From positions 1-64,000 of the IMG/VR virus record IMGVR_UViG_3300002835_007523: a stretch of 64,000 nt of DNA; one strand, 5' to 3'. The translations under genes were made by a program, and so were the position numbers. A model generated the notes under the pieces. That model did not search any database, was not told where the DNA came from, and worked only from the letters and a program-made list of their open reading frames with translations. This DNA comes from a virus. Positions within the stretch are counted from its first letter, which is position 1. Each line of letters begins with the position of its first letter. Of this stretch, positions 1 to 64,000 are shown one piece after another.

Positions 1-225
1 CTTTGCCTCGATCTTATCAAGATCTTCTGGCTTGGTTTCAGCAATACCGCGATGGACACGAGTGCGGAAAGACTCTAGTGCCTCATCGAGTGAGACACCA
101 GCGTTGAACGCATCGCACCATGCCTGACGAACAGATGGCTTGCTGTATGCCTGATTACCGTTGAAGAAACCGGCGTCAGCAGCAATAGTCAATACGTCAG
201 TATTGGCGAGTGTTGCATTGGTCAT
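1..225 (-). CDS. Unknown phage protein, N-terminal part only
   Basis: An open frame of 75 codons reads from an ATG at 225 down to the window edge, so the C-terminus is missing. The start is strongly supported by an AAAGGAGGTGA Shine-Dalgarno sequence seven or so bases upstream (226-241 on the minus strand). The visible part begins MTNATLANTDVL and looks soluble and helical, with a PSVRQAWCDAFNAG stretch. I do not recognise the family. It diverges from the plus-strand Hsp20 gene, so the intervening region probably carries promoters for both directions. Confidence 0.75.
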   Translation of the reverse strand, partial: MTNATLANTDVLTIAADAGFFNGNQAYSKPSVRQAWCDAFNAGVSLDEALESFRTRVHRGIAETKPEDLDKIEAK

Positions 226-781
226 ATATATCACCTCCTTTCCATTGACCATGAAGGGAACGGCGTTCCCCCGTGCGTAGCGTGGAATCGAACACCATAG
301 AAGAATGGCAGCCAAGGTAGTCTTGGACACACGGACACCCAGCAGCAATGTTTGTTGCGGCGAGGGTATCGTCACCAGACCTACGCTATGAAAGGCAGGG
401 TTGGCAACCCATTAGAGAGCGGTGGTCTAACCGACCGAGTGCTCCTAGGGTAGCGACCGACCAAATCCGAAGTGTTGAAGGATTAGGGCATGGCTCCGCC
501 ACGCTGGTCGCTTGCGGGCTATTTCATCAACCGCTTGCCACTTAGATTATCTCCCCGCCGTCATACTGTCCGTTATGTCCGTATCGTCCCTATTGTCCGT
601 TATGCCCCCTATGGGTTATTTGTCCCTTTTGTCTAGAATCGCCAGGTTTGACAGACGACTAAGACCTTAGTTGCCTAGGCAGTGGCCTGGGGAATGATTT
701 ATCTAAGATCTTTGTTACAATTTGTTAGCTTGCCGAATTCGCGGGAGCTACAAATAACTTGCTTAACTAAAGGAGTTAATC
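226..781. other. Non-coding region between divergent genes
   Basis: About 550 bases lie between a minus-strand gene and the plus-strand Hsp20 gene. No frame here has both a ribosome site and a recognisable protein; the 65-codon plus frame at 348-545 has no Shine-Dalgarno sequence and no family resemblance. Two stretches look vaguely like tRNA parts on the minus strand (a GTTCGATTCC near 287-297 and a D-arm-like segment near 425-447), but no cloverleaf can be folded. The 567-638 part holds a nine-base repeat. Divergent promoters are expected here by position only. Confidence 0.5.
567..638. repeat. Nine-base imperfect tandem repeat, about eight units
   Basis: Reading in steps of nine from 567 gives TGTCCGTTA, TGTCCGTAT, CGTCCCTAT, TGTCCGTTA, TGCCCCCTA, TGGGTTATT, TGTCCCTTT and TGTCTAGAA. 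Units 1 and 4 are identical and extend to an 11-base match (567-577 and 594-604). The block lies in a non-coding region upstream of the Hsp20 gene. It could be an iteron-like binding array for a repressor or replication protein, or a remnant of a coding repeat; its position is all the support there is for a regulatory role. Confidence 0.55.
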
Positions 782-1219
782 ATGATGGCATTTATGGGTC
801 AAACCCAAAATTCAATTCCCTTTACAGCCTGGCCATGGATGGTCGGCTTTGATCGTCAATTAGACACTATCGAAAAAATCCACTCTTCTGTAGGTCGAGG
901 CAGTGGCTATCCTCCATACAACATCATCAAGAACGACGAAGATAGCTATGTCGTCGAAATGGCGGTTGCGGGATTCACAAAGGATGAAATCTCTATTGAG
1001 GTCCAAGACTCTGTACTCACAGTCGAGGGTGAGAAGGCGGAAGCGACAGATCGAGATTACCTACACAAAGGGATCGGTACTCGTAGCTTCAGACAGACCT
1101 TTGTCCTAGCTGAGTACGTCGAGATCGCAAAAGCGGCCCTAACTGATGGTGTATTGACAATCTCTCTAATTCGTGAACTACCGGAGGCTAAAAAGCCTAA
1201 GACTATAGAGATCATCTGA
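782..1219 (+). CDS. Small heat-shock protein, Hsp20/alpha-crystallin family
   Basis: A 145-residue ATP-independent holdase of the IbpA/Hsp20 type, expected in the host cytoplasm, where it keeps unfolded proteins soluble. The alpha-crystallin domain spans roughly residues 44-138, with the family's A-G-F turn at 63-65 and the conserved DGVLTISL strand at 122-129. A C-terminal I-x-I motif (I142, I144), used for oligomer docking, is present. The ATG at 782 is chosen because AAAGGAG lies just upstream; a second ATG follows directly. Related genes occur in T4-like cyanophages, where they are thought to help virion protein folding. It is the first gene of the plus-strand run, next to a proteasome-like hydrolase. 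Confidence 0.93.
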   Translation: MMAFMGQTQNSIPFTAWPWMVGFDRQLDTIEKIHSSVGRGSGYPPYNIIKNDEDSYVVEMAVAGFTKDEISIEVQDSVLTVEGEKAEATDRDYLHKGIGTRSFRQTFVLAEYVEIAKAALTDGVLTISLIRELPEAKKPKTIEII

Positions 1220-1257
1220 TATAGTTACCGGTGGCAGTCGCCTTTCACTGCCTTTAA

Positions 1258-1307
1258 GGATCCTCCTCTGTCTAGCTGCCTACCTCTCTTGCTACAGGGG
1301 AGGATCC
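1258..1307 (+). promoter_or_regulatory. Long hairpin between Hsp20 and proteasome-like genes
   Basis: GGATCCTCC at 1258-1266 is a perfect complement of GGAGGATCC at 1299-1307, and CTGT/ACAG continues the stem inside (1268-1271 with 1294-1297). There is no T-run after it, so it is not a standard intrinsic terminator. It may be an mRNA processing or stability element between the two genes; that is inference. Confidence 0.5.
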
Positions 1308-1332
1308 CCTCACAGCTTAGAGAGGAGCTGTT

Positions 1333-1899
1333 ATGACAACACTTATCGCCATACAAGGCAAGGGTTGGTCTGTCATTGGATGTGATTCAAGAGCATCAGA
1401 TGAAAACGGCAGATTAACTGAAATGGCAACACATAAGATCGTAGAGAACAAAGGTGTACTTATTGCAGGCGCTGGTGCATCCCGCGGATCTAATATCCTG
1501 CAATTTGGTTGGACTCCACCTAAGCCACGTAGTAGTCAAGATCTAGATATCTTTATGACTAAAACTTTTATCCCAGCGATGCGTAAAGCATTCATTGAGT
1601 CTGGTTATGATATGAAAGAAGATGGCGATGCCGCAGCTCACGATTCTCATTTTATTATTTCAGTAAGGGGCGTTATCTATCCAATATACGGCGACTACTC
1701 ATGGGATAGAGAAGAACGAGGTATCTACTACGCAGGTAGCGGTGCAGACATTGCATTGGGAGCGTTAGAGGCGATGAACTATAAACGTGTCAAGACACCG
1801 GAGGCCGCCGAAAAAGTCCTCCGAAAGGCGATTGAAATTGCTATACGACACGACGTGTATTCTGGGGGAGAGATCCGCACACACATTCAAAAGTCTTAA
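1333..1899 (+). CDS. Proteasome beta/HslV-like Ntn hydrolase
   Basis: A 188-residue protein of the N-terminal-nucleophile proteasome family, predicted to be a threonine peptidase. Removing the initiator Met exposes Thr2 as the nucleophile, with no propeptide, as in HslV. Counting that Thr as 1, the family's other active-site residues are in place: Asp17 (in CDSRAS), a Lys at 34, a Ser at 135 in AGSGAD, and Asp173 with Ser176 in the D-V-Y-S-G-G motif, which is closer to 20S beta subunits than to HslV. The GSGADIALGALEA helix is also typical. RBS GAGAGGAG precedes the ATG. No partner ATPase (HslU, ARC/Mpa) is visible in the window. It could act alone, form its own ring, or join host subunits; none of these can be told from sequence. 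Confidence 0.9.
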   Translation: MTTLIAIQGKGWSVIGCDSRASDENGRLTEMATHKIVENKGVLIAGAGASRGSNILQFGWTPPKPRSSQDLDIFMTKTFIPAMRKAFIESGYDMKEDGDAAAHDSHFIISVRGVIYPIYGDYSWDREERGIYYAGSGADIALGALEAMNYKRVKTPEAAEKVLRKAIEIAIRHDVYSGGEIRTHIQKS

Positions 1900-1946
1900 T
1901 TGCGTATATACAAAAAAGGCTCGCGTTTGATGAGAAGATTACTCCA

Positions 1947-2192
1947 ATGAAACACGACAATAACCAATTCAAGGTTAAGCGCAGAGAACCATATACTGTT
2001 TCTGGCGTTTCTGTTCCCGTGCTCCCCTACTACTATCTATGGTACGGCACCGGTTTAATCGCCCCATACGGCGGACCAGGGGGATCCAATCAAACCGCCC
2101 AAAATGATTTTGGAAAGGACACTGATGGTGCACGTCCGGGTTCCGGAAGCGCCGCAGCTGGTGGAGACGCCTCGGCTGCCGCAACAGTGTGA
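1947..2192 (+). CDS. Small unknown protein, Tyr/Gly/Ala-rich
   Basis: An 81-codon frame with a basic start, a P-Y-Y-Y-L-W-Y aromatic patch around residues 27-33 and a Gly/Ala-rich tail. No family is recognised and the ribosome site is weak. Its last 68 bases overlap the start of the downstream zinc-finger gene in another frame, so one of the two starts may be wrong. It is kept because it fills the gap in an otherwise dense run. Confidence 0.4.
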   Translation: MKHDNNQFKVKRREPYTVSGVSVPVLPYYYLWYGTGLIAPYGGPGGSNQTAQNDFGKDTDGARPGSGSAAAGGDASAAATV

Positions 2193-2346
2193 TTCCTGCT
2201 CCGCAAGGGCTATGGTTCACTGTTTACTTCCATTTGGGGAGTTATATTTCTGTTTACATCATTACAATAAGCATGCTACAGCCCTAAAAGGTAAAGGCGC
2301 TGTTTCGACCCTACTGGGGTCTACGCAAGTTGGGAGATCAGAGTAG
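2125..2346 (+). CDS. Small zinc-binding protein, DUF7455-like
   Basis: About 73 residues with CDSC near the middle followed by a hydrophobic strand and FCLHHYNKH. The C-x2-C ... C-x2-H-H layout matches the short actinobacterial DUF7455 proteins, thought to be zinc ribbons; function unknown. I prefer the ATG at 2125, which has GGAAAGGA five bases upstream, over the in-frame ATG at 2104. The stop overlaps the GTG start of the next gene by one base, suggesting coupled translation. A second protein of the same type is at 11926. Confidence 0.75.
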   Translation: MVHVRVPEAPQLVETPRLPQQCDSCSARAMVHCLLPFGELYFCLHHYNKHATALKGKGAVSTLLGSTQVGRSE

Positions 2347-3101
2347 TGGATCTGAATAAAGGTCAGCCTGGTATGGGCGGCAATGTTGTGCAGGCAGAGA
2401 ATACTCGCCCACGTTTTGGCAGCAGAGCTCTTACAGTTTTAAATAATCTTATGGGCCAAGCCTCAAGAAAAGAATTCATGGACTATCAACATAGTCTAAA
2501 TCTTGATCGTGATACTCACAGAGAAGCTACAAAAGTTACTGGAGATATTTTCAGAAAACGTGCAGACATGGAACACTGGAAAGAAGGCATTGACCATGTA
2601 CGCACTAATCCTAACGACCCAGATGGTCCAAAAGGTCCTATGCCACAATCTTTCCGTGTCGGTCAAGTAAGCCACGACACCGGTTCTTCTTATGCTAAAG
2701 ACATGCAAGATCTTATAAAGATGAAGCAAGACACTCTTAGACAACAGCAAGAACAAAAAGAGAAGAATAAGCAAACAAAAAATACAAACACCCCTGGTGG
2801 AAAAGGTGGCGGAAAAACAAAGAATAAAGTTTCTGAACCTAAAGAACGTCCAGGTACTTTAAAAGATACTACAGCTGCGTACAAAGCTGGCCACATTGAT
2901 GCTGAACAGGCTGCAGAGATTAGCCCTACCTTTGCAAGAAATTTAGGTAAGAAGGCTGCAGTACAAGAAGTTAAGGGTACTCCTGCAAAACCTAAGCAAC
3001 CAAAGCAGACTAAAAAAACACCCAACAAAGTTGCTAAACCAGAAACTCCTGGGTCAGTAAAGACCCCTAAACCACCTAAACCACCGAAGGTAGGAATGTA
3101 A
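2346..3101 (+). CDS. Basic lysine/proline-rich protein, unknown
   Basis: A 251-residue protein starting with GTG. The first 130 residues are mixed helical sequence; from about residue 135 to the end it becomes a Lys/Pro/Thr-rich tail (PAKPKQPKQTKK-like repeats) resembling linker-histone tails. That resemblance suggests nucleic-acid contact but is only compositional. It is directly followed by another very basic large protein, and the two may work together, for example as DNA-condensing or internal virion proteins. No family recognised. Confidence 0.8.
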   Translation: MDLNKGQPGMGGNVVQAENTRPRFGSRALTVLNNLMGQASRKEFMDYQHSLNLDRDTHREATKVTGDIFRKRADMEHWKEGIDHVRTNPNDPDGPKGPMPQSFRVGQVSHDTGSSYAKDMQDLIKMKQDTLRQQQEQKEKNKQTKNTNTPGGKGGGKTKNKVSEPKERPGTLKDTTAAYKAGHIDAEQAAEISPTFARNLGKKAAVQEVKGTPAKPKQPKQTKKTPNKVAKPETPGSVKTPKPPKPPKVGM

Positions 3102-3104
3102 CCA

Positions 3105-4940
3105 ATGGCAAGCAAAGGTAATCGTGTCCTAAAAGTAAAGACGGACAAAGCTCGTAAGATGGACCGTGAATACGGTCGCTCACTAAAGTACGTTACAAAA
3201 GGTAACCCAGAAGGTACTGCTGGCGTCGAAAAACTCCCTACTAAGGCAGATGTTAATCTTGCACGTAAAGGTAAGAAGATTACTGGTGAGGAAGCAACTG
3301 AGTACACCAGTCAAATCGATGAGTACAACGAAACTCGCGCAAAGAAAAGCTCTGGTGGGGCTATTCGAGGCGTTAGTGATGCCGAAAAGCGTTCTGCTGA
3401 TGTTGCTGTTGAACGCCCACTTAAAGTTAATATCCCTACCCCTACAGACGCAAAAGAAAAGGCTGCAGCAAGATTAACAAAAAGAGCTGAAGGCCTAGGA
3501 ATTGTTCCTGGAATGTCTGCTGGTTCTCGTAAAGTTGTTGAATCAGAGCTTGGCGACGTACAAAAGAGGTCTGCAGCTAAAGGCCGACGTTCACGTCAAC
3601 GTGAAGAAGAAGAAGCAATCGTAAAGGGCATAAAGAGGGATCAAGATCTAAAGCCTGGACAGAAGAGCACTCTTGATGTTATGAAGGGTAGAGCAGAGAA
3701 GTCTGCTCGTAAAAGAAAAATTGATGATGCTCGTACCGTAGATGTTGGGTATGCAGCAAACCAGAAGCAGATAGAGGGTGAATTAAAGGCTCTTCCTAAA
3801 TCTGCTGGCACTCGAAAGAGGCCGGGAGTTACCCCAAGAAGTCTTGGACTTACTGAGTTTGGTGTATCTTCAGGTACTCGCCCAGTTGAAAGAGAAGTAA
3901 GCATTGCGCCAAATGAGGCTGGAATTCGCATTACTCCAACAACTGAACGTAAGTTGGGAAGAAAACTTCGCTATAACATTGTTAAGTCTCAAACAGATAA
4001 GGCAACTCCGGGCTATACAAAAGCAGCCGCTGGAAGCGAAAAGCAAGCTAAAGATACAAATAAGGCTAAAGAAAAGAAATTTAAGAATACTGCAAAGCGT
4101 TCTCTTGCCGTTGCACGTAACGTAGACATGAGACGTGATGAAGAAAAGCAGGCTCTATTAACTGCTGCCGAAGGATTGGGAGATTCTCCAACAGAAAAGA
4201 AAGAGAAGCAACGCCTAACTACAAAGGCAGAGACATTAATCCGTCCTGAAAAAGTAGACATAAAGGGCAAGGGCGGAAGAATCATTGCTAGTGGTGTTCA
4301 ACTTGGTCCAGAGACTACAAGAACAATAGTAGACCCTAATGCACTAGATAAGAAATATACTCGTGTTGTTCCTCTTGGAGCTCCTCGCATGATGGAGAGA
4401 ATTAAGGGTATGGGACCAGTAAGTATTAAATCTGGTGCTAATGCTCCGGTAACCGATGAAAAGCGCATGGCAAAACAAGCGGATCCTAAGGTTCAATACG
4501 CATCAAATAAGGCACCTAAGCTAGAGATTGTTCCACTAAATGCTCCAGATAAGACTACGGGCCTACTTCTTCGTGGAAGCCATGAAGAAGCCCTACATGC
4601 TGTGGCAAAACACGTCTTTGGTGAGAGGAATGCAATGAAGAACATGAAGCATGTTCGTACATTTGCACAGAACCTATCTAGAAACAATAGACATGTTGGG
4701 GGAGAACAAGCACTTGTTTCTGGAATGCTTGGCGTTTTAAACAAGGGAATTAAGCCTAAGACTGATGCAAACGTAAATGAGCACGCAGAAATAGATACTC
4801 ACGCTACAAGAATTAACACTCTTAAGTCATCTATTAAGTCACACGCTAAAGAAGCTAAGGGTAGAGCGTCTCTTAAGGCCGAAGAGCGTGCTGGAAAGGT
4901 CGCTCAGATCAAGGCAGCGGAAAAAGAGCAGAATACTTAA
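3105..4940 (+). CDS. Large highly basic protein, unknown
   Basis: A 611-residue, very Lys/Arg-rich protein with few aromatic residues and long stretches that look disordered. The last third (about residues 480-560, around EEALHAVAKHVFGERN and QALVSGMLGVLNKG) is more helical and may be the folded part. ATG at 3105 starts four bases after the previous stop. Charge and size suggest a DNA-binding or internal head protein, but nothing in the sequence proves this. No known domain is recognised. Confidence 0.8.
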   Translation: MASKGNRVLKVKTDKARKMDREYGRSLKYVTKGNPEGTAGVEKLPTKADVNLARKGKKITGEEATEYTSQIDEYNETRAKKSSGGAIRGVSDAEKRSADVAVERPLKVNIPTPTDAKEKAAARLTKRAEGLGIVPGMSAGSRKVVESELGDVQKRSAAKGRRSRQREEEEAIVKGIKRDQDLKPGQKSTLDVMKGRAEKSARKRKIDDARTVDVGYAANQKQIEGELKALPKSAGTRKRPGVTPRSLGLTEFGVSSGTRPVEREVSIAPNEAGIRITPTTERKLGRKLRYNIVKSQTDKATPGYTKAAAGSEKQAKDTNKAKEKKFKNTAKRSLAVARNVDMRRDEEKQALLTAAEGLGDSPTEKKEKQRLTTKAETLIRPEKVDIKGKGGRIIASGVQLGPETTRTIVDPNALDKKYTRVVPLGAPRMMERIKGMGPVSIKSGANAPVTDEKRMAKQADPKVQYASNKAPKLEIVPLNAPDKTTGLLLRGSHEEALHAVAKHVFGERNAMKNMKHVRTFAQNLSRNNRHVGGEQALVSGMLGVLNKGIKPKTDANVNEHAEIDTHATRINTLKSSIKSHAKEAKGRASLKAEERAGKVAQIKAAEKEQNT

Positions 4941-4949
4941 GGCACTAGT

Positions 4950-5201
4950 GTGGGAAAAAGACGAGATAAAAGCACCACTTCTGCCGCCATACACGATAGG
5001 ACAGCAAAATCTGCACGTCCTTGGAATGATCCGGACGTTGTAGATGCTAATTCCTATCACGGAATGGGTAGAAAAGGCTTTGGAAGCTATAAAAAGGTGC
5101 ATGAATTTGAGAATACAATCGAAGATAAGGGCATTTTGTCCTCAGAAGATCGTCTTACATGCCGTCCTTGCGGTCAATTTAAGAAAAAATGTGGTTGCTA
5201 A
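4950..5201 (+). CDS. Small basic protein with C-terminal Cys cluster
   Basis: 83 residues from a GTG start. The C-terminus carries C-R-P-C-G-Q-F-K-K-K-C-G-C, four cysteines that could bind one zinc. The stop overlaps the ATG of the next gene (TAATG), a sign of coupled translation. Family unknown. Confidence 0.7.
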   Translation: MGKRRDKSTTSAAIHDRTAKSARPWNDPDVVDANSYHGMGRKGFGSYKKVHEFENTIEDKGILSSEDRLTCRPCGQFKKKCGC

Positions 5202-5365
5202 TGACTAAAACATACTGCAAACACGTATATCAAGAGGTTAAAGAGAATCCTTGTGAGTTTTGTGGCAAAGAAACTCACTCTACTAACTGGGAATTTCAAC
5301 ATCAACTGCACCGAGAGTGGATATCAAGCGGAAAAGCTAGCTTACAGGGCTGGTGGAGCATATGA
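5201..5365 (+). CDS. Zinc-ribbon microprotein, 54 residues
   Basis: Starts with the ATG inside the TAATG overlap with the upstream gene and ends in ATGA overlapping the next start. Cysteines at 6, 18 and 21 plus histidines (C-E-F-C-G-K motif) suggest a small zinc site. Trp-rich end (GWWSI). Support comes from the overlap chain and Cys spacing; function unknown. Confidence 0.6.
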   Translation: MTKTYCKHVYQEVKENPCEFCGKETHSTNWEFQHQLHREWISSGKASLQGWWSI

Positions 5366-5463
5366 GTTCAGTACAATTTGTTTGTCCAAAGTGCGGAAAA
5401 GTAAATCGAATACCCTACGGAGAACCATTAAAGTGCAAGGAGTGCGTACATGAGTTCCGGTAA
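5362..5463 (+). CDS. Zinc-ribbon microprotein, 33 residues
   Basis: A tiny frame in an ATGA overlap with its upstream neighbour. It has two paired cysteine knuckles, C-P-K-C and C-K-E-C, 14 residues apart, the layout of a complete rubredoxin-like zinc ribbon. At 33 residues it is a minimal ribbon, perhaps a partner or regulator for a larger protein. Its 3' end overlaps the next start by 14 bases. Confidence 0.6.
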   Translation: MSSVQFVCPKCGKVNRIPYGEPLKCKECVHEFR

Positions 5464-5584
5464 GTTTAAGTCCCATCATGGGTTCAATAAAACTCAGATA
5501 AAAGATGGATGGATTGTGCGTTTACGTAAAGATGGCCGTATTCAATCAAAATTAGAGCCATATCCTCGTAAAAAGGATAAATAA
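5450..5584 (+). CDS. Basic microprotein, 44 residues, unknown
   Basis: ATG at 5450 lies inside the previous gene; the stop overlaps the next ATG (TAATG at 5582-5586). The product is Lys/Arg-rich with a DGWIVRLRKDGRIQSKLEP core that looks like a beta-hairpin. Supported by the unbroken overlap chain on both sides. Confidence 0.55.
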   Translation: MSSGKFKSHHGFNKTQIKDGWIVRLRKDGRIQSKLEPYPRKKDK

Positions 5585-5823
5585 TGAAAAAACCTGGACT
5601 TCCCAACCACGGCATTTCCCCTCAATTTTTAAACTATGTGCCTTTAAATAAGCGTAATGTTATTCATATCGAGTCTGAAAATAAAAAACAAGACTTTAGT
5701 CATCGCTCTGATTACTGGAAAGACAAAAAGTACAGTCATGTTGCCCCAGATGGAACTGTTCACCCACAACGCTATGCAGATAGGCGTAAAGAACAAGCAG
5801 AATATGAAAGAAAGCACAAGTAA
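5584..5823 (+). CDS. Small basic protein, unknown
   Basis: 79 residues, charged, with a KDKKYSHVAPDGTVHPQRYADRRKEQ segment. Starts and ends in TAATG overlaps with both neighbours. No family recognised; same small-basic-protein style as the surrounding genes. Confidence 0.7.
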   Translation: MKKPGLPNHGISPQFLNYVPLNKRNVIHIESENKKQDFSHRSDYWKDKKYSHVAPDGTVHPQRYADRRKEQAEYERKHK

Positions 5824-6122
5824 TGGCTGAGAAAAAAGTTGTTGCTAAAGGTAAAGCCTATAAGGGCTCTAAACAAAATGGCGGACGTAAGATCGTTGTT
5901 GTTCACTACAAAGACTCTTCTGGTAAGTGGAGAACTACCTCTAAGAATGCCGCACGCCATGAGTACGAAAAGCGTAACGGAAAGTTGCCTAAGGGCACTG
6001 ACGTCGACCACGTAGACAACAATAAAGATAACGATTCCTCAGGTAACCTGCGAGCGCTATCTCACAGTAAAAATGTTGGAAAAGAAAACAAACGTCGTGC
6101 TGGAAAGAAGAAAAAGAAATGA
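5823..6122 (+). CDS. HNH nuclease-like protein
   Basis: A 99-residue protein with the HNH core of phage free-standing endonucleases: VDHVDNNKDND followed by NLRALSHSKNVGKENK (about residues 61-91). The HNH_3-type pattern D-H-x-D-x-N-x-x-N-D ... N-L-R is clear. The N-terminus (RKIVVVHYKDSSGKWRTTSK) resembles the strand region before such cores, and the C-terminus is a Lys tail. The last metal-binding position is Asn rather than His, as in many HNN variants. It may be a homing-type nuclease or a packaging-associated nicking enzyme; its place among small genes far from the terminase favours the former or a host-DNA role. Confidence 0.8.
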   Translation: MAEKKVVAKGKAYKGSKQNGGRKIVVVHYKDSSGKWRTTSKNAARHEYEKRNGKLPKGTDVDHVDNNKDNDSSGNLRALSHSKNVGKENKRRAGKKKKK

Positions 6123-6283
6123 TTCCACAACCACCTCAGATTCCAGATGACTGGAAACCCGGTAGAGACTGGACCTCTGAAATAAAAGAGGCCGGTAGAT
6201 CTATGGCTGCAAGCCGCAAGTCCATAGCTAAAAAGTATCAGGAAAAAAATCTGGAGGCAGAAGAAGATGCCCGCGACTACTAA
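6119..6283 (+). CDS. Microprotein, 54 residues, unknown
   Basis: ATG at 6119 overlaps the upstream stop (ATGA) and the end overlaps the DUF6321 gene by 17 bases. The N-terminus is Pro-rich (MIPQPPQIPDDWKPGRDW), the rest a charged helix. Kept because of the overlaps; function unknown. Confidence 0.55.
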   Translation: MIPQPPQIPDDWKPGRDWTSEIKEAGRSMAASRKSIAKKYQEKNLEAEEDARDY

Positions 6284-6569
6284 GAAAAAGAAGAAGCACC
6301 ATAAGAGTCCGGCCTGGACACGCTCTGAGGGCAAGAACCCCGAGGGCGGACTAAACGCCAAAGGACGTGCCTCCTACAATCGAGAGACTGGTGGCAATCT
6401 AAAGGCCCCTGTAAAGAAGGCTGAAGCAGCTAAATCTAAGAAGTCAGCTGCTCGTCGCAAGTCCTTCTGTGCCCGTATGGAGGGTATGAAAAAACGCAAT
6501 ACGTCTAGCAAGACTGCTAGAGATCCAAATAGTAGAATTAACAAATCCCTTCGCGCATGGGATTGTTAA
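6267..6569 (+). CDS. DUF6321 domain protein
   Basis: 100 residues, basic. It carries the hallmark segments of DUF6321 phage proteins: GKNPEGGLNAKGRASYNRETGG, then ARRKSFCARMEGMKKR and RDPNSRINKSLRAW. These Arg/Lys and Asn/Ser motifs suggest nucleic-acid binding, but the family's role is not known to me. RBS GGAGGCAGAAG precedes the ATG inside the previous gene. Last gene of the small-protein chain. Confidence 0.85.
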   Translation: MPATTKKKKKHHKSPAWTRSEGKNPEGGLNAKGRASYNRETGGNLKAPVKKAEAAKSKKSAARRKSFCARMEGMKKRNTSSKTARDPNSRINKSLRAWDC

Positions 6570-6596
6570 AACCTCTCTAGAGAATAGGAAATTTTA

Positions 6597-7136
6597 ATGG
6601 CACGAGATAGCGGTTATCCACAAGTTACCGCCGGAAATATCGCCGTTGACTTCGTATGGGGAAACTTCCCTATGCAGCCAGACGATGATCGTACCGGAAA
6701 CGGAAGCGCTACTGTTGTAGTAGCAGCAAATGCTGCTCAAAACAACGACTGGAGCGGATACTCTGTATTTCAGAGCCCAGCTCTAACAAAAACAGATATC
6801 ACTGTAAACCTTAGTCCAGGATTAACCTCTGTTGTAGGAAACAACCACAGCGTTGCTCTAAACAACTGGAATGGTTATCCAGACTACACACCAGAAGCAC
6901 CTTATACAGACACAATTGATCAAGCAGCGGTTCCAAATGTTGTTGGATTAAGCGAGTCTGCAGCTAATACTGCACTTGTTGCAGCTGGCTTTGTTAAGGG
7001 CGCAGTTACAACAACTGCAGATGGTGCAACAGCACTAAACGACGGTCTTGTAAAGACACAGACTCCTGCAGCAGCATCAGTTAAGAATCTTGGTGATGCA
7101 GTAGCACTTGTCAAGTACGCTTACGTAGCTCCGTAA
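6597..7136 (+). CDS. PASTA-domain virion-type protein
   Basis: A 179-residue protein. The first about 110 residues form an Asn/Trp-rich beta-structured domain resembling phage decoration or fibre modules. The C-terminus (about 113-177) is a PASTA domain: VPNVVGLSESAANTALVAAGF, then a Q-T-P-A-A-A turn and a final VALVKY strand. In bacterial serine kinases and penicillin-binding proteins PASTA repeats bind cell-wall muropeptides. Here it could give virions weak affinity for an actinobacterial cell wall. RBS is GAATAGGAAAT. An intrinsic terminator follows. Confidence 0.82.
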   Translation: MARDSGYPQVTAGNIAVDFVWGNFPMQPDDDRTGNGSATVVVAANAAQNNDWSGYSVFQSPALTKTDITVNLSPGLTSVVGNNHSVALNNWNGYPDYTPEAPYTDTIDQAAVPNVVGLSESAANTALVAAGFVKGAVTTTADGATALNDGLVKTQTPAAASVKNLGDAVALVKYAYVAP

Positions 7137-7155
7137 TAGTTGTAAATACAAAAAG

Positions 7156-7181
7156 AGCCGATCATATGATCGGCTTTTTTT
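7156..7181 (+). terminator. Intrinsic terminator after PASTA gene
   Basis: AGCCGATC (7156-7163) pairs with GATCGGCT (7168-7175) around an ATAT loop, followed by seven T residues. A textbook rho-independent terminator. Confidence 0.9.
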
Positions 7182-7208
7182 GTTTTATTATGTTAATGTT
7201 TGCACTAG

Positions 7209-9782
7209 ATGAAACCACTGCGCCCATTCGCAGCACTAATTGGAATATCTAATAGAATTACTTTTGCCCTAGGAGCGGGCTTTATATATCTGCTTCTTGT
7301 GATAACGCCTACCTATGCGGAAGAAACTACTCCTTCCACAGAGTCTTCGACCTCAAGTTCTCCAGCTCCATCTCCAAGTCCAGAACCTTCTGCTTCAACT
7401 TCGGACCCTCAATCCTCCAGTACGACATATTCTGCTGAGGCAAGTCCATCCCCGACGCCAAGTTCTTCATCAACTTCTGGTTCATCCGATCCAAGTCCAG
7501 CTCCTGCGCCTTCACCTTCGCCTTCGCCCACTTCAACTCCTCTTGCAACTTCTGAACCTTCTCCTGCTCCAAGCGAAAGTAGTTCTCCGTCCGCAGGACC
7601 CTCTCCATCGACTTCTCCGAGTACAACGATTTCATCGTCTCCAGAACCCGCACCTTCTGCTTCAGCGGAGCCGTCCCCCATATCCAGCCCAGAACAATCC
7701 CCGTCATCAAGCAGTACAGTACAAACGCCCATTGCCACCAGTGTTGAAACACCTACGGTTACCTCCGTTCAATCAAAAATAGAGACAGCAACTGTAACAT
7801 TAAACACAGCCATTGAAGCAGCAACTACAGAGCAAAAATCAGCGGCCGCAACTCCAGTTGTTGAAGCTCAGGTGGCGATTGTACAGGCAGAGTCTGCCAC
7901 AGCCGTAGCCGTTATAGCTCAAGCCGCTGTAGATTCTCAGACGGTTGTAGTAGCTACCGCAACAAACAATTTGACTGCTGCTCAAACGGCTTTAGATGCC
8001 CTTAAAGATGCTCCTGAAAATACAAAAGTTTATACAACAGACGGGTATGTAGCACCAGTAGCGCCAGAAACAGCGACAGTTACTACAACCACTCTTCCGA
8101 CTATGTACGATGCATCAACTAAAATTCAAACCCCGTTTGATATTAAGATGGGCGATATCCTGTATAACGGTCAGGGCCCAAACAGCCAGATTTACGTAAC
8201 ATCCAAGGCAACTATTACTTTTGGCACTGGAGACCACACTTGGTGGGATTTCCCTGGTGGACCAAGTATTTCGGTATTTGCCAGCGACTATATGAATGCT
8301 GGACCAGGAACTTCTACTGTAGTGACTACTACAGAAACAACTTTAGAGGTTGATTGGAATCTTAAAAAATTTGGTGATAACAACGCCCCTATAACTAATA
8401 TTAATTGGAAAATGACAGTAAACCCAACAACTGGTGAATGGACGGGTATTGGAACTGTTGCTGGAAACACCACTAATCTTTGGTATCCGCAACGCACTGG
8501 AGTTAGAGAAACTGCGGGTCAACCTGTTCAACAAATGACTGAAGTTACTAGTGCGACAATTGCAGCAGCAGAAACGGTAGTTGCAGACAAGGCTGAAGTA
8601 AAAACAGAGGCTGTTGCTACATTAACCACTCTTACTGAAACAGCTACAGCAACGGTTGCTACTGCAAATCAGTTGGCAAATGTTGCTGTTGAGAAGGTTG
8701 AGGTTGCAGTAGCTGCGCTTTCAGCACCTGTAGTTTCGCCAGAGCCTCAACAGCCGTCGACACCGCCAGTCGAACCGACTCCTGAACCTGCTCCTTCTCC
8801 AAATCCTCCTGCTCAAGAATCTTCTCAATCAACAGCTCCTCAGAACCCTGAGCCGTCCACTCCTCAACAACCTGTCGAGCCTTCGCAACCTCAGCAGCCC
8901 ACAGAGCCTCAAACTCCTTCGGATCCATCTACTACTCCTTCTGATCCTGCTGACAATAACAACTCTGACAATAACACGTCCCCGGAGGAAGAGACTCCTG
9001 ACGTTCCTCCAACTCCAGAAGACGGAGACGATACATCAACTCCTGAGTCTGAGGATCCTCAACCAACTCCCGAAGAGCCTTCTGAAAACGAATCCTCCGA
9101 CGAAAGCGATGAAACATCTACTGAGTCACCCACAGAAGAGTCATCGAACCCCACAGAAGAGCCAACAGAGCCGGAAGATACCGAGCAAACAGACGAAGAA
9201 ACTTCGGAGCCTTCGGACCCAACTGACGTAGTTGAGGAACCAGAATCACCACAGCAGTCACAAGAGACAGAGCAAGAAAATCAGTCCACAGAATCATCCC
9301 AGAATGATACACCAACCGAGGAAAAGGTTACCGCCCTCTTAGAGCAGGCTGGATCTGCCCCAGTTAGTACAGAAGCTATAAAAGAAGCTGGACTAACCTA
9401 TTCAGACCTTCCACCAGCAACTCCAGTTGAGGTTAGAACTGATGAAGATGGAAATGCTGTCATAATTACTGCAGAAGTTGCTGCAGCTTTAGTTCTTTTA
9501 GAAAATCCTGCAGAACTCCTTGGAGCAATATTCGAGAACCCAGCTCAAGCATTAACAGCGCTAGGAAACATAGGCGCAGATATGTCTGAAGAAGAACGAC
9601 AAGAAGCTGAAAAAATAGTTGTAGCAGCGGTGATTGCCGGACAAGCGGCAGTAAACGCCGCAACTATGGCCGCTGCAGCCACAACCTCATCAACTACTGG
9701 AGGGTCTAGTGGTGGGGGAGGACCTTCAGGTGGAAGTTCAAAGGGCGGAGATAAAATACTAAGGAGACGAGGAAAATGGTAA
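7209..9782 (+). CDS. Secreted Ser/Pro/Thr/Glu-rich surface-type protein
   Basis: 857 residues. The N-terminus has basic residues followed by a hydrophobic segment (about 16-34) ending in TYAEE, a likely signal peptide or anchor. Residues about 40-190 are a Ser/Pro linker; 195-270 are Ala/Thr/Val-rich helical; 275-430 look like a folded beta domain (TFGTGDHTWWDFPGG, WNLKKFGDNNAP); then helices, a Pro/Glu/Asp-rich acidic linker (about 510-700) and an Ala-rich end closing with Gly/Ser and KILRRRGKW. No clear ribosome site precedes the ATG, although a terminator does, so its mRNA may be separately started. It could be a host-surface or exclusion protein or a wall-spanning lysis factor; function unknown. 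Confidence 0.75.
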   Translation: MKPLRPFAALIGISNRITFALGAGFIYLLLVITPTYAEETTPSTESSTSSSPAPSPSPEPSASTSDPQSSSTTYSAEASPSPTPSSSSTSGSSDPSPAPAPSPSPSPTSTPLATSEPSPAPSESSSPSAGPSPSTSPSTTISSSPEPAPSASAEPSPISSPEQSPSSSSTVQTPIATSVETPTVTSVQSKIETATVTLNTAIEAATTEQKSAAATPVVEAQVAIVQAESATAVAVIAQAAVDSQTVVVATATNNLTAAQTALDALKDAPENTKVYTTDGYVAPVAPETATVTTTTLPTMYDASTKIQTPFDIKMGDILYNGQGPNSQIYVTSKATITFGTGDHTWWDFPGGPSISVFASDYMNAGPGTSTVVTTTETTLEVDWNLKKFGDNNAPITNINWKMTVNPTTGEWTGIGTVAGNTTNLWYPQRTGVRETAGQPVQQMTEVTSATIAAAETVVADKAEVKTEAVATLTTLTETATATVATANQLANVAVEKVEVAVAALSAPVVSPEPQQPSTPPVEPTPEPAPSPNPPAQESSQSTAPQNPEPSTPQQPVEPSQPQQPTEPQTPSDPSTTPSDPADNNNSDNNTSPEEETPDVPPTPEDGDDTSTPESEDPQPTPEEPSENESSDESDETSTESPTEESSNPTEEPTEPEDTEQTDEETSEPSDPTDVVEEPESPQQSQETEQENQSTESSQNDTPTEEKVTALLEQAGSAPVSTEAIKEAGLTYSDLPPATPVEVRTDEDGNAVIITAEVAAALVLLENPAELLGAIFENPAQALTALGNIGADMSEEERQEAEKIVVAAVIAGQAAVNAATMAAAATTSSTTGGSSGGGGPSGGSSKGGDKILRRRGKW

Positions 9783-9949
9783 AGCTACTAAAAGACATGG
9801 CAGATCAGCTATGGACTCTACTAGGCATGTTTATTGCTTGGGTTGTCCTAGACGGGTCAGCTAAGACTGTTGTAGGATACGCAATTATTGGAACATTTAT
9901 TGCCTGGGCAGTAACTTACCCCCTGAGGAACCCAAAGGATGAAGAATAA
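9776..9949 (+). CDS. Small two-segment membrane protein, holin candidate
   Basis: 57 residues, too short for most gene callers. RBS AAGGAGACGAGG precedes ATG 9776, inside the end of the previous gene. Two hydrophobic segments (about 12-26 and 32-48) with a short G-S-A-K turn and a charged end (RNPKDEE) resemble class II holins. It heads the lysis-type group: two small membrane proteins, a lipoprotein and the CHAP enzyme. Confidence 0.65.
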   Translation: MVKLLKDMADQLWTLLGMFIAWVVLDGSAKTVVGYAIIGTFIAWAVTYPLRNPKDEE

Positions 9950-10139
9950 GAGTAGACTAGTCCTACTAGGACTATCATTACTGCTTTTGTCTGGCTGTGG
10001 GTATGACGGACATTTCCGTTATCCATGTCAAGACCCAGCTAATTGGGAAAAAGCAGAGTGTAAACCACCAGTATGTACTGCTAGTGGAACGTGCCCTGCG
10101 GACCTAGGCGTCAAACAAGAAGGAACATCAAATGGCTAA
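9939..10139 (+). CDS. Small phage lipoprotein
   Basis: 66 residues. Signal peptide with lipobox L-L-S-G-C at about 16-20, so the mature protein is a lipid-anchored 46-residue chain. It carries the RYPCQDPANWEKAECKPPVC core with conserved cysteines that I recognise from lipoproteins of T4-like marine phages. Role in those phages is unproven; the place between membrane proteins just before an endolysin suggests a lysis or exclusion role. Overlaps both neighbours. Confidence 0.82.
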   Translation: MKNKSRLVLLGLSLLLLSGCGYDGHFRYPCQDPANWEKAECKPPVCTASGTCPADLGVKQEGTSNG

Positions 10140-10542
10140 AGAAAGACTAACACCACAAGAACTAGACGCTAGATTAAAGTTTATTCTAGGAATCACCTTA
10201 GGTTCTATTTTATTTTTTACAGCTATAGGAATTCTCTATGGCCTTTTGTTCGTTACTCAACCTATTGGGGCACAGTCAGAAAATGACAAGATGTTCTTCA
10301 ATGTTTTGGGTAGCGTAGCTACATTTATTACTGGAACTTTGGCTGGACTTCTTATTGGTCAGTCTGGTGCAAAAGACATTATGGCTGCACAACTAGCCAA
10401 TAAAGAGATGGACTCAAAGAATACTCTTGCTGATAAAAAGCTTGAGGCAGAAATTGACGACGCTAAGGCTCGCAGACTTGCAAAGCCAGACGGAGCAGTT
10501 CCCCCAGCACATCCAGTTGACGAAGATTGGGATAAAGACTAA
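10132..10542 (+). CDS. Membrane protein with two TM segments, holin-like
   Basis: 136 residues. Two strong hydrophobic segments (about 18-42 and 58-77, the latter GSVATFITGTLAGLLIG) are followed by a charged coiled tail of about 55 residues. This holin-like topology, together with overlap of the lipoprotein upstream and direct contact with the CHAP endolysin downstream (stop and start share a base), makes holin or lysis accessory the best guess. Confidence 0.72.
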   Translation: MAKERLTPQELDARLKFILGITLGSILFFTAIGILYGLLFVTQPIGAQSENDKMFFNVLGSVATFITGTLAGLLIGQSGAKDIMAAQLANKEMDSKNTLADKKLEAEIDDAKARRLAKPDGAVPPAHPVDEDWDKD

Positions 10543-11108
10543 TGGCGGAACAAGGAACAGCAGCTAAGCTTATTGAAGTTGCTACAGCAGAAGTAGGTAC
10601 AGTCGAAGGTCCAAAGGACAACGAGACTAAGTACGGTGCGTTTACTAAGGCTAACTTCTTGCCTTGGTGCGGAAGTTTTGTTATGTGGTGTGCCGATCAG
10701 GCTGGCGTAAAGGTACCAAATACTGTATCAACTCCAGCTGGCGCAGCAGCGTTTAAGAAGAAGAATGCTTGGATTGACGGTGATCTTGCAGATCCAGAGC
10801 CAGGTGATATTGCTTATTTTGATTTTCCATCAGATGGTGTAGATCGAATTTCCCATGTTGGAATTGTCATTAAGGACAATGAAGACGGCACTGTATGGTG
10901 CATAGAGGGAAATACCTCTGGAGACTCCAAAGGTAGCCAACGTAATGGAGGAGAGGTCTGCAAAAAACTACGTGCATATAAAAAGAATAAAAAGAATGTG
11001 CAAGTCTCTATCGTTGGATTTGGTCGACCAAAGTTTAAGGGTGCGGCTAAATCATCCGTCCCAGCATCACCTGCTGAGACATGCGACCGTTGTGGAAAAC
11101 TTTTGTAA
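10542..11108 (+). CDS. CHAP-domain endolysin
   Basis: 188 residues, predicted amidase or endopeptidase that cuts host peptidoglycan at the end of infection. The CHAP/NlpC-like core shows the nucleophile Cys43 in PWCGSFVMWC, His105 in ISHVGIV and an E/N pair in IEGNTS (122-126). There is no signal peptide, so export would need the holin-like neighbours. The C-terminus has a C-D-R-C-G motif (181-185), perhaps half of a zinc knuckle. A terminator follows. Confidence 0.9.
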   Translation: MAEQGTAAKLIEVATAEVGTVEGPKDNETKYGAFTKANFLPWCGSFVMWCADQAGVKVPNTVSTPAGAAAFKKKNAWIDGDLADPEPGDIAYFDFPSDGVDRISHVGIVIKDNEDGTVWCIEGNTSGDSKGSQRNGGEVCKKLRAYKKNKKNVQVSIVGFGRPKFKGAAKSSVPASPAETCDRCGKLL

Positions 11109-11133
11109 AAGGATGTGATCCTTATCTAGAGAT

Positions 11134-11165
11134 AAGGGGCCGGATTTCTCCGGCCCCTTTCTTTA
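11134..11165. terminator. Bidirectional terminator between convergent genes
   Basis: AAGGGGCCGGA (11134-11144) pairs with TCCGGCCCCTT (11149-11159) with a TTTC loop; T-rich sequence follows and A-rich sequence precedes it. It can end transcripts from both the CHAP gene and the minus-strand gene. A second short stem (CTTATC/GATAAG) lies just before it. Confidence 0.88.
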
Positions 11166-11729
11166 TTACTCCGAGAATCTACTAATCCAGAGTTCTATCC
11201 CAGGCTCTGATGGGTCTCCATCATAAGCGTGAGGGCCATAGCCCCAAGAACCCCAGTTAGTGCCCTTAGCCGTCATATAGAAGGCTATTTGAGCATTTAC
11301 TACTGGGTCAAATAATTGTTTCTTTGTATCGATTTGTATTCCGTTTTGTTGAAATTTATCTATCCTGTCCGAACCTAAAGTTCCAATCATGTTTATTTGA
11401 AATAGCCCATAAGAGTCATCTCCTGTAGACGGAGTATCATTATGGGAAGTAGGACGTCCTGTGGACTCCCTCATAGCTACGGCCCAAGCTATTTTTAACT
11501 TTTCCCCCTTAAAGCCAGTAAGCTTTAAAAGGTCGATTAATTCATCATTTGATAGCTTTTTAGCGTTTCTGTATTTTTCAATAGGGTCAACTTCTTCTAC
11601 CGCAACTGTTACGGTAGTTCCATCAGACGGTAAGATCTGATTTGACCAGGCCCATGCTACGTCTACACTCATTACAAATAAAAGTGCTAGCAATGAGGTT
11701 AATATCTTAACTTTTGCACTATACTTCAC
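11166..11729 (-). CDS. Secreted lysozyme/transglycosylase-like enzyme
   Basis: 187 residues, the only complete gene on the minus strand. A signal peptide (hydrophobic 9-27, ending A-W-A) directs export. The lysozyme-like core has the putative catalytic Glu88 in AWAVAMREST, then SYGLFQIN (106-113) and N-A-Q-I-A-F-Y, the pattern of SLT-type domains. The same domain type forms the C-terminus of the tape measure (43920-46901). Being exported and read separately, it might act on the wall from outside, for instance during release or against competing phage. It faces the plus-strand run on both sides. Confidence 0.85.
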   Translation of the reverse strand: MKYSAKVKILTSLLALLFVMSVDVAWAWSNQILPSDGTTVTVAVEEVDPIEKYRNAKKLSNDELIDLLKLTGFKGEKLKIAWAVAMRESTGRPTSHNDTPSTGDDSYGLFQINMIGTLGSDRIDKFQQNGIQIDTKKQLFDPVVNAQIAFYMTAKGTNWGSWGYGPHAYDGDPSEPGIELWISRFSE

Positions 11730-11925
11730 TTCATCCCCTGGGTCTAGAGGGCCAGATTGTTACCCATAACAACTGTCACTTGCCATGAGCGATACGGCCT
11801 CTTTCTGCCGCATCTATCTGCAACCCCTTTACTTGCGAGACTACAAATGCCCGGTTTCCCAGGCATTAGTAGAACCGTAGCAGTAAATACAGGGGGTCCG
11901 CAACCCTGAAGTGAAAAGGAAAAAA
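11730..11925. promoter_or_regulatory. Divergent intergenic region with hairpin
   Basis: This 196-base gap separates the minus-strand lysozyme-like gene from the plus-strand packaging run, so it should hold promoters for both. AATGCC and GGCATT (about 11846-11867) can pair as a short stem. Clear -35/-10 boxes could not be assigned. Confidence 0.4.
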
Positions 11926-12219
11926 ATGTCTAAATGTCTGAATTGTGATGATAATGCGGTGTATATTTTGGAAAAAAGGGGACAAAGCCCACAATTATTT
12001 TGTGAGAAAGATCTCCCTTGGTTTTTAAAATCTGCGCTACCAGCTGAAGGATTAAAGAAGATCTCTGATCTTGTAGTTGAAGAAGAGCCTAAGATTGAAG
12101 AAAAATCAAAGAAGCCTTCAAAGAAGGAAGAACCAGTTGTGGTTTCTGAACCGGAACCAGTAGTCGAAGAAACTGTAGCGGAAGAAGAGATCAATGAAGA
12201 TAGAGACGATAATAACTAA
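11926..12219 (+). CDS. Small zinc-binding protein with acidic tail
   Basis: 97 residues from ATG 11926 (AAAAGGAAAAAA just upstream; an in-frame GTG at 11911 is less likely). CLNC near the start and FCEKDLPWFL make a DUF7455-like zinc site, similar to the protein at 2125. The second half is a Glu/Lys/Val acidic tail. Overlaps the next gene by 26 bases. Confidence 0.75.
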   Translation: MSKCLNCDDNAVYILEKRGQSPQLFCEKDLPWFLKSALPAEGLKKISDLVVEEEPKIEEKSKKPSKKEEPVVVSEPEPVVEETVAEEEINEDRDDNN

Positions 12220-12454
12220 GCAGGGACATCCTGTTCCTAACACTGTTATGCAGCCTAGAGGACCATTTCCTCCTGAGCTTCTTGAGGAACCAAAAATCGT
12301 ATATGAATACGATAAGCAGGCTGAGAATGGCGGTTATGAGCTGCCAGTTGAGGGCACTGCACAAAATGACTATAAAGAACTTCGTTGGTTTAAGTGCAAT
12401 ATCTGTTTAACAGTTATATCTGAAAATCATCTAGAGACACATCTTTGTGAGTAA
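12194..12454 (+). CDS. Small protein with C-terminal zinc motif
   Basis: 86 residues. A Pro-rich N-terminal half, then WFKCNICLTVISENHLETHLC at the end: a C-x2-C ... H-x3-H-x-C arrangement that should bind zinc. The family is unknown to me. It sits just ahead of the terminase group, tightly packed with neighbours. Confidence 0.75.
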   Translation: MKIETIITKQGHPVPNTVMQPRGPFPPELLEEPKIVYEYDKQAENGGYELPVEGTAQNDYKELRWFKCNICLTVISENHLETHLCE

Positions 12455-12459
12455 GGCTC

Positions 12460-13104
12460 ATGGTAAATAGAAGAGGCTGGAATAGAATAAGCGCTGCAGA
12501 AGAAGCTGCACGTAGAGCCCGCAATGCCATGAACAGAATGGATGCGAGTGATTTAGAAAACTATCTCCCTCAAGAGATAATACGAGCAATAAAAAAAGAA
12601 AGAAGAAGTCTAGGAGAGCAGCTTTCTAGAGGCGTAACTCGTCCGGGATATACAACAAATGAGATCGATGTAAATATAGATCCTAGAGGCGCATACTACG
12701 AAAACGAGATGATGTATCTCGATCCGGCCCTAGCAATATACCCTGAACCGGGTGAAGAGGCGTATGCTCCAGTATCTTTTAGGGGTAACCTTACAGAGGC
12801 GCCAACAGCTACTAGCAAACCAGAACGCCCAAGAACTGTTGCAGCAGCATACGACCCAAATAGAAGCACATTAACAATCGTCTTTAGAGACTCCACCGTA
12901 TATAACTATTACGACGTTAGTATGGATGAGTGGGAAGATTTTAGAGAAAAACCAAGCAAGTATGAATACATTAGGGATGTTTTAGACTACAAACCTAGAG
13001 GCCCTGCAGATATAAGCTCTGTCCCTACTGATGTAAGAATGTTTGCTTATAGGGCAACCAGAGCGGCTCAGCTTGCTGCTGAAAAGAAGAAACGGAGTAA
13101 GTAA
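12460..13104 (+). CDS. KTSC-domain protein
   Basis: 214 residues. A basic helical N-terminus is followed by a Pro-rich linker and a KTSC domain at about 125-178: VAAAYDPNRSTLTIVFRD, then Y-N-Y-Y-D-V and W-x-x-F-x-x-x-P-S-K-Y. KTSC domains occur beside lysyl-tRNA synthetases and in many phages; their role is not known. Its position directly upstream of the terminase suggests a packaging or head role. Confidence 0.82.
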   Translation: MVNRRGWNRISAAEEAARRARNAMNRMDASDLENYLPQEIIRAIKKERRSLGEQLSRGVTRPGYTTNEIDVNIDPRGAYYENEMMYLDPALAIYPEPGEEAYAPVSFRGNLTEAPTATSKPERPRTVAAAYDPNRSTLTIVFRDSTVYNYYDVSMDEWEDFREKPSKYEYIRDVLDYKPRGPADISSVPTDVRMFAYRATRAAQLAAEKKKRSK

Positions 13105-13397
13105 TGGCTACAACAAAAGATATAGGAAACTATTACTGGCATGGCCTAACCTATCCGTACAAGCCAAAAGGTCTGTATGAAAAAGCTGAGACTCAGGAAA
13201 TTGACGAACCTTTTAGGCATGGGTCCGGGGTATCTATACGCATACCCTTTACAAAAAGGGCAATAGTTATGGGTAAGTGGGCAAAAACTGGATATACAGA
13301 GAGCGAGGCTCTAACCTACGCCATACGGGGTAGAGGATTAAAAAAGGACGAGGTAAACTGGGATGCTATACGTCAAGGAGTAAAAGAGAGTAACTGA
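13104..13397 (+). CDS. Small protein, unknown
   Basis: 97 residues, starting in a TAATG overlap and ending with a TGATG overlap. It has a Tyr-rich start (YYWHGLTYPYKPKGLY) and a helical end. Possibly a small terminase-type accessory by position; no motif supports that. Confidence 0.7.
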   Translation: MATTKDIGNYYWHGLTYPYKPKGLYEKAETQEIDEPFRHGSGVSIRIPFTKRAIVMGKWAKTGYTESEALTYAIRGRGLKKDEVNWDAIRQGVKESN

Positions 13398-13627
13398 TGT
13401 TTAAGAAGCGTAAACAACAGCGTGAAATAACACGGGTTCAAAAACGAATACAAACCCTTCCTTCAGGAGAAATAGTGGGGTGGGTAAATAACTCTATTTA
13501 TAACATTGATCGTAACCTATCCATGTGGAGCCGTACAGAAGACGCTACATTTTTAGAAGAAGCTCGATTAGCATCAGAGGTGCTACATGAGGCCCTAGAG
13601 TCGTTAAGTAGGAGAGTAAATGCGTGA
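13397..13627 (+). CDS. Small helical protein, unknown
   Basis: 76 residues, basic N-terminus and amphipathic helices (EEARLASEVLHEALESLSRR). Overlaps the terminase start by eight bases. It is the nearest gene upstream of the large terminase, the usual place for a small terminase, but no DNA-binding motif is visible. Confidence 0.7.
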   Translation: MFKKRKQQREITRVQKRIQTLPSGEIVGWVNNSIYNIDRNLSMWSRTEDATFLEEARLASEVLHEALESLSRRVNA

Positions 13628-15248
13628 AGACTTTGAGTTCAACGACTTTGAGGATGAGGATGACGATCTTGACTATGAAGATGATTCACAGTTTGAAGAG
13701 GTAGATGGTCCTGAGGACGAAGAAGATTACGAAACCCTAGAGTCCGATGAGGACGAGATGGATGAACTATCTAAAGAGTTCGTAGCTGTCCTAGTAGATA
13801 AGATCCTTTCCTTTATGGTTTTGCTTGTTGGGCACGACCTACACCCCTACCAGAAACCGTTAGCTAAAAGAATTATAGAAAGCGTCATAGTCAATGACGG
13901 AGAAGAAATAACTGCTCTTGCAGCTCGTCAGTCTGGAAAGTCAGAAACAATAGCAAACGTTGTAGCTACTCTTATGGTTATTCTGCCTAGGTTGGCTAAG
14001 ATGTATCCAGATCTATTGGGTAAGTTTACGTCTGGTTTATGGGTTGGAATGTTTGCTCCTATTCAAGCACAGGCAGAAACTCTTTACTCAAGAACAGTAA
14101 GTCGATTAACAAGCCCACAGGCACTAGAGGTTCTTGGCGATCCGGAAATTGATGATATGCCTGGAAAGAACCCTGGAGTTACAAGAAATATAAAGCTTAA
14201 AAACTCGGGCTCAACACTAATGATGATGACAGCTAACCCTCGTGCAAAGATTGAATCTAAGTCTTTCCACCTAATGGTCATTGATGAGTGTCAAGAGGCA
14301 GACGACTTTATAGTCTCTAAGTCTATTGCCCCTATGGGTGCGTACTACAACGCAACGATGGTTAAGACCGGGACCCCATCTACCATGAAAAACAACTTCT
14401 ACAGATCTATACAGCTAAATAAGAGACGTCAAGTGGGACGTACAAGCAGGCAAAATCATTTTCAGTGGGACTGGAGAGATGTTGCCAAGTTCAATGAAAA
14501 CTATGAAAAGTTTATTCGTAAAGAGATGTTACGAATTGGTGAAGATTCTGACGAGTTTCAGCTCTCCTACAATTGCAAATGGTTACTAGAGCGGGGTATG
14601 TTCGTAACTTCATCTGTAATGGATGATTTGGGAGACACTTCTCAACAGCTAGTCAAGAGTTGGCACGCATCCCCAGTAGTAGTGGGGATAGATCCTGCAC
14701 GTAAGATGGACTCAACCGTAGTTACCGTTGTATGGGTTGACTGGGATCGTCCAGATGAGTTTGGCTATTACGACCATAGAATTCTAAATTGGATGGAAAT
14801 CCAGGGAGACGATTGGGAAGAACAGTACTTCCAAATAGTTAACTTCCTAGGAAACTACGACGTTTTGGCCATTGCGGTAGACGCAAACGGGGTTGGAGAT
14901 GCGGTAGCTCAACGACTAAAGGTTCTTATTCCTAGAGCCCAGGTTGTTGCAACCACCTCTAGCCAGAGCGATCAATCTAAGCGTTGGAAGCATTTACAGG
15001 CCCTAATACAGCGCCAGATGATTTCTTGGCCTTCCCACGCTAAAACACGAAATCTTCGTATTTGGAAGCGTTTCTACCAACAAATGACGGATGCCGAAGT
15101 ACAATATAAGGGTCCCAACTTCTTAGTTGAAGCCCCTAAAGAGGCACACGCACACGACGATTTTGTGGACTCTTTGGCACTAGCGTGTTCTCTAACACAA
15201 GAAATGGTCATGCCAACCGTAGAGGTTAGCGCATCTCCATTCTTTTAA
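13620..15248 (+). CDS. terL: Terminase large subunit
   Basis: 542 residues, ATPase and nuclease that packages DNA into the prohead. The ATPase has Walker A in AARQSGKSET (about 101-110), Walker B in LMVIDECQE (about 219-227) and the T-G-T-P-S coupling motif (about 255). The RuvC-like nuclease has acidic residues in GIDPARKMDS (about 358), AVDANGVGD (about 419) and HDDFVDSLALA (about 512). The N-terminal 50 residues are an unusual Asp/Glu run. ATG 13620 has GTAGGAGAG upstream. A hairpin and a gap follow. Confidence 0.96.
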   Translation: MREDFEFNDFEDEDDDLDYEDDSQFEEVDGPEDEEDYETLESDEDEMDELSKEFVAVLVDKILSFMVLLVGHDLHPYQKPLAKRIIESVIVNDGEEITALAARQSGKSETIANVVATLMVILPRLAKMYPDLLGKFTSGLWVGMFAPIQAQAETLYSRTVSRLTSPQALEVLGDPEIDDMPGKNPGVTRNIKLKNSGSTLMMMTANPRAKIESKSFHLMVIDECQEADDFIVSKSIAPMGAYYNATMVKTGTPSTMKNNFYRSIQLNKRRQVGRTSRQNHFQWDWRDVAKFNENYEKFIRKEMLRIGEDSDEFQLSYNCKWLLERGMFVTSSVMDDLGDTSQQLVKSWHASPVVVGIDPARKMDSTVVTVVWVDWDRPDEFGYYDHRILNWMEIQGDDWEEQYFQIVNFLGNYDVLAIAVDANGVGDAVAQRLKVLIPRAQVVATTSSQSDQSKRWKHLQALIQRQMISWPSHAKTRNLRIWKRFYQQMTDAEVQYKGPNFLVEAPKEAHAHDDFVDSLALACSLTQEMVMPTVEVSASPFF

Positions 15249-15273
15249 TAGAAATTCGTTTAGGACCAAAAAT

Positions 15274-15306
15274 ATCCTTGTAGGTACCAAACTTATATAC
15301 AAGGAT
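15274..15306 (+). promoter_or_regulatory. Hairpin after the terminase gene
   Basis: ATCCTTGTA (15274-15282) pairs exactly with TACAAGGAT (15298-15306) across a 15-base loop. No T-run follows, so it looks like a processing or attenuation element upstream of the next gene. Confidence 0.5.
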
Positions 15307-15333
15307 CCTTAAAAACCTTATAAGGAGTAAATA

Positions 15334-15732
15334 ATGGCAATTGCACCAAACCCTGGCTTTCCTGAGAAGACCGGCTCAGTTTACGAACGTAAAATGGCTG
15401 GAGCTGTTCCAGGACAGCGCGGACCTCTTCGCTTTGAAGAGGGAGTAGCAACTGATACCGATGTTCCAAATGATTTTCAACTTGGACTTGATCAGGGCTA
15501 CGACACACCAGCTGGGCGTCCTAACCACAATCTAAATGTTTTTGAGAAGTCTGCAGAAGAGACTATGAGAGAGCGTGCCCACGTCGGTTCAGCCGCATGG
15601 GTTGAAGCTCCTACTTATGTAAATGAGTTTTCTCAGGGTAACTTCCAAGACTACGCAGAACCACGGATTGAAGAGGTTGCTCGTTCAGGCGGTCGTTATC
15701 AAAGAATGAACCCTGCAGCTGTAACTGACTAA
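15334..15732 (+). CDS. Head-region protein, unknown
   Basis: 132 residues, Pro/Gly/Glu-rich, few hydrophobics, with MAIAPNPGFPEKTGSVYERK at the start. Strong RBS TAAGGAG. Set off by hairpins on both sides, suggesting its level is set separately from the terminase and portal. It may be a minor head or decoration protein; no family recognised. Confidence 0.72.
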   Translation: MAIAPNPGFPEKTGSVYERKMAGAVPGQRGPLRFEEGVATDTDVPNDFQLGLDQGYDTPAGRPNHNLNVFEKSAEETMRERAHVGSAAWVEAPTYVNEFSQGNFQDYAEPRIEEVARSGGRYQRMNPAAVTD

Positions 15733-15757
15733 TCAGGGTAAACTTTCGTACTAGGTA

Positions 15758-15789
15758 CCCGGCTTCGTTACCCCTTCTCCGAAGCCGGG
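15758..15789 (+). promoter_or_regulatory. Strong GC hairpin before the portal group
   Basis: CCCGGCTTCG (15758-15767) pairs perfectly with CGAAGCCGGG (15780-15789), 12-base loop. No poly-T follows (CACCACTTAC), so it may be a weak terminator or an RNA stability element. Confidence 0.55.
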
Positions 15790-15811
15790 CACCACTTACT
15801 TTAGGAGAGCG

Positions 15812-16081
15812 ATGGCTGAATCAGGAGTACCTTCAAATCAGGTATTGTGGAATAGCTTAGTGTCACAAGCAAAAGCTAAATACCCATCAAGAAGAAGCAA
15901 AGGACTTTCATTTGCTGCCGCTTCTTGGGTAAAACAACAGTACGCTTCAAAAGGTGGTCAATACGTTTCTTCAAAAGCAGAAGTAGAAATTCGTGATACT
16001 AAAAAAGAACTGATAGATAAAAAGAAAAGAAAAGAAGCGGACATTAAAAGAAGAAAAAAGTTAAATCATCAGCTTAGCTAA
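15812..16081 (+). CDS. Small basic protein upstream of the portal
   Basis: 89 residues. A conserved-looking first half (SRRSKGLSFAAASWVKQQY, then G-G-Q-Y-V) is followed by a Lys/Arg-rich helix. RBS TTAGGAGAG. By place it could be a small head protein or DNA-contact factor; family not recognised. Confidence 0.72.
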   Translation: MAESGVPSNQVLWNSLVSQAKAKYPSRRSKGLSFAAASWVKQQYASKGGQYVSSKAEVEIRDTKKELIDKKKRKEADIKRRKKLNHQLS

Positions 16082-16096
16082 CGAGAGTGAAATAGA

Positions 16097-17809
16097 GTGA
16101 GTATAGATTTTAGTCCTCCGTCGTATAGGGCGGCATCCTCTGATTTAACTATTTCAATTTCTCCACTAGGATTAGTGGAATTAGCAGATGAAGAGTTTGA
16201 GGTTCACGGTCCTCGTCTAAACCGTTATTCATTAAACTGGGCAATGTATCTTGGCCATCACTGGGCTTATCGCAGAGAAATTGGCGAAGCTCAAATGGTA
16301 TTTAATTACTATAGAGCCTTTACAGATTATATATGTAACTTCACCTTTGGTCGAGGAGTTACCTTCCAGAGCAGCTACGCTACAAATGCGATACTTCCAG
16401 ATATTCTAAAAAGAGTTTGGGAAACCGACAATGAAAAGCATAGCGTTCTTTGGGAAATGGGACAACAGGGCGGAGTATCTGGGGACTGCTTTGTAAAGGT
16501 AGCTTACGAAGAGGCATTTACAGACTCTACTGGGCGAGTCCATCCTGGACGTGTACGTATTCTTCCGTTGAACGCATCATTTTGTTTTCCAGAGTTTCAT
16601 CCACATGATCGCTCCCGTTTAATTAGATTTAAGCTTAAGTACCGTTTCTGGGGAACATCCCTAGAAGGAACTCGTCAGGTATACACATATACTGAAATTC
16701 TTACTGACGATCGCATCGAAGAATACATTAATGATGAGTTGATTGATTCAAGAGCAAACCCTATTGGAACAATTCCAGTAGTTCATATTCCTAACGTCCG
16801 TGTTTCTGGATCCCCTTGGGGACTTTCTGATTGCCATGACATTATTGTTTTAAATAGAAACTATAACGAAGTAGCTACAGATATTGCCGACATCGTGAAC
16901 TATCACGCAGCCCCGGTCACAGTGATCACGGGCGCCAAGGCATCCTCCCTTGAAAAGGGACCGAAGAAGGTCTGGGGCGGTCTACCCAAGGATGCTCAGG
17001 TATTTAATCTAGAAGGTGGCGGACAAGGTCTTGCCGGAGCAATGCAGTATCTTGCAACTCTAAAGACCTCAATGCACGAAATGATGGGGGTTCCCGAAAC
17101 TGCCCTAGGCCAAGTTCAGCCAATCTCAAACACCTCTGGAACAGCTCTATCTATTCAATATCAGCCTCTTATGAACCGCTATAACCAGAAAATGACTCAA
17201 TATAGCGAGGGAATTAAGAAGATCAACGAGCTTGCTCTTTTGACCATTGCGATCAAAGAACCAGAGCTTTTTACCTACAACCCAGATTTTAATGGCCCAA
17301 TAAAATTAGATCAAATAGCCCAATTAGATCCAAACGACCCTGTAACATATGAGACAGTGGTTCACTTCCCTCAACCACTTCCTCTAGACAAGCTCATTCT
17401 CTTGAGCGAAATTCAACAGAAGATGGCTTTAAATCTAGAGAGTAGGGAAGGGGCTTTAAGAACTTTGGGAGAAGAATTCCCAGATGAAAAGCTTCAAGAA
17501 ATTCGTCAAGAGCTTATTGCAGACGCAAAAGCAGATGGCGCATTGAATCTTGTAAAGAAGCAAATCGATGCAGCAATTGCATCGTTAACTGGATTGCTAC
17601 CAGATGGATCAGGGGGCTCAACGCCTGCACCTGGTTCAGAAGTTGGTAGCGGAGTTGGTCCAGGACCAATGGGTCAGCCAGGAGTTATGTCTCCTGAAGA
17701 GGCTCAAACAATCGAACAACTCCAAATAGATTTGGTCACCAAAGCATATGGAACCAGACTTCCAGGACGTAAGATGCCTGGAACAGATTCTAAGTTTGGT
17801 GATCAATAA
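16097..17809 (+). CDS. Portal protein
   Basis: 570 residues, forms the dodecameric ring at the capsid vertex through which DNA passes and to which the neck binds. Recognised from overall layout: an N-terminal alpha/beta wing with FNYYRAFTDYICN, the SGDCFVKVAYEE strand, the stem region around residues 240-340 and the MMGVPETALGQ loop, plus a Gly/Pro-rich C-terminus. GTG start at 16097. Its place between terminase and scaffold agrees. Confidence 0.92.
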   Translation: MSIDFSPPSYRAASSDLTISISPLGLVELADEEFEVHGPRLNRYSLNWAMYLGHHWAYRREIGEAQMVFNYYRAFTDYICNFTFGRGVTFQSSYATNAILPDILKRVWETDNEKHSVLWEMGQQGGVSGDCFVKVAYEEAFTDSTGRVHPGRVRILPLNASFCFPEFHPHDRSRLIRFKLKYRFWGTSLEGTRQVYTYTEILTDDRIEEYINDELIDSRANPIGTIPVVHIPNVRVSGSPWGLSDCHDIIVLNRNYNEVATDIADIVNYHAAPVTVITGAKASSLEKGPKKVWGGLPKDAQVFNLEGGGQGLAGAMQYLATLKTSMHEMMGVPETALGQVQPISNTSGTALSIQYQPLMNRYNQKMTQYSEGIKKINELALLTIAIKEPELFTYNPDFNGPIKLDQIAQLDPNDPVTYETVVHFPQPLPLDKLILLSEIQQKMALNLESREGALRTLGEEFPDEKLQEIRQELIADAKADGALNLVKKQIDAAIASLTGLLPDGSGGSTPAPGSEVGSGVGPGPMGQPGVMSPEEAQTIEQLQIDLVTKAYGTRLPGRKMPGTDSKFGDQ

Positions 17810-17873
17810 AATAAATCCGCAGGTCATCGTGGCATTAATTCGGACAACGACCTCTTAAACCTAAGGAATAAAC

Positions 17874-18650
17874 ATGTCAGAAGCAACAAATGTTGTTGAC
17901 ACTCCAGAAGTGCGTGAAGCATTTCAAACGGATATGCCAACACAAACAGAAACTCTAGTAACACCGGTTCAGCCTAAAGAAGCCGCAACTGGTAAGTCAT
18001 ACACCGAAGAGGATCTACGTAAGGTACGAGAGCAGGAGAAGTCCAAACTCTACCCACAGATTGATTCCCTTAAAGAAGAAGTATCCCTTCTAAAGAAGGA
18101 ACGCGAAGATCGTCAAGCAGAGGCTGACCGTCTTCGTCAGGAACAAGAGGCTGAAGCCCGTAAGAAGGCAGAGGCTGAAATGGATGTTCGCCAGCTCCTA
18201 GAGTCTAAAGAAAAAGAGTGGGCGGAAAGAATTGAGCAAGAGCGCGTAGAGCGCGAAAAAGCCTTTCTTCTTCTCGAAAGAGAGCGTCAGTTTGCAGAAC
18301 TCAATGAGTACCGCAATCAGCGCCTACAGGATGAAAGGGACAATGTTTTACCAGAGCTATTGGACTTAATTACAGGTAATACTAAAGAGGAAATTGAATC
18401 CAGTATCTCAGGTCTAAAGGAACGTTCATCACGTATCCTTGACTCTGCACAGCAGGCTATGCAGTCTGCTCGTAGAGAAATGACAGGCAGCCGGGTAACC
18501 GCGCCGCCTTCCGGACCCCTCGACACCAATTCGGATCAACAACAGTTCACGGCGGAGCAAATAGCCGCTATGTCGGTTACCGAGTACGCAAAACACCGTC
18601 AACGTTTGCTGGGATCAGCAACCGATCGCGGTAAGGGAATATTCGGATAA
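17874..18650 (+). CDS. Capsid scaffold protein
   Basis: 258 residues, mostly charged helix. A coiled coil runs from about 45 to 160 (Glu/Lys/Arg heptads such as KEKEWAERIEQERVEREKAF), with a Ser/Pro linker and a basic C-terminal helix (VTEYAKHRQRLLG), which typically docks on the major capsid protein. Placed directly before the capsid gene. No protease domain is visible, so shell maturation protease, if any, lies elsewhere. Confidence 0.88.
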   Translation: MSEATNVVDTPEVREAFQTDMPTQTETLVTPVQPKEAATGKSYTEEDLRKVREQEKSKLYPQIDSLKEEVSLLKKEREDRQAEADRLRQEQEAEARKKAEAEMDVRQLLESKEKEWAERIEQERVEREKAFLLLERERQFAELNEYRNQRLQDERDNVLPELLDLITGNTKEEIESSISGLKERSSRILDSAQQAMQSARREMTGSRVTAPPSGPLDTNSDQQQFTAEQIAAMSVTEYAKHRQRLLGSATDRGKGIFG

Positions 18651-18696
18651 AAAGTAATTTCAACTATGTTAATTAACACTAAGGAGTAATACCGAC

Positions 18697-19773
18697 ATGG
18701 CATCAGCCGTAACAGGTACCGGTAATCTCGCCGCGTCACCTACAGCGTATTCTGGCGCTAATAGCCAGCTTACCCAAGCAATTCAAACAATCTGGTCAAA
18801 GGAAATCCTTTTCCAGTCAATGCCGATTCTTCGCTTCGAACAGTTCGCTGTTAAGAAGACTGAACTAGGCGTTGCACCTGGTCTCCAGATTAACTTTATG
18901 CGTTACAACAACCTCGGCTTCGCTTCAGCGCTTGTTGAAGGTGTTCGTATGCAGACAAACGCATTGACAGCACAGCAATTTTCAATTACTGTTGCAGAGC
19001 ACGGATACGCAATTGCAGTATCTGAACTTCTTCTCAATGCATCCTTCGACGATGTGATGGCATCTGCTTCACGTCTTCTTGGTCGCAACATGGCCCTCTA
19101 TCTTGATGGCCAGGCACGCGACACACTCATGGCAGCATCTTCCGTTATTTACGGTTATGATCGTTCTGCTAACGTAGCAGTCAATGACTGGTACACATCA
19201 GGTACTGTTGGATCTTCCCGTGCTTCTTTGACCGGTAACTTCCACCTAACCACCTCTACTGTTAAGGATGCAGTCGAGACTCTAGCAACCAAGAACATTC
19301 CACGGTTGGGCGAAACCTACGTGGCATTCGTTCACCCACACCAGAGCCGTCGTCTTCGTGATCTTCCAGAATTTATTGAAGTCACTAAGTACGCTGCTCC
19401 AGGTAACTTCATGCTCGGTGAAATTGGTCGTCTATACGACACAGTATTCATTGAGACCACACAGATCCAGAAGGTAACAAACGGTGCAGGTTCAGGTTAC
19501 ACAACTGACACCGCTGTTGCTCCTGGCTCAATTGTCTACCCAACTGGTGGAGGTTACACCACCCCAGTAACAAAGACCGGTAACGGTAACAAGGATCGCT
19601 ACACAGCAATCTTTATTGGTGACAATGCATTCGGTCACGCAATCTCCCTTCCAGTCGAACTCCGCGATGGCGGTATTCTTGACTTCGGTCGTGAGCATGC
19701 GCTTGCTTGGTACGCTATCTATGGTCTTGGTCTTATTACTGACCAGTCTGTAGTCTTGGCAGAAACCAACTAA
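18697..19773 (+). CDS. Major capsid protein, HK97 fold
   Basis: 358 residues. Layout typical of HK97-fold capsid proteins: an N-terminal arm, an extended loop region, spine helix (about 100-150, LLGRNMALYLDGQARDTLM) and a P-domain with FVHPHQSRRLRDLPEF. The gene uses noticeably more C-ending codons than its neighbours, which fits very high expression. RBS TAAGGAG. Follows the scaffold gene. Confidence 0.93.
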   Translation: MASAVTGTGNLAASPTAYSGANSQLTQAIQTIWSKEILFQSMPILRFEQFAVKKTELGVAPGLQINFMRYNNLGFASALVEGVRMQTNALTAQQFSITVAEHGYAIAVSELLLNASFDDVMASASRLLGRNMALYLDGQARDTLMAASSVIYGYDRSANVAVNDWYTSGTVGSSRASLTGNFHLTTSTVKDAVETLATKNIPRLGETYVAFVHPHQSRRLRDLPEFIEVTKYAAPGNFMLGEIGRLYDTVFIETTQIQKVTNGAGSGYTTDTAVAPGSIVYPTGGGYTTPVTKTGNGNKDRYTAIFIGDNAFGHAISLPVELRDGGILDFGREHALAWYAIYGLGLITDQSVVLAETN

Positions 19774-19840
19774 GAACTTTATGACCTGGGTATGTCTTAA
19801 AACTGCCCACTAAAAACAAGAACTTAGGAGAATAATAATC

Positions 19841-20206
19841 GTGGCAAAAGCAAAAGTTACTGATTTTACTGGCCGTCAACGTGAAGAAATGATGAAGGCC
19901 AACGCAGAAGCTCTCGCAAAGAGGGCTGAAGAAATGACACTAGCCTCACAAGTTGAGGCGGAGAGACTAGAGACTGAAGTCTATGATCTTACAACAGGAT
20001 CAGAGCCAACAGTTATCGATGAAGTCGAGTCTCTGGGCGTAACAAGTGCAGACGACAGTCAAGTTATTCGTCTAGCTGAAGATCTAGAATTTGTAACAAT
20101 CGGCGTAGGAAATAACTATTCCTTTAAGGCCGGACAAAAGTATAAGGTTCCGAAGAATGTGGCAGCACACCTTCAAGAAAAAGGATACCTATACGAGCGC
20201 CTCTAA
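19841..20206 (+). CDS. Head-neck region protein, unknown
   Basis: 121 residues from GTG 19841, RBS TTAGGAG. The first 65 residues are charged helix (GRQREEMMKANAEALAKRAEE); the last 50 form a small beta domain (GVGNNYSFKAGQKYKVP). Possibly a capsid-associated or head completion protein by place. Ends at a strong terminator. Confidence 0.78.
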   Translation: MAKAKVTDFTGRQREEMMKANAEALAKRAEEMTLASQVEAERLETEVYDLTTGSEPTVIDEVESLGVTSADDSQVIRLAEDLEFVTIGVGNNYSFKAGQKYKVPKNVAAHLQEKGYLYERL

Positions 20207-20223
20207 GGCACATATCTAGGACG

Positions 20224-20267
20224 CCCGCTTCGACTAAACGCCCTCCTGTCGAAGCGGGTCTTTTTTT
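20224..20267 (+). terminator. Intrinsic terminator after capsid group
   Basis: CCCGCTTCGAC (20224-20234) pairs exactly with GTCGAAGCGGG (20248-20258), followed by TC and seven T residues. Confidence 0.93.
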
Positions 20268-20331
20268 AACCTGTACAACTTAAGCTTATTTGAGATTATT
20301 AGATAAGTAGATCTTGAGGATATGAGGATAA

Positions 20332-21401
20332 GTGGCAACTTTAGCATCCCTCGCTGACCGCTTGAGGGCAGAAATTGGCGATATAGCCCGCTCATTCACT
20401 GAGGAGTTACGCGGTGACGGAGAATCAAAAAGATTCCAATTAACTGAGGCCCCAATAAATGCAGCTTCACTTTCGATAAAGGTGAACGGCGTAGAAGTAT
20501 CCTCCACCGCAACTATAGAAGAAGTTACTGGAATGATTCAGCTATCTTCTGCCCCTATTGATGGGGCAACCGTATATATTTCTGGAACCTCATTTAAATA
20601 CTTTACAGATACAGAAATTCAATACTATGTAAACACTGCGTTTATAGAGCACGCAAGAAGCATTACAGACAGTAACGGTAGCCGAGTTACTATGGCAACC
20701 CTTCCAGCTATTGACGAGTATCCAGTAGTTCTTTTGGCATCTACTATGGCCCTGTATACCCTGGCTACAGATGCAGCTTTTGATATTGACATTATCTCTC
20801 CAGACGGAGTTTCTATTCCTCGTTCCGAGCGTTATCGCCAGCTCATGGAAACAGTTACAAATAGAAAAGAACAATACCGAGAGCTTTGCAACATGCTTGG
20901 CACCGGTATGTACAAGATCGAAGTATTCACTCTACGCAAGATTAGTCGACGTACAAACAAGTACGTACCGATTTATCGTCCACAGGAAATCGACGATGGG
21001 TCTATGCCACAAAGAGTCTACCTACAAATGCCAGACTATGGCGACATTACCTTGCCAAGTCCAGTTACTAATAAAGATCTTTCTTTGTACTCAGGAGACG
21101 ACTTTGACATCCAGCTCAAATTCTCTATGGACCTATCAACTTACACGCCTCTTGCACAAATTAGACTTTTCCCAACATTCCCATCAAATCAGGTGGGCCC
21201 AGTTATCCTTACTACCTTTGAAACTACGATAACAGCATCTGTACCTGGAGGAATACTCGATACATTAAATCTTCACTTGGATAGTGATGTTACTGCAAAG
21301 CTTCCAAGAACGGCATATTACGACATACAACTTACATCAAGCACAGGTCTTGTTAGAACGTATCTAGAGGGCAAAGTATTTACTAAACCTCAGGTATCGA
21401 A

Positions 21402-21405
<4 letters not shown>
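20332..21405 (+). CDS. Neck/connector protein with BppU-like C-terminus
   Basis: 357 residues from GTG 20332. The N-terminal part ([11 protein letters not shown] ... [10 protein letters not shown] and a helical bundle) resembles head-tail adaptors that bind the portal. The last 110 residues ([25 protein letters not shown], and an end like [12 protein letters not shown]) match the pattern of BppU-like beta domains found in phage baseplate and neck proteins. The stop overlaps the first collagen-like gene's ATG by four bases, so it is read into the fibre block. Confidence 0.75.
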
Positions 21406-23567
<2,162 letters not shown>

Positions 23568-23576
23568 GGAGACATA

Positions 23577-24290
23577 GTGCCAATTAATCCCAGTTTTTCT
23601 GCTCTAGAAGCAGTCATTACTGCCAAGGTAGAGTCAGTAGCTACCAACATTGACAACAAAGACCTTCTAATTCAGATGAAGGCTCTTGAAGCTGCAGTAG
23701 CAAACCTAGCTTTAACTAAAGTTATTGCTGAGGGTACCTTCCAACAAGGTCAGGTAACCAGCACTGCAAATACTGCAATCTCAACACTGAATACTGGAGT
23801 AACTACTGCTCAAACAAATTTAAATAATATTGTTACTACAGCAACCTCAAACCTAAATACCGCGGCATCAAATGCCATTGATGACTTTAATGATGTAGCT
23901 ACCCCAGTAATTGCAACCATCAACGATCTCCTTGCAGACCTTGGTGAGACAAATACTCAGGACATTATCGATCTGGTTACTGCGTCTTTGGGACAGATAA
24001 CTACCGCTGCAAATACAGCTACAGGTCAGATAGCTTCAGCTCAAAGCGATGCCCTAACCATCATTGCCTCGACCGGAACCTCAGCCATAGGAAACATTAC
24101 CGATACCCGAGACCTTGCCCTAGGAGCTTTAACCACCCAACAGACCTCATCTATTACGGCTATAAATACCGCTAGAGATGCGGCAGTTGCTGCGGTTAGT
24201 GCCTCCGGAGACGTAACCAATCAGATAAACTTCCTAAGAAATGACCGTTGGCTTGGTCTTAACATATTTGGGCCATCAACAGGCAATTAA
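23577..24290 (+). CDS. Helical fibre-type structural protein
   Basis: 237 residues from GTG 23577. Ala/Thr/Asn-rich with repeated helix patterns (TSTANTAISTLNTGVTTAQ), suggestive of a long trimeric coiled-coil shaft, and a different C-terminal tip (NFLRNDRWLGLNIFG). Placed between collagen-like and beta-rich fibre genes, so probably a fibre or linker subunit. A promoter-like sequence follows. Confidence 0.72.
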   Translation: MPINPSFSALEAVITAKVESVATNIDNKDLLIQMKALEAAVANLALTKVIAEGTFQQGQVTSTANTAISTLNTGVTTAQTNLNNIVTTATSNLNTAASNAIDDFNDVATPVIATINDLLADLGETNTQDIIDLVTASLGQITTAANTATGQIASAQSDALTIIASTGTSAIGNITDTRDLALGALTTQQTSSITAINTARDAAVAAVSASGDVTNQINFLRNDRWLGLNIFGPSTGN

Positions 24291-24291
24291 G

Positions 24292-24320
24292 GGTTCAAAT
24301 TGACAATTTTTACTTATACT
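24292..24320 (+). promoter_or_regulatory. Possible promoter upstream of fibre gene
   Basis: TATACT (24315-24320) sits 36 bases before the ATG at 24356, which has its own GAAGGAG site. A TTGACA is present at 24300-24305, but only nine bases away, so the two do not form a standard pair. The string CTTATACT recurs before the gene at 31494. Confidence 0.3.
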
Positions 24321-24355
24321 AGCTTACTGGGTAAATCCCTCGAAGGAGAAAACTA

Positions 24356-25732
24356 ATGCCATCCTACTCAGCGCTTAATACGCAAATCGATGCGGTCAAG
24401 GCAGAGATCACCACATCACTTGCTGCAAGCACTTATACTGCTCAAGACTTGGTTTATATTGCCAAGACACTTGAAACTCTTGGCAACCTACTTGGCATTA
24501 ATGACCTAGTAGCAGCATCAGCCGATGCTCAAGATGCACTTAATGATCAACTCGAAGCAATTCTAGACGGAACTGCTCCGGCTAACGTAGGTAAGCTATA
24601 CGTAGGCGCTGAAGCGCAGTCCTTTGAATTGTCAGCTGGTCTACAAGACCCTGCAGTTATTGCAAGTATTAATACTCCAGACTATGCACAGATTGCTTTC
24701 CAAAATAAGGGAAATGGTGCAAACTCTTCAACAGACTTTATTGCCTATTCAAATAACGGAACAGATGATTCTGGATATATTGATATGGGTATTACATCTG
24801 CAACATTTGCTGACCCAGACTTTACAATTACCGGACCTAACGATGGTTATATTTTCTTCGAAGCACCAAGAGTTTTAACCTCATCCGTAAATGGTAAGTC
24901 TCTAACAAATAACGTAGCAACACTTACTACACCTACAGCCCACGGATTCCGTGTTGGCATGCCTGTAGTTGTTACCGGCGTTGACGGTATCTTTAACGGA
25001 ACTTACACAATTGCATCTATTCCAACAACTACTAGCTTTACATACGCTAAAACAAATGGTGACGTAACTTTCTTAGCGGTATCTCCGGCAGGAAACGCAG
25101 TTGCTGGAACCACTGGTAAGGGTAACCTAATATTTGCAACATCAGATAACGGTACTGAAAATAATATTATTTTTGCAGCTGGTGGTCTTGCATCTGACAA
25201 TACTCAGATGGTTATCATTCCAGACCAAACTGTACACGTTGAGATCGCTACCCAATCTACTTCCACAACTACCGGTGCTCTTGTAGTAGCCGGAGGTATG
25301 GGTGTTACTGGTGACGTAAATATCGGTGGTGACGTAAACATCACGGGTACTATCTCCTTTACAGGCGGTGGAACAACAGTTGAAACTGCAAACATTTCTA
25401 TCGTTGCACCTATGGTATTCACCGCACAGGACAATCCATCAAATCTGCTAGACTTTGCCCTTGTCGGAGAATACAATATTAGTGGATCTGATAAGTGGAC
25501 TGCGGTCTCTAAGGATGCAGATACCGGTGTTTGGAACTTTGTATCTAATATTACAACAAAGCCAACAACCACTATTAACTACTCACAAGCAGGACTTGCT
25601 TATGACAAGATTAAAGTGGATCAAGTTGAGCTTGTTTCTGCCCCAGCAACAGCTACACAAGCTGCAAATAAGGGGTATGTAGACACTGCTCGTGCTCAAG
25701 AGCAGCTTGCAGCAGTTATGGGAATATTCTAA
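24356..25732 (+). CDS. Tail fibre/virion structural protein
   Basis: 458 residues. Helical N-terminus (about 1-75), a beta domain, a Ser/Thr/Gly stretch with LVVAGGMGVTGDVNIGGDVN (repeated short strands as in beta-helical fibre shafts), and a C-terminal part ending in a helix (ANKGYVDTARAQEQLAAVM). The shaft motif resembles cyanophage and pelagiphage fibre proteins. RBS CGAAGGAG. Confidence 0.78.
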   Translation: MPSYSALNTQIDAVKAEITTSLAASTYTAQDLVYIAKTLETLGNLLGINDLVAASADAQDALNDQLEAILDGTAPANVGKLYVGAEAQSFELSAGLQDPAVIASINTPDYAQIAFQNKGNGANSSTDFIAYSNNGTDDSGYIDMGITSATFADPDFTITGPNDGYIFFEAPRVLTSSVNGKSLTNNVATLTTPTAHGFRVGMPVVVTGVDGIFNGTYTIASIPTTTSFTYAKTNGDVTFLAVSPAGNAVAGTTGKGNLIFATSDNGTENNIIFAAGGLASDNTQMVIIPDQTVHVEIATQSTSTTTGALVVAGGMGVTGDVNIGGDVNITGTISFTGGGTTVETANISIVAPMVFTAQDNPSNLLDFALVGEYNISGSDKWTAVSKDADTGVWNFVSNITTKPTTTINYSQAGLAYDKIKVDQVELVSAPATATQAANKGYVDTARAQEQLAAVMGIF

Positions 25733-25775
25733 CCGACGGGTAAGAACTAATAGTTACTTAGGAGGTAACAAATAA

Positions 25776-26078
25776 ATGGCAAATACAGTAAAGAAGCTGT
25801 TCCGCGGCAACGTGGCAACATCTGCAGCAGATGTGTACACAGTGCCATCAGCTACTACTGCAGTAATCACCAATATCGTGCTAACAAACACCACTAGCAA
25901 CGTATTGACTGGAACAGTAAAGCTATCTACACATGAAGTGCTCTCTGCAGTAACAGTTCCTGCAAACGGCATTTTTGCTCTAGACATTAAGCAGGTTATG
26001 GATGCATCTGAAACCGTAAACGCAGTTGGTTCTGCTGCAGGTCTAAAGCTTCACGTCTCAGGGATGGAGATTAACTAA
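25776..26078 (+). CDS. Small virion-type beta protein
   Basis: 100 residues, almost all beta strands, with A-A-D-V-Y-T-V-P-S near residue 20 and an I-T-N-I-V-L-T-N strand. The protein at 34778 has the same layout (ETLYAVPSGSSAVVSSITVCNR), so the two look like distant copies. Probably a small fibre-associated or decoration subunit. RBS TTAGGAGGT. Confidence 0.75.
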   Translation: MANTVKKLFRGNVATSAADVYTVPSATTAVITNIVLTNTTSNVLTGTVKLSTHEVLSAVTVPANGIFALDIKQVMDASETVNAVGSAAGLKLHVSGMEIN

Positions 26079-26080
26079 CA

Positions 26081-28927
26081 ATGGGAGCTCTAGTCTATCC
26101 TTCAACATCTGGCCAAGGCGTAGGTGCATTAACCTATAGCTTTGCTGCCGCTCCTGGTGCTGAATACAACACCACTGAATTAAATGCTAACGGAATCTAT
26201 GAGTTTCGTGCTCAAGAAGAGCCACTAACCGTAGCTATCTACGCTGTTGGTAATCTTACTTCTCCTATTGAGACAGTAGCTCTTGCTAAGAATAAAGCAT
26301 TTACTCATAATGGAACCATTGCTCGTATCCGTATTTTGAGCTCATCTACTGGTGGAAACACTGCTGGTACTGGTTCAACACTTCTTATTATTAAGTACAG
26401 CTCTTCAACACCATCTCGTACAGGATCTGCAATCGATGGTCTTGGCGATGTTTACGCACACACTGAGAAGTCAACTGACTGGTTTGCTTACGAAGGTTAC
26501 GGAATGAATACCAGCCGTAACCCAATGACAGCTCGTCTTGATGGAACTGGAAGCACTGCAGCTTGGGTGTGCTGGACATATAACTCAGCCGGAGATGGCG
26601 TATACCGTTTCCGTAACACCCCAAGTACAGGACAAGGAATTGGTACCTCCTCAACTACCTTCTCAGGTATTGCTGGAAACTTCTTCTTCAAGTCCATGTC
26701 CAATACGACAAATACTTGGACTCGTCTTGCAGACATTCCTCTACCTCCACAAGCTATTGAAAACGGAACTACATTTGCTGAGCAGCGTCTACGCCGTGCA
26801 GTAATGTGGGATACCGGAGATGACCTTATTGTTTGGTTCCGCTGCGTTGATAACAGAACCCAGACAATTAACTCTGTTCAATATACTTCAGTAGATACAT
26901 ACCTATACATCTATACAAAAGCTACTGATACTTGGACATTTGTTGGTGCGTGGAACCTTGGCGCAACAGGCTATAACTCATATGTTGATGGTCCTCAAAT
27001 GTCGTTTACTCACGTTATAAATGGCGTTCGCTTCTGGTACAACTGGCAGCAAGAGCGTTCAAGTAACGGATTTATTCGTTATAACCTAGCAACAGGTGTT
27101 CGTGAAGCAATCACTTCAGCAGCTGATACTTGGCATGAAGGATCTTATGTAAATAACTACTTCCTTGCTAGCCCAACTCAAGGTATTGGTAACACTGATG
27201 GTGGTTCAACTGACTATCAGATTTACGACCCAACTAACAACGTATGGGCAAAGGTAACCCCCCCATCACGTCTAAATGAGGCATCAACTTGGTTCCGTGG
27301 CGGTCAGATTTTCCGTTACAACGCAACTTCGTTTGGTGTTATCGGTCGTCGTACATATACCACAGACAACACAGCTCCAGGAAACGGAGACCGCTATTGG
27401 GGACGCCGTCTATGGATCTATGACACCGCTACTCAGTCACTTGATCGTTGGTTAGATAAGTCCTTTGAAATGGAAGATTTCTACCCAGTAGCAATGCGTC
27501 CAGGACATGATACTTATGGTTCAACCTTTATTTGGCAGCCAGCAGGTTCTTCTTGGAATGGTCGTTTCTTCCGCTTCCGAAACAACTATGGTAGTTCAGC
27601 GCTATCTCGTCATAACCACGACTATGTAGACGTTACAAGGCCAAAGAAAGTAGATCTTATTGGAGCATATCGTCCTCGTGGCGAAATGTCTGTAGGTCTA
27701 AATACCGTTCTTGCATTTGGTTTACACAGAAACCCATTCGCTAGAGCTGTGATCTGGGCATCCTATGGTCAAAATACCTGGGATTCTGAAGTTCGTGGAG
27801 GACGTTCAGCTGGATCAACATATGACTCTACAGGTAGAAGCCGACATGGTTTTGAGAGCATGGGTGCAGAACTCATCTCTACAGCTGGAGAAATTTATCC
27901 AGTTCTAAATGATATGCAAATCATTCAATCTATTTACGACCCACAAATGCGTCGTTATTATGTAACTGGTTTTAGACCATCTCGTTTGGGATTTGTTTGG
28001 AACAACGGTAACTATCCATTCTCCACATTCAACCGCTCTCCATGGCGTCAAGTTTCAGCGTGGGTCGAAGAAGATACCGGAAGATTTGAGTATCTAGATT
28101 ACAACCAGGGTGGTGATGATACATCTGACGATACCTCTAGAACATGGGCGCAAGGTCAACCGTTCATTTCCTCAACTGAAAACCCAGGTGAAATCTCAAT
28201 CTTCTCAAACGGCCGTGCATATCGTCCAGGAGTCCACTTCATTCGTCCATACGACTCTGATGTGTGGGAAGTTTATAATATCTGGAACCTCTTTAACTGG
28301 GAGTATGGATTTACACAACGCTTCGTAAGCTATACCTGGATCAGCTCACAGTGGCAAGGAGATGGCCGCGTACCTCAGACCTATACATTTACACATGACG
28401 CAATCTCTAATAACTTTGTGCAAGTTGTTAAGTTTGGAGCCGGTCGTCTAAGCCGTACAGGTATTCCAGAGGGAACAATATTCTGGGATGGACGTTCACT
28501 CCTTCAGTATAGCCAGGAATCTGGTGTAGCCCCATTTGCTGCTACACAAACCGGATGGCGTCGTTTGCATACAACCTCTAGCCCATATTGGTCTCAAGAC
28601 ACTACTATGAACCGTACACCTCACGTATGGTACGACGGTCGATATGCGATCTGCGAAAAGCCTGACAGCACAGGTTACTATGTCTTTGATATGGACAACC
28701 TTTCTGCAGAGCCTAAAGTAATTGTTTCTCATATCCCAATTAACTCTCGTCCTACCCCTAACTATCAGGGCGGTAACTCTGGAAGTATTGGTAGCTTCTG
28801 GTGGTACTTCTCCTATAATAAGGCTTGCCTCGGTGGCGTAGAAATCATCGCAGGTGGTTCTGAACAGGACAGCGTACGTACTTGGAGAAATCCAAACTAC
28901 TACCTAGTAAGATCTAAGGAGGCATAA
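26081..28927 (+). CDS. Large propeller-like fibre/adhesin protein
   Basis: 948 residues. After a small beta domain (1-115), the chain shows repeated Trp-rich strands such as NTWTRLADIPLPP, DTWTFVGAWNLG and NVWAKVTPPSRLN, spaced about 50-70 residues, reminiscent of kelch-type beta-propeller blades. Codons are C-rich as in the capsid gene, fitting strong expression. A likely receptor-binding or fibre tip protein. The kelch resemblance is by pattern only; other beta-repeat folds remain possible. It is followed at three bases by a small chaperone-like gene. Confidence 0.75.
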   Translation: MGALVYPSTSGQGVGALTYSFAAAPGAEYNTTELNANGIYEFRAQEEPLTVAIYAVGNLTSPIETVALAKNKAFTHNGTIARIRILSSSTGGNTAGTGSTLLIIKYSSSTPSRTGSAIDGLGDVYAHTEKSTDWFAYEGYGMNTSRNPMTARLDGTGSTAAWVCWTYNSAGDGVYRFRNTPSTGQGIGTSSTTFSGIAGNFFFKSMSNTTNTWTRLADIPLPPQAIENGTTFAEQRLRRAVMWDTGDDLIVWFRCVDNRTQTINSVQYTSVDTYLYIYTKATDTWTFVGAWNLGATGYNSYVDGPQMSFTHVINGVRFWYNWQQERSSNGFIRYNLATGVREAITSAADTWHEGSYVNNYFLASPTQGIGNTDGGSTDYQIYDPTNNVWAKVTPPSRLNEASTWFRGGQIFRYNATSFGVIGRRTYTTDNTAPGNGDRYWGRRLWIYDTATQSLDRWLDKSFEMEDFYPVAMRPGHDTYGSTFIWQPAGSSWNGRFFRFRNNYGSSALSRHNHDYVDVTRPKKVDLIGAYRPRGEMSVGLNTVLAFGLHRNPFARAVIWASYGQNTWDSEVRGGRSAGSTYDSTGRSRHGFESMGAELISTAGEIYPVLNDMQIIQSIYDPQMRRYYVTGFRPSRLGFVWNNGNYPFSTFNRSPWRQVSAWVEEDTGRFEYLDYNQGGDDTSDDTSRTWAQGQPFISSTENPGEISIFSNGRAYRPGVHFIRPYDSDVWEVYNIWNLFNWEYGFTQRFVSYTWISSQWQGDGRVPQTYTFTHDAISNNFVQVVKFGAGRLSRTGIPEGTIFWDGRSLLQYSQESGVAPFAATQTGWRRLHTTSSPYWSQDTTMNRTPHVWYDGRYAICEKPDSTGYYVFDMDNLSAEPKVIVSHIPINSRPTPNYQGGNSGSIGSFWWYFSYNKACLGGVEIIAGGSEQDSVRTWRNPNYYLVRSKEA

Positions 28928-28930
28928 CAA

Positions 28931-29200
28931 ATGGCGTTTACAGTAGAAGTAGATAAGAAAGTAGCCACTATTCTTCGAGATGGTGGAGTGTTTCTTACTC
29001 AATCTTTTGATCCTCGTGAAGAGGGCAACACTCCGTTTGACTCAAATGCAGACGCTCAAGCATGGGCAGAAGCATTTGTTGCTCAAACAGAGGTTGAAGA
29101 AGCTGCAAAGGCTGCTGAAGAAGCGGAAAAGAAAGCCGCTTTTGAAGCAGAAGAAGCAGCTCTAAAGGCCGCTATTGAGGCACCTGCAGAAGAAGAATAA
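28931..29200 (+). CDS. Small fibre-associated protein with Ala/Glu tail
   Basis: 89 residues. The first half (FTVEVDKKVATILRDGG, SFDP ... F-D-S-N-A-D-A-Q-A-W-A-E) resembles short proteins that often follow phage fibre genes; the second half is an Ala/Glu/Lys helix. Possibly a fibre assembly factor or a structural tag. Strong AAGGAGG site at the end of the previous gene. Terminator follows. Confidence 0.7.
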   Translation: MAFTVEVDKKVATILRDGGVFLTQSFDPREEGNTPFDSNADAQAWAEAFVAQTEVEEAAKAAEEAEKKAAFEAEEAALKAAIEAPAEEE

Positions 29201-29215
29201 TTAAATAGCTTGTAG

Positions 29216-29250
29216 AATAGGCGGGTCTATATGGCCCGCCTATTTTATTT
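29216..29250 (+). terminator. Intrinsic terminator after fibre group
   Basis: AATAGGCGGG (29216-29225) pairs with CCCGCCTATT (29235-29244), followed by TTATTT. Confidence 0.88.
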
Positions 29251-29261
29251 GGAGTAACTAT

Positions 29262-29945
29262 ATGAAAGTACTAATATCTACTCAATCGCCAAATCCCCAG
29301 ATATCTGCTTTTTTTGCAAAAAGCCTTGCTGAAACCTACGCTCTGGGAGAAAAAGAAGGTATTGAATTTAGATTTATGTGGTCTCCGGATGAGTTTAGTT
29401 TTCGAAACGAAGCGGCAGAAATTGTAATAGAAAAAAACTATGACGCCCTAATATTTATAAAGCCACATATTCAATGGGTAGCTACAGATTTAGTAGGGAT
29501 AATTAAGGGCGAATCTTTAATTGAGGGCGTACCAACAAAACAATACTTTGCTCCAGAACAATTTTATAAAGCAGTATTAAATGACTCCCCTAATCAGGAT
29601 TCAGATAGTCCTATAACTGCAAAGCTTATGGATCTAGATATGGTAGTAATTAAGAAAGAAGTATTTGATCGCATAAATGACTTTGTAATCAAGGCTAACT
29701 ATCCAAAAGAAGACGGAATAATTGAACAAATACCTATTTATTTTTATTCGTCCACGGATGAAAATGGCCCTATGAGTCAAGACATTAACTTTTGTAAGGC
29801 TGCAGAAAAAGCAGAGATACCAATAGTTATAAATAAAGACATGGCTATATTTGAGCATGTATGGGTTCCATATAAAACATACATAGGCAACGATATTAGA
29901 AAAGACTTTATCAATAAGGGGTTTGAAGAAGTTGAGCAACTTTAA
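29262..29945 (+). CDS. Glycosyltransferase-like protein
   Basis: 227 residues. Layout of a small GT-A enzyme: an N-terminal strand (MKVLISTQSPNPQI), a R-N-E-A segment, NYDALIFIKPHIQW in the place of the sugar-nucleotide metal site, DLDMVVIKKEVFDRI and SQDINFCKAAEKAEIPI, which mirror the acceptor-loop and E/D-D-x-x-F-C-x-x-A pattern of phage glycosyltransferases. The metal-binding D-x-D is not clear, so activity is less certain. RBS GGAGTAAC. First of a three-gene overlapping cassette. Confidence 0.7.
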   Translation: MKVLISTQSPNPQISAFFAKSLAETYALGEKEGIEFRFMWSPDEFSFRNEAAEIVIEKNYDALIFIKPHIQWVATDLVGIIKGESLIEGVPTKQYFAPEQFYKAVLNDSPNQDSDSPITAKLMDLDMVVIKKEVFDRINDFVIKANYPKEDGIIEQIPIYFYSSTDENGPMSQDINFCKAAEKAEIPIVINKDMAIFEHVWVPYKTYIGNDIRKDFINKGFEEVEQL

Positions 29946-30462
29946 AAGTCAAGCCGGACAAGATCTATTTGCACTGTCTAAAAATGACTATAAAGTTGGT
30001 GGAACTTTTTTAGAGATAGGCGCCTATGACTCGGAAAGCATATCTAATACATATGTTTTGGAGGTAGAGTATGGCTGGACGGGGTTAGCTATAGAGATAA
30101 TTCCAGAAAGAGCAGAGCAGTACATCAGTAAACGGTCCTCCCCATGCATAGTAGCCGACGCAACAAAACTAGACTATAAAAAGCTTTTAATGGGGCACGA
30201 ATTGCCCCAGACCATAGATTATTTATCTCTAGATATAGAGCCTGCTACACAGACCCTAGAAGCTTTAGAAAAAATATTAGAATCTGGCTATGAATTTAAA
30301 ACAATAACTTTTGAGCATGACTTGTACGTAAGCAAAGACAACCTTATTATAAAAAATAAACAAAAAGAGATTCTTTTAGATAAAGGATATGTCTTGTATA
30401 AAGAAAACGTGTGCTCTCAAAATAACCCTAGGTTTCCTTTTGAAGATTGGTGGGTAAAATGA
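29932..30462 (+). CDS. FkbM-like methyltransferase
   Basis: About 176 residues. SAM-binding motif I is FLEIGAYDSESISNTYVLE and an acidic strand end follows in LAIEIIPERAEQY; SQAGQDLFAL at the start and DYLSLDIEPATQTLEAL in the middle are typical of FkbM-family O-methyltransferases, which often methylate sugars. I choose TTG at 29932 because AAGGGG (29916-29921) lies ten bases away; TTG 29923 would be too close. It overlaps the glycosyltransferase upstream and shares ATGA with the one downstream. Confidence 0.82.
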   Translation: MSNFKSQAGQDLFALSKNDYKVGGTFLEIGAYDSESISNTYVLEVEYGWTGLAIEIIPERAEQYISKRSSPCIVADATKLDYKKLLMGHELPQTIDYLSLDIEPATQTLEALEKILESGYEFKTITFEHDLYVSKDNLIIKNKQKEILLDKGYVLYKENVCSQNNPRFPFEDWWVK

Positions 30463-31472
30463 TTTACATATCCCTTGCAGCATACAGAGACCCATTGCTT
30501 CAATCCACTATAGACCACGCATTTAAAATGGCAGAAAGACCAGAGGAGATCAGGGTTGGATGCTATATAACTGTTCTTCCAAATACTTCGGGGGAAGAGG
30601 ATAAGTATGGGATAAAAAATAACCATGGTGGAAAAGTAATGTCTACAATAGACTTTGCTGGAGAATGGTTTAGTGTATGTAAGGCTAGGAACTTAGCTAA
30701 TCAGTGGCTTACTGAGGAGTACGATTATGTACTACAGATTGATTCTCACACAAGATTTGAGCCTAATTGGGATACTTGGTTAACAGAGCAACATAAGAAA
30801 ATAGATTATCCAAAAGCAATAATTGCTGGTTATCCAAAACCTTGGTGGCCAAAGGGTAGCCCTGAACAATCGTATAACTTAGAGGATGGATCCTACGGAA
30901 TGAAGGATCACTATAATGATACGCTTTTTGAGCAGACTAGCTTTAATGTATTTGGATCTAGAGGAGAGTTTTTAAACGGATATGAATTAAAGCCGGTACA
31001 TTACTACGTTAAAAAACAAGTAAAAGAAGGTCTGGATAGGGGCTGGTACACGTCTGGTTGCTTCTTTTTTGCTCCAGCAAAATATGCTATAGACCTTCCA
31101 CAGCCCGAATGGATTGTTTTTTGGGGTGAAGAAGTCTATAACAGTATGCGTGCATTCACTCATGGGTGGAACGTATACATACCTATAAAAGTACCCATAC
31201 ATCATTTATTTCCAGGATACGAAGTTATTCAAAAATCTAATGTTCCTAAATTAGCTATGAATAAGCCAAGTCAAGATTTTCCAGAAGAATGGAAAAAAGA
31301 AAAAATGGCTGGAACAGATCGATGTATAGACGCCATTGCTGCTGGAACTATTGGGCCTGAGCATTTTGGTACTGAACGGCCTATTTCTGAGCTCTATGAA
31401 TACCTAGGATATGACCTATCTGAGATGTTTCCTAAGTGGCGAGAAGAATATTGGCAAAGACACGGTAAATAA
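30459..31472 (+). CDS. GlcNAc-type glycosyltransferase (Skp1 GnT-like)
   Basis: 337 residues from ATG 30459, in an ATGA overlap with the methyltransferase. It matches the GlcNAc family (PF11397 type): IYISLAAYRDPLLQSTIDHA at the start, C-K-A-R-N-L-A, the metal site in YVLQIDSHTRFEPNWD (D-S-H in place of D-x-D), and F-W-G-E-E-V-Y-N-S-M later. The best known members add GlcNAc to hydroxyproline in eukaryotic Skp1. Here collagen-like Pro/Thr-rich fibres are encoded on both sides and are likely substrates; this is inference. Confidence 0.85.
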   Translation: MIYISLAAYRDPLLQSTIDHAFKMAERPEEIRVGCYITVLPNTSGEEDKYGIKNNHGGKVMSTIDFAGEWFSVCKARNLANQWLTEEYDYVLQIDSHTRFEPNWDTWLTEQHKKIDYPKAIIAGYPKPWWPKGSPEQSYNLEDGSYGMKDHYNDTLFEQTSFNVFGSRGEFLNGYELKPVHYYVKKQVKEGLDRGWYTSGCFFFAPAKYAIDLPQPEWIVFWGEEVYNSMRAFTHGWNVYIPIKVPIHHLFPGYEVIQKSNVPKLAMNKPSQDFPEEWKKEKMAGTDRCIDAIAAGTIGPEHFGTERPISELYEYLGYDLSEMFPKWREEYWQRHGK

Positions 31473-31479
31473 AGCGCCT

Positions 31480-31485
31480 TATACT
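31480..31485 (+). promoter_or_regulatory. Possible -10 box for a leaderless transcript
   Basis: TATACT ends eight bases before the ATG at 31494, which would place the transcript start on or next to the start codon. The 31494 gene has no Shine-Dalgarno sequence. No good -35 box is seen at the normal distance. Confidence 0.3.
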
Positions 31486-31493
31486 GTCATACT

Positions 31494-31859
31494 ATGCCTA
31501 TAGATTTTCCAGATACCCCCACGCTCAATCAACAGTTCACTGTTGGTGAGACTACTTGGTATTGGAATGGATCAGTTTGGCGCCTTTTAGTATCTGAAGG
31601 TGTGCAAGGAGATTTAGGACCTACAGGACCTATTGGACCAACAGGTCCTACCGGTCCCGGCATAACCGGTCCTACGGGCCCTACAGGGCCTGGAATAACC
31701 GGCCCAACAGGACCTACTGGACCAGTGTCTACAACTCCTGGACCTCTAGGGCCTACTGGACCTACTGGACCAGAAAACGACAACGTAGATGGTGGCGTTC
31801 CAAACTCGGTATACGGCGGCGGCATTACTCTCAACGGCGGAAATGTGCAAGGAGTTTAA
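31494..31859 (+). CDS. Short collagen-like fibre protein
   Basis: 121 residues. N-terminal module ([20 protein letters not shown]-type, ending N-G-S-V-W-R-L-L) common at the start of phage collagen-like proteins, about 18 Gly-X-Y triplets (GPT/GPG), and a short tail. Its stop touches the next start. Possibly a trimeric collar or linker with the following collagen-like fibre. Confidence 0.82.
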
Positions 31860-33593
31860 ATGGCAGTAAAGATTCAGTTTAGACGAGGCACTGCTTCTGA
31901 ATGGAACTTGGCAAACCCAATTCTTTCTCAAGGTGAAGCAGGATTTGAAACAGACACTGGACGTTTCAAAGTAGGTAACGGTTTAACTCCTTGGAACTCA
32001 TTAGTTTATTCCTCAGGTGTTACTGGACCAACAGGACCTACACCTACAGTTACAGTTGGTACAACTACAACTTTAAATCCTGGAGTAAACGCCTCGGTTG
32101 CAAATAGCGGAACAGCAACTGCCGCAGTTTTAAATTTTGGTATTCCTCAGGGAGCTACAGGCCCACAAGGAATACAAGGACCCACTGGTCCTACAGGTCC
32201 AACTGGAGCTCAAGGCATTACTGGTCCAACCGGTGCTGCATCACAAGTTACTGGACCAACAGGACCAACGGGCCCAACGGGTGCACAAGGAGTTACGGGC
32301 CCTACAGGCGCAGCTTCTCAAGTAACCGGACCTACAGGCCCAACCGGTGCCACAGGACCTCAAGGCGTCCCAATTACTCTTAAAGGATCTAAAGCAACTG
32401 TTGGTGATTTGCCGTCAACAGGTAACGCTTTAAATGACGCTTGGATCGTGGATGCTGACGGAGATGTCTACGTTTGGGATGGAACACAGTGGTATAGCGC
32501 AGGACAGATTGTTGGCGCAACCGGCCCAACTGGACCAGATGGCGCAGATGGCGCAGATGGCGCAGACGGTGCTCAAGGTCCTACCGGTCCACAGGGAGAT
32601 TTAGGCCCTACCGGTCCATCTGGAGTTATTTCAGTAACTGGTCCAGTAACAAATACTGGAACCCCTACAGCTGCAGTACTCGGTCTAGATCAATCGCTAC
32701 TATCTATATCTAACACACAAGTAACTGGTCTTGGAACCGCTTCCACAAAAAACATACCTGTTACAGGAAATGCTTCAAATACTGAGGTTGTATACGGAAC
32801 CGATACTCGCCTATCAGACACCCGCACCCCTACTGACGGCACCGTAACAACAGCAAAGATTGTTGATTCTAATGTTACTGAGGACAAATTAGCAACAAAT
32901 TCAGTTACTACTAGTAAGATTGTAGATCTAAACGTAACAACTGCCAAGTTAGCTGATCTTAATGTCACTACTGGTAAGATTGCTGATCTAAATGTCACCA
33001 CTGCAAAGCTTGCAGATGCAAGCGTTACTTTGGCAAAGCTTAACTCAAATGCCTTTACAAATCTTGCAGGAAACCTAAATCAAAGCCTATCTATAGTAGA
33101 TGTTGCCCCAAGATACGGAAACACTACGGGAACAATGTCTAGCGGAACTGTTTACTTCTCAATGTTTACCCCAATGTGGACAGCCACTATAAGCTCAATA
33201 AGTGTGGTTTCCGGAACAACTCAGGCAACTGGAGCAACGCTAGTACGTTTTGGTTTATATACGGTTGTAAATGACACAGCAACACTTGTAGCCCAAACAG
33301 CTTCAGATACAACAATCTTTAGTTCAACTAACACGCTGTATAACAGGGTGTTTAGTACAGTTGGCGGTCTTCCAGCAACCTATACGCTTCAAGCAGGAAC
33401 TCGATACGCTATTGGAATCATTATAGTAGCAACTACGCCTGGAAACGTGTACACAGCTTTTGGTCCAAACCCATCTGCAATCAGTACACTATCACCAAGA
33501 ATTACTGGAGCAGTGGCTCTGCAGTCAGACCTACCGGCATCAGTAGCATCGTTTGCATCAACTACCGTTGGACCTTGGGGAAGACTATCATGA
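31860..33593 (+). CDS. Collagen-like fibre with Mtd-type N-terminus
   Basis: 577 residues. Residues 1-55 ([20 protein letters not shown], then [17 protein letters not shown] and TPWNSL) match the N-terminal domain of the Bordetella phage Mtd/hyaluronidase-like fibre family. Collagen triplets follow, with one D-L-P ... Y-V-W-D-G module (near 32385-32510) also used in the 21402 protein, then repeated short helices of the [16 protein letters not shown] type and a C-terminal beta domain. A tail fibre subunit, perhaps the one that touches receptors. Confidence 0.87.
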
Positions 33594-33703
33594 CAACTAA
33601 AGTAAGCTTAGGAATAGACCCTGCCACAGGCGCAGAAAAAATCGAGGTACGAGACGACGAGGGAACAGTAATAGGTTACGACCTAGTATTCCCTGAAGAA
33701 TAA
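33590..33703 (+). CDS. Microprotein after fibre gene
   Basis: 37 residues in an ATGA overlap with the fibre stop: [20 protein letters not shown] and an acidic end. Too short for most gene callers. It looks like a single beta-hairpin unit; function unknown. The next gene's GGAGGGCCA site starts a few bases after its stop. Confidence 0.5.
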
Positions 33704-33720
33704 CGGCCATCGGAGGGCCA

Positions 33721-34794
33721 ATGAAAATAGCTGTATACACGATTGCATTAAACGAAGAGCAGTTTGTAGAAAAATGGTATCAGTCAGCAAAAGAAGCTGA
33801 CTATCTACTAATTGCAGATACTGGTTCTACTGACCTAACTAAAAAATATGCCAGGAACTACGGCATAAATGTCATTGACATCTCTGTAAAACCTTGGCGT
33901 TTTGATGATGCTCGTAACGCTGCCCTTGCAGCTTTACCCAACGACATTGATATATGTATAGCCTTGGATATGGACGAAGTTCTAGTGCCTGGATGGCGTT
34001 GGCACCTAGACCGAATGTCAAAAGATACTACCCGTCCAAGATACAAGTACACGTGGAATTGGAATGAAGACGGAACTCCAGGCCTTCAGTACGGTGGAGA
34101 TAAGATACATGCTCGTCACGGCTATCGGTGGAAACACCCAGTTCATGAAGTATTAACTACCGACCGTATAGATGAGATTCAAACCTGGATAGGTTTAGAG
34201 ATTCACCACCATGCAGACAACTCAAAGCCTAGATCTCAATATATGCCCCTTCTTGCACAGTCTGTAAAAGAAGACCCATATGACGATAGAAATGCCTTTT
34301 ACTACGCTAGAGAATTATTCTTCTATGGACAATTTGATGCGGCCATTGAAGAATTTAAACGTCACCTATCTTTACCAAAAGCGGTATGGAGACCAGAACG
34401 AGCAGCATCTATGAGGTATATATCTAAACTTATGAAAGAATTTACAGAAAAAGAAGCTTGGCTTAAGAAGGCAGTTAATGAGGCTCCCGATAGAAGAGAG
34501 CCCTATGTAGAACTAGCAAAGCTGTACTATGAAAATAACCGTTGGTTTGACTGTCTAGATGCCGCAGAAAACGCACTTGAAATTACTGAAAAGCCCCTAG
34601 AGTATTTATGTGAGGAGTTTGCCTGGGGTTCTGCGCCCTGGGACTATGCGGCTATAGCGGCCCATAACCTAGGTTTATCGGATAAAGCCATTCAATACGG
34701 CACTAAGGCCGTAGAATTAAACCCGAATGATCAACGCCTAATAACAAACTTGGCTTTCTACACTAAGGAGCACCCTCTTGGCGACAATATATAA
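33721..34794 (+). CDS. GT2-type glycosyltransferase with TPR-like tail
   Basis: 357 residues. The N-terminal GT-A domain (1-190) has AVYTIALNEEQFVEKW, ADTGSTDLT, then F-D-D-A-R-N-A-A and the metal site ALDMDEVL, all classic for family 2 enzymes. Residues from about 200 look like helical TPR repeats (LYYENNRWFDCLDAAENALE and ALNLG-like pairs), as in protein-modifying glycosyltransferases. It lies among fibre genes and is the third transferase of the block. RBS CGGAGGGC. Confidence 0.88.
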   Translation: MKIAVYTIALNEEQFVEKWYQSAKEADYLLIADTGSTDLTKKYARNYGINVIDISVKPWRFDDARNAALAALPNDIDICIALDMDEVLVPGWRWHLDRMSKDTTRPRYKYTWNWNEDGTPGLQYGGDKIHARHGYRWKHPVHEVLTTDRIDEIQTWIGLEIHHHADNSKPRSQYMPLLAQSVKEDPYDDRNAFYYARELFFYGQFDAAIEEFKRHLSLPKAVWRPERAASMRYISKLMKEFTEKEAWLKKAVNEAPDRREPYVELAKLYYENNRWFDCLDAAENALEITEKPLEYLCEEFAWGSAPWDYAAIAAHNLGLSDKAIQYGTKAVELNPNDQRLITNLAFYTKEHPLGDNI

Positions 34795-35110
34795 AGTCCT
34801 GGGTCAGCTGGCTGCAGCTGCATCTAATGCTGGAGAAACCCTATATGCAGTTCCTTCTGGATCCTCAGCCGTAGTATCTAGCATCACAGTCTGTAATCGC
34901 GGCACAGCCGCAGCAACCTATAGAATTGCTATACGAAAAGCTGCTGCCCCATTAGCTAATAACCAGTATCTTGTTTACGACACAAACATTCCTGGTAATA
35001 CTACGACTAGCTACACCCTTGGAGTTACTCTTGCCAGCACAGATGTAATAACAGTTGCTAGCGCATCTACAGCTAACCTAACCTTTCAAGCTTTCGGCTC
35101 TGAGATTTAG
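34778..35110 (+). CDS. Small virion-type beta protein
   Basis: 110 residues. TTG start at 34778 is favoured by AAGGAG seven bases upstream, inside the end of the glycosyltransferase gene. The GETLYAVPSGSSAVVSSITVC pattern and overall strands mirror the protein at 25776, indicating a duplicated structural module. Likely a fibre or decoration subunit. Confidence 0.72.
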   Translation: MATIYKVLGQLAAAASNAGETLYAVPSGSSAVVSSITVCNRGTAAATYRIAIRKAAAPLANNQYLVYDTNIPGNTTTSYTLGVTLASTDVITVASASTANLTFQAFGSEI

Positions 35111-35118
35111 GGGCTACT

Positions 35119-35688
35119 GTGGCTATAACTAATAATGGCCAGCCTCAAGGCCCAATACAATTTACAGACGCTGCCTCCGGAGCACGAGTATTTATTGGAG
35201 GCACAACTCCAACAACTCCTGCCCCAGGAGATATCTGGATAGATTCTGATGTACAGAATAATGCTGGAAAAAACACTATATCTGAAACCACATTATCAAC
35301 AGCCTCTGTGTCTCTTACAGTCCCAAACTCTTATAAAGACGTATGCCTAGTACTAAAAAACGTACAGCTATCTACAAACGGAGACATACTTGTCAGATTA
35401 AATGCTGACTCTACCGGAGCCAACTATCTTGGCGGATCAGCTCTACACACAATTAGTTCTGTAAAAGCTGGCGGTAACAACCTTATAGTAATAACCATAC
35501 AGGAGAGCCAGGCACTTACTCCTAAATTTTCAAGAATAGAGGGAGTATACGTAAACTCCTCTAATGCTTTAGCCTCTGTAACTGCTGCAGGTGGGTATAG
35601 TCAAACTACCGCATTAACAACAATTAATTTAGCAACCTCAACCGGCACCTTTGCTGGCGGAACTGCAACCGTATATGGAGTTAACTAA
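35119..35688 (+). CDS. Structural protein, fibre block
   Basis: 189 residues from GTG 35119. Starts with a short GDIWIDSD-type domain (PTTPAPGDIWIDSDV) and continues as a beta domain rich in Thr/Ser. The W-I-D segment is frequent in phage fibre and adhesin N-termini. Stop overlaps the next ATG (TAATG). Confidence 0.72.
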   Translation: MAITNNGQPQGPIQFTDAASGARVFIGGTTPTTPAPGDIWIDSDVQNNAGKNTISETTLSTASVSLTVPNSYKDVCLVLKNVQLSTNGDILVRLNADSTGANYLGGSALHTISSVKAGGNNLIVITIQESQALTPKFSRIEGVYVNSSNALASVTAAGGYSQTTALTTINLATSTGTFAGGTATVYGVN

Positions 35689-35924
35689 TGGCAATTAAAA
35701 GATGGAATGGAACAACTAGCTCCTGGGAAGCATTTGGAAGTCCCCAGGTAAACATTGCTGCTTTAGGTATAACCGCAGAATCTATTGGCGCAGTATCAAA
35801 AACTAATGGATCTATGACCTCTTCAAGCACTAGCTTGACCGCAGTTAGAAATATGACGGTATCCACAAGTGCTCCAACATCTGGTCAAGGATCTGATGGA
35901 GACGTCTGGCTGCAGTACGTATAG
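35688..35924 (+). CDS. Small fibre-block protein
   Basis: 78 residues: a KRWNGTTSSWEAFGSPQVNI start and an end with SGQGSDGDVWLQYV, both short motifs of fibre heads (W-N-G-x-x-x-W; D-G-D-V-W). Possibly a linker for the cysteine-rich adhesin that follows. Confidence 0.68.
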   Translation: MAIKRWNGTTSSWEAFGSPQVNIAALGITAESIGAVSKTNGSMTSSSTSLTAVRNMTVSTSAPTSGQGSDGDVWLQYV

Positions 35925-35933
35925 GACTAACAA

Positions 35934-37601
35934 ATGCCAGGTTCTATTAAAAATGGCGGTATCTGGAGATCCGCAACCGGTCTATACATAAAAGTAGGCG
36001 GTACTTGGCGTACCGTCACTTCAGCGTATGTAAAGGTTGGCGGACAATGGAAGCAGTGGTTTGCTTCTAAAATTCAAGACGCATTTAATAGGACATCAAC
36101 CGCTGCTGGTTTAGGCACTGCAGATAGCGGACAGGCTTGGAATGCTACTTCAGGAAACTGGCGCATTAACGGCTCTAATCAAGCACAGAGCGATGATTCA
36201 GCAAGCAATTATCCAATAGTCTCTGCAAATCTTGGAAACACCGACGTAAAAGTTCAAGCGGATGTATCAGGTGGAGTTGGTCCAGCATTTTGGGTAAGCA
36301 GCGCCGGATCATGGTGGGCTGCAGTCCCTCGTTACACTACCGTTACAACAAACTCTACATCTATAGTATGTGATCAAAACTTGGCATCATGTAACGGATC
36401 TGGATGTAGTCCTTCAGGAAGTTGTTGCTCAGGAGTATCTGAAAGCTCCTCCAGCAACTGCAATGGTGGGTACGTACAATGTTCAAACTCTTCATGCAGC
36501 GACTATCCAAATAGATGTGCAGGACCTTTTAGCAGCACAAGCGGTGGCGGACAAACCTGTAATGCTGGTTGCAGTTCAAATCAAAGCGGATGTCCTGCTG
36601 GAAGTTGTTCGTGTTCTTCCTCTACTTCTGGTGGAACCCAATCCTGTACTGGTGGAAAAACAGACGTATTTCAAGGCTCTAACTGCTCTAGTCTTGGTGG
36701 AAACTGTGGTTCTGGGCCGTTTACTGAAACGGTAAATAGCAGCTATTGCGGTGGAAACGCTTGCTATGGAAGCGACTTTATGACTGCTCTTACAGCACCA
36801 GGTTGCGGTCTTCCTGTCGATAACGGAAGTTACCAATGTTCTGGTGGACAAGTATACGGATCATTTAATGGACAGCCATTTGGATGCTATACATATAGCT
36901 CTGGTGGAACTCAATATCAAGTAAATGATGGAGGAACCTGTTCAACTTTAGGGTCTGGTTGGTCACAAGTAGGGTGTTCAAACTGCGCTGGTATGGGCCC
37001 TTGCGGTACTGGAGGATTTGTTTGCTGCTCTAAAAGTGGAACAGCCGGGTATACCTACGTTGGCCCAGGAACATATGTAACTAACTACTGTAAGGGAACT
37101 GGAGAAGTCCCATTTAGTTATACAAACTACTATTGTTATACTGCTCTTGTCGGCAGCCCATCAGTTACTACCTATAACTACTGTACGGGATATACTCAGA
37201 ACCCAGTAGTAACCACGTACTATGCATATACTTCTTCTACAACAACAATTACTCGCTCATGCTATACGGGTACTAGAACTATTTCAAATCCAATTACTAA
37301 TTATAAGACTGAGTTAGTGCTACTAAGCTCTGTCTCTGGCTCTGTAGTTAGCTCAGCATCATCTACAATCTCTGATAATACCTCTGGGTTTACAACTGTA
37401 GGGTCAGTGTACGTACAGACTGGAGGAAATGCCATATCTGCATATGCGTATTCCTCAGCAAACCTTGGTGGAAGCCAACTTGGCGCCACCCTTACCCACA
37501 CAGCCTCAAACCCTACTAAGGGAACTTCTGTTGGTATAATTAAGACGCCATCTACGGGAAGTCAAGGCTCTACAGCCGATAACTTCTTAGCCACTATATA
37601 G
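35934..37601 (+). CDS. Cysteine-rich adhesin-type protein
   Basis: 555 residues. An N-terminal repeat (GLYIKVGGTWRTV and AYVKVGGQWKQW, residues 17-42) is like the short attachment repeats of phage fibres. After a beta domain comes a region (about 145-440) with roughly 30 cysteines among Ser, Gly and Asn, for example CNGSGCSPSGSCC, which must be disulphide-linked, metal-bound or reduced. The C-terminal 110 residues are again beta-rich. An extracellular disulphide-rich receptor-binding tip is the best guess. No family is recognised for the Cys-rich part. Confidence 0.75.
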   Translation: MPGSIKNGGIWRSATGLYIKVGGTWRTVTSAYVKVGGQWKQWFASKIQDAFNRTSTAAGLGTADSGQAWNATSGNWRINGSNQAQSDDSASNYPIVSANLGNTDVKVQADVSGGVGPAFWVSSAGSWWAAVPRYTTVTTNSTSIVCDQNLASCNGSGCSPSGSCCSGVSESSSSNCNGGYVQCSNSSCSDYPNRCAGPFSSTSGGGQTCNAGCSSNQSGCPAGSCSCSSSTSGGTQSCTGGKTDVFQGSNCSSLGGNCGSGPFTETVNSSYCGGNACYGSDFMTALTAPGCGLPVDNGSYQCSGGQVYGSFNGQPFGCYTYSSGGTQYQVNDGGTCSTLGSGWSQVGCSNCAGMGPCGTGGFVCCSKSGTAGYTYVGPGTYVTNYCKGTGEVPFSYTNYYCYTALVGSPSVTTYNYCTGYTQNPVVTTYYAYTSSTTTITRSCYTGTRTISNPITNYKTELVLLSSVSGSVVSSASSTISDNTSGFTTVGSVYVQTGGNAISAYAYSSANLGGSQLGATLTHTASNPTKGTSVGIIKTPSTGSQGSTADNFLATI

Positions 37602-37609
37602 GAGCACAA

Positions 37610-37849
37610 ATGAGCGATAGACCAGCACGTCCCTGGGATTTGTTTAATAAAAACATAGGCCGGGTAGAAAGCGACATAGCCGTAAAGAGACTAGAAATCT
37701 GCAAAGGCTGTGAAAAGTTTATAAAAGCAACAACCCAATGTAAGGAGTGCGGCTGCATAATGAAGCTAAAGACTAAGCTACCAAATGCATCCTGCCCCCT
37801 ACACAAGTGGGAAGCAGTATCCGACAAAATCTATAAGGAAGAAATCTAA
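37610..37849 (+). CDS. Zinc-ribbon protein, DUF6171-like
   Basis: 79 residues. RPARPWDLFNKN start, then four-cysteine zinc site C-K-G-C ... C-K-E-C-G-C and a later C-P-L-H-K-W. This layout is common in small phage proteins placed near structural genes; function unknown. Ends in TAATG overlap. Confidence 0.8.
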   Translation: MSDRPARPWDLFNKNIGRVESDIAVKRLEICKGCEKFIKATTQCKECGCIMKLKTKLPNASCPLHKWEAVSDKIYKEEI

Positions 37850-38076
37850 TGGCAGAAACAGTAGATAAAGCAAACATACCGCCTATTAAGATAGCTTTTG
37901 TAATTGATGGAGAAGTTGTAGACGTTCTTCATACTGATTCAAGACTTGCCGCTATCTTTTTAAGTGAACCTAAAATTGTAGACGTTACCGACCTTTATGA
38001 AGCAGGATCACCTGTATTTGTAGGAGCTATCGATAACGAGGATGGAACCTTTACAAATCCTGAGAAGAAGGACTAA
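37849..38076 (+). CDS. Small protein, unknown
   Basis: 75 residues. IKIAFVIDGEVVDVLHTDSR start, one beta-alpha unit and a short acidic end. Typical of small structural accessory proteins in T4-like phages, but no family can be named. Confidence 0.7.
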   Translation: MAETVDKANIPPIKIAFVIDGEVVDVLHTDSRLAAIFLSEPKIVDVTDLYEAGSPVFVGAIDNEDGTFTNPEKKD

Positions 38077-38081
38077 TTTAA

Positions 38082-38672
38082 ATGCGTGGTGAAAGAAGGT
38101 TGGGACGTTTTGATATTAACCACGAACGTGGCTCAATCATTTCTGGCACCACACGAGAAGTGGTTCGTACAGTCGGATACATTATTGAGTGGTGGCTATA
38201 TGATGAGGAAAACACTCTCATAGACCCAATTTATGATGTTGGATCTGACGGTGGCGGAAGAAGATGGCATGGACCACATCACATTCCAACAATTAATGCT
38301 GCCCTATATCAGGGTGCTGCCCCTCAAAATGACCGAGGTCTCTATAACGCCGATATTTTGCGTGTAACTCTCAACATGGACATCATTGAAGGTAACAAGC
38401 GTACAGGCGGAGAAGCTTTAGTTATCCCAGAACTACGCAGCATGCCTACTAACCCAGATGCTTATCTGCGAGATCGAATAGTCTTTAGAAATGAAGTTTT
38501 CTCTATAAAGCAGCTTTATCCAAAAGGTATTATTACTGATGACTATACCCTTTTTACTATAGACTGCGTTCAGGTAAACCCTGAAGAACTTATTAATGAT
38601 CCTCAGTTTCAACAATACTCAACATATAGTCCATTTGGTCCTAAGGATCAATATGACTGGGAAGGACCATAA
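38082..38672 (+). CDS. Neck or virion structural protein
   Basis: 196 residues, beta-rich with VGYIIEWWLYDEENTLIDPI and a DRIVFRNEVFSIKQLYPKG strand pair. It stands before the connector and sheath genes, which suggests a neck or tail-completion role. I do not recognise a family. Confidence 0.72.
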   Translation: MRGERRLGRFDINHERGSIISGTTREVVRTVGYIIEWWLYDEENTLIDPIYDVGSDGGGRRWHGPHHIPTINAALYQGAAPQNDRGLYNADILRVTLNMDIIEGNKRTGGEALVIPELRSMPTNPDAYLRDRIVFRNEVFSIKQLYPKGIITDDYTLFTIDCVQVNPEELINDPQFQQYSTYSPFGPKDQYDWEGP

Positions 38673-38673
38673 A

Positions 38674-38814
38674 ATGGCAAAAAACAATCCATGCTGGGAC
38701 GGCTATGTTCAGGTAGGATTTAAAAGTCAAGGTGGTAAAAAGGTCCCCAACTGTGTGCCGGAAGGTAAGGGAAAAGACAAGGTTCCGGCCCCTAAAAAGA
38801 AAAAAGGTAAATAA
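38674..38814 (+). CDS. Microprotein with NPCWDGY motif
   Basis: 46 residues from ATG 38674, chosen over an in-frame ATG at 38653 because GAAGGA ends about seven bases upstream. The core NPCWDGYVQVGFKSQGG, then K-V-P-N-C-V-P-E, is a short phage motif I know from T4-like marine phages. Lys-rich end. The two cysteines flank a beta-hairpin. Confidence 0.75.
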   Translation: MAKNNPCWDGYVQVGFKSQGGKKVPNCVPEGKGKDKVPAPKKKKGK

Positions 38815-38816
38815 AT

Positions 38817-38990
38817 ATGTGCGCTGTCTGTGGTTGTGGAAAGAAAAAGGGACAAGCCGGATACGGTAAGGGCAAGGCAGGAAAGAAAACCCTATCTCCA
38901 AAGCAAAAGAAGATTGCCGGTGCTGTAAACCCTAAAGGAAAGATTACAGGAGCCGACTTTAAGGCTCTCAAGAACAGAAAGGGTATGTAA
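38817..38990 (+). CDS. Cys/Lys-rich microprotein, MCAVCGC type
   Basis: 57 residues starting MCAVCGCGKKKG, followed by basic sequence (GKKTLSPKQKKIAGAVNPKG). Three cysteines within the first seven residues suggest metal binding. Next of a run of five tiny genes read in series; see the following entry for a sister protein. Confidence 0.65.
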   Translation: MCAVCGCGKKKGQAGYGKGKAGKKTLSPKQKKIAGAVNPKGKITGADFKALKNRKGM

Positions 38991-38992
38991 CT

Positions 38993-39115
38993 ATGTGTGC
39001 TACCTGCGGATGTATGAAACCAAAAGACAAGCATGGCATGAAAACCCTTGCCGCCGCTAACAAAAAGTTTGCTAAAACTAAGAAAAAAGCGGCTAAAAAG
39101 AAAGAGAAGAAGTGA
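38993..39115 (+). CDS. Cys/Lys-rich microprotein, MCATCGC type
   Basis: 40 residues starting MCATCGCMKPKDK and ending in a poly-Lys helix. The first seven residues match the protein just upstream except for one residue, so the two are clear copies. ATG 38993 begins two bases after the previous stop; the stop overlaps the next GTG (GTGA). Confidence 0.62.
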   Translation: MCATCGCMKPKDKHGMKTLAAANKKFAKTKKKAAKKKEKK

Positions 39116-39192
39116 CAGACCTACCTCTAGCGAAAGAACAATGCAAGTGTGGCAACTGCGCCTGTGGAAAGGGTCAAAATGAAGAAGCCTAA
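39112..39192 (+). CDS. Four-cysteine microprotein, 26 residues
   Basis: GTG at 39112 in a GTGA overlap. The product, MTDLPLAKEQCKCGNCACGK plus a short tail, has C-x-C-x2-C-x-C, a compact metal site like metallothionein fragments. Its end overlaps the next gene by 14 bases. Very short, so real translation is less sure. Confidence 0.45.
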   Translation: MTDLPLAKEQCKCGNCACGKGQNEEA

Positions 39193-39469
39193 AGCTAAAA
39201 TGATGAAGGGCAAATACGTCAAGTCTAAAGACGAACCAGTTGATGCCTATCTTACTCGAAATCTTGATGAAGAACAAAAAGAAGAGTTTGAGAAAAAAGA
39301 TAAAGCTCATGGCAAAAAAGCCGACCCCAAAACTATGCGTAAAGACATATCTATCGATAAGAAGATTATCAAGGGGATAGAAAAGAAGGAAAAAGCCCAC
39401 GAAAAGAAGGAAGGCAAAAAGGGCGAAAAAGCTGAGGAAAAACGAGAGAAAAAGAAGAAAAAGAAGTAA
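39179..39469 (+). CDS. Very Lys/Glu-rich small protein
   Basis: 96 residues from ATG 39179 (GGAAAGGG five bases upstream). More than half of the residues are Lys or Glu in helical pattern, ending with a run of seven lysines. Likely a disordered or coiled basic protein that contacts DNA or RNA. Followed by a terminator. Confidence 0.65.
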   Translation: MKKPKAKMMKGKYVKSKDEPVDAYLTRNLDEEQKEEFEKKDKAHGKKADPKTMRKDISIDKKIIKGIEKKEKAHEKKEGKKGEKAEEKREKKKKKK

Positions 39470-39475
39470 TGATTT

Positions 39476-39499
39476 AGCCCCCTATACGGGGGCTTTTTC
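39476..39499 (+). terminator. Intrinsic terminator
   Basis: AGCCCCC (39476-39482) pairs with GGGGGCT (39488-39494), TATAC loop, followed by five T residues. It ends the microprotein cluster before the tail block. Confidence 0.9.
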
Positions 39500-39577
39500 A
39501 TTTATCCTTGGACTTGACGCCGGGGAAACCCGGAACCCTGCTGATTTACCCTGCAACCTCTATGGAGGATTTTTACG

Positions 39578-39751
39578 ATGATACTATTAGCCAAACGGCT
39601 AGCCCGTCAAGAAACTGATGCTGACAAAATTGAGTTTGTCAAAGGCATCACTGGTTTTACACCAGAAGAAGGAAGAAAGAAAGCCGTTAAAGGCTTTGTG
39701 GCTGGTTACTTGTTAACCACCGCTGCTCTTGCTTCTAAATGGCGTCGTTAG
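39578..39751 (+). CDS. Small protein, possible membrane or helical
   Basis: 57 residues with RBS TATGGAGG ten bases before ATG 39578. A charged first half and an Ala/Leu-rich end (FVAGYLLTTAALAS) that could be a short membrane or amphipathic helix. Its stop lies within the next gene's start (13-base overlap). Function unknown. Confidence 0.6.
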   Translation: MILLAKRLARQETDADKIEFVKGITGFTPEEGRKKAVKGFVAGYLLTTAALASKWRR

Positions 39752-40062
39752 AACACTTCATCGTAAAAACAGTATCTCAGGGTCAGCAGAGAACAGCAAA
39801 GCAACTAACAGCAAAACTCCGTCGTCGTGCGTATGACGCGGGGTGGCCTAGCCATGCCGGAAGACATTTGACTGTCGTTCCAGAAAATAAAGGATTTGGA
39901 GTAACCTACCCAAAACAGCACGCTAGTCGAATTGAAGCTATGGAGTATGGAACTCAAGATACACCACCATCTCCGGTAGTTCGCCAGTTTTTAGCTGGAA
40001 GTAAGGACACCGATCTTTCTCGACATATTGGTAGCGCAATGCGGAAGGCTGGGTGGATCTAA
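39739..40062 (+). CDS. HK97 gp10-like head-tail joining protein
   Basis: 107 residues. A helical start (SQGQQRTAKQLTAKLRRRAY), beta strands and the short AMEYGTQDTPPSPVVRQFL segment that resembles the end of HK97 gp10-like connector proteins (E-Y-G-T ... P-P-x-P-x-x-R). Position before the tail sheath supports a neck or tail-completion role. Confidence 0.65.
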   Translation: MASLEHFIVKTVSQGQQRTAKQLTAKLRRRAYDAGWPSHAGRHLTVVPENKGFGVTYPKQHASRIEAMEYGTQDTPPSPVVRQFLAGSKDTDLSRHIGSAMRKAGWI

Positions 40063-40667
40063 TGCCATTTATCATGAATGAAGACAAAGCCTTAAAGGCA
40101 AAGCTATCTGGCATAACTGTTGCAGATAGTGGAAACCCTACTCGTCCTGTTGGAGTGTGGTTTGGTCAACCAGATAAAGAAATTAGACATCAGTCTTATC
40201 CATATATAACTATAGATCTTATAGCTGTAAATGTTGGAAAAGAAAGAGAGCACAGGGGAGATGTAGTTTTAACTTATACCCCTGAAGGAGCAAACCCAAA
40301 TCAAGAATATAGAACCTATTTTCCAATACCTATAGATTTAGATTATCAAGTATCGACGTGGTCTCGTCAACCAAGGCACGATCGACAAATAATGGCTGAA
40401 CTGTTTAAAACAGATCGGCTTCCATTTAGATTTGGAGGGGTAGTAGTCGAAGAAGACAATACAATTCGTCGTCTAGACCTACTGAGCTTCGCCAAAAGAG
40501 ACGCCACAGATCAGGACGGAAAACGTCTGTTCAATAACGTCTACACTGTAAGAATAAGTTCGGAAATTCTTCCGTACCCTCTCGAGCAGTTGCAGTACCA
40601 AGTAACCCAAAACCCAAACATATCGTTCACTTATCAAAATACCCCATTTACGGTCATAAACTCATAA
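40062..40667 (+). CDS. Tail terminator or neck-type protein
   Basis: 201 residues from ATG 40062 in TAATG overlap (an in-frame GTG at 40053 is possible). Mixed alpha/beta with SYPYITIDLIAVNVGKEREH and a late LLSFAKRDATDQDGK segment. Such proteins directly before a sheath gene often close the tail tube. Family not firmly recognised. Confidence 0.68.
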   Translation: MPFIMNEDKALKAKLSGITVADSGNPTRPVGVWFGQPDKEIRHQSYPYITIDLIAVNVGKEREHRGDVVLTYTPEGANPNQEYRTYFPIPIDLDYQVSTWSRQPRHDRQIMAELFKTDRLPFRFGGVVVEEDNTIRRLDLLSFAKRDATDQDGKRLFNNVYTVRISSEILPYPLEQLQYQVTQNPNISFTYQNTPFTVINS

Positions 40668-40711
40668 CAATACGGTCCCCCAAGTAAACTAACGATTAAG
40701 GAGAATATCGA

Positions 40712-42277
40712 ATGGCTACATACAGTAGACCAGGCGTGTTTATTCAAGAAGTGGAGCTTCCACAAGCTATTGAGCTTGGCGAAGGCGGTTCTGCTATTGG
40801 AGCTTTTGTTGGCGCTCTAAATCAGGGTCCAACATCTGCACCGGTACTAGTAAGCTCTTGGTCAGAATTTACCAAGACTTTTGGTTCATTGAATGACGCT
40901 TACCCAACAACCTGGGCTGCCTACAATTTCTTTGCAAATGGCGGCCGTCAACTATACGTTAAGAGAATTACTGGAAGCGGTGCTGCGGCAGCGAATGTAA
41001 CTCTTACAGATAGAGCTCAAACCCCTCAAGACACATTAACTCTTACAGCAAAAAGTGCTGGTACCTGGGCAAATAGCCTTGCAGTATCTGTAACTGCTGC
41101 TGGAACAGATACTCGCTTTAACCTAACTGTGTACGGTGCTCCTACAATTTCTGGAGTTGCAACATCTAATGTTCTTGAAACCTTCACAGATCTAAGCATG
41201 GATTCAACAGATCCTCGTTACGCAGTTACAGCAATCAATGCAGACTCAGCATATCTAGTAGCGGTAGATGAGCAATCACCTACAGTAGCACCAGATGATA
41301 TGCCAGATATTTCTGGACTCGTTGCTTTAGCTGGTGGTTCAAACGGCTCTCAACCAGCCCTAAACGACTACACTTCAGGTCTAAACTCTTTAGATCCAAT
41401 TACTAGTCCACTAGTTATTAATATCCCTGCAGCTGCATATGTGTATACCACTTCAGGTACTGGTGCAGAAAGAACATTCTCACTAGATCTTAGTGCTGCT
41501 GCGGTAGCTTACGCACAAGGTCGTGGAGATGCATTTGCTGTTGTAGATCTTCCTCAAGGCCTAACTGTTGCTGAAGCAAAAACTTACGCATCAGACCTTA
41601 AGGCTAAGTACGCTGCTAACTCTGATGGTGGAGTTGCTGCAATGTACTACCCATGGGTACAGATTCCAGATTCACTAAAGGCATCCAGATCTGCACTTCG
41701 TAATCAAGCTCCTGGAGCAATTATGGTTGGACAGTATCTAGCTACAGATGCATCTAAGGGTGTATTTAAAACTCCAGCTGGATTTACAACTCGCCTAGCG
41801 CTTGCAGTTAATACTCAAAGACTGTTGACAAATGCTGAGCTAGATGCACTAAACACTGGAACTGAACCAATAAACGCTATTCGTCAGGTTCCTGGCGCTG
41901 GCATTGTTGTTATGGGCGGTCGTACCATGAACAATACTACAAACGACCGATACATCAACATCCGTCGTTCTCTTATCTACATCAAGAAAGAGCTTGAAGA
42001 TCGAAGCTCTTTTGCAGTGTTTGAGAACAACGATTCAATTTTGTGGAACAGACTATCTGTGGCCCTATCTACGTTCCTACGTGGTTACTGGCAGCAAGGC
42101 GGTCTGCGTGGGGCTAGCCCTCAACAGGCTTTCTATGTAAAAGTAGATGCTACTACCACATCATTTGCAGACATACAGAACGGCCGAGTTAACATTGAGG
42201 TGGGAGTTGCGCTGCAATACCCATCTGAGTTCATTGTTATCAAGCTTGGTCAAATTACCGGAAACGCCACTGCGTAA
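40712..42277 (+). CDS. Tail sheath protein
   Basis: 521 residues; contractile outer tube of the tail. Recognised from the start RPGVFIQEVELPQAIELG, the IGAFVGALNQGP segment, the GGRQLYVKRITG motif, and the C-terminal pattern RRSLIYIKKELEDRS with a final IEVGVALQYPSEFIVIKLGQ. These are typical of myovirus and contractile-injection sheath proteins and prove the morphotype. RBS TAAGGAG. Confidence 0.96.
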   Translation: MATYSRPGVFIQEVELPQAIELGEGGSAIGAFVGALNQGPTSAPVLVSSWSEFTKTFGSLNDAYPTTWAAYNFFANGGRQLYVKRITGSGAAAANVTLTDRAQTPQDTLTLTAKSAGTWANSLAVSVTAAGTDTRFNLTVYGAPTISGVATSNVLETFTDLSMDSTDPRYAVTAINADSAYLVAVDEQSPTVAPDDMPDISGLVALAGGSNGSQPALNDYTSGLNSLDPITSPLVINIPAAAYVYTTSGTGAERTFSLDLSAAAVAYAQGRGDAFAVVDLPQGLTVAEAKTYASDLKAKYAANSDGGVAAMYYPWVQIPDSLKASRSALRNQAPGAIMVGQYLATDASKGVFKTPAGFTTRLALAVNTQRLLTNAELDALNTGTEPINAIRQVPGAGIVVMGGRTMNNTTNDRYINIRRSLIYIKKELEDRSSFAVFENNDSILWNRLSVALSTFLRGYWQQGGLRGASPQQAFYVKVDATTTSFADIQNGRVNIEVGVALQYPSEFIVIKLGQITGNATA

Positions 42278-42291
42278 GGAGATAAATACTA

Positions 42292-42918
42292 ATGGCTAAT
42301 CTATTCGAGCTAAGTACTTTACAGACGGATCCGTTCCGTAATTTTAAGTTCTTAGTTAACTTTACCCTCAATGACGGTAAGAACGCTACCATAGGACCAA
42401 AGTTTGGAAGCATGGGATTTGTCTCTGTTTCTGGTCTAAGCGTTGCTACCGAAGCAATTAGCTACCGTGAAGGCGGCTACAACACAAACATGCATCAGAT
42501 TCCTGGTCAAAGCTCGTTTACCCCAATCACCCTTTCAAAGGGCATTGCTTTGGGTCAAAGCGAACACTCCCTATGGATGAAGAGACTATTTTCAGTACTA
42601 ACTGGCGCACAGGGAGTAGCTGGAGTTGGAACTGAGTTCCGCTGCACAGTGGATATCTCAGTACTAAGTCACCCAAATCCAAAGGGCGTTTCAGGATCTG
42701 ATTCAACAGCTACTGTAGCTGAGGCAAAAAACCAGCATACTGCTATGCGCTTCCGCGTATATAATGCATGGGTTACAAGTCTTGCATACAGCAACCTTGA
42801 CGCAGGCGGAAGCTCGCTAATGGTTGAAGAAATGACACTCGTCCACGAAGGATTTGACGTCTCATTTGCTACAGGATACAAGACAGCAGAAGACGCCCCA
42901 GATCTACTCAGCGTATAA
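42292..42918 (+). CDS. Tail tube protein
   Basis: 208 residues; stacked hexamers form the inner tube. Pattern of the gp19-like/CIS tube family: DPFRNFKFLVNFTLNDG at the start, GFVSVSGLSVATEAISYREGG, and HPNPKGVSG with a final VEEMTLVHEGFDVSF strand. It follows the sheath gene, as is normal. RBS AAGGAGATAAATACT. Confidence 0.94.
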   Translation: MANLFELSTLQTDPFRNFKFLVNFTLNDGKNATIGPKFGSMGFVSVSGLSVATEAISYREGGYNTNMHQIPGQSSFTPITLSKGIALGQSEHSLWMKRLFSVLTGAQGVAGVGTEFRCTVDISVLSHPNPKGVSGSDSTATVAEAKNQHTAMRFRVYNAWVTSLAYSNLDAGGSSLMVEEMTLVHEGFDVSFATGYKTAEDAPDLLSV

Positions 42919-42941
42919 CTAAAAAGAAATAGGTGAACTAC

Positions 42942-43769
42942 ATGACTACAGAAACGACAATTGCTGCGGCAGATAACCCTGGTCTTGCTAATAAGCTTGC
43001 ATCAGAAGCTGTTGCATTAGCAGAACAAGAAAAAGCAGCTACACCGGTAAGGGCTGAGATTAGAAACCCAGCCAATCCGATAGTGGAGCTAGCAGTTGGA
43101 TTAGATGTTCCATTTGAAGAGCGTATAACGACAGCCGAAATACGTGAGCTTAATGGAGCAGATGAAGAAGCTATTGCACGTCTAAATGACCCTGCAAAAG
43201 CCTTAATGTTAATCCTAGAGCGTGCTGTAGTCAAGTTGGGAAATAAACCCACTGAAAAAGACCTACTTGACGCGTTGCTGGCAGGAGATAGAGAACTTCT
43301 CCTGCTAGCAATTCGCAAGTTAACCTTTGGAAATGAAGTTAACCTAGAAGGAAACATTTGTCAGGCATGTGTTGAACCTCAAAAGATTCAAATAGACCTA
43401 GATACAGATGTAGAAGTAAAAAAACTTAATATAGAAGATGTCGAGTTTACTGTGCCATGTAAGGCTGGAGAAGTTCGAGTAAAGCTTCCTACAGGATTTA
43501 CACAAAAAGCATTAGTAGCCTCTACTAACAAGACTGCAGCTGAATTGGACTCCGTTGTATTAAAAAACTGCATCCTTAGTATTAATGATAAGCCCTTGTT
43601 AAATCAATCAGAGGTACTAAGGCTTAGCATTAAAGATAGACGTGACATTCTTAAAGAGATCTCTAATCGTAACCCTGGACCACAACTTAGTGAAATAAGT
43701 AAACCTTGCCCAAACTGCGGCCAGGAGGTGTCGCTACCGCTAACCCTAGCGGATTTGTTTCAGGAATGA
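42942..43769 (+). CDS. T4 gp26-like tail chaperone/hub protein
   Basis: 275 residues from ATG 42942. An N-terminal helical part, then a zinc-binding type region: C-Q-A-C at about 141-144, a V-P-C-K-A-G strand and a C-P-N-C-G near the end (about 256-260). This matches the T4_baseplate (gp26) family found in contractile tails. Place between the tube and tape measure also fits tail assembly chaperone G. The downstream +1-frame ORF (43750-43917) has no clear start and may be joined by frameshifting near 43755-43769. Confidence 0.8.
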   Translation: MTTETTIAAADNPGLANKLASEAVALAEQEKAATPVRAEIRNPANPIVELAVGLDVPFEERITTAEIRELNGADEEAIARLNDPAKALMLILERAVVKLGNKPTEKDLLDALLAGDRELLLLAIRKLTFGNEVNLEGNICQACVEPQKIQIDLDTDVEVKKLNIEDVEFTVPCKAGEVRVKLPTGFTQKALVASTNKTAAELDSVVLKNCILSINDKPLLNQSEVLRLSIKDRRDILKEISNRNPGPQLSEISKPCPNCGQEVSLPLTLADLFQE

Positions 43770-43917
43770 AATAAGTTATGAGATCTTGGTAGAAGCCATA
43801 GATCTTTTATCTCAGTTCTATCCTGGATGGACACTAACAGAGTTAATGAATTTAAGCGTAAGAGAAAGAGTCAACTGGCTTAACAAAGCCTCGAGCAGAC
43901 CAAGAATGGTTAAGTAA
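43750..43917 (+). CDS. Putative frameshift extension of tail chaperone
   Basis: Open frame in +1 relative to the gp26-like gene, starting after a TAG at 43747-43749 and ending at TAA 43915-43917, two bases before the tape measure ATG. The product (NEISYEILVEAIDLLSQFYP, then GWTLTELMNLSVRERVNWL) resembles the small DUF6760-type proteins of contractile tails. It has no ATG or GTG start with a ribosome site; TTG 43786 is the only candidate. In the window TTG-TTT-CAG-GAA-TGA, a P-site tRNA-Phe slip from TTT to TTC would read into it, giving a fusion of about 324 residues. Frameshifted chaperone pairs at this place are known in many tailed phages. Confidence 0.6.
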   Translation, partial: RICFRNEISYEILVEAIDLLSQFYPGWTLTELMNLSVRERVNWLNKASSRPRMVK

Positions 43918-43919
43918 AC

Positions 43920-46901
43920 ATGGCAACTCAGCAGATCTTTTCAGCTAGTGATGATGAGAATCCCTTTTCATCACAAAGTGTTGATAAGTTCTTTAAGTCC
44001 ATGGAAAAAGGACTGCAGCAGGACTTAAAACTTATTAAAGAATTCCGTAAAGTAACGGAAGATATTAAGAAAAACATGCAAGAAGCCCTCAAAGCTGGGG
44101 GCGGATCTAGCGCCGGATCAGGAAAAGTTGGTCTTGGTGCTATGCCAAATAAGGCAGTTGTTGGTGGTTTACTAGCCGCTGGAGCTGCCTATGGCGGAAC
44201 AAAAATGTTTATGGGAATGGCGCCCAATACAATGGCCGCTGTTACCCAAAGAATGTCTGCTGACACCGTTGCTGGCATCAGTGGACTAAATGCACGTCAA
44301 GTAATACTTCGTTCAAATGCTAGAGTAGGTAACGGCGCAACAAGCGCTATGGGCCCAACTATGGCTCAAATGAACATGTTGTACGGTGGTGGATACACTG
44401 CAACTAGCCTAAGCTCTAGAAACGTAATGTCCCAACTAGGCGGACTAAGCGCAATAACTGGCGGAACAAATGAGCAGATGGCTCAAGGCATGGCGGGCAT
44501 TAATGCTATGCGTTTCTTACGTATTGGTGTGCAAGCTCGTGACTCTAAGGGAAATCTACGTCCGCCAAACCAATTAATTAATGAAACTTATCGTTTCTTG
44601 TACGGTGGACGAAAAATAACCCCAGAGCAAGCAGCTATGGTTTTAAACCCAGGATCAAAGGGATATCAGACGATATCAATGATCGCTGGTGGTGATTCTA
44701 ATCTTATGTCTATTTTGCAGATGGGTATTATTGCTCGTGCCAAAAAAGACTCACCATTAAGTAAAAAAGATTTAGGAAATGCTCAAAGATCATTAGATGT
44801 AATGGGTGTAGGAAAAGAAAGTCCAATACGAAAACTCTTTAACTATAACACCAGTGAAGCTAGGAAACTACAGGCAACAGAAAAAGGATTAGTTGGCGGA
44901 TATAACACAGCACTTAGCGCAACCACTGCTGTAAACAATGGTTTTAGTAGTTTAGCAGAAGCAACTGATGGGTTGACTCAAGCATTTATGGGACTAAAAG
45001 GATTTTTACAAACCCTTCCTGGAGCGGGAAATACCGGTGCAACACTAGCGGGTATGGGAAGCTCGATAATGGGTATGGGATCAGCAGCCCTTCAATTTGG
45101 AATGCTTCGTATGATGATGGGTAAAAGCGCAGTGCCCGCTGCACTTACTGCAGGAGCCAGCCGGTTAGCCGCTGGAGCCGGACTTAGTGCTGTTGGTGCT
45201 GGAGCAACTGGCGCAATGTTTAGCAAAGGATCACTGTTAAAAAGAGGTGGTAGAGCTGCATTAGCTGCTGGTGCGTATTATGGGATGGAAAAACTTCAAG
45301 GATTTTTAAATAAAGCTAATGTACCTAGCTGGCTTCGTAGAGGTGGAAACGTAGCTTTTGATGCTCTACAAGGAGGAGTAACTGGAGGAATTGCTGCAGG
45401 ACCTTACGGTGCTTTAGCGGGCTCAGTTGTAGGCACAGGCGCTGGAGTAGTCAATCCTTATGGTCAAGGTGGAGGAGACTGCGCTCACGGAAATATAGGC
45501 TCCCATAACTGTGGAGGAATGGGTGGTGGACAAGACAACATGGTCTTGCAAATGCCAGTTCCTCCAGGAACACGAGTAACTTCAGGTTTTGGTCCAAGAG
45601 ACAATTCAAAAAACCCACAGATATCTAGAAACCACACAGGTATTGACTACGCGGTAAAGGTAGGTACGCCAATTGTTGCCGCCGGAGCTGGCGTAGTAAC
45701 TGAAACCGGATTGCACAGACAATACGGAAACTATGTGATTATTAGACACGGATCAAGATCTACTCTTTATGCTCACTTAAGTAAAATCTTAGTTAATAAG
45801 GGCGAAAAAGTTGTTGCTGGACAGCAGATTGCACTATCTGGAGGTAAGAAGGGTGCTCAAGGAGCAGGAACCTCTACAGGTCCACACCTTCACTTTGAGG
45901 TAAGAGCAAATGGTGGAGTTGGAGCTCAAGGAAGAAAAGATCCTCAAGGACTATTTGGAAAAGCATTTAGCTTTATAAAGGGCAAAGTAACCTCAGGACT
46001 TAACTTCTTAAAAAGAACTTCTAACAGGCTTTTTGGAACAAATTTTGCGTACTCTGATGCTGGAGATGACAAGTTTAACTTTAATGCAAGAAAGCACGAT
46101 ATAACAAAGAAAACGCTAGGTCAATATAACAGTGCTAGCGTCTCAGATATTATTGCTGGATTAAACTTTAGTCCTACGAGCTATTCAGAGCTATCTAAGC
46201 ATATAAATCCAAACGACCCCAAATTTGGAAAGATATTAAACCAAAACTATGACGAGGGTCATGGAAACGAAAAAGGCATTTATGGAGGAAGCCGACAGGC
46301 TCTCATGCAGGCCCTACATGCACAGGGGTTTAGAGGTAAATCCCTAAGAACCGCTTTTGCAGTTGCTCTTGCTGAATCCGGAGGAAGGCCATCAGCTATA
46401 GGAGACGTAGATCTACAAGATAAGAAGTGGGGCCCAAGCTACGGAATCTTCCAGATTAGATCTTTAAAGAATTGGCAAAATCATGATGGAAAAGGCTCAT
46501 CTGATCCATGGAGAAATGCTAAAAAGCTTAGAGACCCTAAATTTAACATAGAAGCTGCCTGGGTAAAAAGCAGCAAGGGTAAAAAGTGGGAGGCTTGGTC
46601 TGCTTACAATAATGGGGCGTTTACTAAATTCTTAGATGATGCCGATAGAGTTGCCACTAAAGCAGGAATTGGTGGCGGTCCAGAAACAGCTGGCGGATTT
46701 AACATGGCTCATGTGGCACCAACAGAGACTAGTCACAGCCCTGGAGCTAGAAGCGTATCTTCAAACTCAAATGTAAACATAAAGGTAAATATGCAGGTAA
46801 CTCTTGCCAATTCTGGGCCAGGTGAAGCTCAGAGGCTTTTGCGTACCTTTAAAGAGGGTATTGAAAAGGAACTAGAGATTAAAGGAATTGGTGGATACTA
46901 A
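43920..46901 (+). CDS. Tape measure protein with M23 and lysozyme domains
   Basis: 993 residues. The first 500 residues are Ala/Gly/Met-rich and partly hydrophobic, as in tail rulers. Then an M23 peptidase: HTGIDYAVKVGTPIV (about 572) and GPHLHFEVRA (about 655), carrying the zinc ligands. The C-terminal lysozyme-like domain has its Glu in AVALAESGGRP (about 818) and GPSYGIFQIRS, like the secreted enzyme at 11166-11729. During injection the two domains should open peptidoglycan for the tail tip. Length implies a tail of roughly 150 nm at about 1.5 angstrom per residue. Confidence 0.93.
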   Translation: MATQQIFSASDDENPFSSQSVDKFFKSMEKGLQQDLKLIKEFRKVTEDIKKNMQEALKAGGGSSAGSGKVGLGAMPNKAVVGGLLAAGAAYGGTKMFMGMAPNTMAAVTQRMSADTVAGISGLNARQVILRSNARVGNGATSAMGPTMAQMNMLYGGGYTATSLSSRNVMSQLGGLSAITGGTNEQMAQGMAGINAMRFLRIGVQARDSKGNLRPPNQLINETYRFLYGGRKITPEQAAMVLNPGSKGYQTISMIAGGDSNLMSILQMGIIARAKKDSPLSKKDLGNAQRSLDVMGVGKESPIRKLFNYNTSEARKLQATEKGLVGGYNTALSATTAVNNGFSSLAEATDGLTQAFMGLKGFLQTLPGAGNTGATLAGMGSSIMGMGSAALQFGMLRMMMGKSAVPAALTAGASRLAAGAGLSAVGAGATGAMFSKGSLLKRGGRAALAAGAYYGMEKLQGFLNKANVPSWLRRGGNVAFDALQGGVTGGIAAGPYGALAGSVVGTGAGVVNPYGQGGGDCAHGNIGSHNCGGMGGGQDNMVLQMPVPPGTRVTSGFGPRDNSKNPQISRNHTGIDYAVKVGTPIVAAGAGVVTETGLHRQYGNYVIIRHGSRSTLYAHLSKILVNKGEKVVAGQQIALSGGKKGAQGAGTSTGPHLHFEVRANGGVGAQGRKDPQGLFGKAFSFIKGKVTSGLNFLKRTSNRLFGTNFAYSDAGDDKFNFNARKHDITKKTLGQYNSASVSDIIAGLNFSPTSYSELSKHINPNDPKFGKILNQNYDEGHGNEKGIYGGSRQALMQALHAQGFRGKSLRTAFAVALAESGGRPSAIGDVDLQDKKWGPSYGIFQIRSLKNWQNHDGKGSSDPWRNAKKLRDPKFNIEAAWVKSSKGKKWEAWSAYNNGAFTKFLDDADRVATKAGIGGGPETAGGFNMAHVAPTETSHSPGARSVSSNSNVNIKVNMQVTLANSGPGEAQRLLRTFKEGIEKELEIKGIGGY

Positions 46902-48604
46902 TGGCTGCTCCGCTACCCGTATATTACACAATTAAAGCTTACGAAAAGATTGTAGAAAACTTAAACCCAACCGCAGAAGACCAGCAAGGATCTCAAGGTG
47001 GTTGGATTGAGATTACTACAGATAGCAAGCTAGTTAACTATAAGCATCCAGTCAAGTATGTTTTGCAGTTCTTTTTGCAGAGCGATATACTCGGCCTTAA
47101 TCCACTAGAGGATAGCCAAGGCGTTAATATTGCTGGTGGTGATGGAACAGTTTTTAAGCAATGGGTAGACGATAATGCTGACAAACTAAAAGTTAAGGGT
47201 TGGAACACATATCAAGACAATAGGTTTGAGCTTATTGTTACAGCTAAAGTAAAAAGTGCTTCAGGTACCCCTAAGTTTAAAGCACAGACTGTTCCAAACT
47301 CAAACGTAAACTCTAGCCCTAATTATTATACCGTAAATATAAAAGCAGGAAAAAAGATTCCTTCAGTTAAGTTTACCGAGGCACAATCAGAGCCAAATAA
47401 ACCAAATGAAGTAAAAAATGACGTGACTGAACAAGGTCAGGGATACACCCAGTGGAATGAGTGTAAAAAAGAATGGGTAGTAGTTACCTATGCTCAGACC
47501 ACTAAAAATAACGTATTTGGATATGACGTATATTTAATAAAAAGAGACGTAAATGGCACACAGCTAAGTAGACAGCTATTAGGATTTGAGCCATCTACTG
47601 CTACTAAACGACCTTATTCTGATATTGGAAGAAAAGCTCTTCAAGAAGCATATCAGTGCGTAAAGGCTTCAGAAGACGCCCCAAATGTTCCGACACCCTC
47701 TGTTACGGTGCAGGAGTACCCACAAGACGAAAGAATAAACCCACCTAACCATAGAATTACTCGAGATGTCTCTTTATCTCAAAAACTTTATTATTCTTTG
47801 TCTGAGGCTAAGCGACGAGGATCTAAGACAAATCCTGGACTTTATTTTGCTAACTCTACGGAAGAGGCTAGACAACGAGCTGAACAGCGTTACTTAGACT
47901 CAACAGCTAGAGGACGTCTTGGAACTATATTTCAGGATAAAGATAGTGCTATAGCCCTAAACACCAACAATGACGATAAAAAGCCTTGGGGTTTTAGATT
48001 TATATATAACCCCCAAACTATTGAGTATTCTACCGGTGCAGATATGTCTGTAGACTGGATGCTAAGCTCTAAAGATCCTGCAAACTATATTGGTGGAAAT
48101 ACCGTTGTTAACTTTATGCTGTATTTAAACAGAATTGCAGACATGACTGAACTACGTCATTTAAAGTCTAATCCAACCGATTACATTAATGGATACCCCA
48201 GAAAACTTACCGCAGAATCAGTTGCCGGACTACTAAACAGAGGCACGGAGTACGACATAGAGTTCTTATACCGGGTATTGAATGGAAGCCCAAGACCAAG
48301 CATAAATGGTCTTCTTACCTATACAGTAAACGGCAAACCAGCTGTAACTTCAGATTTTGGATATATAACTGGAACCCCTGTGTGGATAAGATTTCACGAA
48401 AACCTTAGGTATAAAGGCTCTATAAACAGTATTTCTGTAAATCACCTAATTTTTAATGAAGAAATGGTGCCTATGTTTTCAACAATGTCTGTATCGTTTA
48501 CTCGTTACCCAATTACCGGAGAAACAGACCCTGCAGTCATTGCAGCCTACTCAGAAAAGATTGCTAAAGACCTTAAAGCTGGAGAGGAGCCACCTAGAAC
48601 ATAA
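46901..48604 (+). CDS. Baseplate/tail tube junction protein
   Basis: 567 residues. Beta-rich N-terminus, a Pro-linker at about 265-290 (NVPTPSVTVQEYPQDER), and a C-terminal domain (about 350-550) with PWGFRFIYNPQTIEYSTGAD and VWIRFHENLRYKGSI that looks like the CIS tail-tube-initiator proteins which carry LysM partners. It overlaps the tape measure stop and the LysM gene, so it belongs to the baseplate core. Confidence 0.78.
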   Translation: MAAPLPVYYTIKAYEKIVENLNPTAEDQQGSQGGWIEITTDSKLVNYKHPVKYVLQFFLQSDILGLNPLEDSQGVNIAGGDGTVFKQWVDDNADKLKVKGWNTYQDNRFELIVTAKVKSASGTPKFKAQTVPNSNVNSSPNYYTVNIKAGKKIPSVKFTEAQSEPNKPNEVKNDVTEQGQGYTQWNECKKEWVVVTYAQTTKNNVFGYDVYLIKRDVNGTQLSRQLLGFEPSTATKRPYSDIGRKALQEAYQCVKASEDAPNVPTPSVTVQEYPQDERINPPNHRITRDVSLSQKLYYSLSEAKRRGSKTNPGLYFANSTEEARQRAEQRYLDSTARGRLGTIFQDKDSAIALNTNNDDKKPWGFRFIYNPQTIEYSTGADMSVDWMLSSKDPANYIGGNTVVNFMLYLNRIADMTELRHLKSNPTDYINGYPRKLTAESVAGLLNRGTEYDIEFLYRVLNGSPRPSINGLLTYTVNGKPAVTSDFGYITGTPVWIRFHENLRYKGSINSISVNHLIFNEEMVPMFSTMSVSFTRYPITGETDPAVIAAYSEKIAKDLKAGEEPPRT

Positions 48605-48894
48605 TGCCTAACATAAATAGACTATCTAGATATTATGATGGAAAACTTGCCCAGATCTATAACTCAAAAACCAAGCAATATGACATTGCTGTTTTTAAAG
48701 CAGAATCTGATGAAGTTACCTCTTCTTACATAAACTATACCTGGAAGTATGGAGATTCTCTTGCTGCCTTGTCCGATAAATATTTAGGTATTCCGGGATA
48801 CTGGTGGAAGATTATGGAAATAAATCCAGAAATAACAGACCCCTTCTCAATAGAGCCAGGAACAGTTATAAGGGTGCCGTATGTCACAAGATGA
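48604..48894 (+). CDS. LysM-like/gp53-like baseplate protein
   Basis: 96 residues. YTWKYGDSLAALSDKYLG, then WWKIMEINPEITDPFSIEPG and a TVIRVPYV end: the LysM-type fold used by T4 gp53 and related small baseplate proteins. Located between the tube initiator and hub genes, overlapping both. Confidence 0.86.
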   Translation: MPNINRLSRYYDGKLAQIYNSKTKQYDIAVFKAESDEVTSSYINYTWKYGDSLAALSDKYLGIPGYWWKIMEINPEITDPFSIEPGTVIRVPYVTR

Positions 48895-49732
48895 TCGTAA
48901 TAACTTTACCTTTACTCAAAACTATACCTGGGAGTCAACTGCTCGTTGGTCTGATTATAAGGCGTACTTTCCATCTACACCAAAGCACGAAATGATATTA
49001 ATGGGTGCTGAGCTTTATCAAGTTGTTGAGGCCCACGATGTGCTTGTCCTAACCTTTAAAGGTAAGCCAGAGAGTGATTTGACTAACTTTGTTTCTGGAG
49101 ATCCCGTGGTATTTAGCTATTCTAGTGGAGCTAATAAAAGCAAGTTTAATGGGTACATTTATAAAATACGTCCGGTAACTGATATGAAAACCCACATGGT
49201 ACGTATCATATGTGTGTCTGCATCCTACGTGCTAAAGAATGGTGCTCAAAAGATTTTTAAGAATGTTACAGCAGATCAGGTCGTTTCTAAGGTGTGCGCT
49301 CGCCACGGCTTAGCTACGGTCACTCAAAGACACCCTAGATTAAGAGATAACGTCTCACAATCTGGAGAAACAGACTGGCAGCTGCTACAAAGACTAGCTA
49401 GACAAACAGGGTTTGCATTAAAGTGTGAAAATACTACTGTATTTTTTGTAAGCAAGTCTAAGATATATAATGCCAAGAAAAAGGGTGCTCCCTACTTTAA
49501 GTATGTAGACGGTAAAAACCAAAAACAAAGAACTACTGGAACTTGTCTATATTTTGAGCCAGTTGTTTCAGATGAGGTTTTAGAGCTCGGCACAAGAGTT
49601 GATAGAATTATTACAGGCATAAGCAGCACTACTGGTGAAGTAATATCTGCTACTCACTCACTAAAGGACTTTACTAAACCTGAACTTGGTGTAGTAACTG
49701 TGCCGGATGAGGATTACCTAAATGACATCTAA
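48881..49732 (+). CDS. Baseplate hub protein, gp27/VgrG-like, first part
   Basis: 283 residues. Beta-barrel elements and GETDWQLLQRLARQTGFALK with C-E-N-T-T-V-F-F-V are hallmarks of the second hub barrel in gpD/VgrG/gp27 proteins. The chain stops after about 280 residues, and the missing end is encoded in the next gene, which overlaps by 11 bases. The hub forms the trimeric ring under the tube. Overlaps the LysM gene by 14 bases. Confidence 0.85.
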   Translation: MSQDDRNNFTFTQNYTWESTARWSDYKAYFPSTPKHEMILMGAELYQVVEAHDVLVLTFKGKPESDLTNFVSGDPVVFSYSSGANKSKFNGYIYKIRPVTDMKTHMVRIICVSASYVLKNGAQKIFKNVTADQVVSKVCARHGLATVTQRHPRLRDNVSQSGETDWQLLQRLARQTGFALKCENTTVFFVSKSKIYNAKKKGAPYFKYVDGKNQKQRTTGTCLYFEPVVSDEVLELGTRVDRIITGISSTTGEVISATHSLKDFTKPELGVVTVPDEDYLNDI

Positions 49733-50318
49733 GTTTTCTAAACAAAAAGCAAAAGCTAAGTGGAAGTCCTATAACCCTTATGAGGTAGCCGATAGCCTTA
49801 CCGACTCTAAGCTCATTGCTTCAGACATTTCGGATGCTCGTAGATATGCACACCGTGCAAAGGCTACAATAGTTGGAGACTCTAGAGTTAAACCATATGA
49901 ACCCATTTATTTAGATGGGCTACCTAACGGCATGTCTGGATACTGGACAGTCCTATCTGTAAAGCATATCTTTGGATCAGAGCTTGCTAGATACATGATT
50001 GAGGTGGAACTGGGGACCGATGTTTTAGGTGAAACGGACCCTAACGCATATAAACAGCAGCAATATCGAGACGTAAACAGTGAGATATCAAAGCAGGCGA
50101 TACGTACATCTGACTCTAGATTAGTTGATTATTCTTTGTCCGTAAACTCTTCAGCTTTAACAACCCCCAAGGTTTCTTCTCCCGCTATTTCAACCCCGGC
50201 AAGAGCCTTATCTCCTGACCCAACATCTCCAGATCTGTATCAAACAGCTGTGCCAGATTTTTCATCTATATCTCGTACAACTACTTGGGTTGCAAATAGC
50301 TCTAGGACAGTACTATGA
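49722..50318 (+). CDS. Baseplate hub protein, second part
   Basis: 198 residues. YAHRAKATIVGDSRVKPYEP with YLDGLPNGMSGYWTVLSVKH and RYMIEVELGTD form the end of gp27/VgrG-like hubs, the barrel that lies after the section found in the previous gene. The last 60 residues are a Ser/Thr/Pro tail. Start ATG 49722 lies within the first part's frame shift of register. Either a genuine two-gene hub or a split by mutation; the tidy overlap and clean ATG favour two genes. Confidence 0.75.
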   Translation: MTSKFSKQKAKAKWKSYNPYEVADSLTDSKLIASDISDARRYAHRAKATIVGDSRVKPYEPIYLDGLPNGMSGYWTVLSVKHIFGSELARYMIEVELGTDVLGETDPNAYKQQQYRDVNSEISKQAIRTSDSRLVDYSLSVNSSALTTPKVSSPAISTPARALSPDPTSPDLYQTAVPDFSSISRTTTWVANSSRTVL

Positions 50319-50932
50319 GCACAAGTTCATTTTTAGACTATGGGATGGACCCTCAAGGTCGTCACAGGTTTTATGGCATATACGAGGGCAAAGTGGTATC
50401 TGTTAATGATCCCCTAAAAAGAAACAGAATACAGGTAAAGGTGTTTCAAACTACGGGGCAGGAGACTACCGCTTGGGCAAGAGCTTGCCTTCCAATAACT
50501 GATTCATCATACCATCCAGATCATGCTCCCCACACTGCAGCTCAAATAGCCGCTATGCTGACAACTACCCCCGTATCGGTTACCGACTCCAGAGGGGATA
50601 CGGAGACTGTACCGGCCCTAACTATTGTTCCAAAATCTCCAGGAAATCAACAGCTTAATCATCAACACGTGGTTACTAAGAAAAAGACAAAGATTAAAGG
50701 CAAAAGCATATTTGTAGATAATGCGCCCACATCTACGACAGACTCAAAAGAAAATAGTCTTTATACTACAGCTAGTGGATTAAGTGCCCCAGGAACAACC
50801 ACTACAGACACCTCTATAAAGGCTCCAGAGCATACCTTTCATAGAAGCGTCCCTGTAGTAGGCCAAATGGTTTGGGTTATGTTTGTTGCGGGAGATCCAG
50901 AATATCCGGTATGGGTTGGAGTACAGCAATGA
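50315..50932 (+). CDS. Gp5-like OB-fold baseplate spike protein
   Basis: 205 residues. An N-terminal OB-fold (GIYEGKVVSVNDPLKRNRIQV, then AWARACLP) and its closing strands (VPVVGQMVWVMFVAGDPEYP) are separated by a 110-residue, Thr/Ser-rich insertion with HQHVVTKKKTKIKGK. OB domains of gp5/VgrG sit on the hub and carry the spike. No lysozyme domain or beta-helical needle is present here, so the spike must be short or encoded elsewhere. ATGA overlap upstream. Confidence 0.84.
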   Translation: MSTSSFLDYGMDPQGRHRFYGIYEGKVVSVNDPLKRNRIQVKVFQTTGQETTAWARACLPITDSSYHPDHAPHTAAQIAAMLTTTPVSVTDSRGDTETVPALTIVPKSPGNQQLNHQHVVTKKKTKIKGKSIFVDNAPTSTTDSKENSLYTTASGLSAPGTTTTDTSIKAPEHTFHRSVPVVGQMVWVMFVAGDPEYPVWVGVQQ

Positions 50933-51321
50933 TATCTATAAGCTATCCCTTTACACTAGACGCCTTTGGTAAAACAGACTCTACATATAGAGAGTCAAAA
51001 ATTTACTTAGATAAATTAGTTACCCTGTTGTCTACCCATATTGGGCAAAGACCTATGCTTCCAGAATATGGAACAGATATAGCAACCGCCTTATTTGAGA
51101 ACGATAATGATTTTGTTGCGGCAGTCCGTGCTGCAATAACTACTGCAGTAGCTAGGTGGATACCGGCTATTACAATTAGCAGTGTTGATATCTCCACCCC
51201 TGATTTTGATGGTTATTCAAGTATTATTTTAGGAATAGAGCTTCCAAACGATACTACAACATCAATCACTGTAAATTCAGCTATTTTTGGAGCTGACGGA
51301 TCCGTTAGCAGATTAGGATAA
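50929..51321 (+). CDS. Baseplate wedge protein, gp25/GPW family
   Basis: 130 residues from ATG 50929 in an ATGA overlap. RPMLPEYGTDIATALFEND is the characteristic segment of gp25-like wedge proteins, and the rest (AVARWIPAITISSVDI) is the same fold's strand pair. It initiates sheath assembly at the baseplate. Confidence 0.92.
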   Translation: MISISYPFTLDAFGKTDSTYRESKIYLDKLVTLLSTHIGQRPMLPEYGTDIATALFENDNDFVAAVRAAITTAVARWIPAITISSVDISTPDFDGYSSIILGIELPNDTTTSITVNSAIFGADGSVSRLG

Positions 51322-51323
51322 AA

Positions 51324-52862
51324 ATGAGCCAAATAGACTATACCTCAAGAGACTTTGAATCTCTAAAACTGGATCTTATAAATCTTGTAAATGTTAGGAC
51401 TGGATATGACTGGGTTGTTGATGACCCGTCTGATTTAGGCTCAGTTCTTCTAGAAGCTGTTGCATATATGGGAGACGTCATGTCTTACTATATAGACCGA
51501 GTCGCAAATGAAACCTCTGTAGAAACAGCAGTAAAACGAGAGACCTTACTTAAATTTGCAGAGCTGTACGGCTATAGGCCTTCTGGTCCTATTCCGGCAC
51601 AGGTAAGCGTTGCTTTTACAAATATAAGCACCGAAACTCTAGACCTACCTATTGGTACGCAGGTTATGGCCCCATTAACCTATGGTCCATTTACCGAAGT
51701 ATTCTTTGAAACAACTCAGGCTGTAGTTCAATTACAGCCCGATCAAACAATCACAGTTACAGCTAGAGAAGGAAAGACGGTAAATACAGATCGTCCAGAC
51801 CTTATTAATCCAGCTACTAATAAACCCCTACCTGTTAACTTGGGAACATCGTCAGGACTAGCCAACCAAGAATTTTACATTTATGAGCCTGGAGTTGTAG
51901 ATAACTCTCTTGTAGTATACGTTGGTCAGGGAGTAGCTTTTGGTTCTTGGAGGTATGTAGATAGCTTAGCTGATTATGGTCCAAACTCACTAATTTTTAC
52001 GACAAGAATTGACGAAGATGGGTCTACTACCGTTGTATTTGGAGATGGAGTTAATGGAGCAATACCTCCAGTCAATCAGTTGATTTCTGCACTGTATAAA
52101 AACAGTTTGGGCATAGCTGGAAACGTAATTGCTAACGCTATAAAAGAAGTGACATTTATTCCTGGAAACGGAAATCCGGAAGCACTCTCATACCTTTCAG
52201 TGTCTAATGCTTCAGCCGCAATTGGAGGGGCAGACGCAGACTCCTTAGAGCAGCTTCGTAAAGGAATTAAGTCAGCAATCATATCAAGAAAAAGAGCAGT
52301 TACTTTAGAAGATTATGAAAAGCTTGCTATGCAGGTCTCTGGAGTAGCTAAGGTAAAAGCAGTTGCTGGAGTCTATAGCTCAGTAACCCTATATGTACAG
52401 TCACCAGATGACGGAAGCACGACTCCTGGAATATATAATGGAAGCACCACTACTGCTTGGAATACGTCAGCTGCAGCAATTTCTGCGTATCTTGAAGATA
52501 AAATTCCAGTTGGAACAACAGTTACAGTTCAAAACCCAACATATGTACCTATCTATCTAACTGTAGCTTTAACCTTGGCAGACCAATATAAGCACTCTGC
52601 TGTAAAACTTGCAGTATCTAAAGCCCTTTTAAATCCAGGTGGCCTATTCCACTACGACAAAAATGAGTTTGGAAGATCCATTCCTAAGTCCTCAGTTATT
52701 GCTACAATTGCGGGTATAGAGGGCGTAGTGTCCGTAGACATAACCAAAATGAATACGGATAATGGGGCTAGCTCAGCATCTATAACTTTAGCTGCTGGTC
52801 AAATACCATACCTGCTTCCAGCCAATCTAGTGTTCCCCACCCCAATCGGTGGAATAGCGTAA
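51324..52862 (+). CDS. Baseplate J-like protein (gp6/gpJ)
   Basis: 512 residues, forms the baseplate wedge ring. It starts IDYTSRDFESLKLDLINLVN, has LLEAVAYMGDVMSYYIDRVA and the long middle barrel with GDGVNGAIPPVNQLISALY, then EDYEKLAMQVSGVAKVKAV; all match baseplate J-like proteins. Directly after gp25-like gene, the usual order. Confidence 0.93.
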   Translation: MSQIDYTSRDFESLKLDLINLVNVRTGYDWVVDDPSDLGSVLLEAVAYMGDVMSYYIDRVANETSVETAVKRETLLKFAELYGYRPSGPIPAQVSVAFTNISTETLDLPIGTQVMAPLTYGPFTEVFFETTQAVVQLQPDQTITVTAREGKTVNTDRPDLINPATNKPLPVNLGTSSGLANQEFYIYEPGVVDNSLVVYVGQGVAFGSWRYVDSLADYGPNSLIFTTRIDEDGSTTVVFGDGVNGAIPPVNQLISALYKNSLGIAGNVIANAIKEVTFIPGNGNPEALSYLSVSNASAAIGGADADSLEQLRKGIKSAIISRKRAVTLEDYEKLAMQVSGVAKVKAVAGVYSSVTLYVQSPDDGSTTPGIYNGSTTTAWNTSAAAISAYLEDKIPVGTTVTVQNPTYVPIYLTVALTLADQYKHSAVKLAVSKALLNPGGLFHYDKNEFGRSIPKSSVIATIAGIEGVVSVDITKMNTDNGASSASITLAAGQIPYLLPANLVFPTPIGGIA

Positions 52863-52871
52863 GGATAAAAA

Positions 52872-53414
52872 ATGCCAGCATCATTTCCCACTACCGTAAG
52901 ACAGTTTACGGCAAAAGTAGATCTACAAGATACGATTCTTGCAGATCACATTAACGCTCTACAAGATGAAGTTAGAGCTATAGAAATAACCCTAAATGGA
53001 ACTACGGATGCAACAAACGGCCTACTTACGTCAAATTATTCGGGAACATTTTCATCTACAAGCACTTGGAACTCTTTAGACGATAGAATCTCTAATATTG
53101 AGGCTGGACTTGTAAATGGCTTAGCTATAAGCCCATACGTAAAAAAAGCTGGGGACAACATGTCTGTCTCCAATGCAGTTGCTTTAACATTAAAGAATAC
53201 CAGTGCAACAACCACCTCTAACCTATTTGAGGCATATAACTCTGCAAATATTCTAGGGTTTGCTTTAAATGGTTCAGGTTTACCAAAAGTGGGAACTGCT
53301 AACGTACTATACGTTGGAAGCTCTGAGTACACAACTCTAGACAACAAAGCTCAAACAGCACTAGAAACAGCAGAGTCTGCTCCGTTTAATTCATTTTTGT
53401 TAGCGGGTATGTAA
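52872..53414 (+). CDS. Baseplate-associated tail protein
   Basis: 180 residues. QFTAKVDLQDTILADHINAL and DEVRAIEITLNG form a helical start often seen in proteins that join fibres to baseplates; the rest is beta-rich with Thr/Ser/Asn. RBS TAAGGATAAAAA. No specific family. Confidence 0.72.
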   Translation: MPASFPTTVRQFTAKVDLQDTILADHINALQDEVRAIEITLNGTTDATNGLLTSNYSGTFSSTSTWNSLDDRISNIEAGLVNGLAISPYVKKAGDNMSVSNAVALTLKNTSATTTSNLFEAYNSANILGFALNGSGLPKVGTANVLYVGSSEYTTLDNKAQTALETAESAPFNSFLLAGM

Positions 53415-53420
53415 CCTTAA

Positions 53421-56051
53421 ATGGCTAGATATTCGTTTGCAACATACGGTTCTCCTAACCTTAGATACGGTCAGGTAGAAAATAATAGAGCTTACTATAA
53501 CGTAAGCCTATTTGCATGGAGCTATACGTATAATGCTGTTTCTTTAATCTGGGGCTCAGTTTTAACAGACCCCCTAGATCCAGCCCCAACACACTGGAAG
53601 CTAGTAAAGAACACTACTGGAAATCCAGACACTCCGTATGATGCCGAAGTTGTAGACCAGGGAACAATTTCTGAATATCGATTATCAGCAATAGATTCAG
53701 ACCTAGTTGAGGGTCAACAGATAATTTATTCTTTTTGGATATTTAATGGAGTAAAGTGGATTAACTGTGGATACTCAGACGTAATAACAGTCGGTGATTC
53801 TGGAACTCTAGGTAAAGTAGAAAAATGGATTCCTTCAGCATGGCTAAATGCTATAGCTGGTACGGGAGACGCTACTGGAGAACCTAGCGATCTAGATCTA
53901 AATAAAATATTATCTGCCTATACATTTTTTTATGACTCTTTAAGAGCAAAAATTCAACTTTTAGAAAGCTCTATGTCTTATAAAGACATACCCATACAAT
54001 TTCTTAAGTCTAAGATACAGGATTTGGGATTTAATTATGAGCCAGTTTTGGGAGACATTTACCATAGAAGTCTTTACAGAATAGGTGATGAGGTAAATTC
54101 TGAAAAGGGAACAACAATCGGAATTAAAGAGTTTACTACCGCATTAACTCACTGGAATAGCAGGGTTTCTGTAGGAAAAAATCTACTATTAGACTATAAC
54201 GACTCTTCATTTGAAGAATCTGCTGGAAGATGGTCTACTACTGCCGGAACAGTTCAACACATTCATTTTACAGAGTCTCTTTCTACTGTTGGGGTTTTAG
54301 TAGCAGCACCTACTCCAACAATTAATTATAACTATGGACTTTTTGGTCCTAGATCTGTAGGTTTTGGATGGGTTCATGGGCATAATACCTCTCCAGTATT
54401 GACTTTACCAGCATCATCTTCAGACATAATTAAGTATGGTGTTCCAGTTAAACCTAATACTAGGTACTTATTTAGCGGATACTTTAGAGTAAAAGATACA
54501 ACTAAAGCGGGGTCTGCTAAAGTAAAAATTAGTTGGTATAACCAATCCGGAACCCTAATATCAACAACTCTTGACGGAACAGCAGTTACTTTAACTAGTT
54601 CTTGGCAACAAGTATTCTCTAAATCAGACTCTGGAACAAATGGACAACTTGCACCAAGCAATGCATATTACGCACAGCTAACAATAACATTTACAAACTC
54701 AAGCAACCAAGCAGAATACATAATGGATATGTTTCAGTTTGAAGTTGTTAATGGATCATCTACCTATGAAGATGCAAGAAAAGCCATCGTATATGTTGAG
54801 GGTGAGACCGTAAACTATATTCATAACCCATCTTTTGAATCAAATACAAACGGTTGGACAGCCCTAAACGGAACATTGACGACTGCAACTAGCCCATCAG
54901 GAGCAATAGTATTTGGGTCAAAATTTGCGAAACTTACCGCTAGTTCAGACGGTAGAACAGGCATAACCTCTGAGTGGATGCCTATAGATCCCAATGAAAA
55001 CTATACCTTTAGCGCACATGTGTCCTCAAATACAACAAAGGTTGTAAAAGCAAGAATTGAGTTTTCATCCGCCCTTAGTCAAGAAGAACAAAACACAATA
55101 CTTACTGACGAAGACGGAAGCTACTACTCAACCGCGGTTTACTATGTTGATTCAGATCCACTAACTTTAAGTGCTACCCCACAAAGGCTGCACATAACTG
55201 CTCTCGCCCCAGACTTCTCAACTGATGCTGGGTACCCCCTTGCTAAAGTATCTTTATATGTAGATGATGCAGTCTCTGGAGAAATGCTCTATATAGACGC
55301 CCTACAGCTAGAGGATTCTTTAGAGCCTACTTCATATTTTGATGGGTCTGGAGCCCCAGCAATAACTAACCCACTTACTCAAGAATATATAGATGCTTTT
55401 GACTGCCTTTGGGAAGACGAAACAAATTCTCACGGTAGAAGCTATCGTTGGCAGAACTACGCAAACAAGCTAGCTAGACTTGCAGCAAACATGGTAAAAG
55501 TTGTACCAAATGGATCTAGTTGGGAAATTAGGTCTGGATTCCCAACACCTGCATACCAAGAGCTATCCCCATCAGTTCTAACTGCTCCATCATTTGAGCA
55601 GAGCACTACAGGTTGGAACGGCGGGAACGCAACAATCTCCAGAAGCGTAACTCGAGGCAGCTTATTTGATGAATACACTACTCATGGAAGCGCATTTGGA
55701 AAAGTAACCTCTACAAATGGATCTTCAACATTCTCTGCATATACGGACAACACTCCTATAGTAACTAACGCTGGATACTATGCATCTATCGCTGTCAAAC
55801 CAGAAAACGAAGACGCATATGGAAACTACACGTTAGAAGTAAAGTTTTATGACGATTTCAACATCGTAGTAACAACAAAAACAGCGTCAGCAAGAAACAT
55901 AAGGTTTGATCGATGGGGATATCTGGGGGTATTTGCCCAGAAGTCAGAAATTTATGGAGCTACCTACGCCGTACTAAAAGTAACGTGTACTCCAGACTCC
56001 CCAGCAGCCGGTCGAGTGTTCTATCTTGACAGGGTTGTATTTAGGCAGTAG
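53421..56051 (+). CDS. Baseplate wedge/tail protein with carbohydrate-binding modules
   Basis: 876 residues. The first 250 residues resemble wedge proteins that follow baseplate J (helical FFYDSLRAKIQLLESS). Three segments from about 255, 470 and 720 begin with short patterns such as YIHNPSFESNTNGW and APSFEQSTTGWNGG and end in Asp/Tyr-rich strands (MLYIDALQLEDS), the signature of CBM_4_9-type carbohydrate-binding domains. The protein probably anchors tail to cell-surface sugars. ATG six bases after the previous stop. Confidence 0.78.
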   Translation: MARYSFATYGSPNLRYGQVENNRAYYNVSLFAWSYTYNAVSLIWGSVLTDPLDPAPTHWKLVKNTTGNPDTPYDAEVVDQGTISEYRLSAIDSDLVEGQQIIYSFWIFNGVKWINCGYSDVITVGDSGTLGKVEKWIPSAWLNAIAGTGDATGEPSDLDLNKILSAYTFFYDSLRAKIQLLESSMSYKDIPIQFLKSKIQDLGFNYEPVLGDIYHRSLYRIGDEVNSEKGTTIGIKEFTTALTHWNSRVSVGKNLLLDYNDSSFEESAGRWSTTAGTVQHIHFTESLSTVGVLVAAPTPTINYNYGLFGPRSVGFGWVHGHNTSPVLTLPASSSDIIKYGVPVKPNTRYLFSGYFRVKDTTKAGSAKVKISWYNQSGTLISTTLDGTAVTLTSSWQQVFSKSDSGTNGQLAPSNAYYAQLTITFTNSSNQAEYIMDMFQFEVVNGSSTYEDARKAIVYVEGETVNYIHNPSFESNTNGWTALNGTLTTATSPSGAIVFGSKFAKLTASSDGRTGITSEWMPIDPNENYTFSAHVSSNTTKVVKARIEFSSALSQEEQNTILTDEDGSYYSTAVYYVDSDPLTLSATPQRLHITALAPDFSTDAGYPLAKVSLYVDDAVSGEMLYIDALQLEDSLEPTSYFDGSGAPAITNPLTQEYIDAFDCLWEDETNSHGRSYRWQNYANKLARLAANMVKVVPNGSSWEIRSGFPTPAYQELSPSVLTAPSFEQSTTGWNGGNATISRSVTRGSLFDEYTTHGSAFGKVTSTNGSSTFSAYTDNTPIVTNAGYYASIAVKPENEDAYGNYTLEVKFYDDFNIVVTTKTASARNIRFDRWGYLGVFAQKSEIYGATYAVLKVTCTPDSPAAGRVFYLDRVVFRQ

Positions 56052-56060
56052 GTTCCTGCC

Positions 56061-56336
56061 ATGACTACTGTTTTAATTGCCGGACTTGCCTCTGCATGCG
56101 TACTTACCGCTGTAGAAGGTCTTTTAATATCTCTTGGAAAATGGCGGGGATTGCTAAGCCTAATAATGTCCACAACTGGAATACTGGTTATGGCTGGCTA
56201 TAGTAAATTTACTATATTTGAGATCCTGGCCGCAACATTTGTTGGACTAGTCCTATCCCTTGCCGTAGAGCAGGTTTTTACGGGCGTATCCCTGCGTGAG
56301 GTACGCAATTTGCCAAAGAGGGTAGATAGGCTGTAG
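56061..56336 (+). CDS. Small membrane protein with three TM segments
   Basis: 91 residues. Hydrophobic segments at about 3-21, 31-47 and 53-75, basic C-terminal tail (REVRNLPKRVDRL). Could be a late membrane or holin-like protein; it is apart from the lysis group and ends the tail block. No family recognised. Confidence 0.72.
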   Translation: MTTVLIAGLASACVLTAVEGLLISLGKWRGLLSLIMSTTGILVMAGYSKFTIFEILAATFVGLVLSLAVEQVFTGVSLREVRNLPKRVDRL

Positions 56337-56365
56337 AACTACACCATTGAGGCTAGGAGGGCCAA

Positions 56366-57277
56366 ATGAAAGCCGAAGTGTATGACAACCCAATGTTGTC
56401 AATGAATGCTCGTTTCCTATATCTGTACTTCCTTCGTATAGGTCGAGTAGCCACAGTTGAAGAGCTAACAACAGCTCTTGCTGAAAGCGAATACGCAATC
56501 AAGAATGCAATGAAGGAACTAAAGAAGCTTGACTACATACGGGCAGTCAAGTATCAGGTCAATGGTCAGTGGCGGACTTTATTGAAGTTTTCGGACGAGT
56601 CCCTTAATGTTACCGTAAAAACCATGCTTGAGATTCAGGCACCGACAGACGAAATACCGACGGTCGGTAAAACGCCTGTTCTATCTGTCTGCAATACTAG
56701 TGATAAGTCTATTAGTGATATAGATAGCTTAGAAGTACTACGTACTTCTAATCTAGGAATTCATCCTGAATTCCAAGGAGATGAAATGAACTGGCCAATA
56801 CTGGGCGATGAAACCCCCCGAAAAAAGACTGACGATGAAGTGGGCGTTGTTGGGAAGATCGATGATCAACAAAAGCGGATCAACTCAAAATACAAACCAA
56901 CCCGTTTTGAGGACACCCCTCAAAGCAAGCATCGATCTAACCGGCCCGAAGAGGACTGGACAACAACCGACCTTGTTGCGGAGTTTTATTATCTTTATCG
57001 GGAGAAGTGCGGTAATGTTCCGGCTCAAGTCAATGGACAGCAGTTTACTGTTTGGATCAACCGTCAAGTTGGCGAAGGTACCCATCGCACTGTTATCCTA
57101 AAGGCTATTCGTAAATTCTTTAATGATCGTAGGTTGTTAAAGGATCCCGGTGTTGGAGAACCCTTATGGCGAAAGTTTATAAAGTTCTACTACACTGTGT
57201 ACGGAACAGTTTCTAAGGATACGAAGCAAGAGAATCTCTCAAACCAAGAGAAGATGCTAAAGCTTCTAGAGGGGTAA
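56366..57277 (+). CDS. Replication initiator-like winged-helix protein
   Basis: 303 residues, RBS AGGAGGGCC. The first 85 residues are a winged helix (NARFLYLYFLRIGRVATVEE ... AIKNAMKELKKLDYI). A charged linker and a C-terminal helical domain (about 195-300) with DLVAEFYYLYREKCGNVP follow, like phage replisome organisers. Gene order, directly before a DnaC-like loader, supports a role at the origin. An AT-rich stretch at 56690-56770 inside the gene could hold the origin, by analogy only. Confidence 0.7.
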   Translation: MKAEVYDNPMLSMNARFLYLYFLRIGRVATVEELTTALAESEYAIKNAMKELKKLDYIRAVKYQVNGQWRTLLKFSDESLNVTVKTMLEIQAPTDEIPTVGKTPVLSVCNTSDKSISDIDSLEVLRTSNLGIHPEFQGDEMNWPILGDETPRKKTDDEVGVVGKIDDQQKRINSKYKPTRFEDTPQSKHRSNRPEEDWTTTDLVAEFYYLYREKCGNVPAQVNGQQFTVWINRQVGEGTHRTVILKAIRKFFNDRRLLKDPGVGEPLWRKFIKFYYTVYGTVSKDTKQENLSNQEKMLKLLEG

Positions 57278-57280
57278 GTT

Positions 57281-57982
57281 GTGTACAGCTTAGAAGAAAT
57301 ATCTCCACGTACTAGGGCGCAAATAAATGCTGCACAGTTTCCATTAAAAACTATTGGCAGAGAATTTGAAGATCTAGATTCTTATTACCCAAACAAAGAG
57401 CAAACATCTGTTGTAGAGATCGCTCATGATTGGATGCAAGAAGTTATCGATGGAGATGTTATTAGAGCTAAGGGTTCAGATACTTGTGGTCTTGGGCTGC
57501 TCTTGATTGGAGAGCCTGGCCACGGAAAAACAACTCTTGCATCTGTGATTGGTCAGACACTTATACGGTTATCTCCAAAAGAAGTTTGGGGACCTACAGA
57601 TCAAGTAATAACCCGACCAGTTTTCTTTGCGGATTATCCAAAGCTTCTTCGTTTACAAAAACGTCAATGGTCGGATGAAGACGAAACAGAAAAGTCTCTC
57701 ATAGATTGTATTTATGGTGAGGCTAAACCCGGAGACAATGTTCGTCTGCTTATACTTGATGATTTAGGTAAAGAATATAGAACTGCTTCTGGTTGGTCAG
57801 AAAACACATTTGATGCTTTACTGCGTGCAAGGTACAACGCTGGGTTACCTACGATTGTAACTACCAATACACCTATGGGTGAATGGGCAGATACATACGG
57901 AGATTCCATGGCGAGTTTCGCACACGAAGCGTTTGTTCCAATTGCAATAATATCTACTAGGGGGGACAGAAGAAGAAAATGA
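57281..57982 (+). CDS. DnaC-like helicase loader, AAA+ ATPase
   Basis: 233 residues from GTG 57281. Walker A is GEPGHGKTT (about 77-85), Walker B LLILDDLGKE (about 155-164) and sensor I VTTNTPMG; a final basic GDRRRK. This is the DnaC/IstB type that places the replicative helicase on DNA. It overlaps the SWIM gene by four bases and is in the same run as the DnaB-like helicase. Confidence 0.9.
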   Translation: MYSLEEISPRTRAQINAAQFPLKTIGREFEDLDSYYPNKEQTSVVEIAHDWMQEVIDGDVIRAKGSDTCGLGLLLIGEPGHGKTTLASVIGQTLIRLSPKEVWGPTDQVITRPVFFADYPKLLRLQKRQWSDEDETEKSLIDCIYGEAKPGDNVRLLILDDLGKEYRTASGWSENTFDALLRARYNAGLPTIVTTNTPMGEWADTYGDSMASFAHEAFVPIAIISTRGDRRRK

Positions 57983-58287
57983 AAATGAAAGAGTTAAAGA
58001 ACGTGCCCGCTTATGAATGGAAAACCATTCAGTTCTTTGTATCGTTGAATGGTATCTCTGAGGTACAGATATCTAACGATAATACTATGCGCTGCACTTG
58101 TGATGGTTACAAGTCTCGCAAAAAGTGTAAGCACATAGTCTTCTGTCTAAATGAAACTAATGACGATTTTGTATATCCAATAAAAATATCTGAGGCGACA
58201 CCACAGGAATACATAGATCGAGCAAAAACATCCGCAGAGGAGTTTAGAAATCTACTCCTCAAATACGGGAGAATATTGGCTCTATAG
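57979..58287 (+). CDS. SWIM-type zinc protein
   Basis: 102 residues. MRCTCDGYKSRKKCKHI (38-53) is a C-x-C-x8-C-x-H SWIM motif, a zinc fold in proteins that touch DNA or other proteins. Little else is present, so it may be a small adaptor in the replisome. ATG 57979 overlaps the loader stop. Confidence 0.83.
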   Translation: MKMKELKNVPAYEWKTIQFFVSLNGISEVQISNDNTMRCTCDGYKSRKKCKHIVFCLNETNDDFVYPIKISEATPQEYIDRAKTSAEEFRNLLLKYGRILAL

Positions 58288-58290
58288 ACT

Positions 58291-58695
58291 ATGAAGGGGG
58301 GCGATATCTCAAACGAAGTGCCGCAGAGAATTGCGGTTACTTTAGACTGCATTCTTGACAAAACACCGACATCAAAACGTGTGCTTGGAATTCCTGTCTT
58401 TTCTGAAGAGGTTTCTTATAACAGACAGGCTCTAGCTAGGTTCTGGAATTTTGCTCAAAAGTACGGCTACGTTATGGAGTTAGTTGGTTTTGGGTATACA
58501 CGAAAAGAAATGAAAGAGATTATGGATGACCTAGATAATCTAGGAACAAATCCTTTTAACTATTCTGCGGCGTATAAGGTAATATCAGACTTTTCATCAC
58601 AACTCCCATATAGACCAGAATTAAAACATGTGGTAGACATACCCACTCGCGGTCTTATGTACGGAAGTTGGTATCTAGAAATGGGGGCTCTCTAA
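58291..58695 (+). CDS. Conserved-looking unknown protein
   Basis: 134 residues. A helix-rich protein with PQRIAVTLDCILDKTPTSKR, FWNFAQKYGYVMELVGFGY and a closing HVVDIPTRGLMYGSWYLEMG. No domain recognised. Placed between SWIM protein and helicase, joined to the helicase by TAATG; a replication accessory is plausible by context only. Confidence 0.75.
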   Translation: MKGGDISNEVPQRIAVTLDCILDKTPTSKRVLGIPVFSEEVSYNRQALARFWNFAQKYGYVMELVGFGYTRKEMKEIMDDLDNLGTNPFNYSAAYKVISDFSSQLPYRPELKHVVDIPTRGLMYGSWYLEMGAL

Positions 58696-59921
58696 TGGCA
58701 GCAGATAATGAGATTCGCCTCCTGTCAAAAGCAATACGAGATAGGGATATATCTCCACTTTTAGATCGAGGCATTCAAGACGGTTGGTTTTACGTAGATG
58801 AAAATAGGGCTGTTTGGAAGTTCCTACGGGAGCATGTAGCCAAGTATTCCGAGGTACCCACAGCAACTACCGTAAAGGATAATTTTCCTAACTTTAGGCT
58901 TTTAAACGTAGAGGACTCCCTGGAGTACCTGGTAGATCAGCTCTCTGAGTTTCGTATCCGCCAAAAGACCATAGAGCTGGTTCAGACGGCCGGAACCCTT
59001 ATTGCCGACGGAGATCATAGGGGAGCCCTTGAACAGGTCTCTATGGGCCTTGCAAAGCTCCAGGACGAGGGCGTAGGAAAGTCCTCAGACATAGACCTGA
59101 CCAAAGAGCCTCTAAGTCGCTTTGACGAGTACTTGAATATTAAAACCCGCCCTAACGGGCTCCTTGGCATGTCCACAGGATTTAAGGGTATAGACGTTGC
59201 AACTGCCGGTTTACAGCCCCAACAGTTAGTGACAATTGTTGCTCCCCCTAAAACTGGTAAATCAGTGCTCTCAATGCAGATGGCAGTAAATATTCATGAA
59301 GATGGTTTTGTTCCTATGTTTCAGTCTTTTGAAATGACTAATCTTGAGCAACAGAGACGACATGACTCAATGAGGGCGCACATCTCTCATTCTCGTTTAA
59401 TTCGTGGAGCTTTGAAACCAGAAGAAGAAGAGCGCTATAGACTGATGTTGGAACGCATGGAAAAAATGCACAACTTCTATTTAACGGATTCTGTCTCTGC
59501 CCTAACTTTAACTTCATTGTCTATAAAAATAGACAAGATTAGGCCTGATGCTGTTTTTGTTGACGGTGTTTATTTGATGGTTGACGAGATGACGGGTGAG
59601 TCAAATACCCCTATGGCGCTTACCAACATAACCCGCGGAATGAAGCGACTTGCACAAAAGCATAATGTTCCTATTGTCATGAGCACTCAAGCTCTTCGTC
59701 ACAAAATGCGTGGAGGAAAAGTTACCTCTGACTCAATCGGTTATTCGTCTTCCTTTGTCCAAGACTCTGACATAGTTATGACTTTAGAGCGTCAGGACGA
59801 GGAAGACGATAGTTCAAGAGTTCTTAGAATAGATAAAAGCCGTAATAGCGCTCCTGCAGAGATAGAGCTTTTGTGGGACTGGGAGGAAGGAAAGTTCCAA
59901 GAGTATGGACAGTCCATTTAA
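58695..59921 (+). CDS. DnaB-like replicative helicase
   Basis: 408 residues from ATG 58695 (TAATG overlap). N-terminal helical domain, then RecA-like core: Walker A in VAPPKTGKSVLSM (about 183-195), FQSFEMTNLEQQ, DAVFVDGVYLMVDE as Walker B and VPIVMSTQALRHK. Late DIVMTLERQDEEDDSS belongs to the DnaB C-motif. It unwinds DNA ahead of the phage replisome; shorter than cellular DnaB (about 470). The gene order loader-helicase-primase supports this. Confidence 0.92.
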   Translation: MAADNEIRLLSKAIRDRDISPLLDRGIQDGWFYVDENRAVWKFLREHVAKYSEVPTATTVKDNFPNFRLLNVEDSLEYLVDQLSEFRIRQKTIELVQTAGTLIADGDHRGALEQVSMGLAKLQDEGVGKSSDIDLTKEPLSRFDEYLNIKTRPNGLLGMSTGFKGIDVATAGLQPQQLVTIVAPPKTGKSVLSMQMAVNIHEDGFVPMFQSFEMTNLEQQRRHDSMRAHISHSRLIRGALKPEEEERYRLMLERMEKMHNFYLTDSVSALTLTSLSIKIDKIRPDAVFVDGVYLMVDEMTGESNTPMALTNITRGMKRLAQKHNVPIVMSTQALRHKMRGGKVTSDSIGYSSSFVQDSDIVMTLERQDEEDDSSRVLRIDKSRNSAPAEIELLWDWEEGKFQEYGQSI

Positions 59922-60147
59922 CGGAACTCAACTTTGTTCTAAAGTTGATGATCCTGAAATTTTCTTTCCAGAAGATTACTTAGATACTAAGCATCTTTCT
60001 ATGGTAAGGGCTATTTGTAACGGGTGCCCAATAATTTCTGGATGTTTAGAGTATGCGATAAAGGATCCTTCTTTAGAGGGTATCTGGGCTGGAACAACTC
60101 CTAGACAGAGATTAAAGATTCGTTCTAGAAGGAGACAGTCCGCATGA
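59905..60147 (+). CDS. WhiB-family Fe-S transcription regulator
   Basis: 80 residues. Cysteines at 11, 38, 41 and 47 (C...C-x2-C-x5-C) hold a 4Fe-4S cluster in this family; then E-G-I-W-A-G-T-T-P (58-66) is the G-[VI]-W-G-G turn and RQRLKIRSRRR the basic DNA-contacting tail. WhiB proteins occur only in actinobacteria and their phages and bind the host sigma factor. This one may redirect host transcription. Overlaps the helicase end by 17 bases. Confidence 0.95.
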   Translation: MDSPFNGTQLCSKVDDPEIFFPEDYLDTKHLSMVRAICNGCPIISGCLEYAIKDPSLEGIWAGTTPRQRLKIRSRRRQSA

Positions 60148-60362
60148 GCTCTATACGACAGTTAAAGCCAGACTATACCGGCACGATGGAGTATGAAAAC
60201 CAGGTAATGCATGAGTGCCCGGTATGTGAGTCCACTATTTGGAATATAAAAGCGCAGTTTGAAGATTATGAAATATCAATGTACTTTTTAGATATGGAAT
60301 GCGCTAGTTGTGGGACGTATGCAAAGGCGCCTACTCCTTTAGATAGGCCAAATCTTGTTTAG
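60144..60362 (+). CDS. Zinc-ribbon protein, unknown
   Basis: 72 residues. C-P-V-C (25-28) and C-A-S-C (53-56) form one zinc ribbon with strands between, ending AKAPTPLDRPN. Placed between WhiB and primase and overlapping both; a replication or transcription accessory is possible but not shown. Confidence 0.78.
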   Translation: MSSIRQLKPDYTGTMEYENQVMHECPVCESTIWNIKAQFEDYEISMYFLDMECASCGTYAKAPTPLDRPNLV

Positions 60363-61299
60363 TGACGGCATAGTAGAGGAGGCTGCAAGACGCCTTGGCA
60401 TAGTTACTTGGGGTAGGGGCGATGAGCTTCGCTCTAACTGTCCTATGCATCGTAAGCGCACAGGAAAAGAAGATGATAATCCCTCTTGGTCAATAAACGC
60501 TGTGTCTGGAGCCCATCACTGTTTTTCTTGCGGGTATAAGGGCAACTTAATAACTCTTGTATGTGAAATAAAAGAGTTAGATTACGATGATGCACGATCT
60601 TGGATATATTCAAACCTTGATGTAGATCTAGAAGCCTTATCTAAACAGCTTGAGGAAATAAAAGATTCTTATATACCTCCTGCTCAGCTTGTTCCTATGA
60701 GTGAGGCAAGGCTTGCTGTCTTTTCTACTCCGCCAGACTGGGCATTAGAGGCTAGGGGTTTGACTGAAGATGCATGCAAAAAGTATGGTGTTTTGTGGAA
60801 CACCAAGTCAAATGAGTGGGTACTTCCAATACGTGAGCCAGATAGCAATAAGCTTTTAGGTTGGCAAGAAAAGGGGCAAGTAACAAGGTCTTTTTTTAAC
60901 CGTCCTGTTGGAGTTCCTAAATCAAAAACTATGTTTGGTCTTAACGCCTGGCAAGGGGGAACAATGATCGTTGTTGAGTCTCCTTTGGACGCTGTAAAAC
61001 TAGAGAGCGTTGGAGTTTCTGGAGGGGTAGCAATATACGGCGCCTCGTACAGTTTTCAGCAAATAGATCTTATGAGAAGAGCTGATCGTTTAATCTTTGC
61101 GATAGATAATCCAGCCGTAGATCCTGCCGGTAAGAAGTCCTTCAATCAGTTTTTAGTTGACTCTAGAAAAAATGGGTTAGAGTTTCTTATGTTTAACTAC
61201 TCAGATCAATCAAAAGATATTGGAGATATGTCCGCAGAAGCAATACGTTTAGGAGTAACAACCGCTACACATTGTGTGCTTTTAAAGGAATTAAAGTGA
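60355..61299 (+). CDS. DNA primase (CHC2 zinc finger plus TOPRIM)
   Basis: 314 residues from TTG 60355, the only start in the frame. The zinc finger is C-P-M-H (29-32) with C-F-S-C (56-59), as in DnaG-type primases. TOPRIM acidic motifs are in VVESPLDAVKLE (about 206) and FAIDNPAVDPAG (about 248), the latter as D-x-N/D. It should make RNA primers for the phage fork. It is smaller than DnaG and has no C-terminal helicase-binding bundle seen here. Confidence 0.9.
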   Translation: MFSDGIVEEAARRLGIVTWGRGDELRSNCPMHRKRTGKEDDNPSWSINAVSGAHHCFSCGYKGNLITLVCEIKELDYDDARSWIYSNLDVDLEALSKQLEEIKDSYIPPAQLVPMSEARLAVFSTPPDWALEARGLTEDACKKYGVLWNTKSNEWVLPIREPDSNKLLGWQEKGQVTRSFFNRPVGVPKSKTMFGLNAWQGGTMIVVESPLDAVKLESVGVSGGVAIYGASYSFQQIDLMRRADRLIFAIDNPAVDPAGKKSFNQFLVDSRKNGLEFLMFNYSDQSKDIGDMSAEAIRLGVTTATHCVLLKELK

Positions 61300-62885
61300 C
61301 ATTTACAGGAACTCTCCTTCCATATCAACCAGAGGCCGTAGACAAGATGTGCGATCGCGGCAAGGTTTTGGTTGCTTACGATTTAGGGCTAGGCAAGACA
61401 GTGTTGACTATAGCTGCGCTAGAGCGGTTGATGGACAACCGTTCCGTACGTGAGCCGGGTATAATCATCTGCTTGTCTAGCCTTAAATACCAATGGGCAG
61501 ACCAAATAAGGAGATTTACAAGTGATACTTCAAACCCTTTGGTCATTGATGGAACGCCAAAGCAAAGAGCAGCTCAGTATGCCAAAGCGCTCGACTGGGC
61601 TAATTCAGGGGTTGATTACATCATTCTCAATTACGAGCAGGTTGTTAACGACTGGGCTACCGTGTCCAAACTGCCAAGAGGATTTATCGTCTGTGACGAA
61701 GCAACAGCAATCAAATCCTTTAGATCAAAAAGATCAAAATACATAAAGAAGCTATCCAGTAATTATAAGTTTGCTCTAACAGGCACTCCCGTAGAGAACG
61801 GTAAGCCAGAAGAGTTATATTCAATAATGCAGTTTGTTGACCCAACTGTTTTAGGAAGATTTGATCTTTTTGATAAAACATTTATAGTTAGAAATCGTTT
61901 TGGTGGTGTTGAAAGATATAGAAATATAGACATCCTCAGTAAAACAATAAAAGACGCTGCAGTAAGAAAGCGTCAAGAAGATCCTGATGTATCTCCTTAT
62001 CTTCCCGACGTTATTACAAAAGAACCAATACTTGTTCCTTTTTCTAAAGCTGCCAAAGAAATTTATACTAAGATAACTGATGACCTTTTACTAGATCTAG
62101 ATGATGCTATGGAGTCCTTCGGTTCTTCATTTGACATATTTTCCCATTATGGTCAGGGAGATCAAGGCGGACCTATGGATGAACTCAGGGGAAGAATTAT
62201 GTCAAAACTAACTGCCTTAAGAATGTGGTGTGATCATCCGGATCTGTTAATACATTCCGGCAAGATTTACAACCCTATGCAGGGAGTGGGGTCTAAATAT
62301 GCGTTTGAGTGCATACAAGACGGTTTACTAGACGGTACTTGGAAGTCTCCAAAGCTTGAGATTTTAAAAAACTATGTAGACGAGTTCTTGTCTTTAGACG
62401 AAAGTAATAAAGTTGTTATATTTACTACCTACGTAAATATGGTTACTTTTATACAGCAGGCATTGCCGTATGAGTCTGTTATTTACACCGGCAAACTAAA
62501 TGCAAAAGAGAAAGAGTTAGCAAAAACAAAGTTTCAAACTTCACCAGATTGTAGAGTTTTTATATCCTCTGACGCCGGTGGATATGGTATAGATCTTCCT
62601 CAAGCAAATCTATTAATTAACTATGATTTACCATGGAATGCCGGGTTAGCGGTTCAGAGAAATGGTAGAATTAAGCGTGCCTCAAGCTCTTGGAAGAGCG
62701 TAGTTATTCAGGACATACTGATGGACGGATCTATTGAGCAGAGGCAACATGAGCTCCTAATACAAAAAGCCGCAGTAGCAAGCGCTGTAGTAGACGGTGC
62801 AGGATTAGATGATCGAGGCGGAATAAAACTAACGGCTGGATCTCTGAGGGCTTTTTTAGTTAATGCTTCAACAATTATAGTTTAG
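61296..62885 (+). CDS. SNF2-type helicase/translocase
   Basis: 529 residues from GTG 61296, chosen because AAAGGA sits six bases upstream and it overlaps the primase stop (GTGA). Motif I AYDLGLGKT (about 27-35), motif II VCDEATAIK (about 131-139), LTGTPVENG (about 160), motif V GYGIDLPQANLLI and VI QRNGRIKRASS. SNF2-like proteins move on double-stranded DNA; phage members take part in replication or in removing proteins from DNA. Confidence 0.92.
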   Translation: MTFTGTLLPYQPEAVDKMCDRGKVLVAYDLGLGKTVLTIAALERLMDNRSVREPGIIICLSSLKYQWADQIRRFTSDTSNPLVIDGTPKQRAAQYAKALDWANSGVDYIILNYEQVVNDWATVSKLPRGFIVCDEATAIKSFRSKRSKYIKKLSSNYKFALTGTPVENGKPEELYSIMQFVDPTVLGRFDLFDKTFIVRNRFGGVERYRNIDILSKTIKDAAVRKRQEDPDVSPYLPDVITKEPILVPFSKAAKEIYTKITDDLLLDLDDAMESFGSSFDIFSHYGQGDQGGPMDELRGRIMSKLTALRMWCDHPDLLIHSGKIYNPMQGVGSKYAFECIQDGLLDGTWKSPKLEILKNYVDEFLSLDESNKVVIFTTYVNMVTFIQQALPYESVIYTGKLNAKEKELAKTKFQTSPDCRVFISSDAGGYGIDLPQANLLINYDLPWNAGLAVQRNGRIKRASSSWKSVVIQDILMDGSIEQRQHELLIQKAAVASAVVDGAGLDDRGGIKLTAGSLRAFLVNASTIIV

Positions 62886-62893
62886 GAGAGATA

Positions 62894-63037
62894 ATGCCAA
62901 ACTCACCAAAGACTCCTACCCGCACAATTCGGGTTTCCAACGAGCTATGGGCTGCCGTTAAGGAGAGGGCTAAAATAGACGGGCGTACCGTCACAGACGT
63001 GATTATAGAGGCCCTAAAGAACTATATAAAGGACTAG
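62894..63037 (+). CDS. Ribbon-helix-helix DNA-binding protein
   Basis: 47 residues with RBS TTAGGAGAG before ATG 62894. PTRTIRVSNELWAAVKERAK, then DGRTVTDVIIEALKNYI: one beta strand and two helices, the RHH fold in which dimers read DNA with the strand. Likely a small repressor of a nearby promoter, perhaps the one at 63047-63074. Confidence 0.84.
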   Translation: MPNSPKTPTRTIRVSNELWAAVKERAKIDGRTVTDVIIEALKNYIKD

Positions 63038-63046
63038 GCTACCGGG

Positions 63047-63074
63047 TTGCACTTTGTCAGTGGGTGGGTATAAG
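63047..63074 (+). promoter_or_regulatory. Sigma70-type promoter candidate
   Basis: TTGCAC (63047-63052), 16-base spacer, TATAAG (63069-63074), in the 67-base gap before the gene at 63105, which has its own TAGGAGG site. It matches four to five of six positions in both boxes. The best promoter-like pair found in the window. Confidence 0.5.
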
Positions 63075-63104
63075 CTATAGCAAAACTTACCTAGGAGGGT
63101 AATC

Positions 63105-63542
63105 ATGGCAAAAGTTGCTACACCACCACGCAAACCGAGCTCTAATCCATTGATGGTTAAAGTTCGTGAATTTATTTCATATAAAAAGCAAATAGATAAA
63201 CTATCTAAAGCGCAGGACGAGATTAAAAAAGATCTCATGCAAACCGTTGAAGAAATTGGAGAGGTCGATGATGCTGGTCATCAGTGGCTTCAACTTCCAG
63301 AAGAAGTAGACGGCTATGCTGCTCTACAGCGTCAGCGTCGTGTATCTCAAAAGCTTGATATGGATGCTGCTGAAGAGATCCTAAAGAAAAAGGGCCTATA
63401 CGAAAAGTGCGTAACTATGGTTCCTATGATTGAAGAGGACGCTGTTATGGGCGCCCTATATCTTGGTGAACTTACTGAGGAAGAAGTAGATCAGATATTC
63501 CCAAAGACTATAACTTGGGCATTCGTTCCTAAGAAAGCTTAA
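63105..63542 (+). CDS. Conserved-type actinophage protein, unknown
   Basis: 145 residues. A helical start (VREFISYKKQIDKLSKAQDE), a small beta section (GHQWLQLPEEVDGYAALQRQ) and an acidic helix near the end (LGELTEEEVDQIFP). Probably soluble and dimeric through the first helix; I do not know its function. It begins a new transcription unit just after the promoter candidate. Confidence 0.78.
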   Translation: MAKVATPPRKPSSNPLMVKVREFISYKKQIDKLSKAQDEIKKDLMQTVEEIGEVDDAGHQWLQLPEEVDGYAALQRQRRVSQKLDMDAAEEILKKKGLYEKCVTMVPMIEEDAVMGALYLGELTEEEVDQIFPKTITWAFVPKKA

Positions 63543-63548
63543 TATTTT

Positions 63549-64000
63549 ATGCCTGATGTAATTGACAAAATGTTCGGAGAGGTGGGAGAGTTCTACCCCG
63601 GCTCTAAGAAAAAGAGACGTCCAAAGTCAGGTGAACAAAAAAAAGTAAATAACGAAAAAGAACTCTGGCAAGAAAAGCCTCAAGTAAAGAAACTTCCAAA
63701 TGGAAAAGTAGTAGAGCTCTACAGCGTAGGCGCTTTATCTGTTGCATTAGGAAGACCTTTAGTTACTCTTCGTTTATGGGAGAGAAAGGGCTATATTCCC
63801 AGAGCTCCATACAGACTAAAATCTGTAGTTGTTGGCGATAAAAAGAGGCCAGGCAATCGCATGTATAGCCGTGCTATAATTGAGTCAACAATAAAGAGTT
63901 TTCAATCTCGGGGACTTCTCGAAGCCCCCAGGATTGATTGGAATCGCTTTCCTGATCTTTCAATAGAACTATTGGAGAACTGGACAGAGATTCACAAAAA
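63549..64000 (+). CDS. MerR-like DNA-binding protein, 3' end missing
   Basis: 150 codons visible from ATG 63549 to the window edge. Residues about 60-110 (VELYSVGALSVALGRPLVTL, R-L-W-E-R-K-G-Y-I-P, then a wing with R-M-Y-S-R-A) match the winged helix-turn-helix of MerR/excisionase type. The N-terminus is basic and disordered. Likely a phage regulator or a DNA-bending protein for replication; its end is not in the window. Confidence 0.78.
   Translation, partial: MPDVIDKMFGEVGEFYPGSKKKRRPKSGEQKKVNNEKELWQEKPQVKKLPNGKVVELYSVGALSVALGRPLVTLRLWERKGYIPRAPYRLKSVVVGDKKRPGNRMYSRAIIESTIKSFQSRGLLEAPRIDWNRFPDLSIELLENWTEIHK

Follow-up and report, generated by a model that had tools for sequence, protein, structure and literature searches.

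What role would a proteasome-like peptidase play for a virus of freshwater actinobacteria, and would it act on the virus's own particle, on the host's proteasome or on other proteins? The question is raised by the gene P0001, which lies in the window analysed here, a stretch of 64,000 nucleotides. The window comes from a viral record of 99,093 bases (IMGVR_UViG_3300002835_007523), which encodes an SPP1-type portal, a phrog_1357 major head protein and a contractile tail sheath and has two WhiB genes; these features, the WhiB genes among them, point to an actinobacterial host. The coordinates of the gene, its catalytic codons and its flanking elements are given in Table 1.

Table 1 Features of the peptidase locus, in window coordinates.
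Feature	Position	Strand	Basis or conservation
Hsp20 small heat-shock protein gene	782..1219	+	PF00011 E 3e-21; phrog_432
Ribosome-binding-site-like stretch (AGGAG) ahead of the peptidase start	1319..1332	+	Sequence; AGAGAGGAG precedes the ATG
Proteasome-like N-terminal-threonine peptidase gene (P0001)	1333..1899	+	ATG start, 188 aa; profile, conservation and fold evidence
Thr2 codon, predicted nucleophile once Met is removed	1336..1338	+	T or S in 181/181 relatives
Asp18 codon (mature Asp17)	1384..1386	+	Invariant, 181/181
Lys35 codon (mature 34; proteasome Lys33)	1435..1437	+	Invariant, 181/181
Ser136 codon in GSG (mature Ser135; proteasome Ser129)	1738..1740	+	S 147, T 24, N 8, C 3 of 182
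D174-V-Y-S177-G-G motif (mature Asp173, Ser176)	1852..1869	+	D mostly kept, S/T interchange, GG variable

To establish the identity of the protein, profile searches were combined with structure prediction. Pfam PF00227 matches it over its cut-off (E 1.7e-8), and the PHROG family phrog_1040 ('peptidase HslV family'), which seems to pool several subclades, matches it over its full length (E 6e-26) and with no notable difference. In phmmer it aligned full-length to yeast beta5 with the catalytic residues lined up. The HslV model TIGR03692 scored 19.5 bits, below its cut-off of 157.75. An AlphaFold monomer model built from 47 viral sequences is confident (pLDDT 92.1, pTM 0.87) and predicts the alpha-beta-beta-alpha Ntn fold. 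Foldseek ranked BPH first (5ovs, 5ovt and 5ovu; E 1e-11, TM 0.75-0.76), followed by HslV and then 20S beta; 1184 PDB entries matched at E<=0.001, and the best 50 of these 1184 are all proteasome, HslV or BPH. By sequence, the family profile likewise matches HslV (3e-11) and BPH (~1e-11) best. Both helices H1 and H2 are present in the model (residues 50-58 and 71-89), and a helix at 156-173 is followed by the terminal strand 182-187, with no S12/H5. A compact subunit of this kind, lacking insertions and a propeptide, belongs with the group I proteasome homologs (HslV, BPH, AAH, CPH and PPH). Sequence profiles and predicted fold together confirm the protein as a member of the proteasome-like (Ntn, T1) superfamily.

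The first-pass annotation had already proposed an Ntn threonine peptidase whose active-site set is complete, and conservation bears this out. The predicted catalytic residues align with T1, D17, K33, S129, D166 and S169 of the proteasome, and mature Gly47 (G48) takes the place of the oxyanion residue. The alignment that we scored holds 182 relatives from phages and plasmids; one of them is fragmentary near the N-terminus, and counts for those positions are out of 181. The protein starts MTT, with Thr2 and Thr3 directly after an invariant M1 (181-182 relatives); the nucleophile position holds T in 180 sequences and S in one, and the two glycines that flank S136 (G135 and G137) are invariant (182/182). 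The annotation had named two observations that would speak against it, a fold outside the Ntn family and loss of the Thr nucleophile in close relatives; what we found was a predicted Ntn fold and T or S in every sequence scored. Its proposal that removal of Met alone would mature the protein also agrees with a Thr directly after Met and no propeptide. The description of the last motif, D-x-x-S-G-G, as 20S-like did not survive: position S177 is T in 123 relatives and S in 50 (S or T in 173/182), and because the GG is variable and Thr predominates, the motif is no family feature; the closest folds, moreover, are BPH and HslV. Among close relatives the median dN/dS is 0.078 (405 pairs), which indicates strong purifying selection. 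P0001 thus encodes an intact, conserved protein under selection, with a predicted proteasome fold.

A phage-database search of the kind that the annotation had suggested found relatives in INPHARED phages of Klebsiella, Vibrio, Xanthomonas, Tenacibaculum, Moorella, Geobacillus, Arthrobacter and Microbacterium. This range of hosts bears on the idea, also put forward in the annotation, that the protein enters host 20S rings, where a decoy or replacement subunit in PrcA/PrcB rings would shift their specificity. The frequency of 20S proteasomes in actinobacterial hosts and the 20S-like catalytic set would fit such a role, but family profile and fold are nearer to HslV and BPH than to 20S. Of the 20S beta models only the archaeal one matched, at 31.5 bits and so far below its cut-off of 224; the profile matches at E<=1 include no bacterial PrcB model, and the propeptide and S12/H5 are missing. 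To our knowledge Klebsiella, Vibrio, Xanthomonas and Geobacillus have no 20S proteasome. Since relatives are found in phages of such hosts and S12/H5 is lacking, mixed rings with the host 20S are argued against, and we regard this reading as highly improbable. A non-proteolytic Ntn enzyme, for example a transpeptidase or ligase, is also very unlikely. The proteasome-like family does include a ligase, connectase (Fuchs, Alva and Lupas 2021, PMC8665760), and the residues would suit ligation as well as hydrolysis, but the model has no connectase-type long helical insertion between the early strands and its closest folds are peptidases.

Proteasome homologs in phages are already known as a kind. 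Fuchs, Alva and Lupas (2021, PMC8665760) described phage-borne group I homologs (PPH, AAH and also CPH) that had neither a co-occurring AAA+ partner nor a suggestive gene context, and could find no Actinobacteria-specific phage carrying AAH; proteasome-like genes are also annotated in other phage papers (PMC8953757, PMC7289586). The window protein belongs to a group confined to actinophages. In a maximum-likelihood tree it joins the copies of two phage lineages (98/100), and Actinomycetia phage DSL-LC01 lies nearby. Another clade, here called MTC (100/98), holds proteins of ~180-190 aa from Sinorhizobium, Mesorhizobium and Streptomyces together with those of Firmicutes phages (Moorella, Geobacillus) and other phages, and the two clades stand together, apart from HslV, BPH and 20S (99/95). 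We take the MTC clade to be AAH-like, judged by the host range of AAH, as the tree contains no AAH reference sequence. Like AAH, the window protein is a compact group I homolog with Thr1, Asp17 and Lys33, found in phages and having no dedicated AAA+ partner; unlike it, the window clade is a separate and so far phage-only actinophage branch outside the AAH-like clade.

The other group I homologs are set apart more clearly. BPH, a bacterial protein, is the best fold match, but it shares only ~21% identity and sits apart in the tree on a long branch of its own. HslV (ClpQ) has the fold and the N-terminal Thr after Met in common with the window protein, whereas the C-terminal motif differs and no HslU-type gene was seen among the PF00004 matches of the 99-kb record. 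PPH is likewise phage-borne, but at ~140 aa and without helix H2 it contrasts with the 188-aa window protein with H1 and H2, which also branches apart from two short or divergent phage proteins taken as PPH-like. At E<=1e-5 the family profile had chromosomal matches in only 6/297 actinobacterial species; five of the matches are weak and cover the profile incompletely, while the single strong one is the centre of that search itself. Descent from a common host gene was rejected on these grounds. A scan of genome contigs using window-like patterns returned no bacterial relative.

In the ~100-kb phages like that of the window, the peptidase gene lies ~7-12 kb upstream of the terminase, and in the window it stands in the same-strand block. 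Two relatives of 94-96 kb lack the gene, so it is optional in this lineage. No AAA+ gene of the HslU, ClpX or ARC type was seen on the 99-kb record, where the two PF00004 matches belong to a DnaC-like loader and to a protein of the MoxR/AAA_5 type; from this we infer that the peptidase acts with no unfoldase supplied by the phage. The MoxR-like AAA_5 ATPase gene is followed by a VWA-domain gene, a chaperone-like pair beyond the window (L083:8808-12200, ~G000 88.8-92.2 kb). An Hsp20 gene lies 0.5-1.9 kb upstream of the peptidase in 18/23 loci of the window lineage (within 2.5 kb). We considered a functional pair and rejected it, because the two genes, adjacent in these 18 loci, are nonetheless found one without the other: G003 has only the peptidase and G034 only Hsp20, G004 and G026 have both far apart, and Hsp20 is missing from the ~40-kb phages G001, G005 and G008.

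Several further elements of the window were recorded. Between the Hsp20 and peptidase genes lies a long, near-perfect stem-loop (1258-1310, GGATCCTCCTCTG...CAGGGGAGGATCC; region z -2.6); a conserved RNA hairpin before the peptidase gene was rejected, as it is found in the window and unrecognisable in relatives. The gene of a PASTA-domain protein (6597-7136) precedes that of an 857-aa protein rich in Ser, Pro and Glu (7209-9782), which has a signal-like N-terminus and is possibly directed to the cell surface. A CHAP endolysin-like gene (10542-11108) adjoins a small minus-strand ORF (11166-11729), whose product starts with a signal-like segment and contains a stretch resembling transglycosylases; the late genes run on the other strand. 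Collagen-like G-P-T-G repeat proteins (21402-23567 and 31494-33593) precede the tail genes.

A second lineage, of ~40-kb actinophages, places the gene among head genes. The order in G001, G005, G006 and G008 is TerL, portal, peptidase, at least one small gene, an internal-type protein of 1.6-1.8 kaa, scaffold and MCP. In 52 loci the peptidase gene begins 13-18 nt behind the portal gene, where a prohead protease would usually be encoded. The same position directly behind the portal is seen in the record LanE43-AprE7, by its name the cultured Planktophila phage E7 (PMC10202952), and a second record with a peptidase match, of 38,889 bases, fits phage F5 of the same study. Position behind the portal could indicate a link to virion assembly. 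A virion or prohead protease, which would be the T1 counterpart of the usual serine prohead proteases and trim head, portal or internal proteins while the virion assembles, would account for this slot and for the window copy in a same-strand block upstream of the terminase.

The distribution of the gene nevertheless speaks against such a protease. Among the best 80 loci of a scan seeded with the portal, 75 had enough sequence for presence to be judged, and the following counts describe these samples: the peptidase is present in 52 and absent from 23 with the same gene order. Seven contigs that lack it, three of them 36.8-39.9 kb long, have no copy elsewhere, although as IMG/VR contigs they are possibly incomplete. 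The two window-lineage phages without the gene point the same way. Microbacterium phage LeeroyJenkins carries, in addition to the peptidase, a separate annotated capsid maturation protease. Directly behind the portal the gene is found only in the ~40-kb lineage; its position varies among cultured phages, often amid nucleotide-metabolism or small hypothetical genes, and in Arthrobacter phage Pitbull, in Pumpernickel, D'Alembert, XacN1, pT24 and the Moorella and Geobacillus phages it lies away from the head genes. A gene that is optional and exchanged argues against an essential prohead protease, and capsid maturation as the sole role was rejected because close relatives with the same head genes lack the gene. 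As far as we know, no protease is required by SPP1-type heads that have a scaffold of their own, and given the SPP1-type portal the missing protease beside the scaffold, which the annotation had treated as a reason to test for a maturation role, is not a gap. Its suggestion of virion-protein processing finds no support as an essential role; a non-essential role of this kind may hold, given the place next to the portal in one lineage. As a whole we consider a virion protease unlikely.

Exchange at the slot is extensive. Grouped by identity and N-terminal motif, at least four divergent peptidase alleles occupy one slot in phages with near-identical portals, and behind portals that share 96% identity the peptidases share only 36%, which we read as in-place allele exchange. 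Where the peptidase is missing, a gene of 75-78 aa (orf75, e.g. L285) fills the slot in 19/21 loci with 1.5 kb of room, and it is present in 0/42 peptidase-bearing loci. Between G005 and G008 the large internal-type protein is 24% identical, against 87% for the portal, 78% for the MCP and 74% for TerL, so the slot borders a hypervariable region. A tie between peptidase allele and type of internal protein was rejected: the groups separate, but are confounded with kinship. The peptidase gene is thus accessory and allele-swapped, its position being fixed behind the portal in one lineage.

These patterns would suit an early-acting or ejected effector, packaged or intracellular, that degrades a specific host defence or regulatory protein, with allele exchange reflecting an arms race. 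Divergent alleles behind near-identical portals, variation in presence, mutual exclusion with orf75 and the adjoining genes for large internal-type proteins all favour it. Ordinary recombination would produce the exchange equally well, however, and selection within an allele is strongly purifying; we judge this effector unlikely. Equally doubtful is a bolder proposal, in which actinophages recruited a T1 peptidase as an interchangeable part of their virion-assembly operon, either trimming internal virion proteins or packaged and injected as a host-directed protease, with the unrelated orf75 protein used in the slot by phages that lack it. We know of no example of a T1-family virion or injected protease.

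The best explanation as a whole, which we hold to be probable by a small measure, is an HslV/BPH-like, self-assembling accessory peptidase that has no phage unfoldase and is neither an obligatory maturase nor a 20S subunit. Methionine aminopeptidase would expose Thr2, which, judging from conservation, would serve as a single-residue nucleophile together with the Asp and Lys. Subunits would then form a ring or double ring resembling those of HslV and BPH; BPH itself is a double-ring peptidase that apparently acts without an unfoldase (Fuchs 2021, PMC8665760). Substrates would be unfolded or specific proteins, taken alone or with host chaperones. As an optional cassette, placed among late head genes in one lineage, the gene may aid infection of certain hosts or under certain conditions, and would do so most likely through removal of particular host or misfolded proteins. 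Peptidase activity, ring assembly, substrate and timing of expression are all inferred.

Proteasome homologs of phages have been known since at least 2021 without a function, and our literature searches found none for them. A cultured system could now reveal their role: in the Planktophila phages E7 and F5, whose host is LanE-43, a divergent copy directly follows the portal gene, and the presence, absence and allele swapping of the peptidase offer natural controls. The peptidase of the window lineage also fills a gap noted in 2021, when no actinophage with such a gene had been found (PMC8665760). For this freshwater actinobacterial virus, the peptidase represents a virus-only branch of the family, swappable and dispensable for building the particle.
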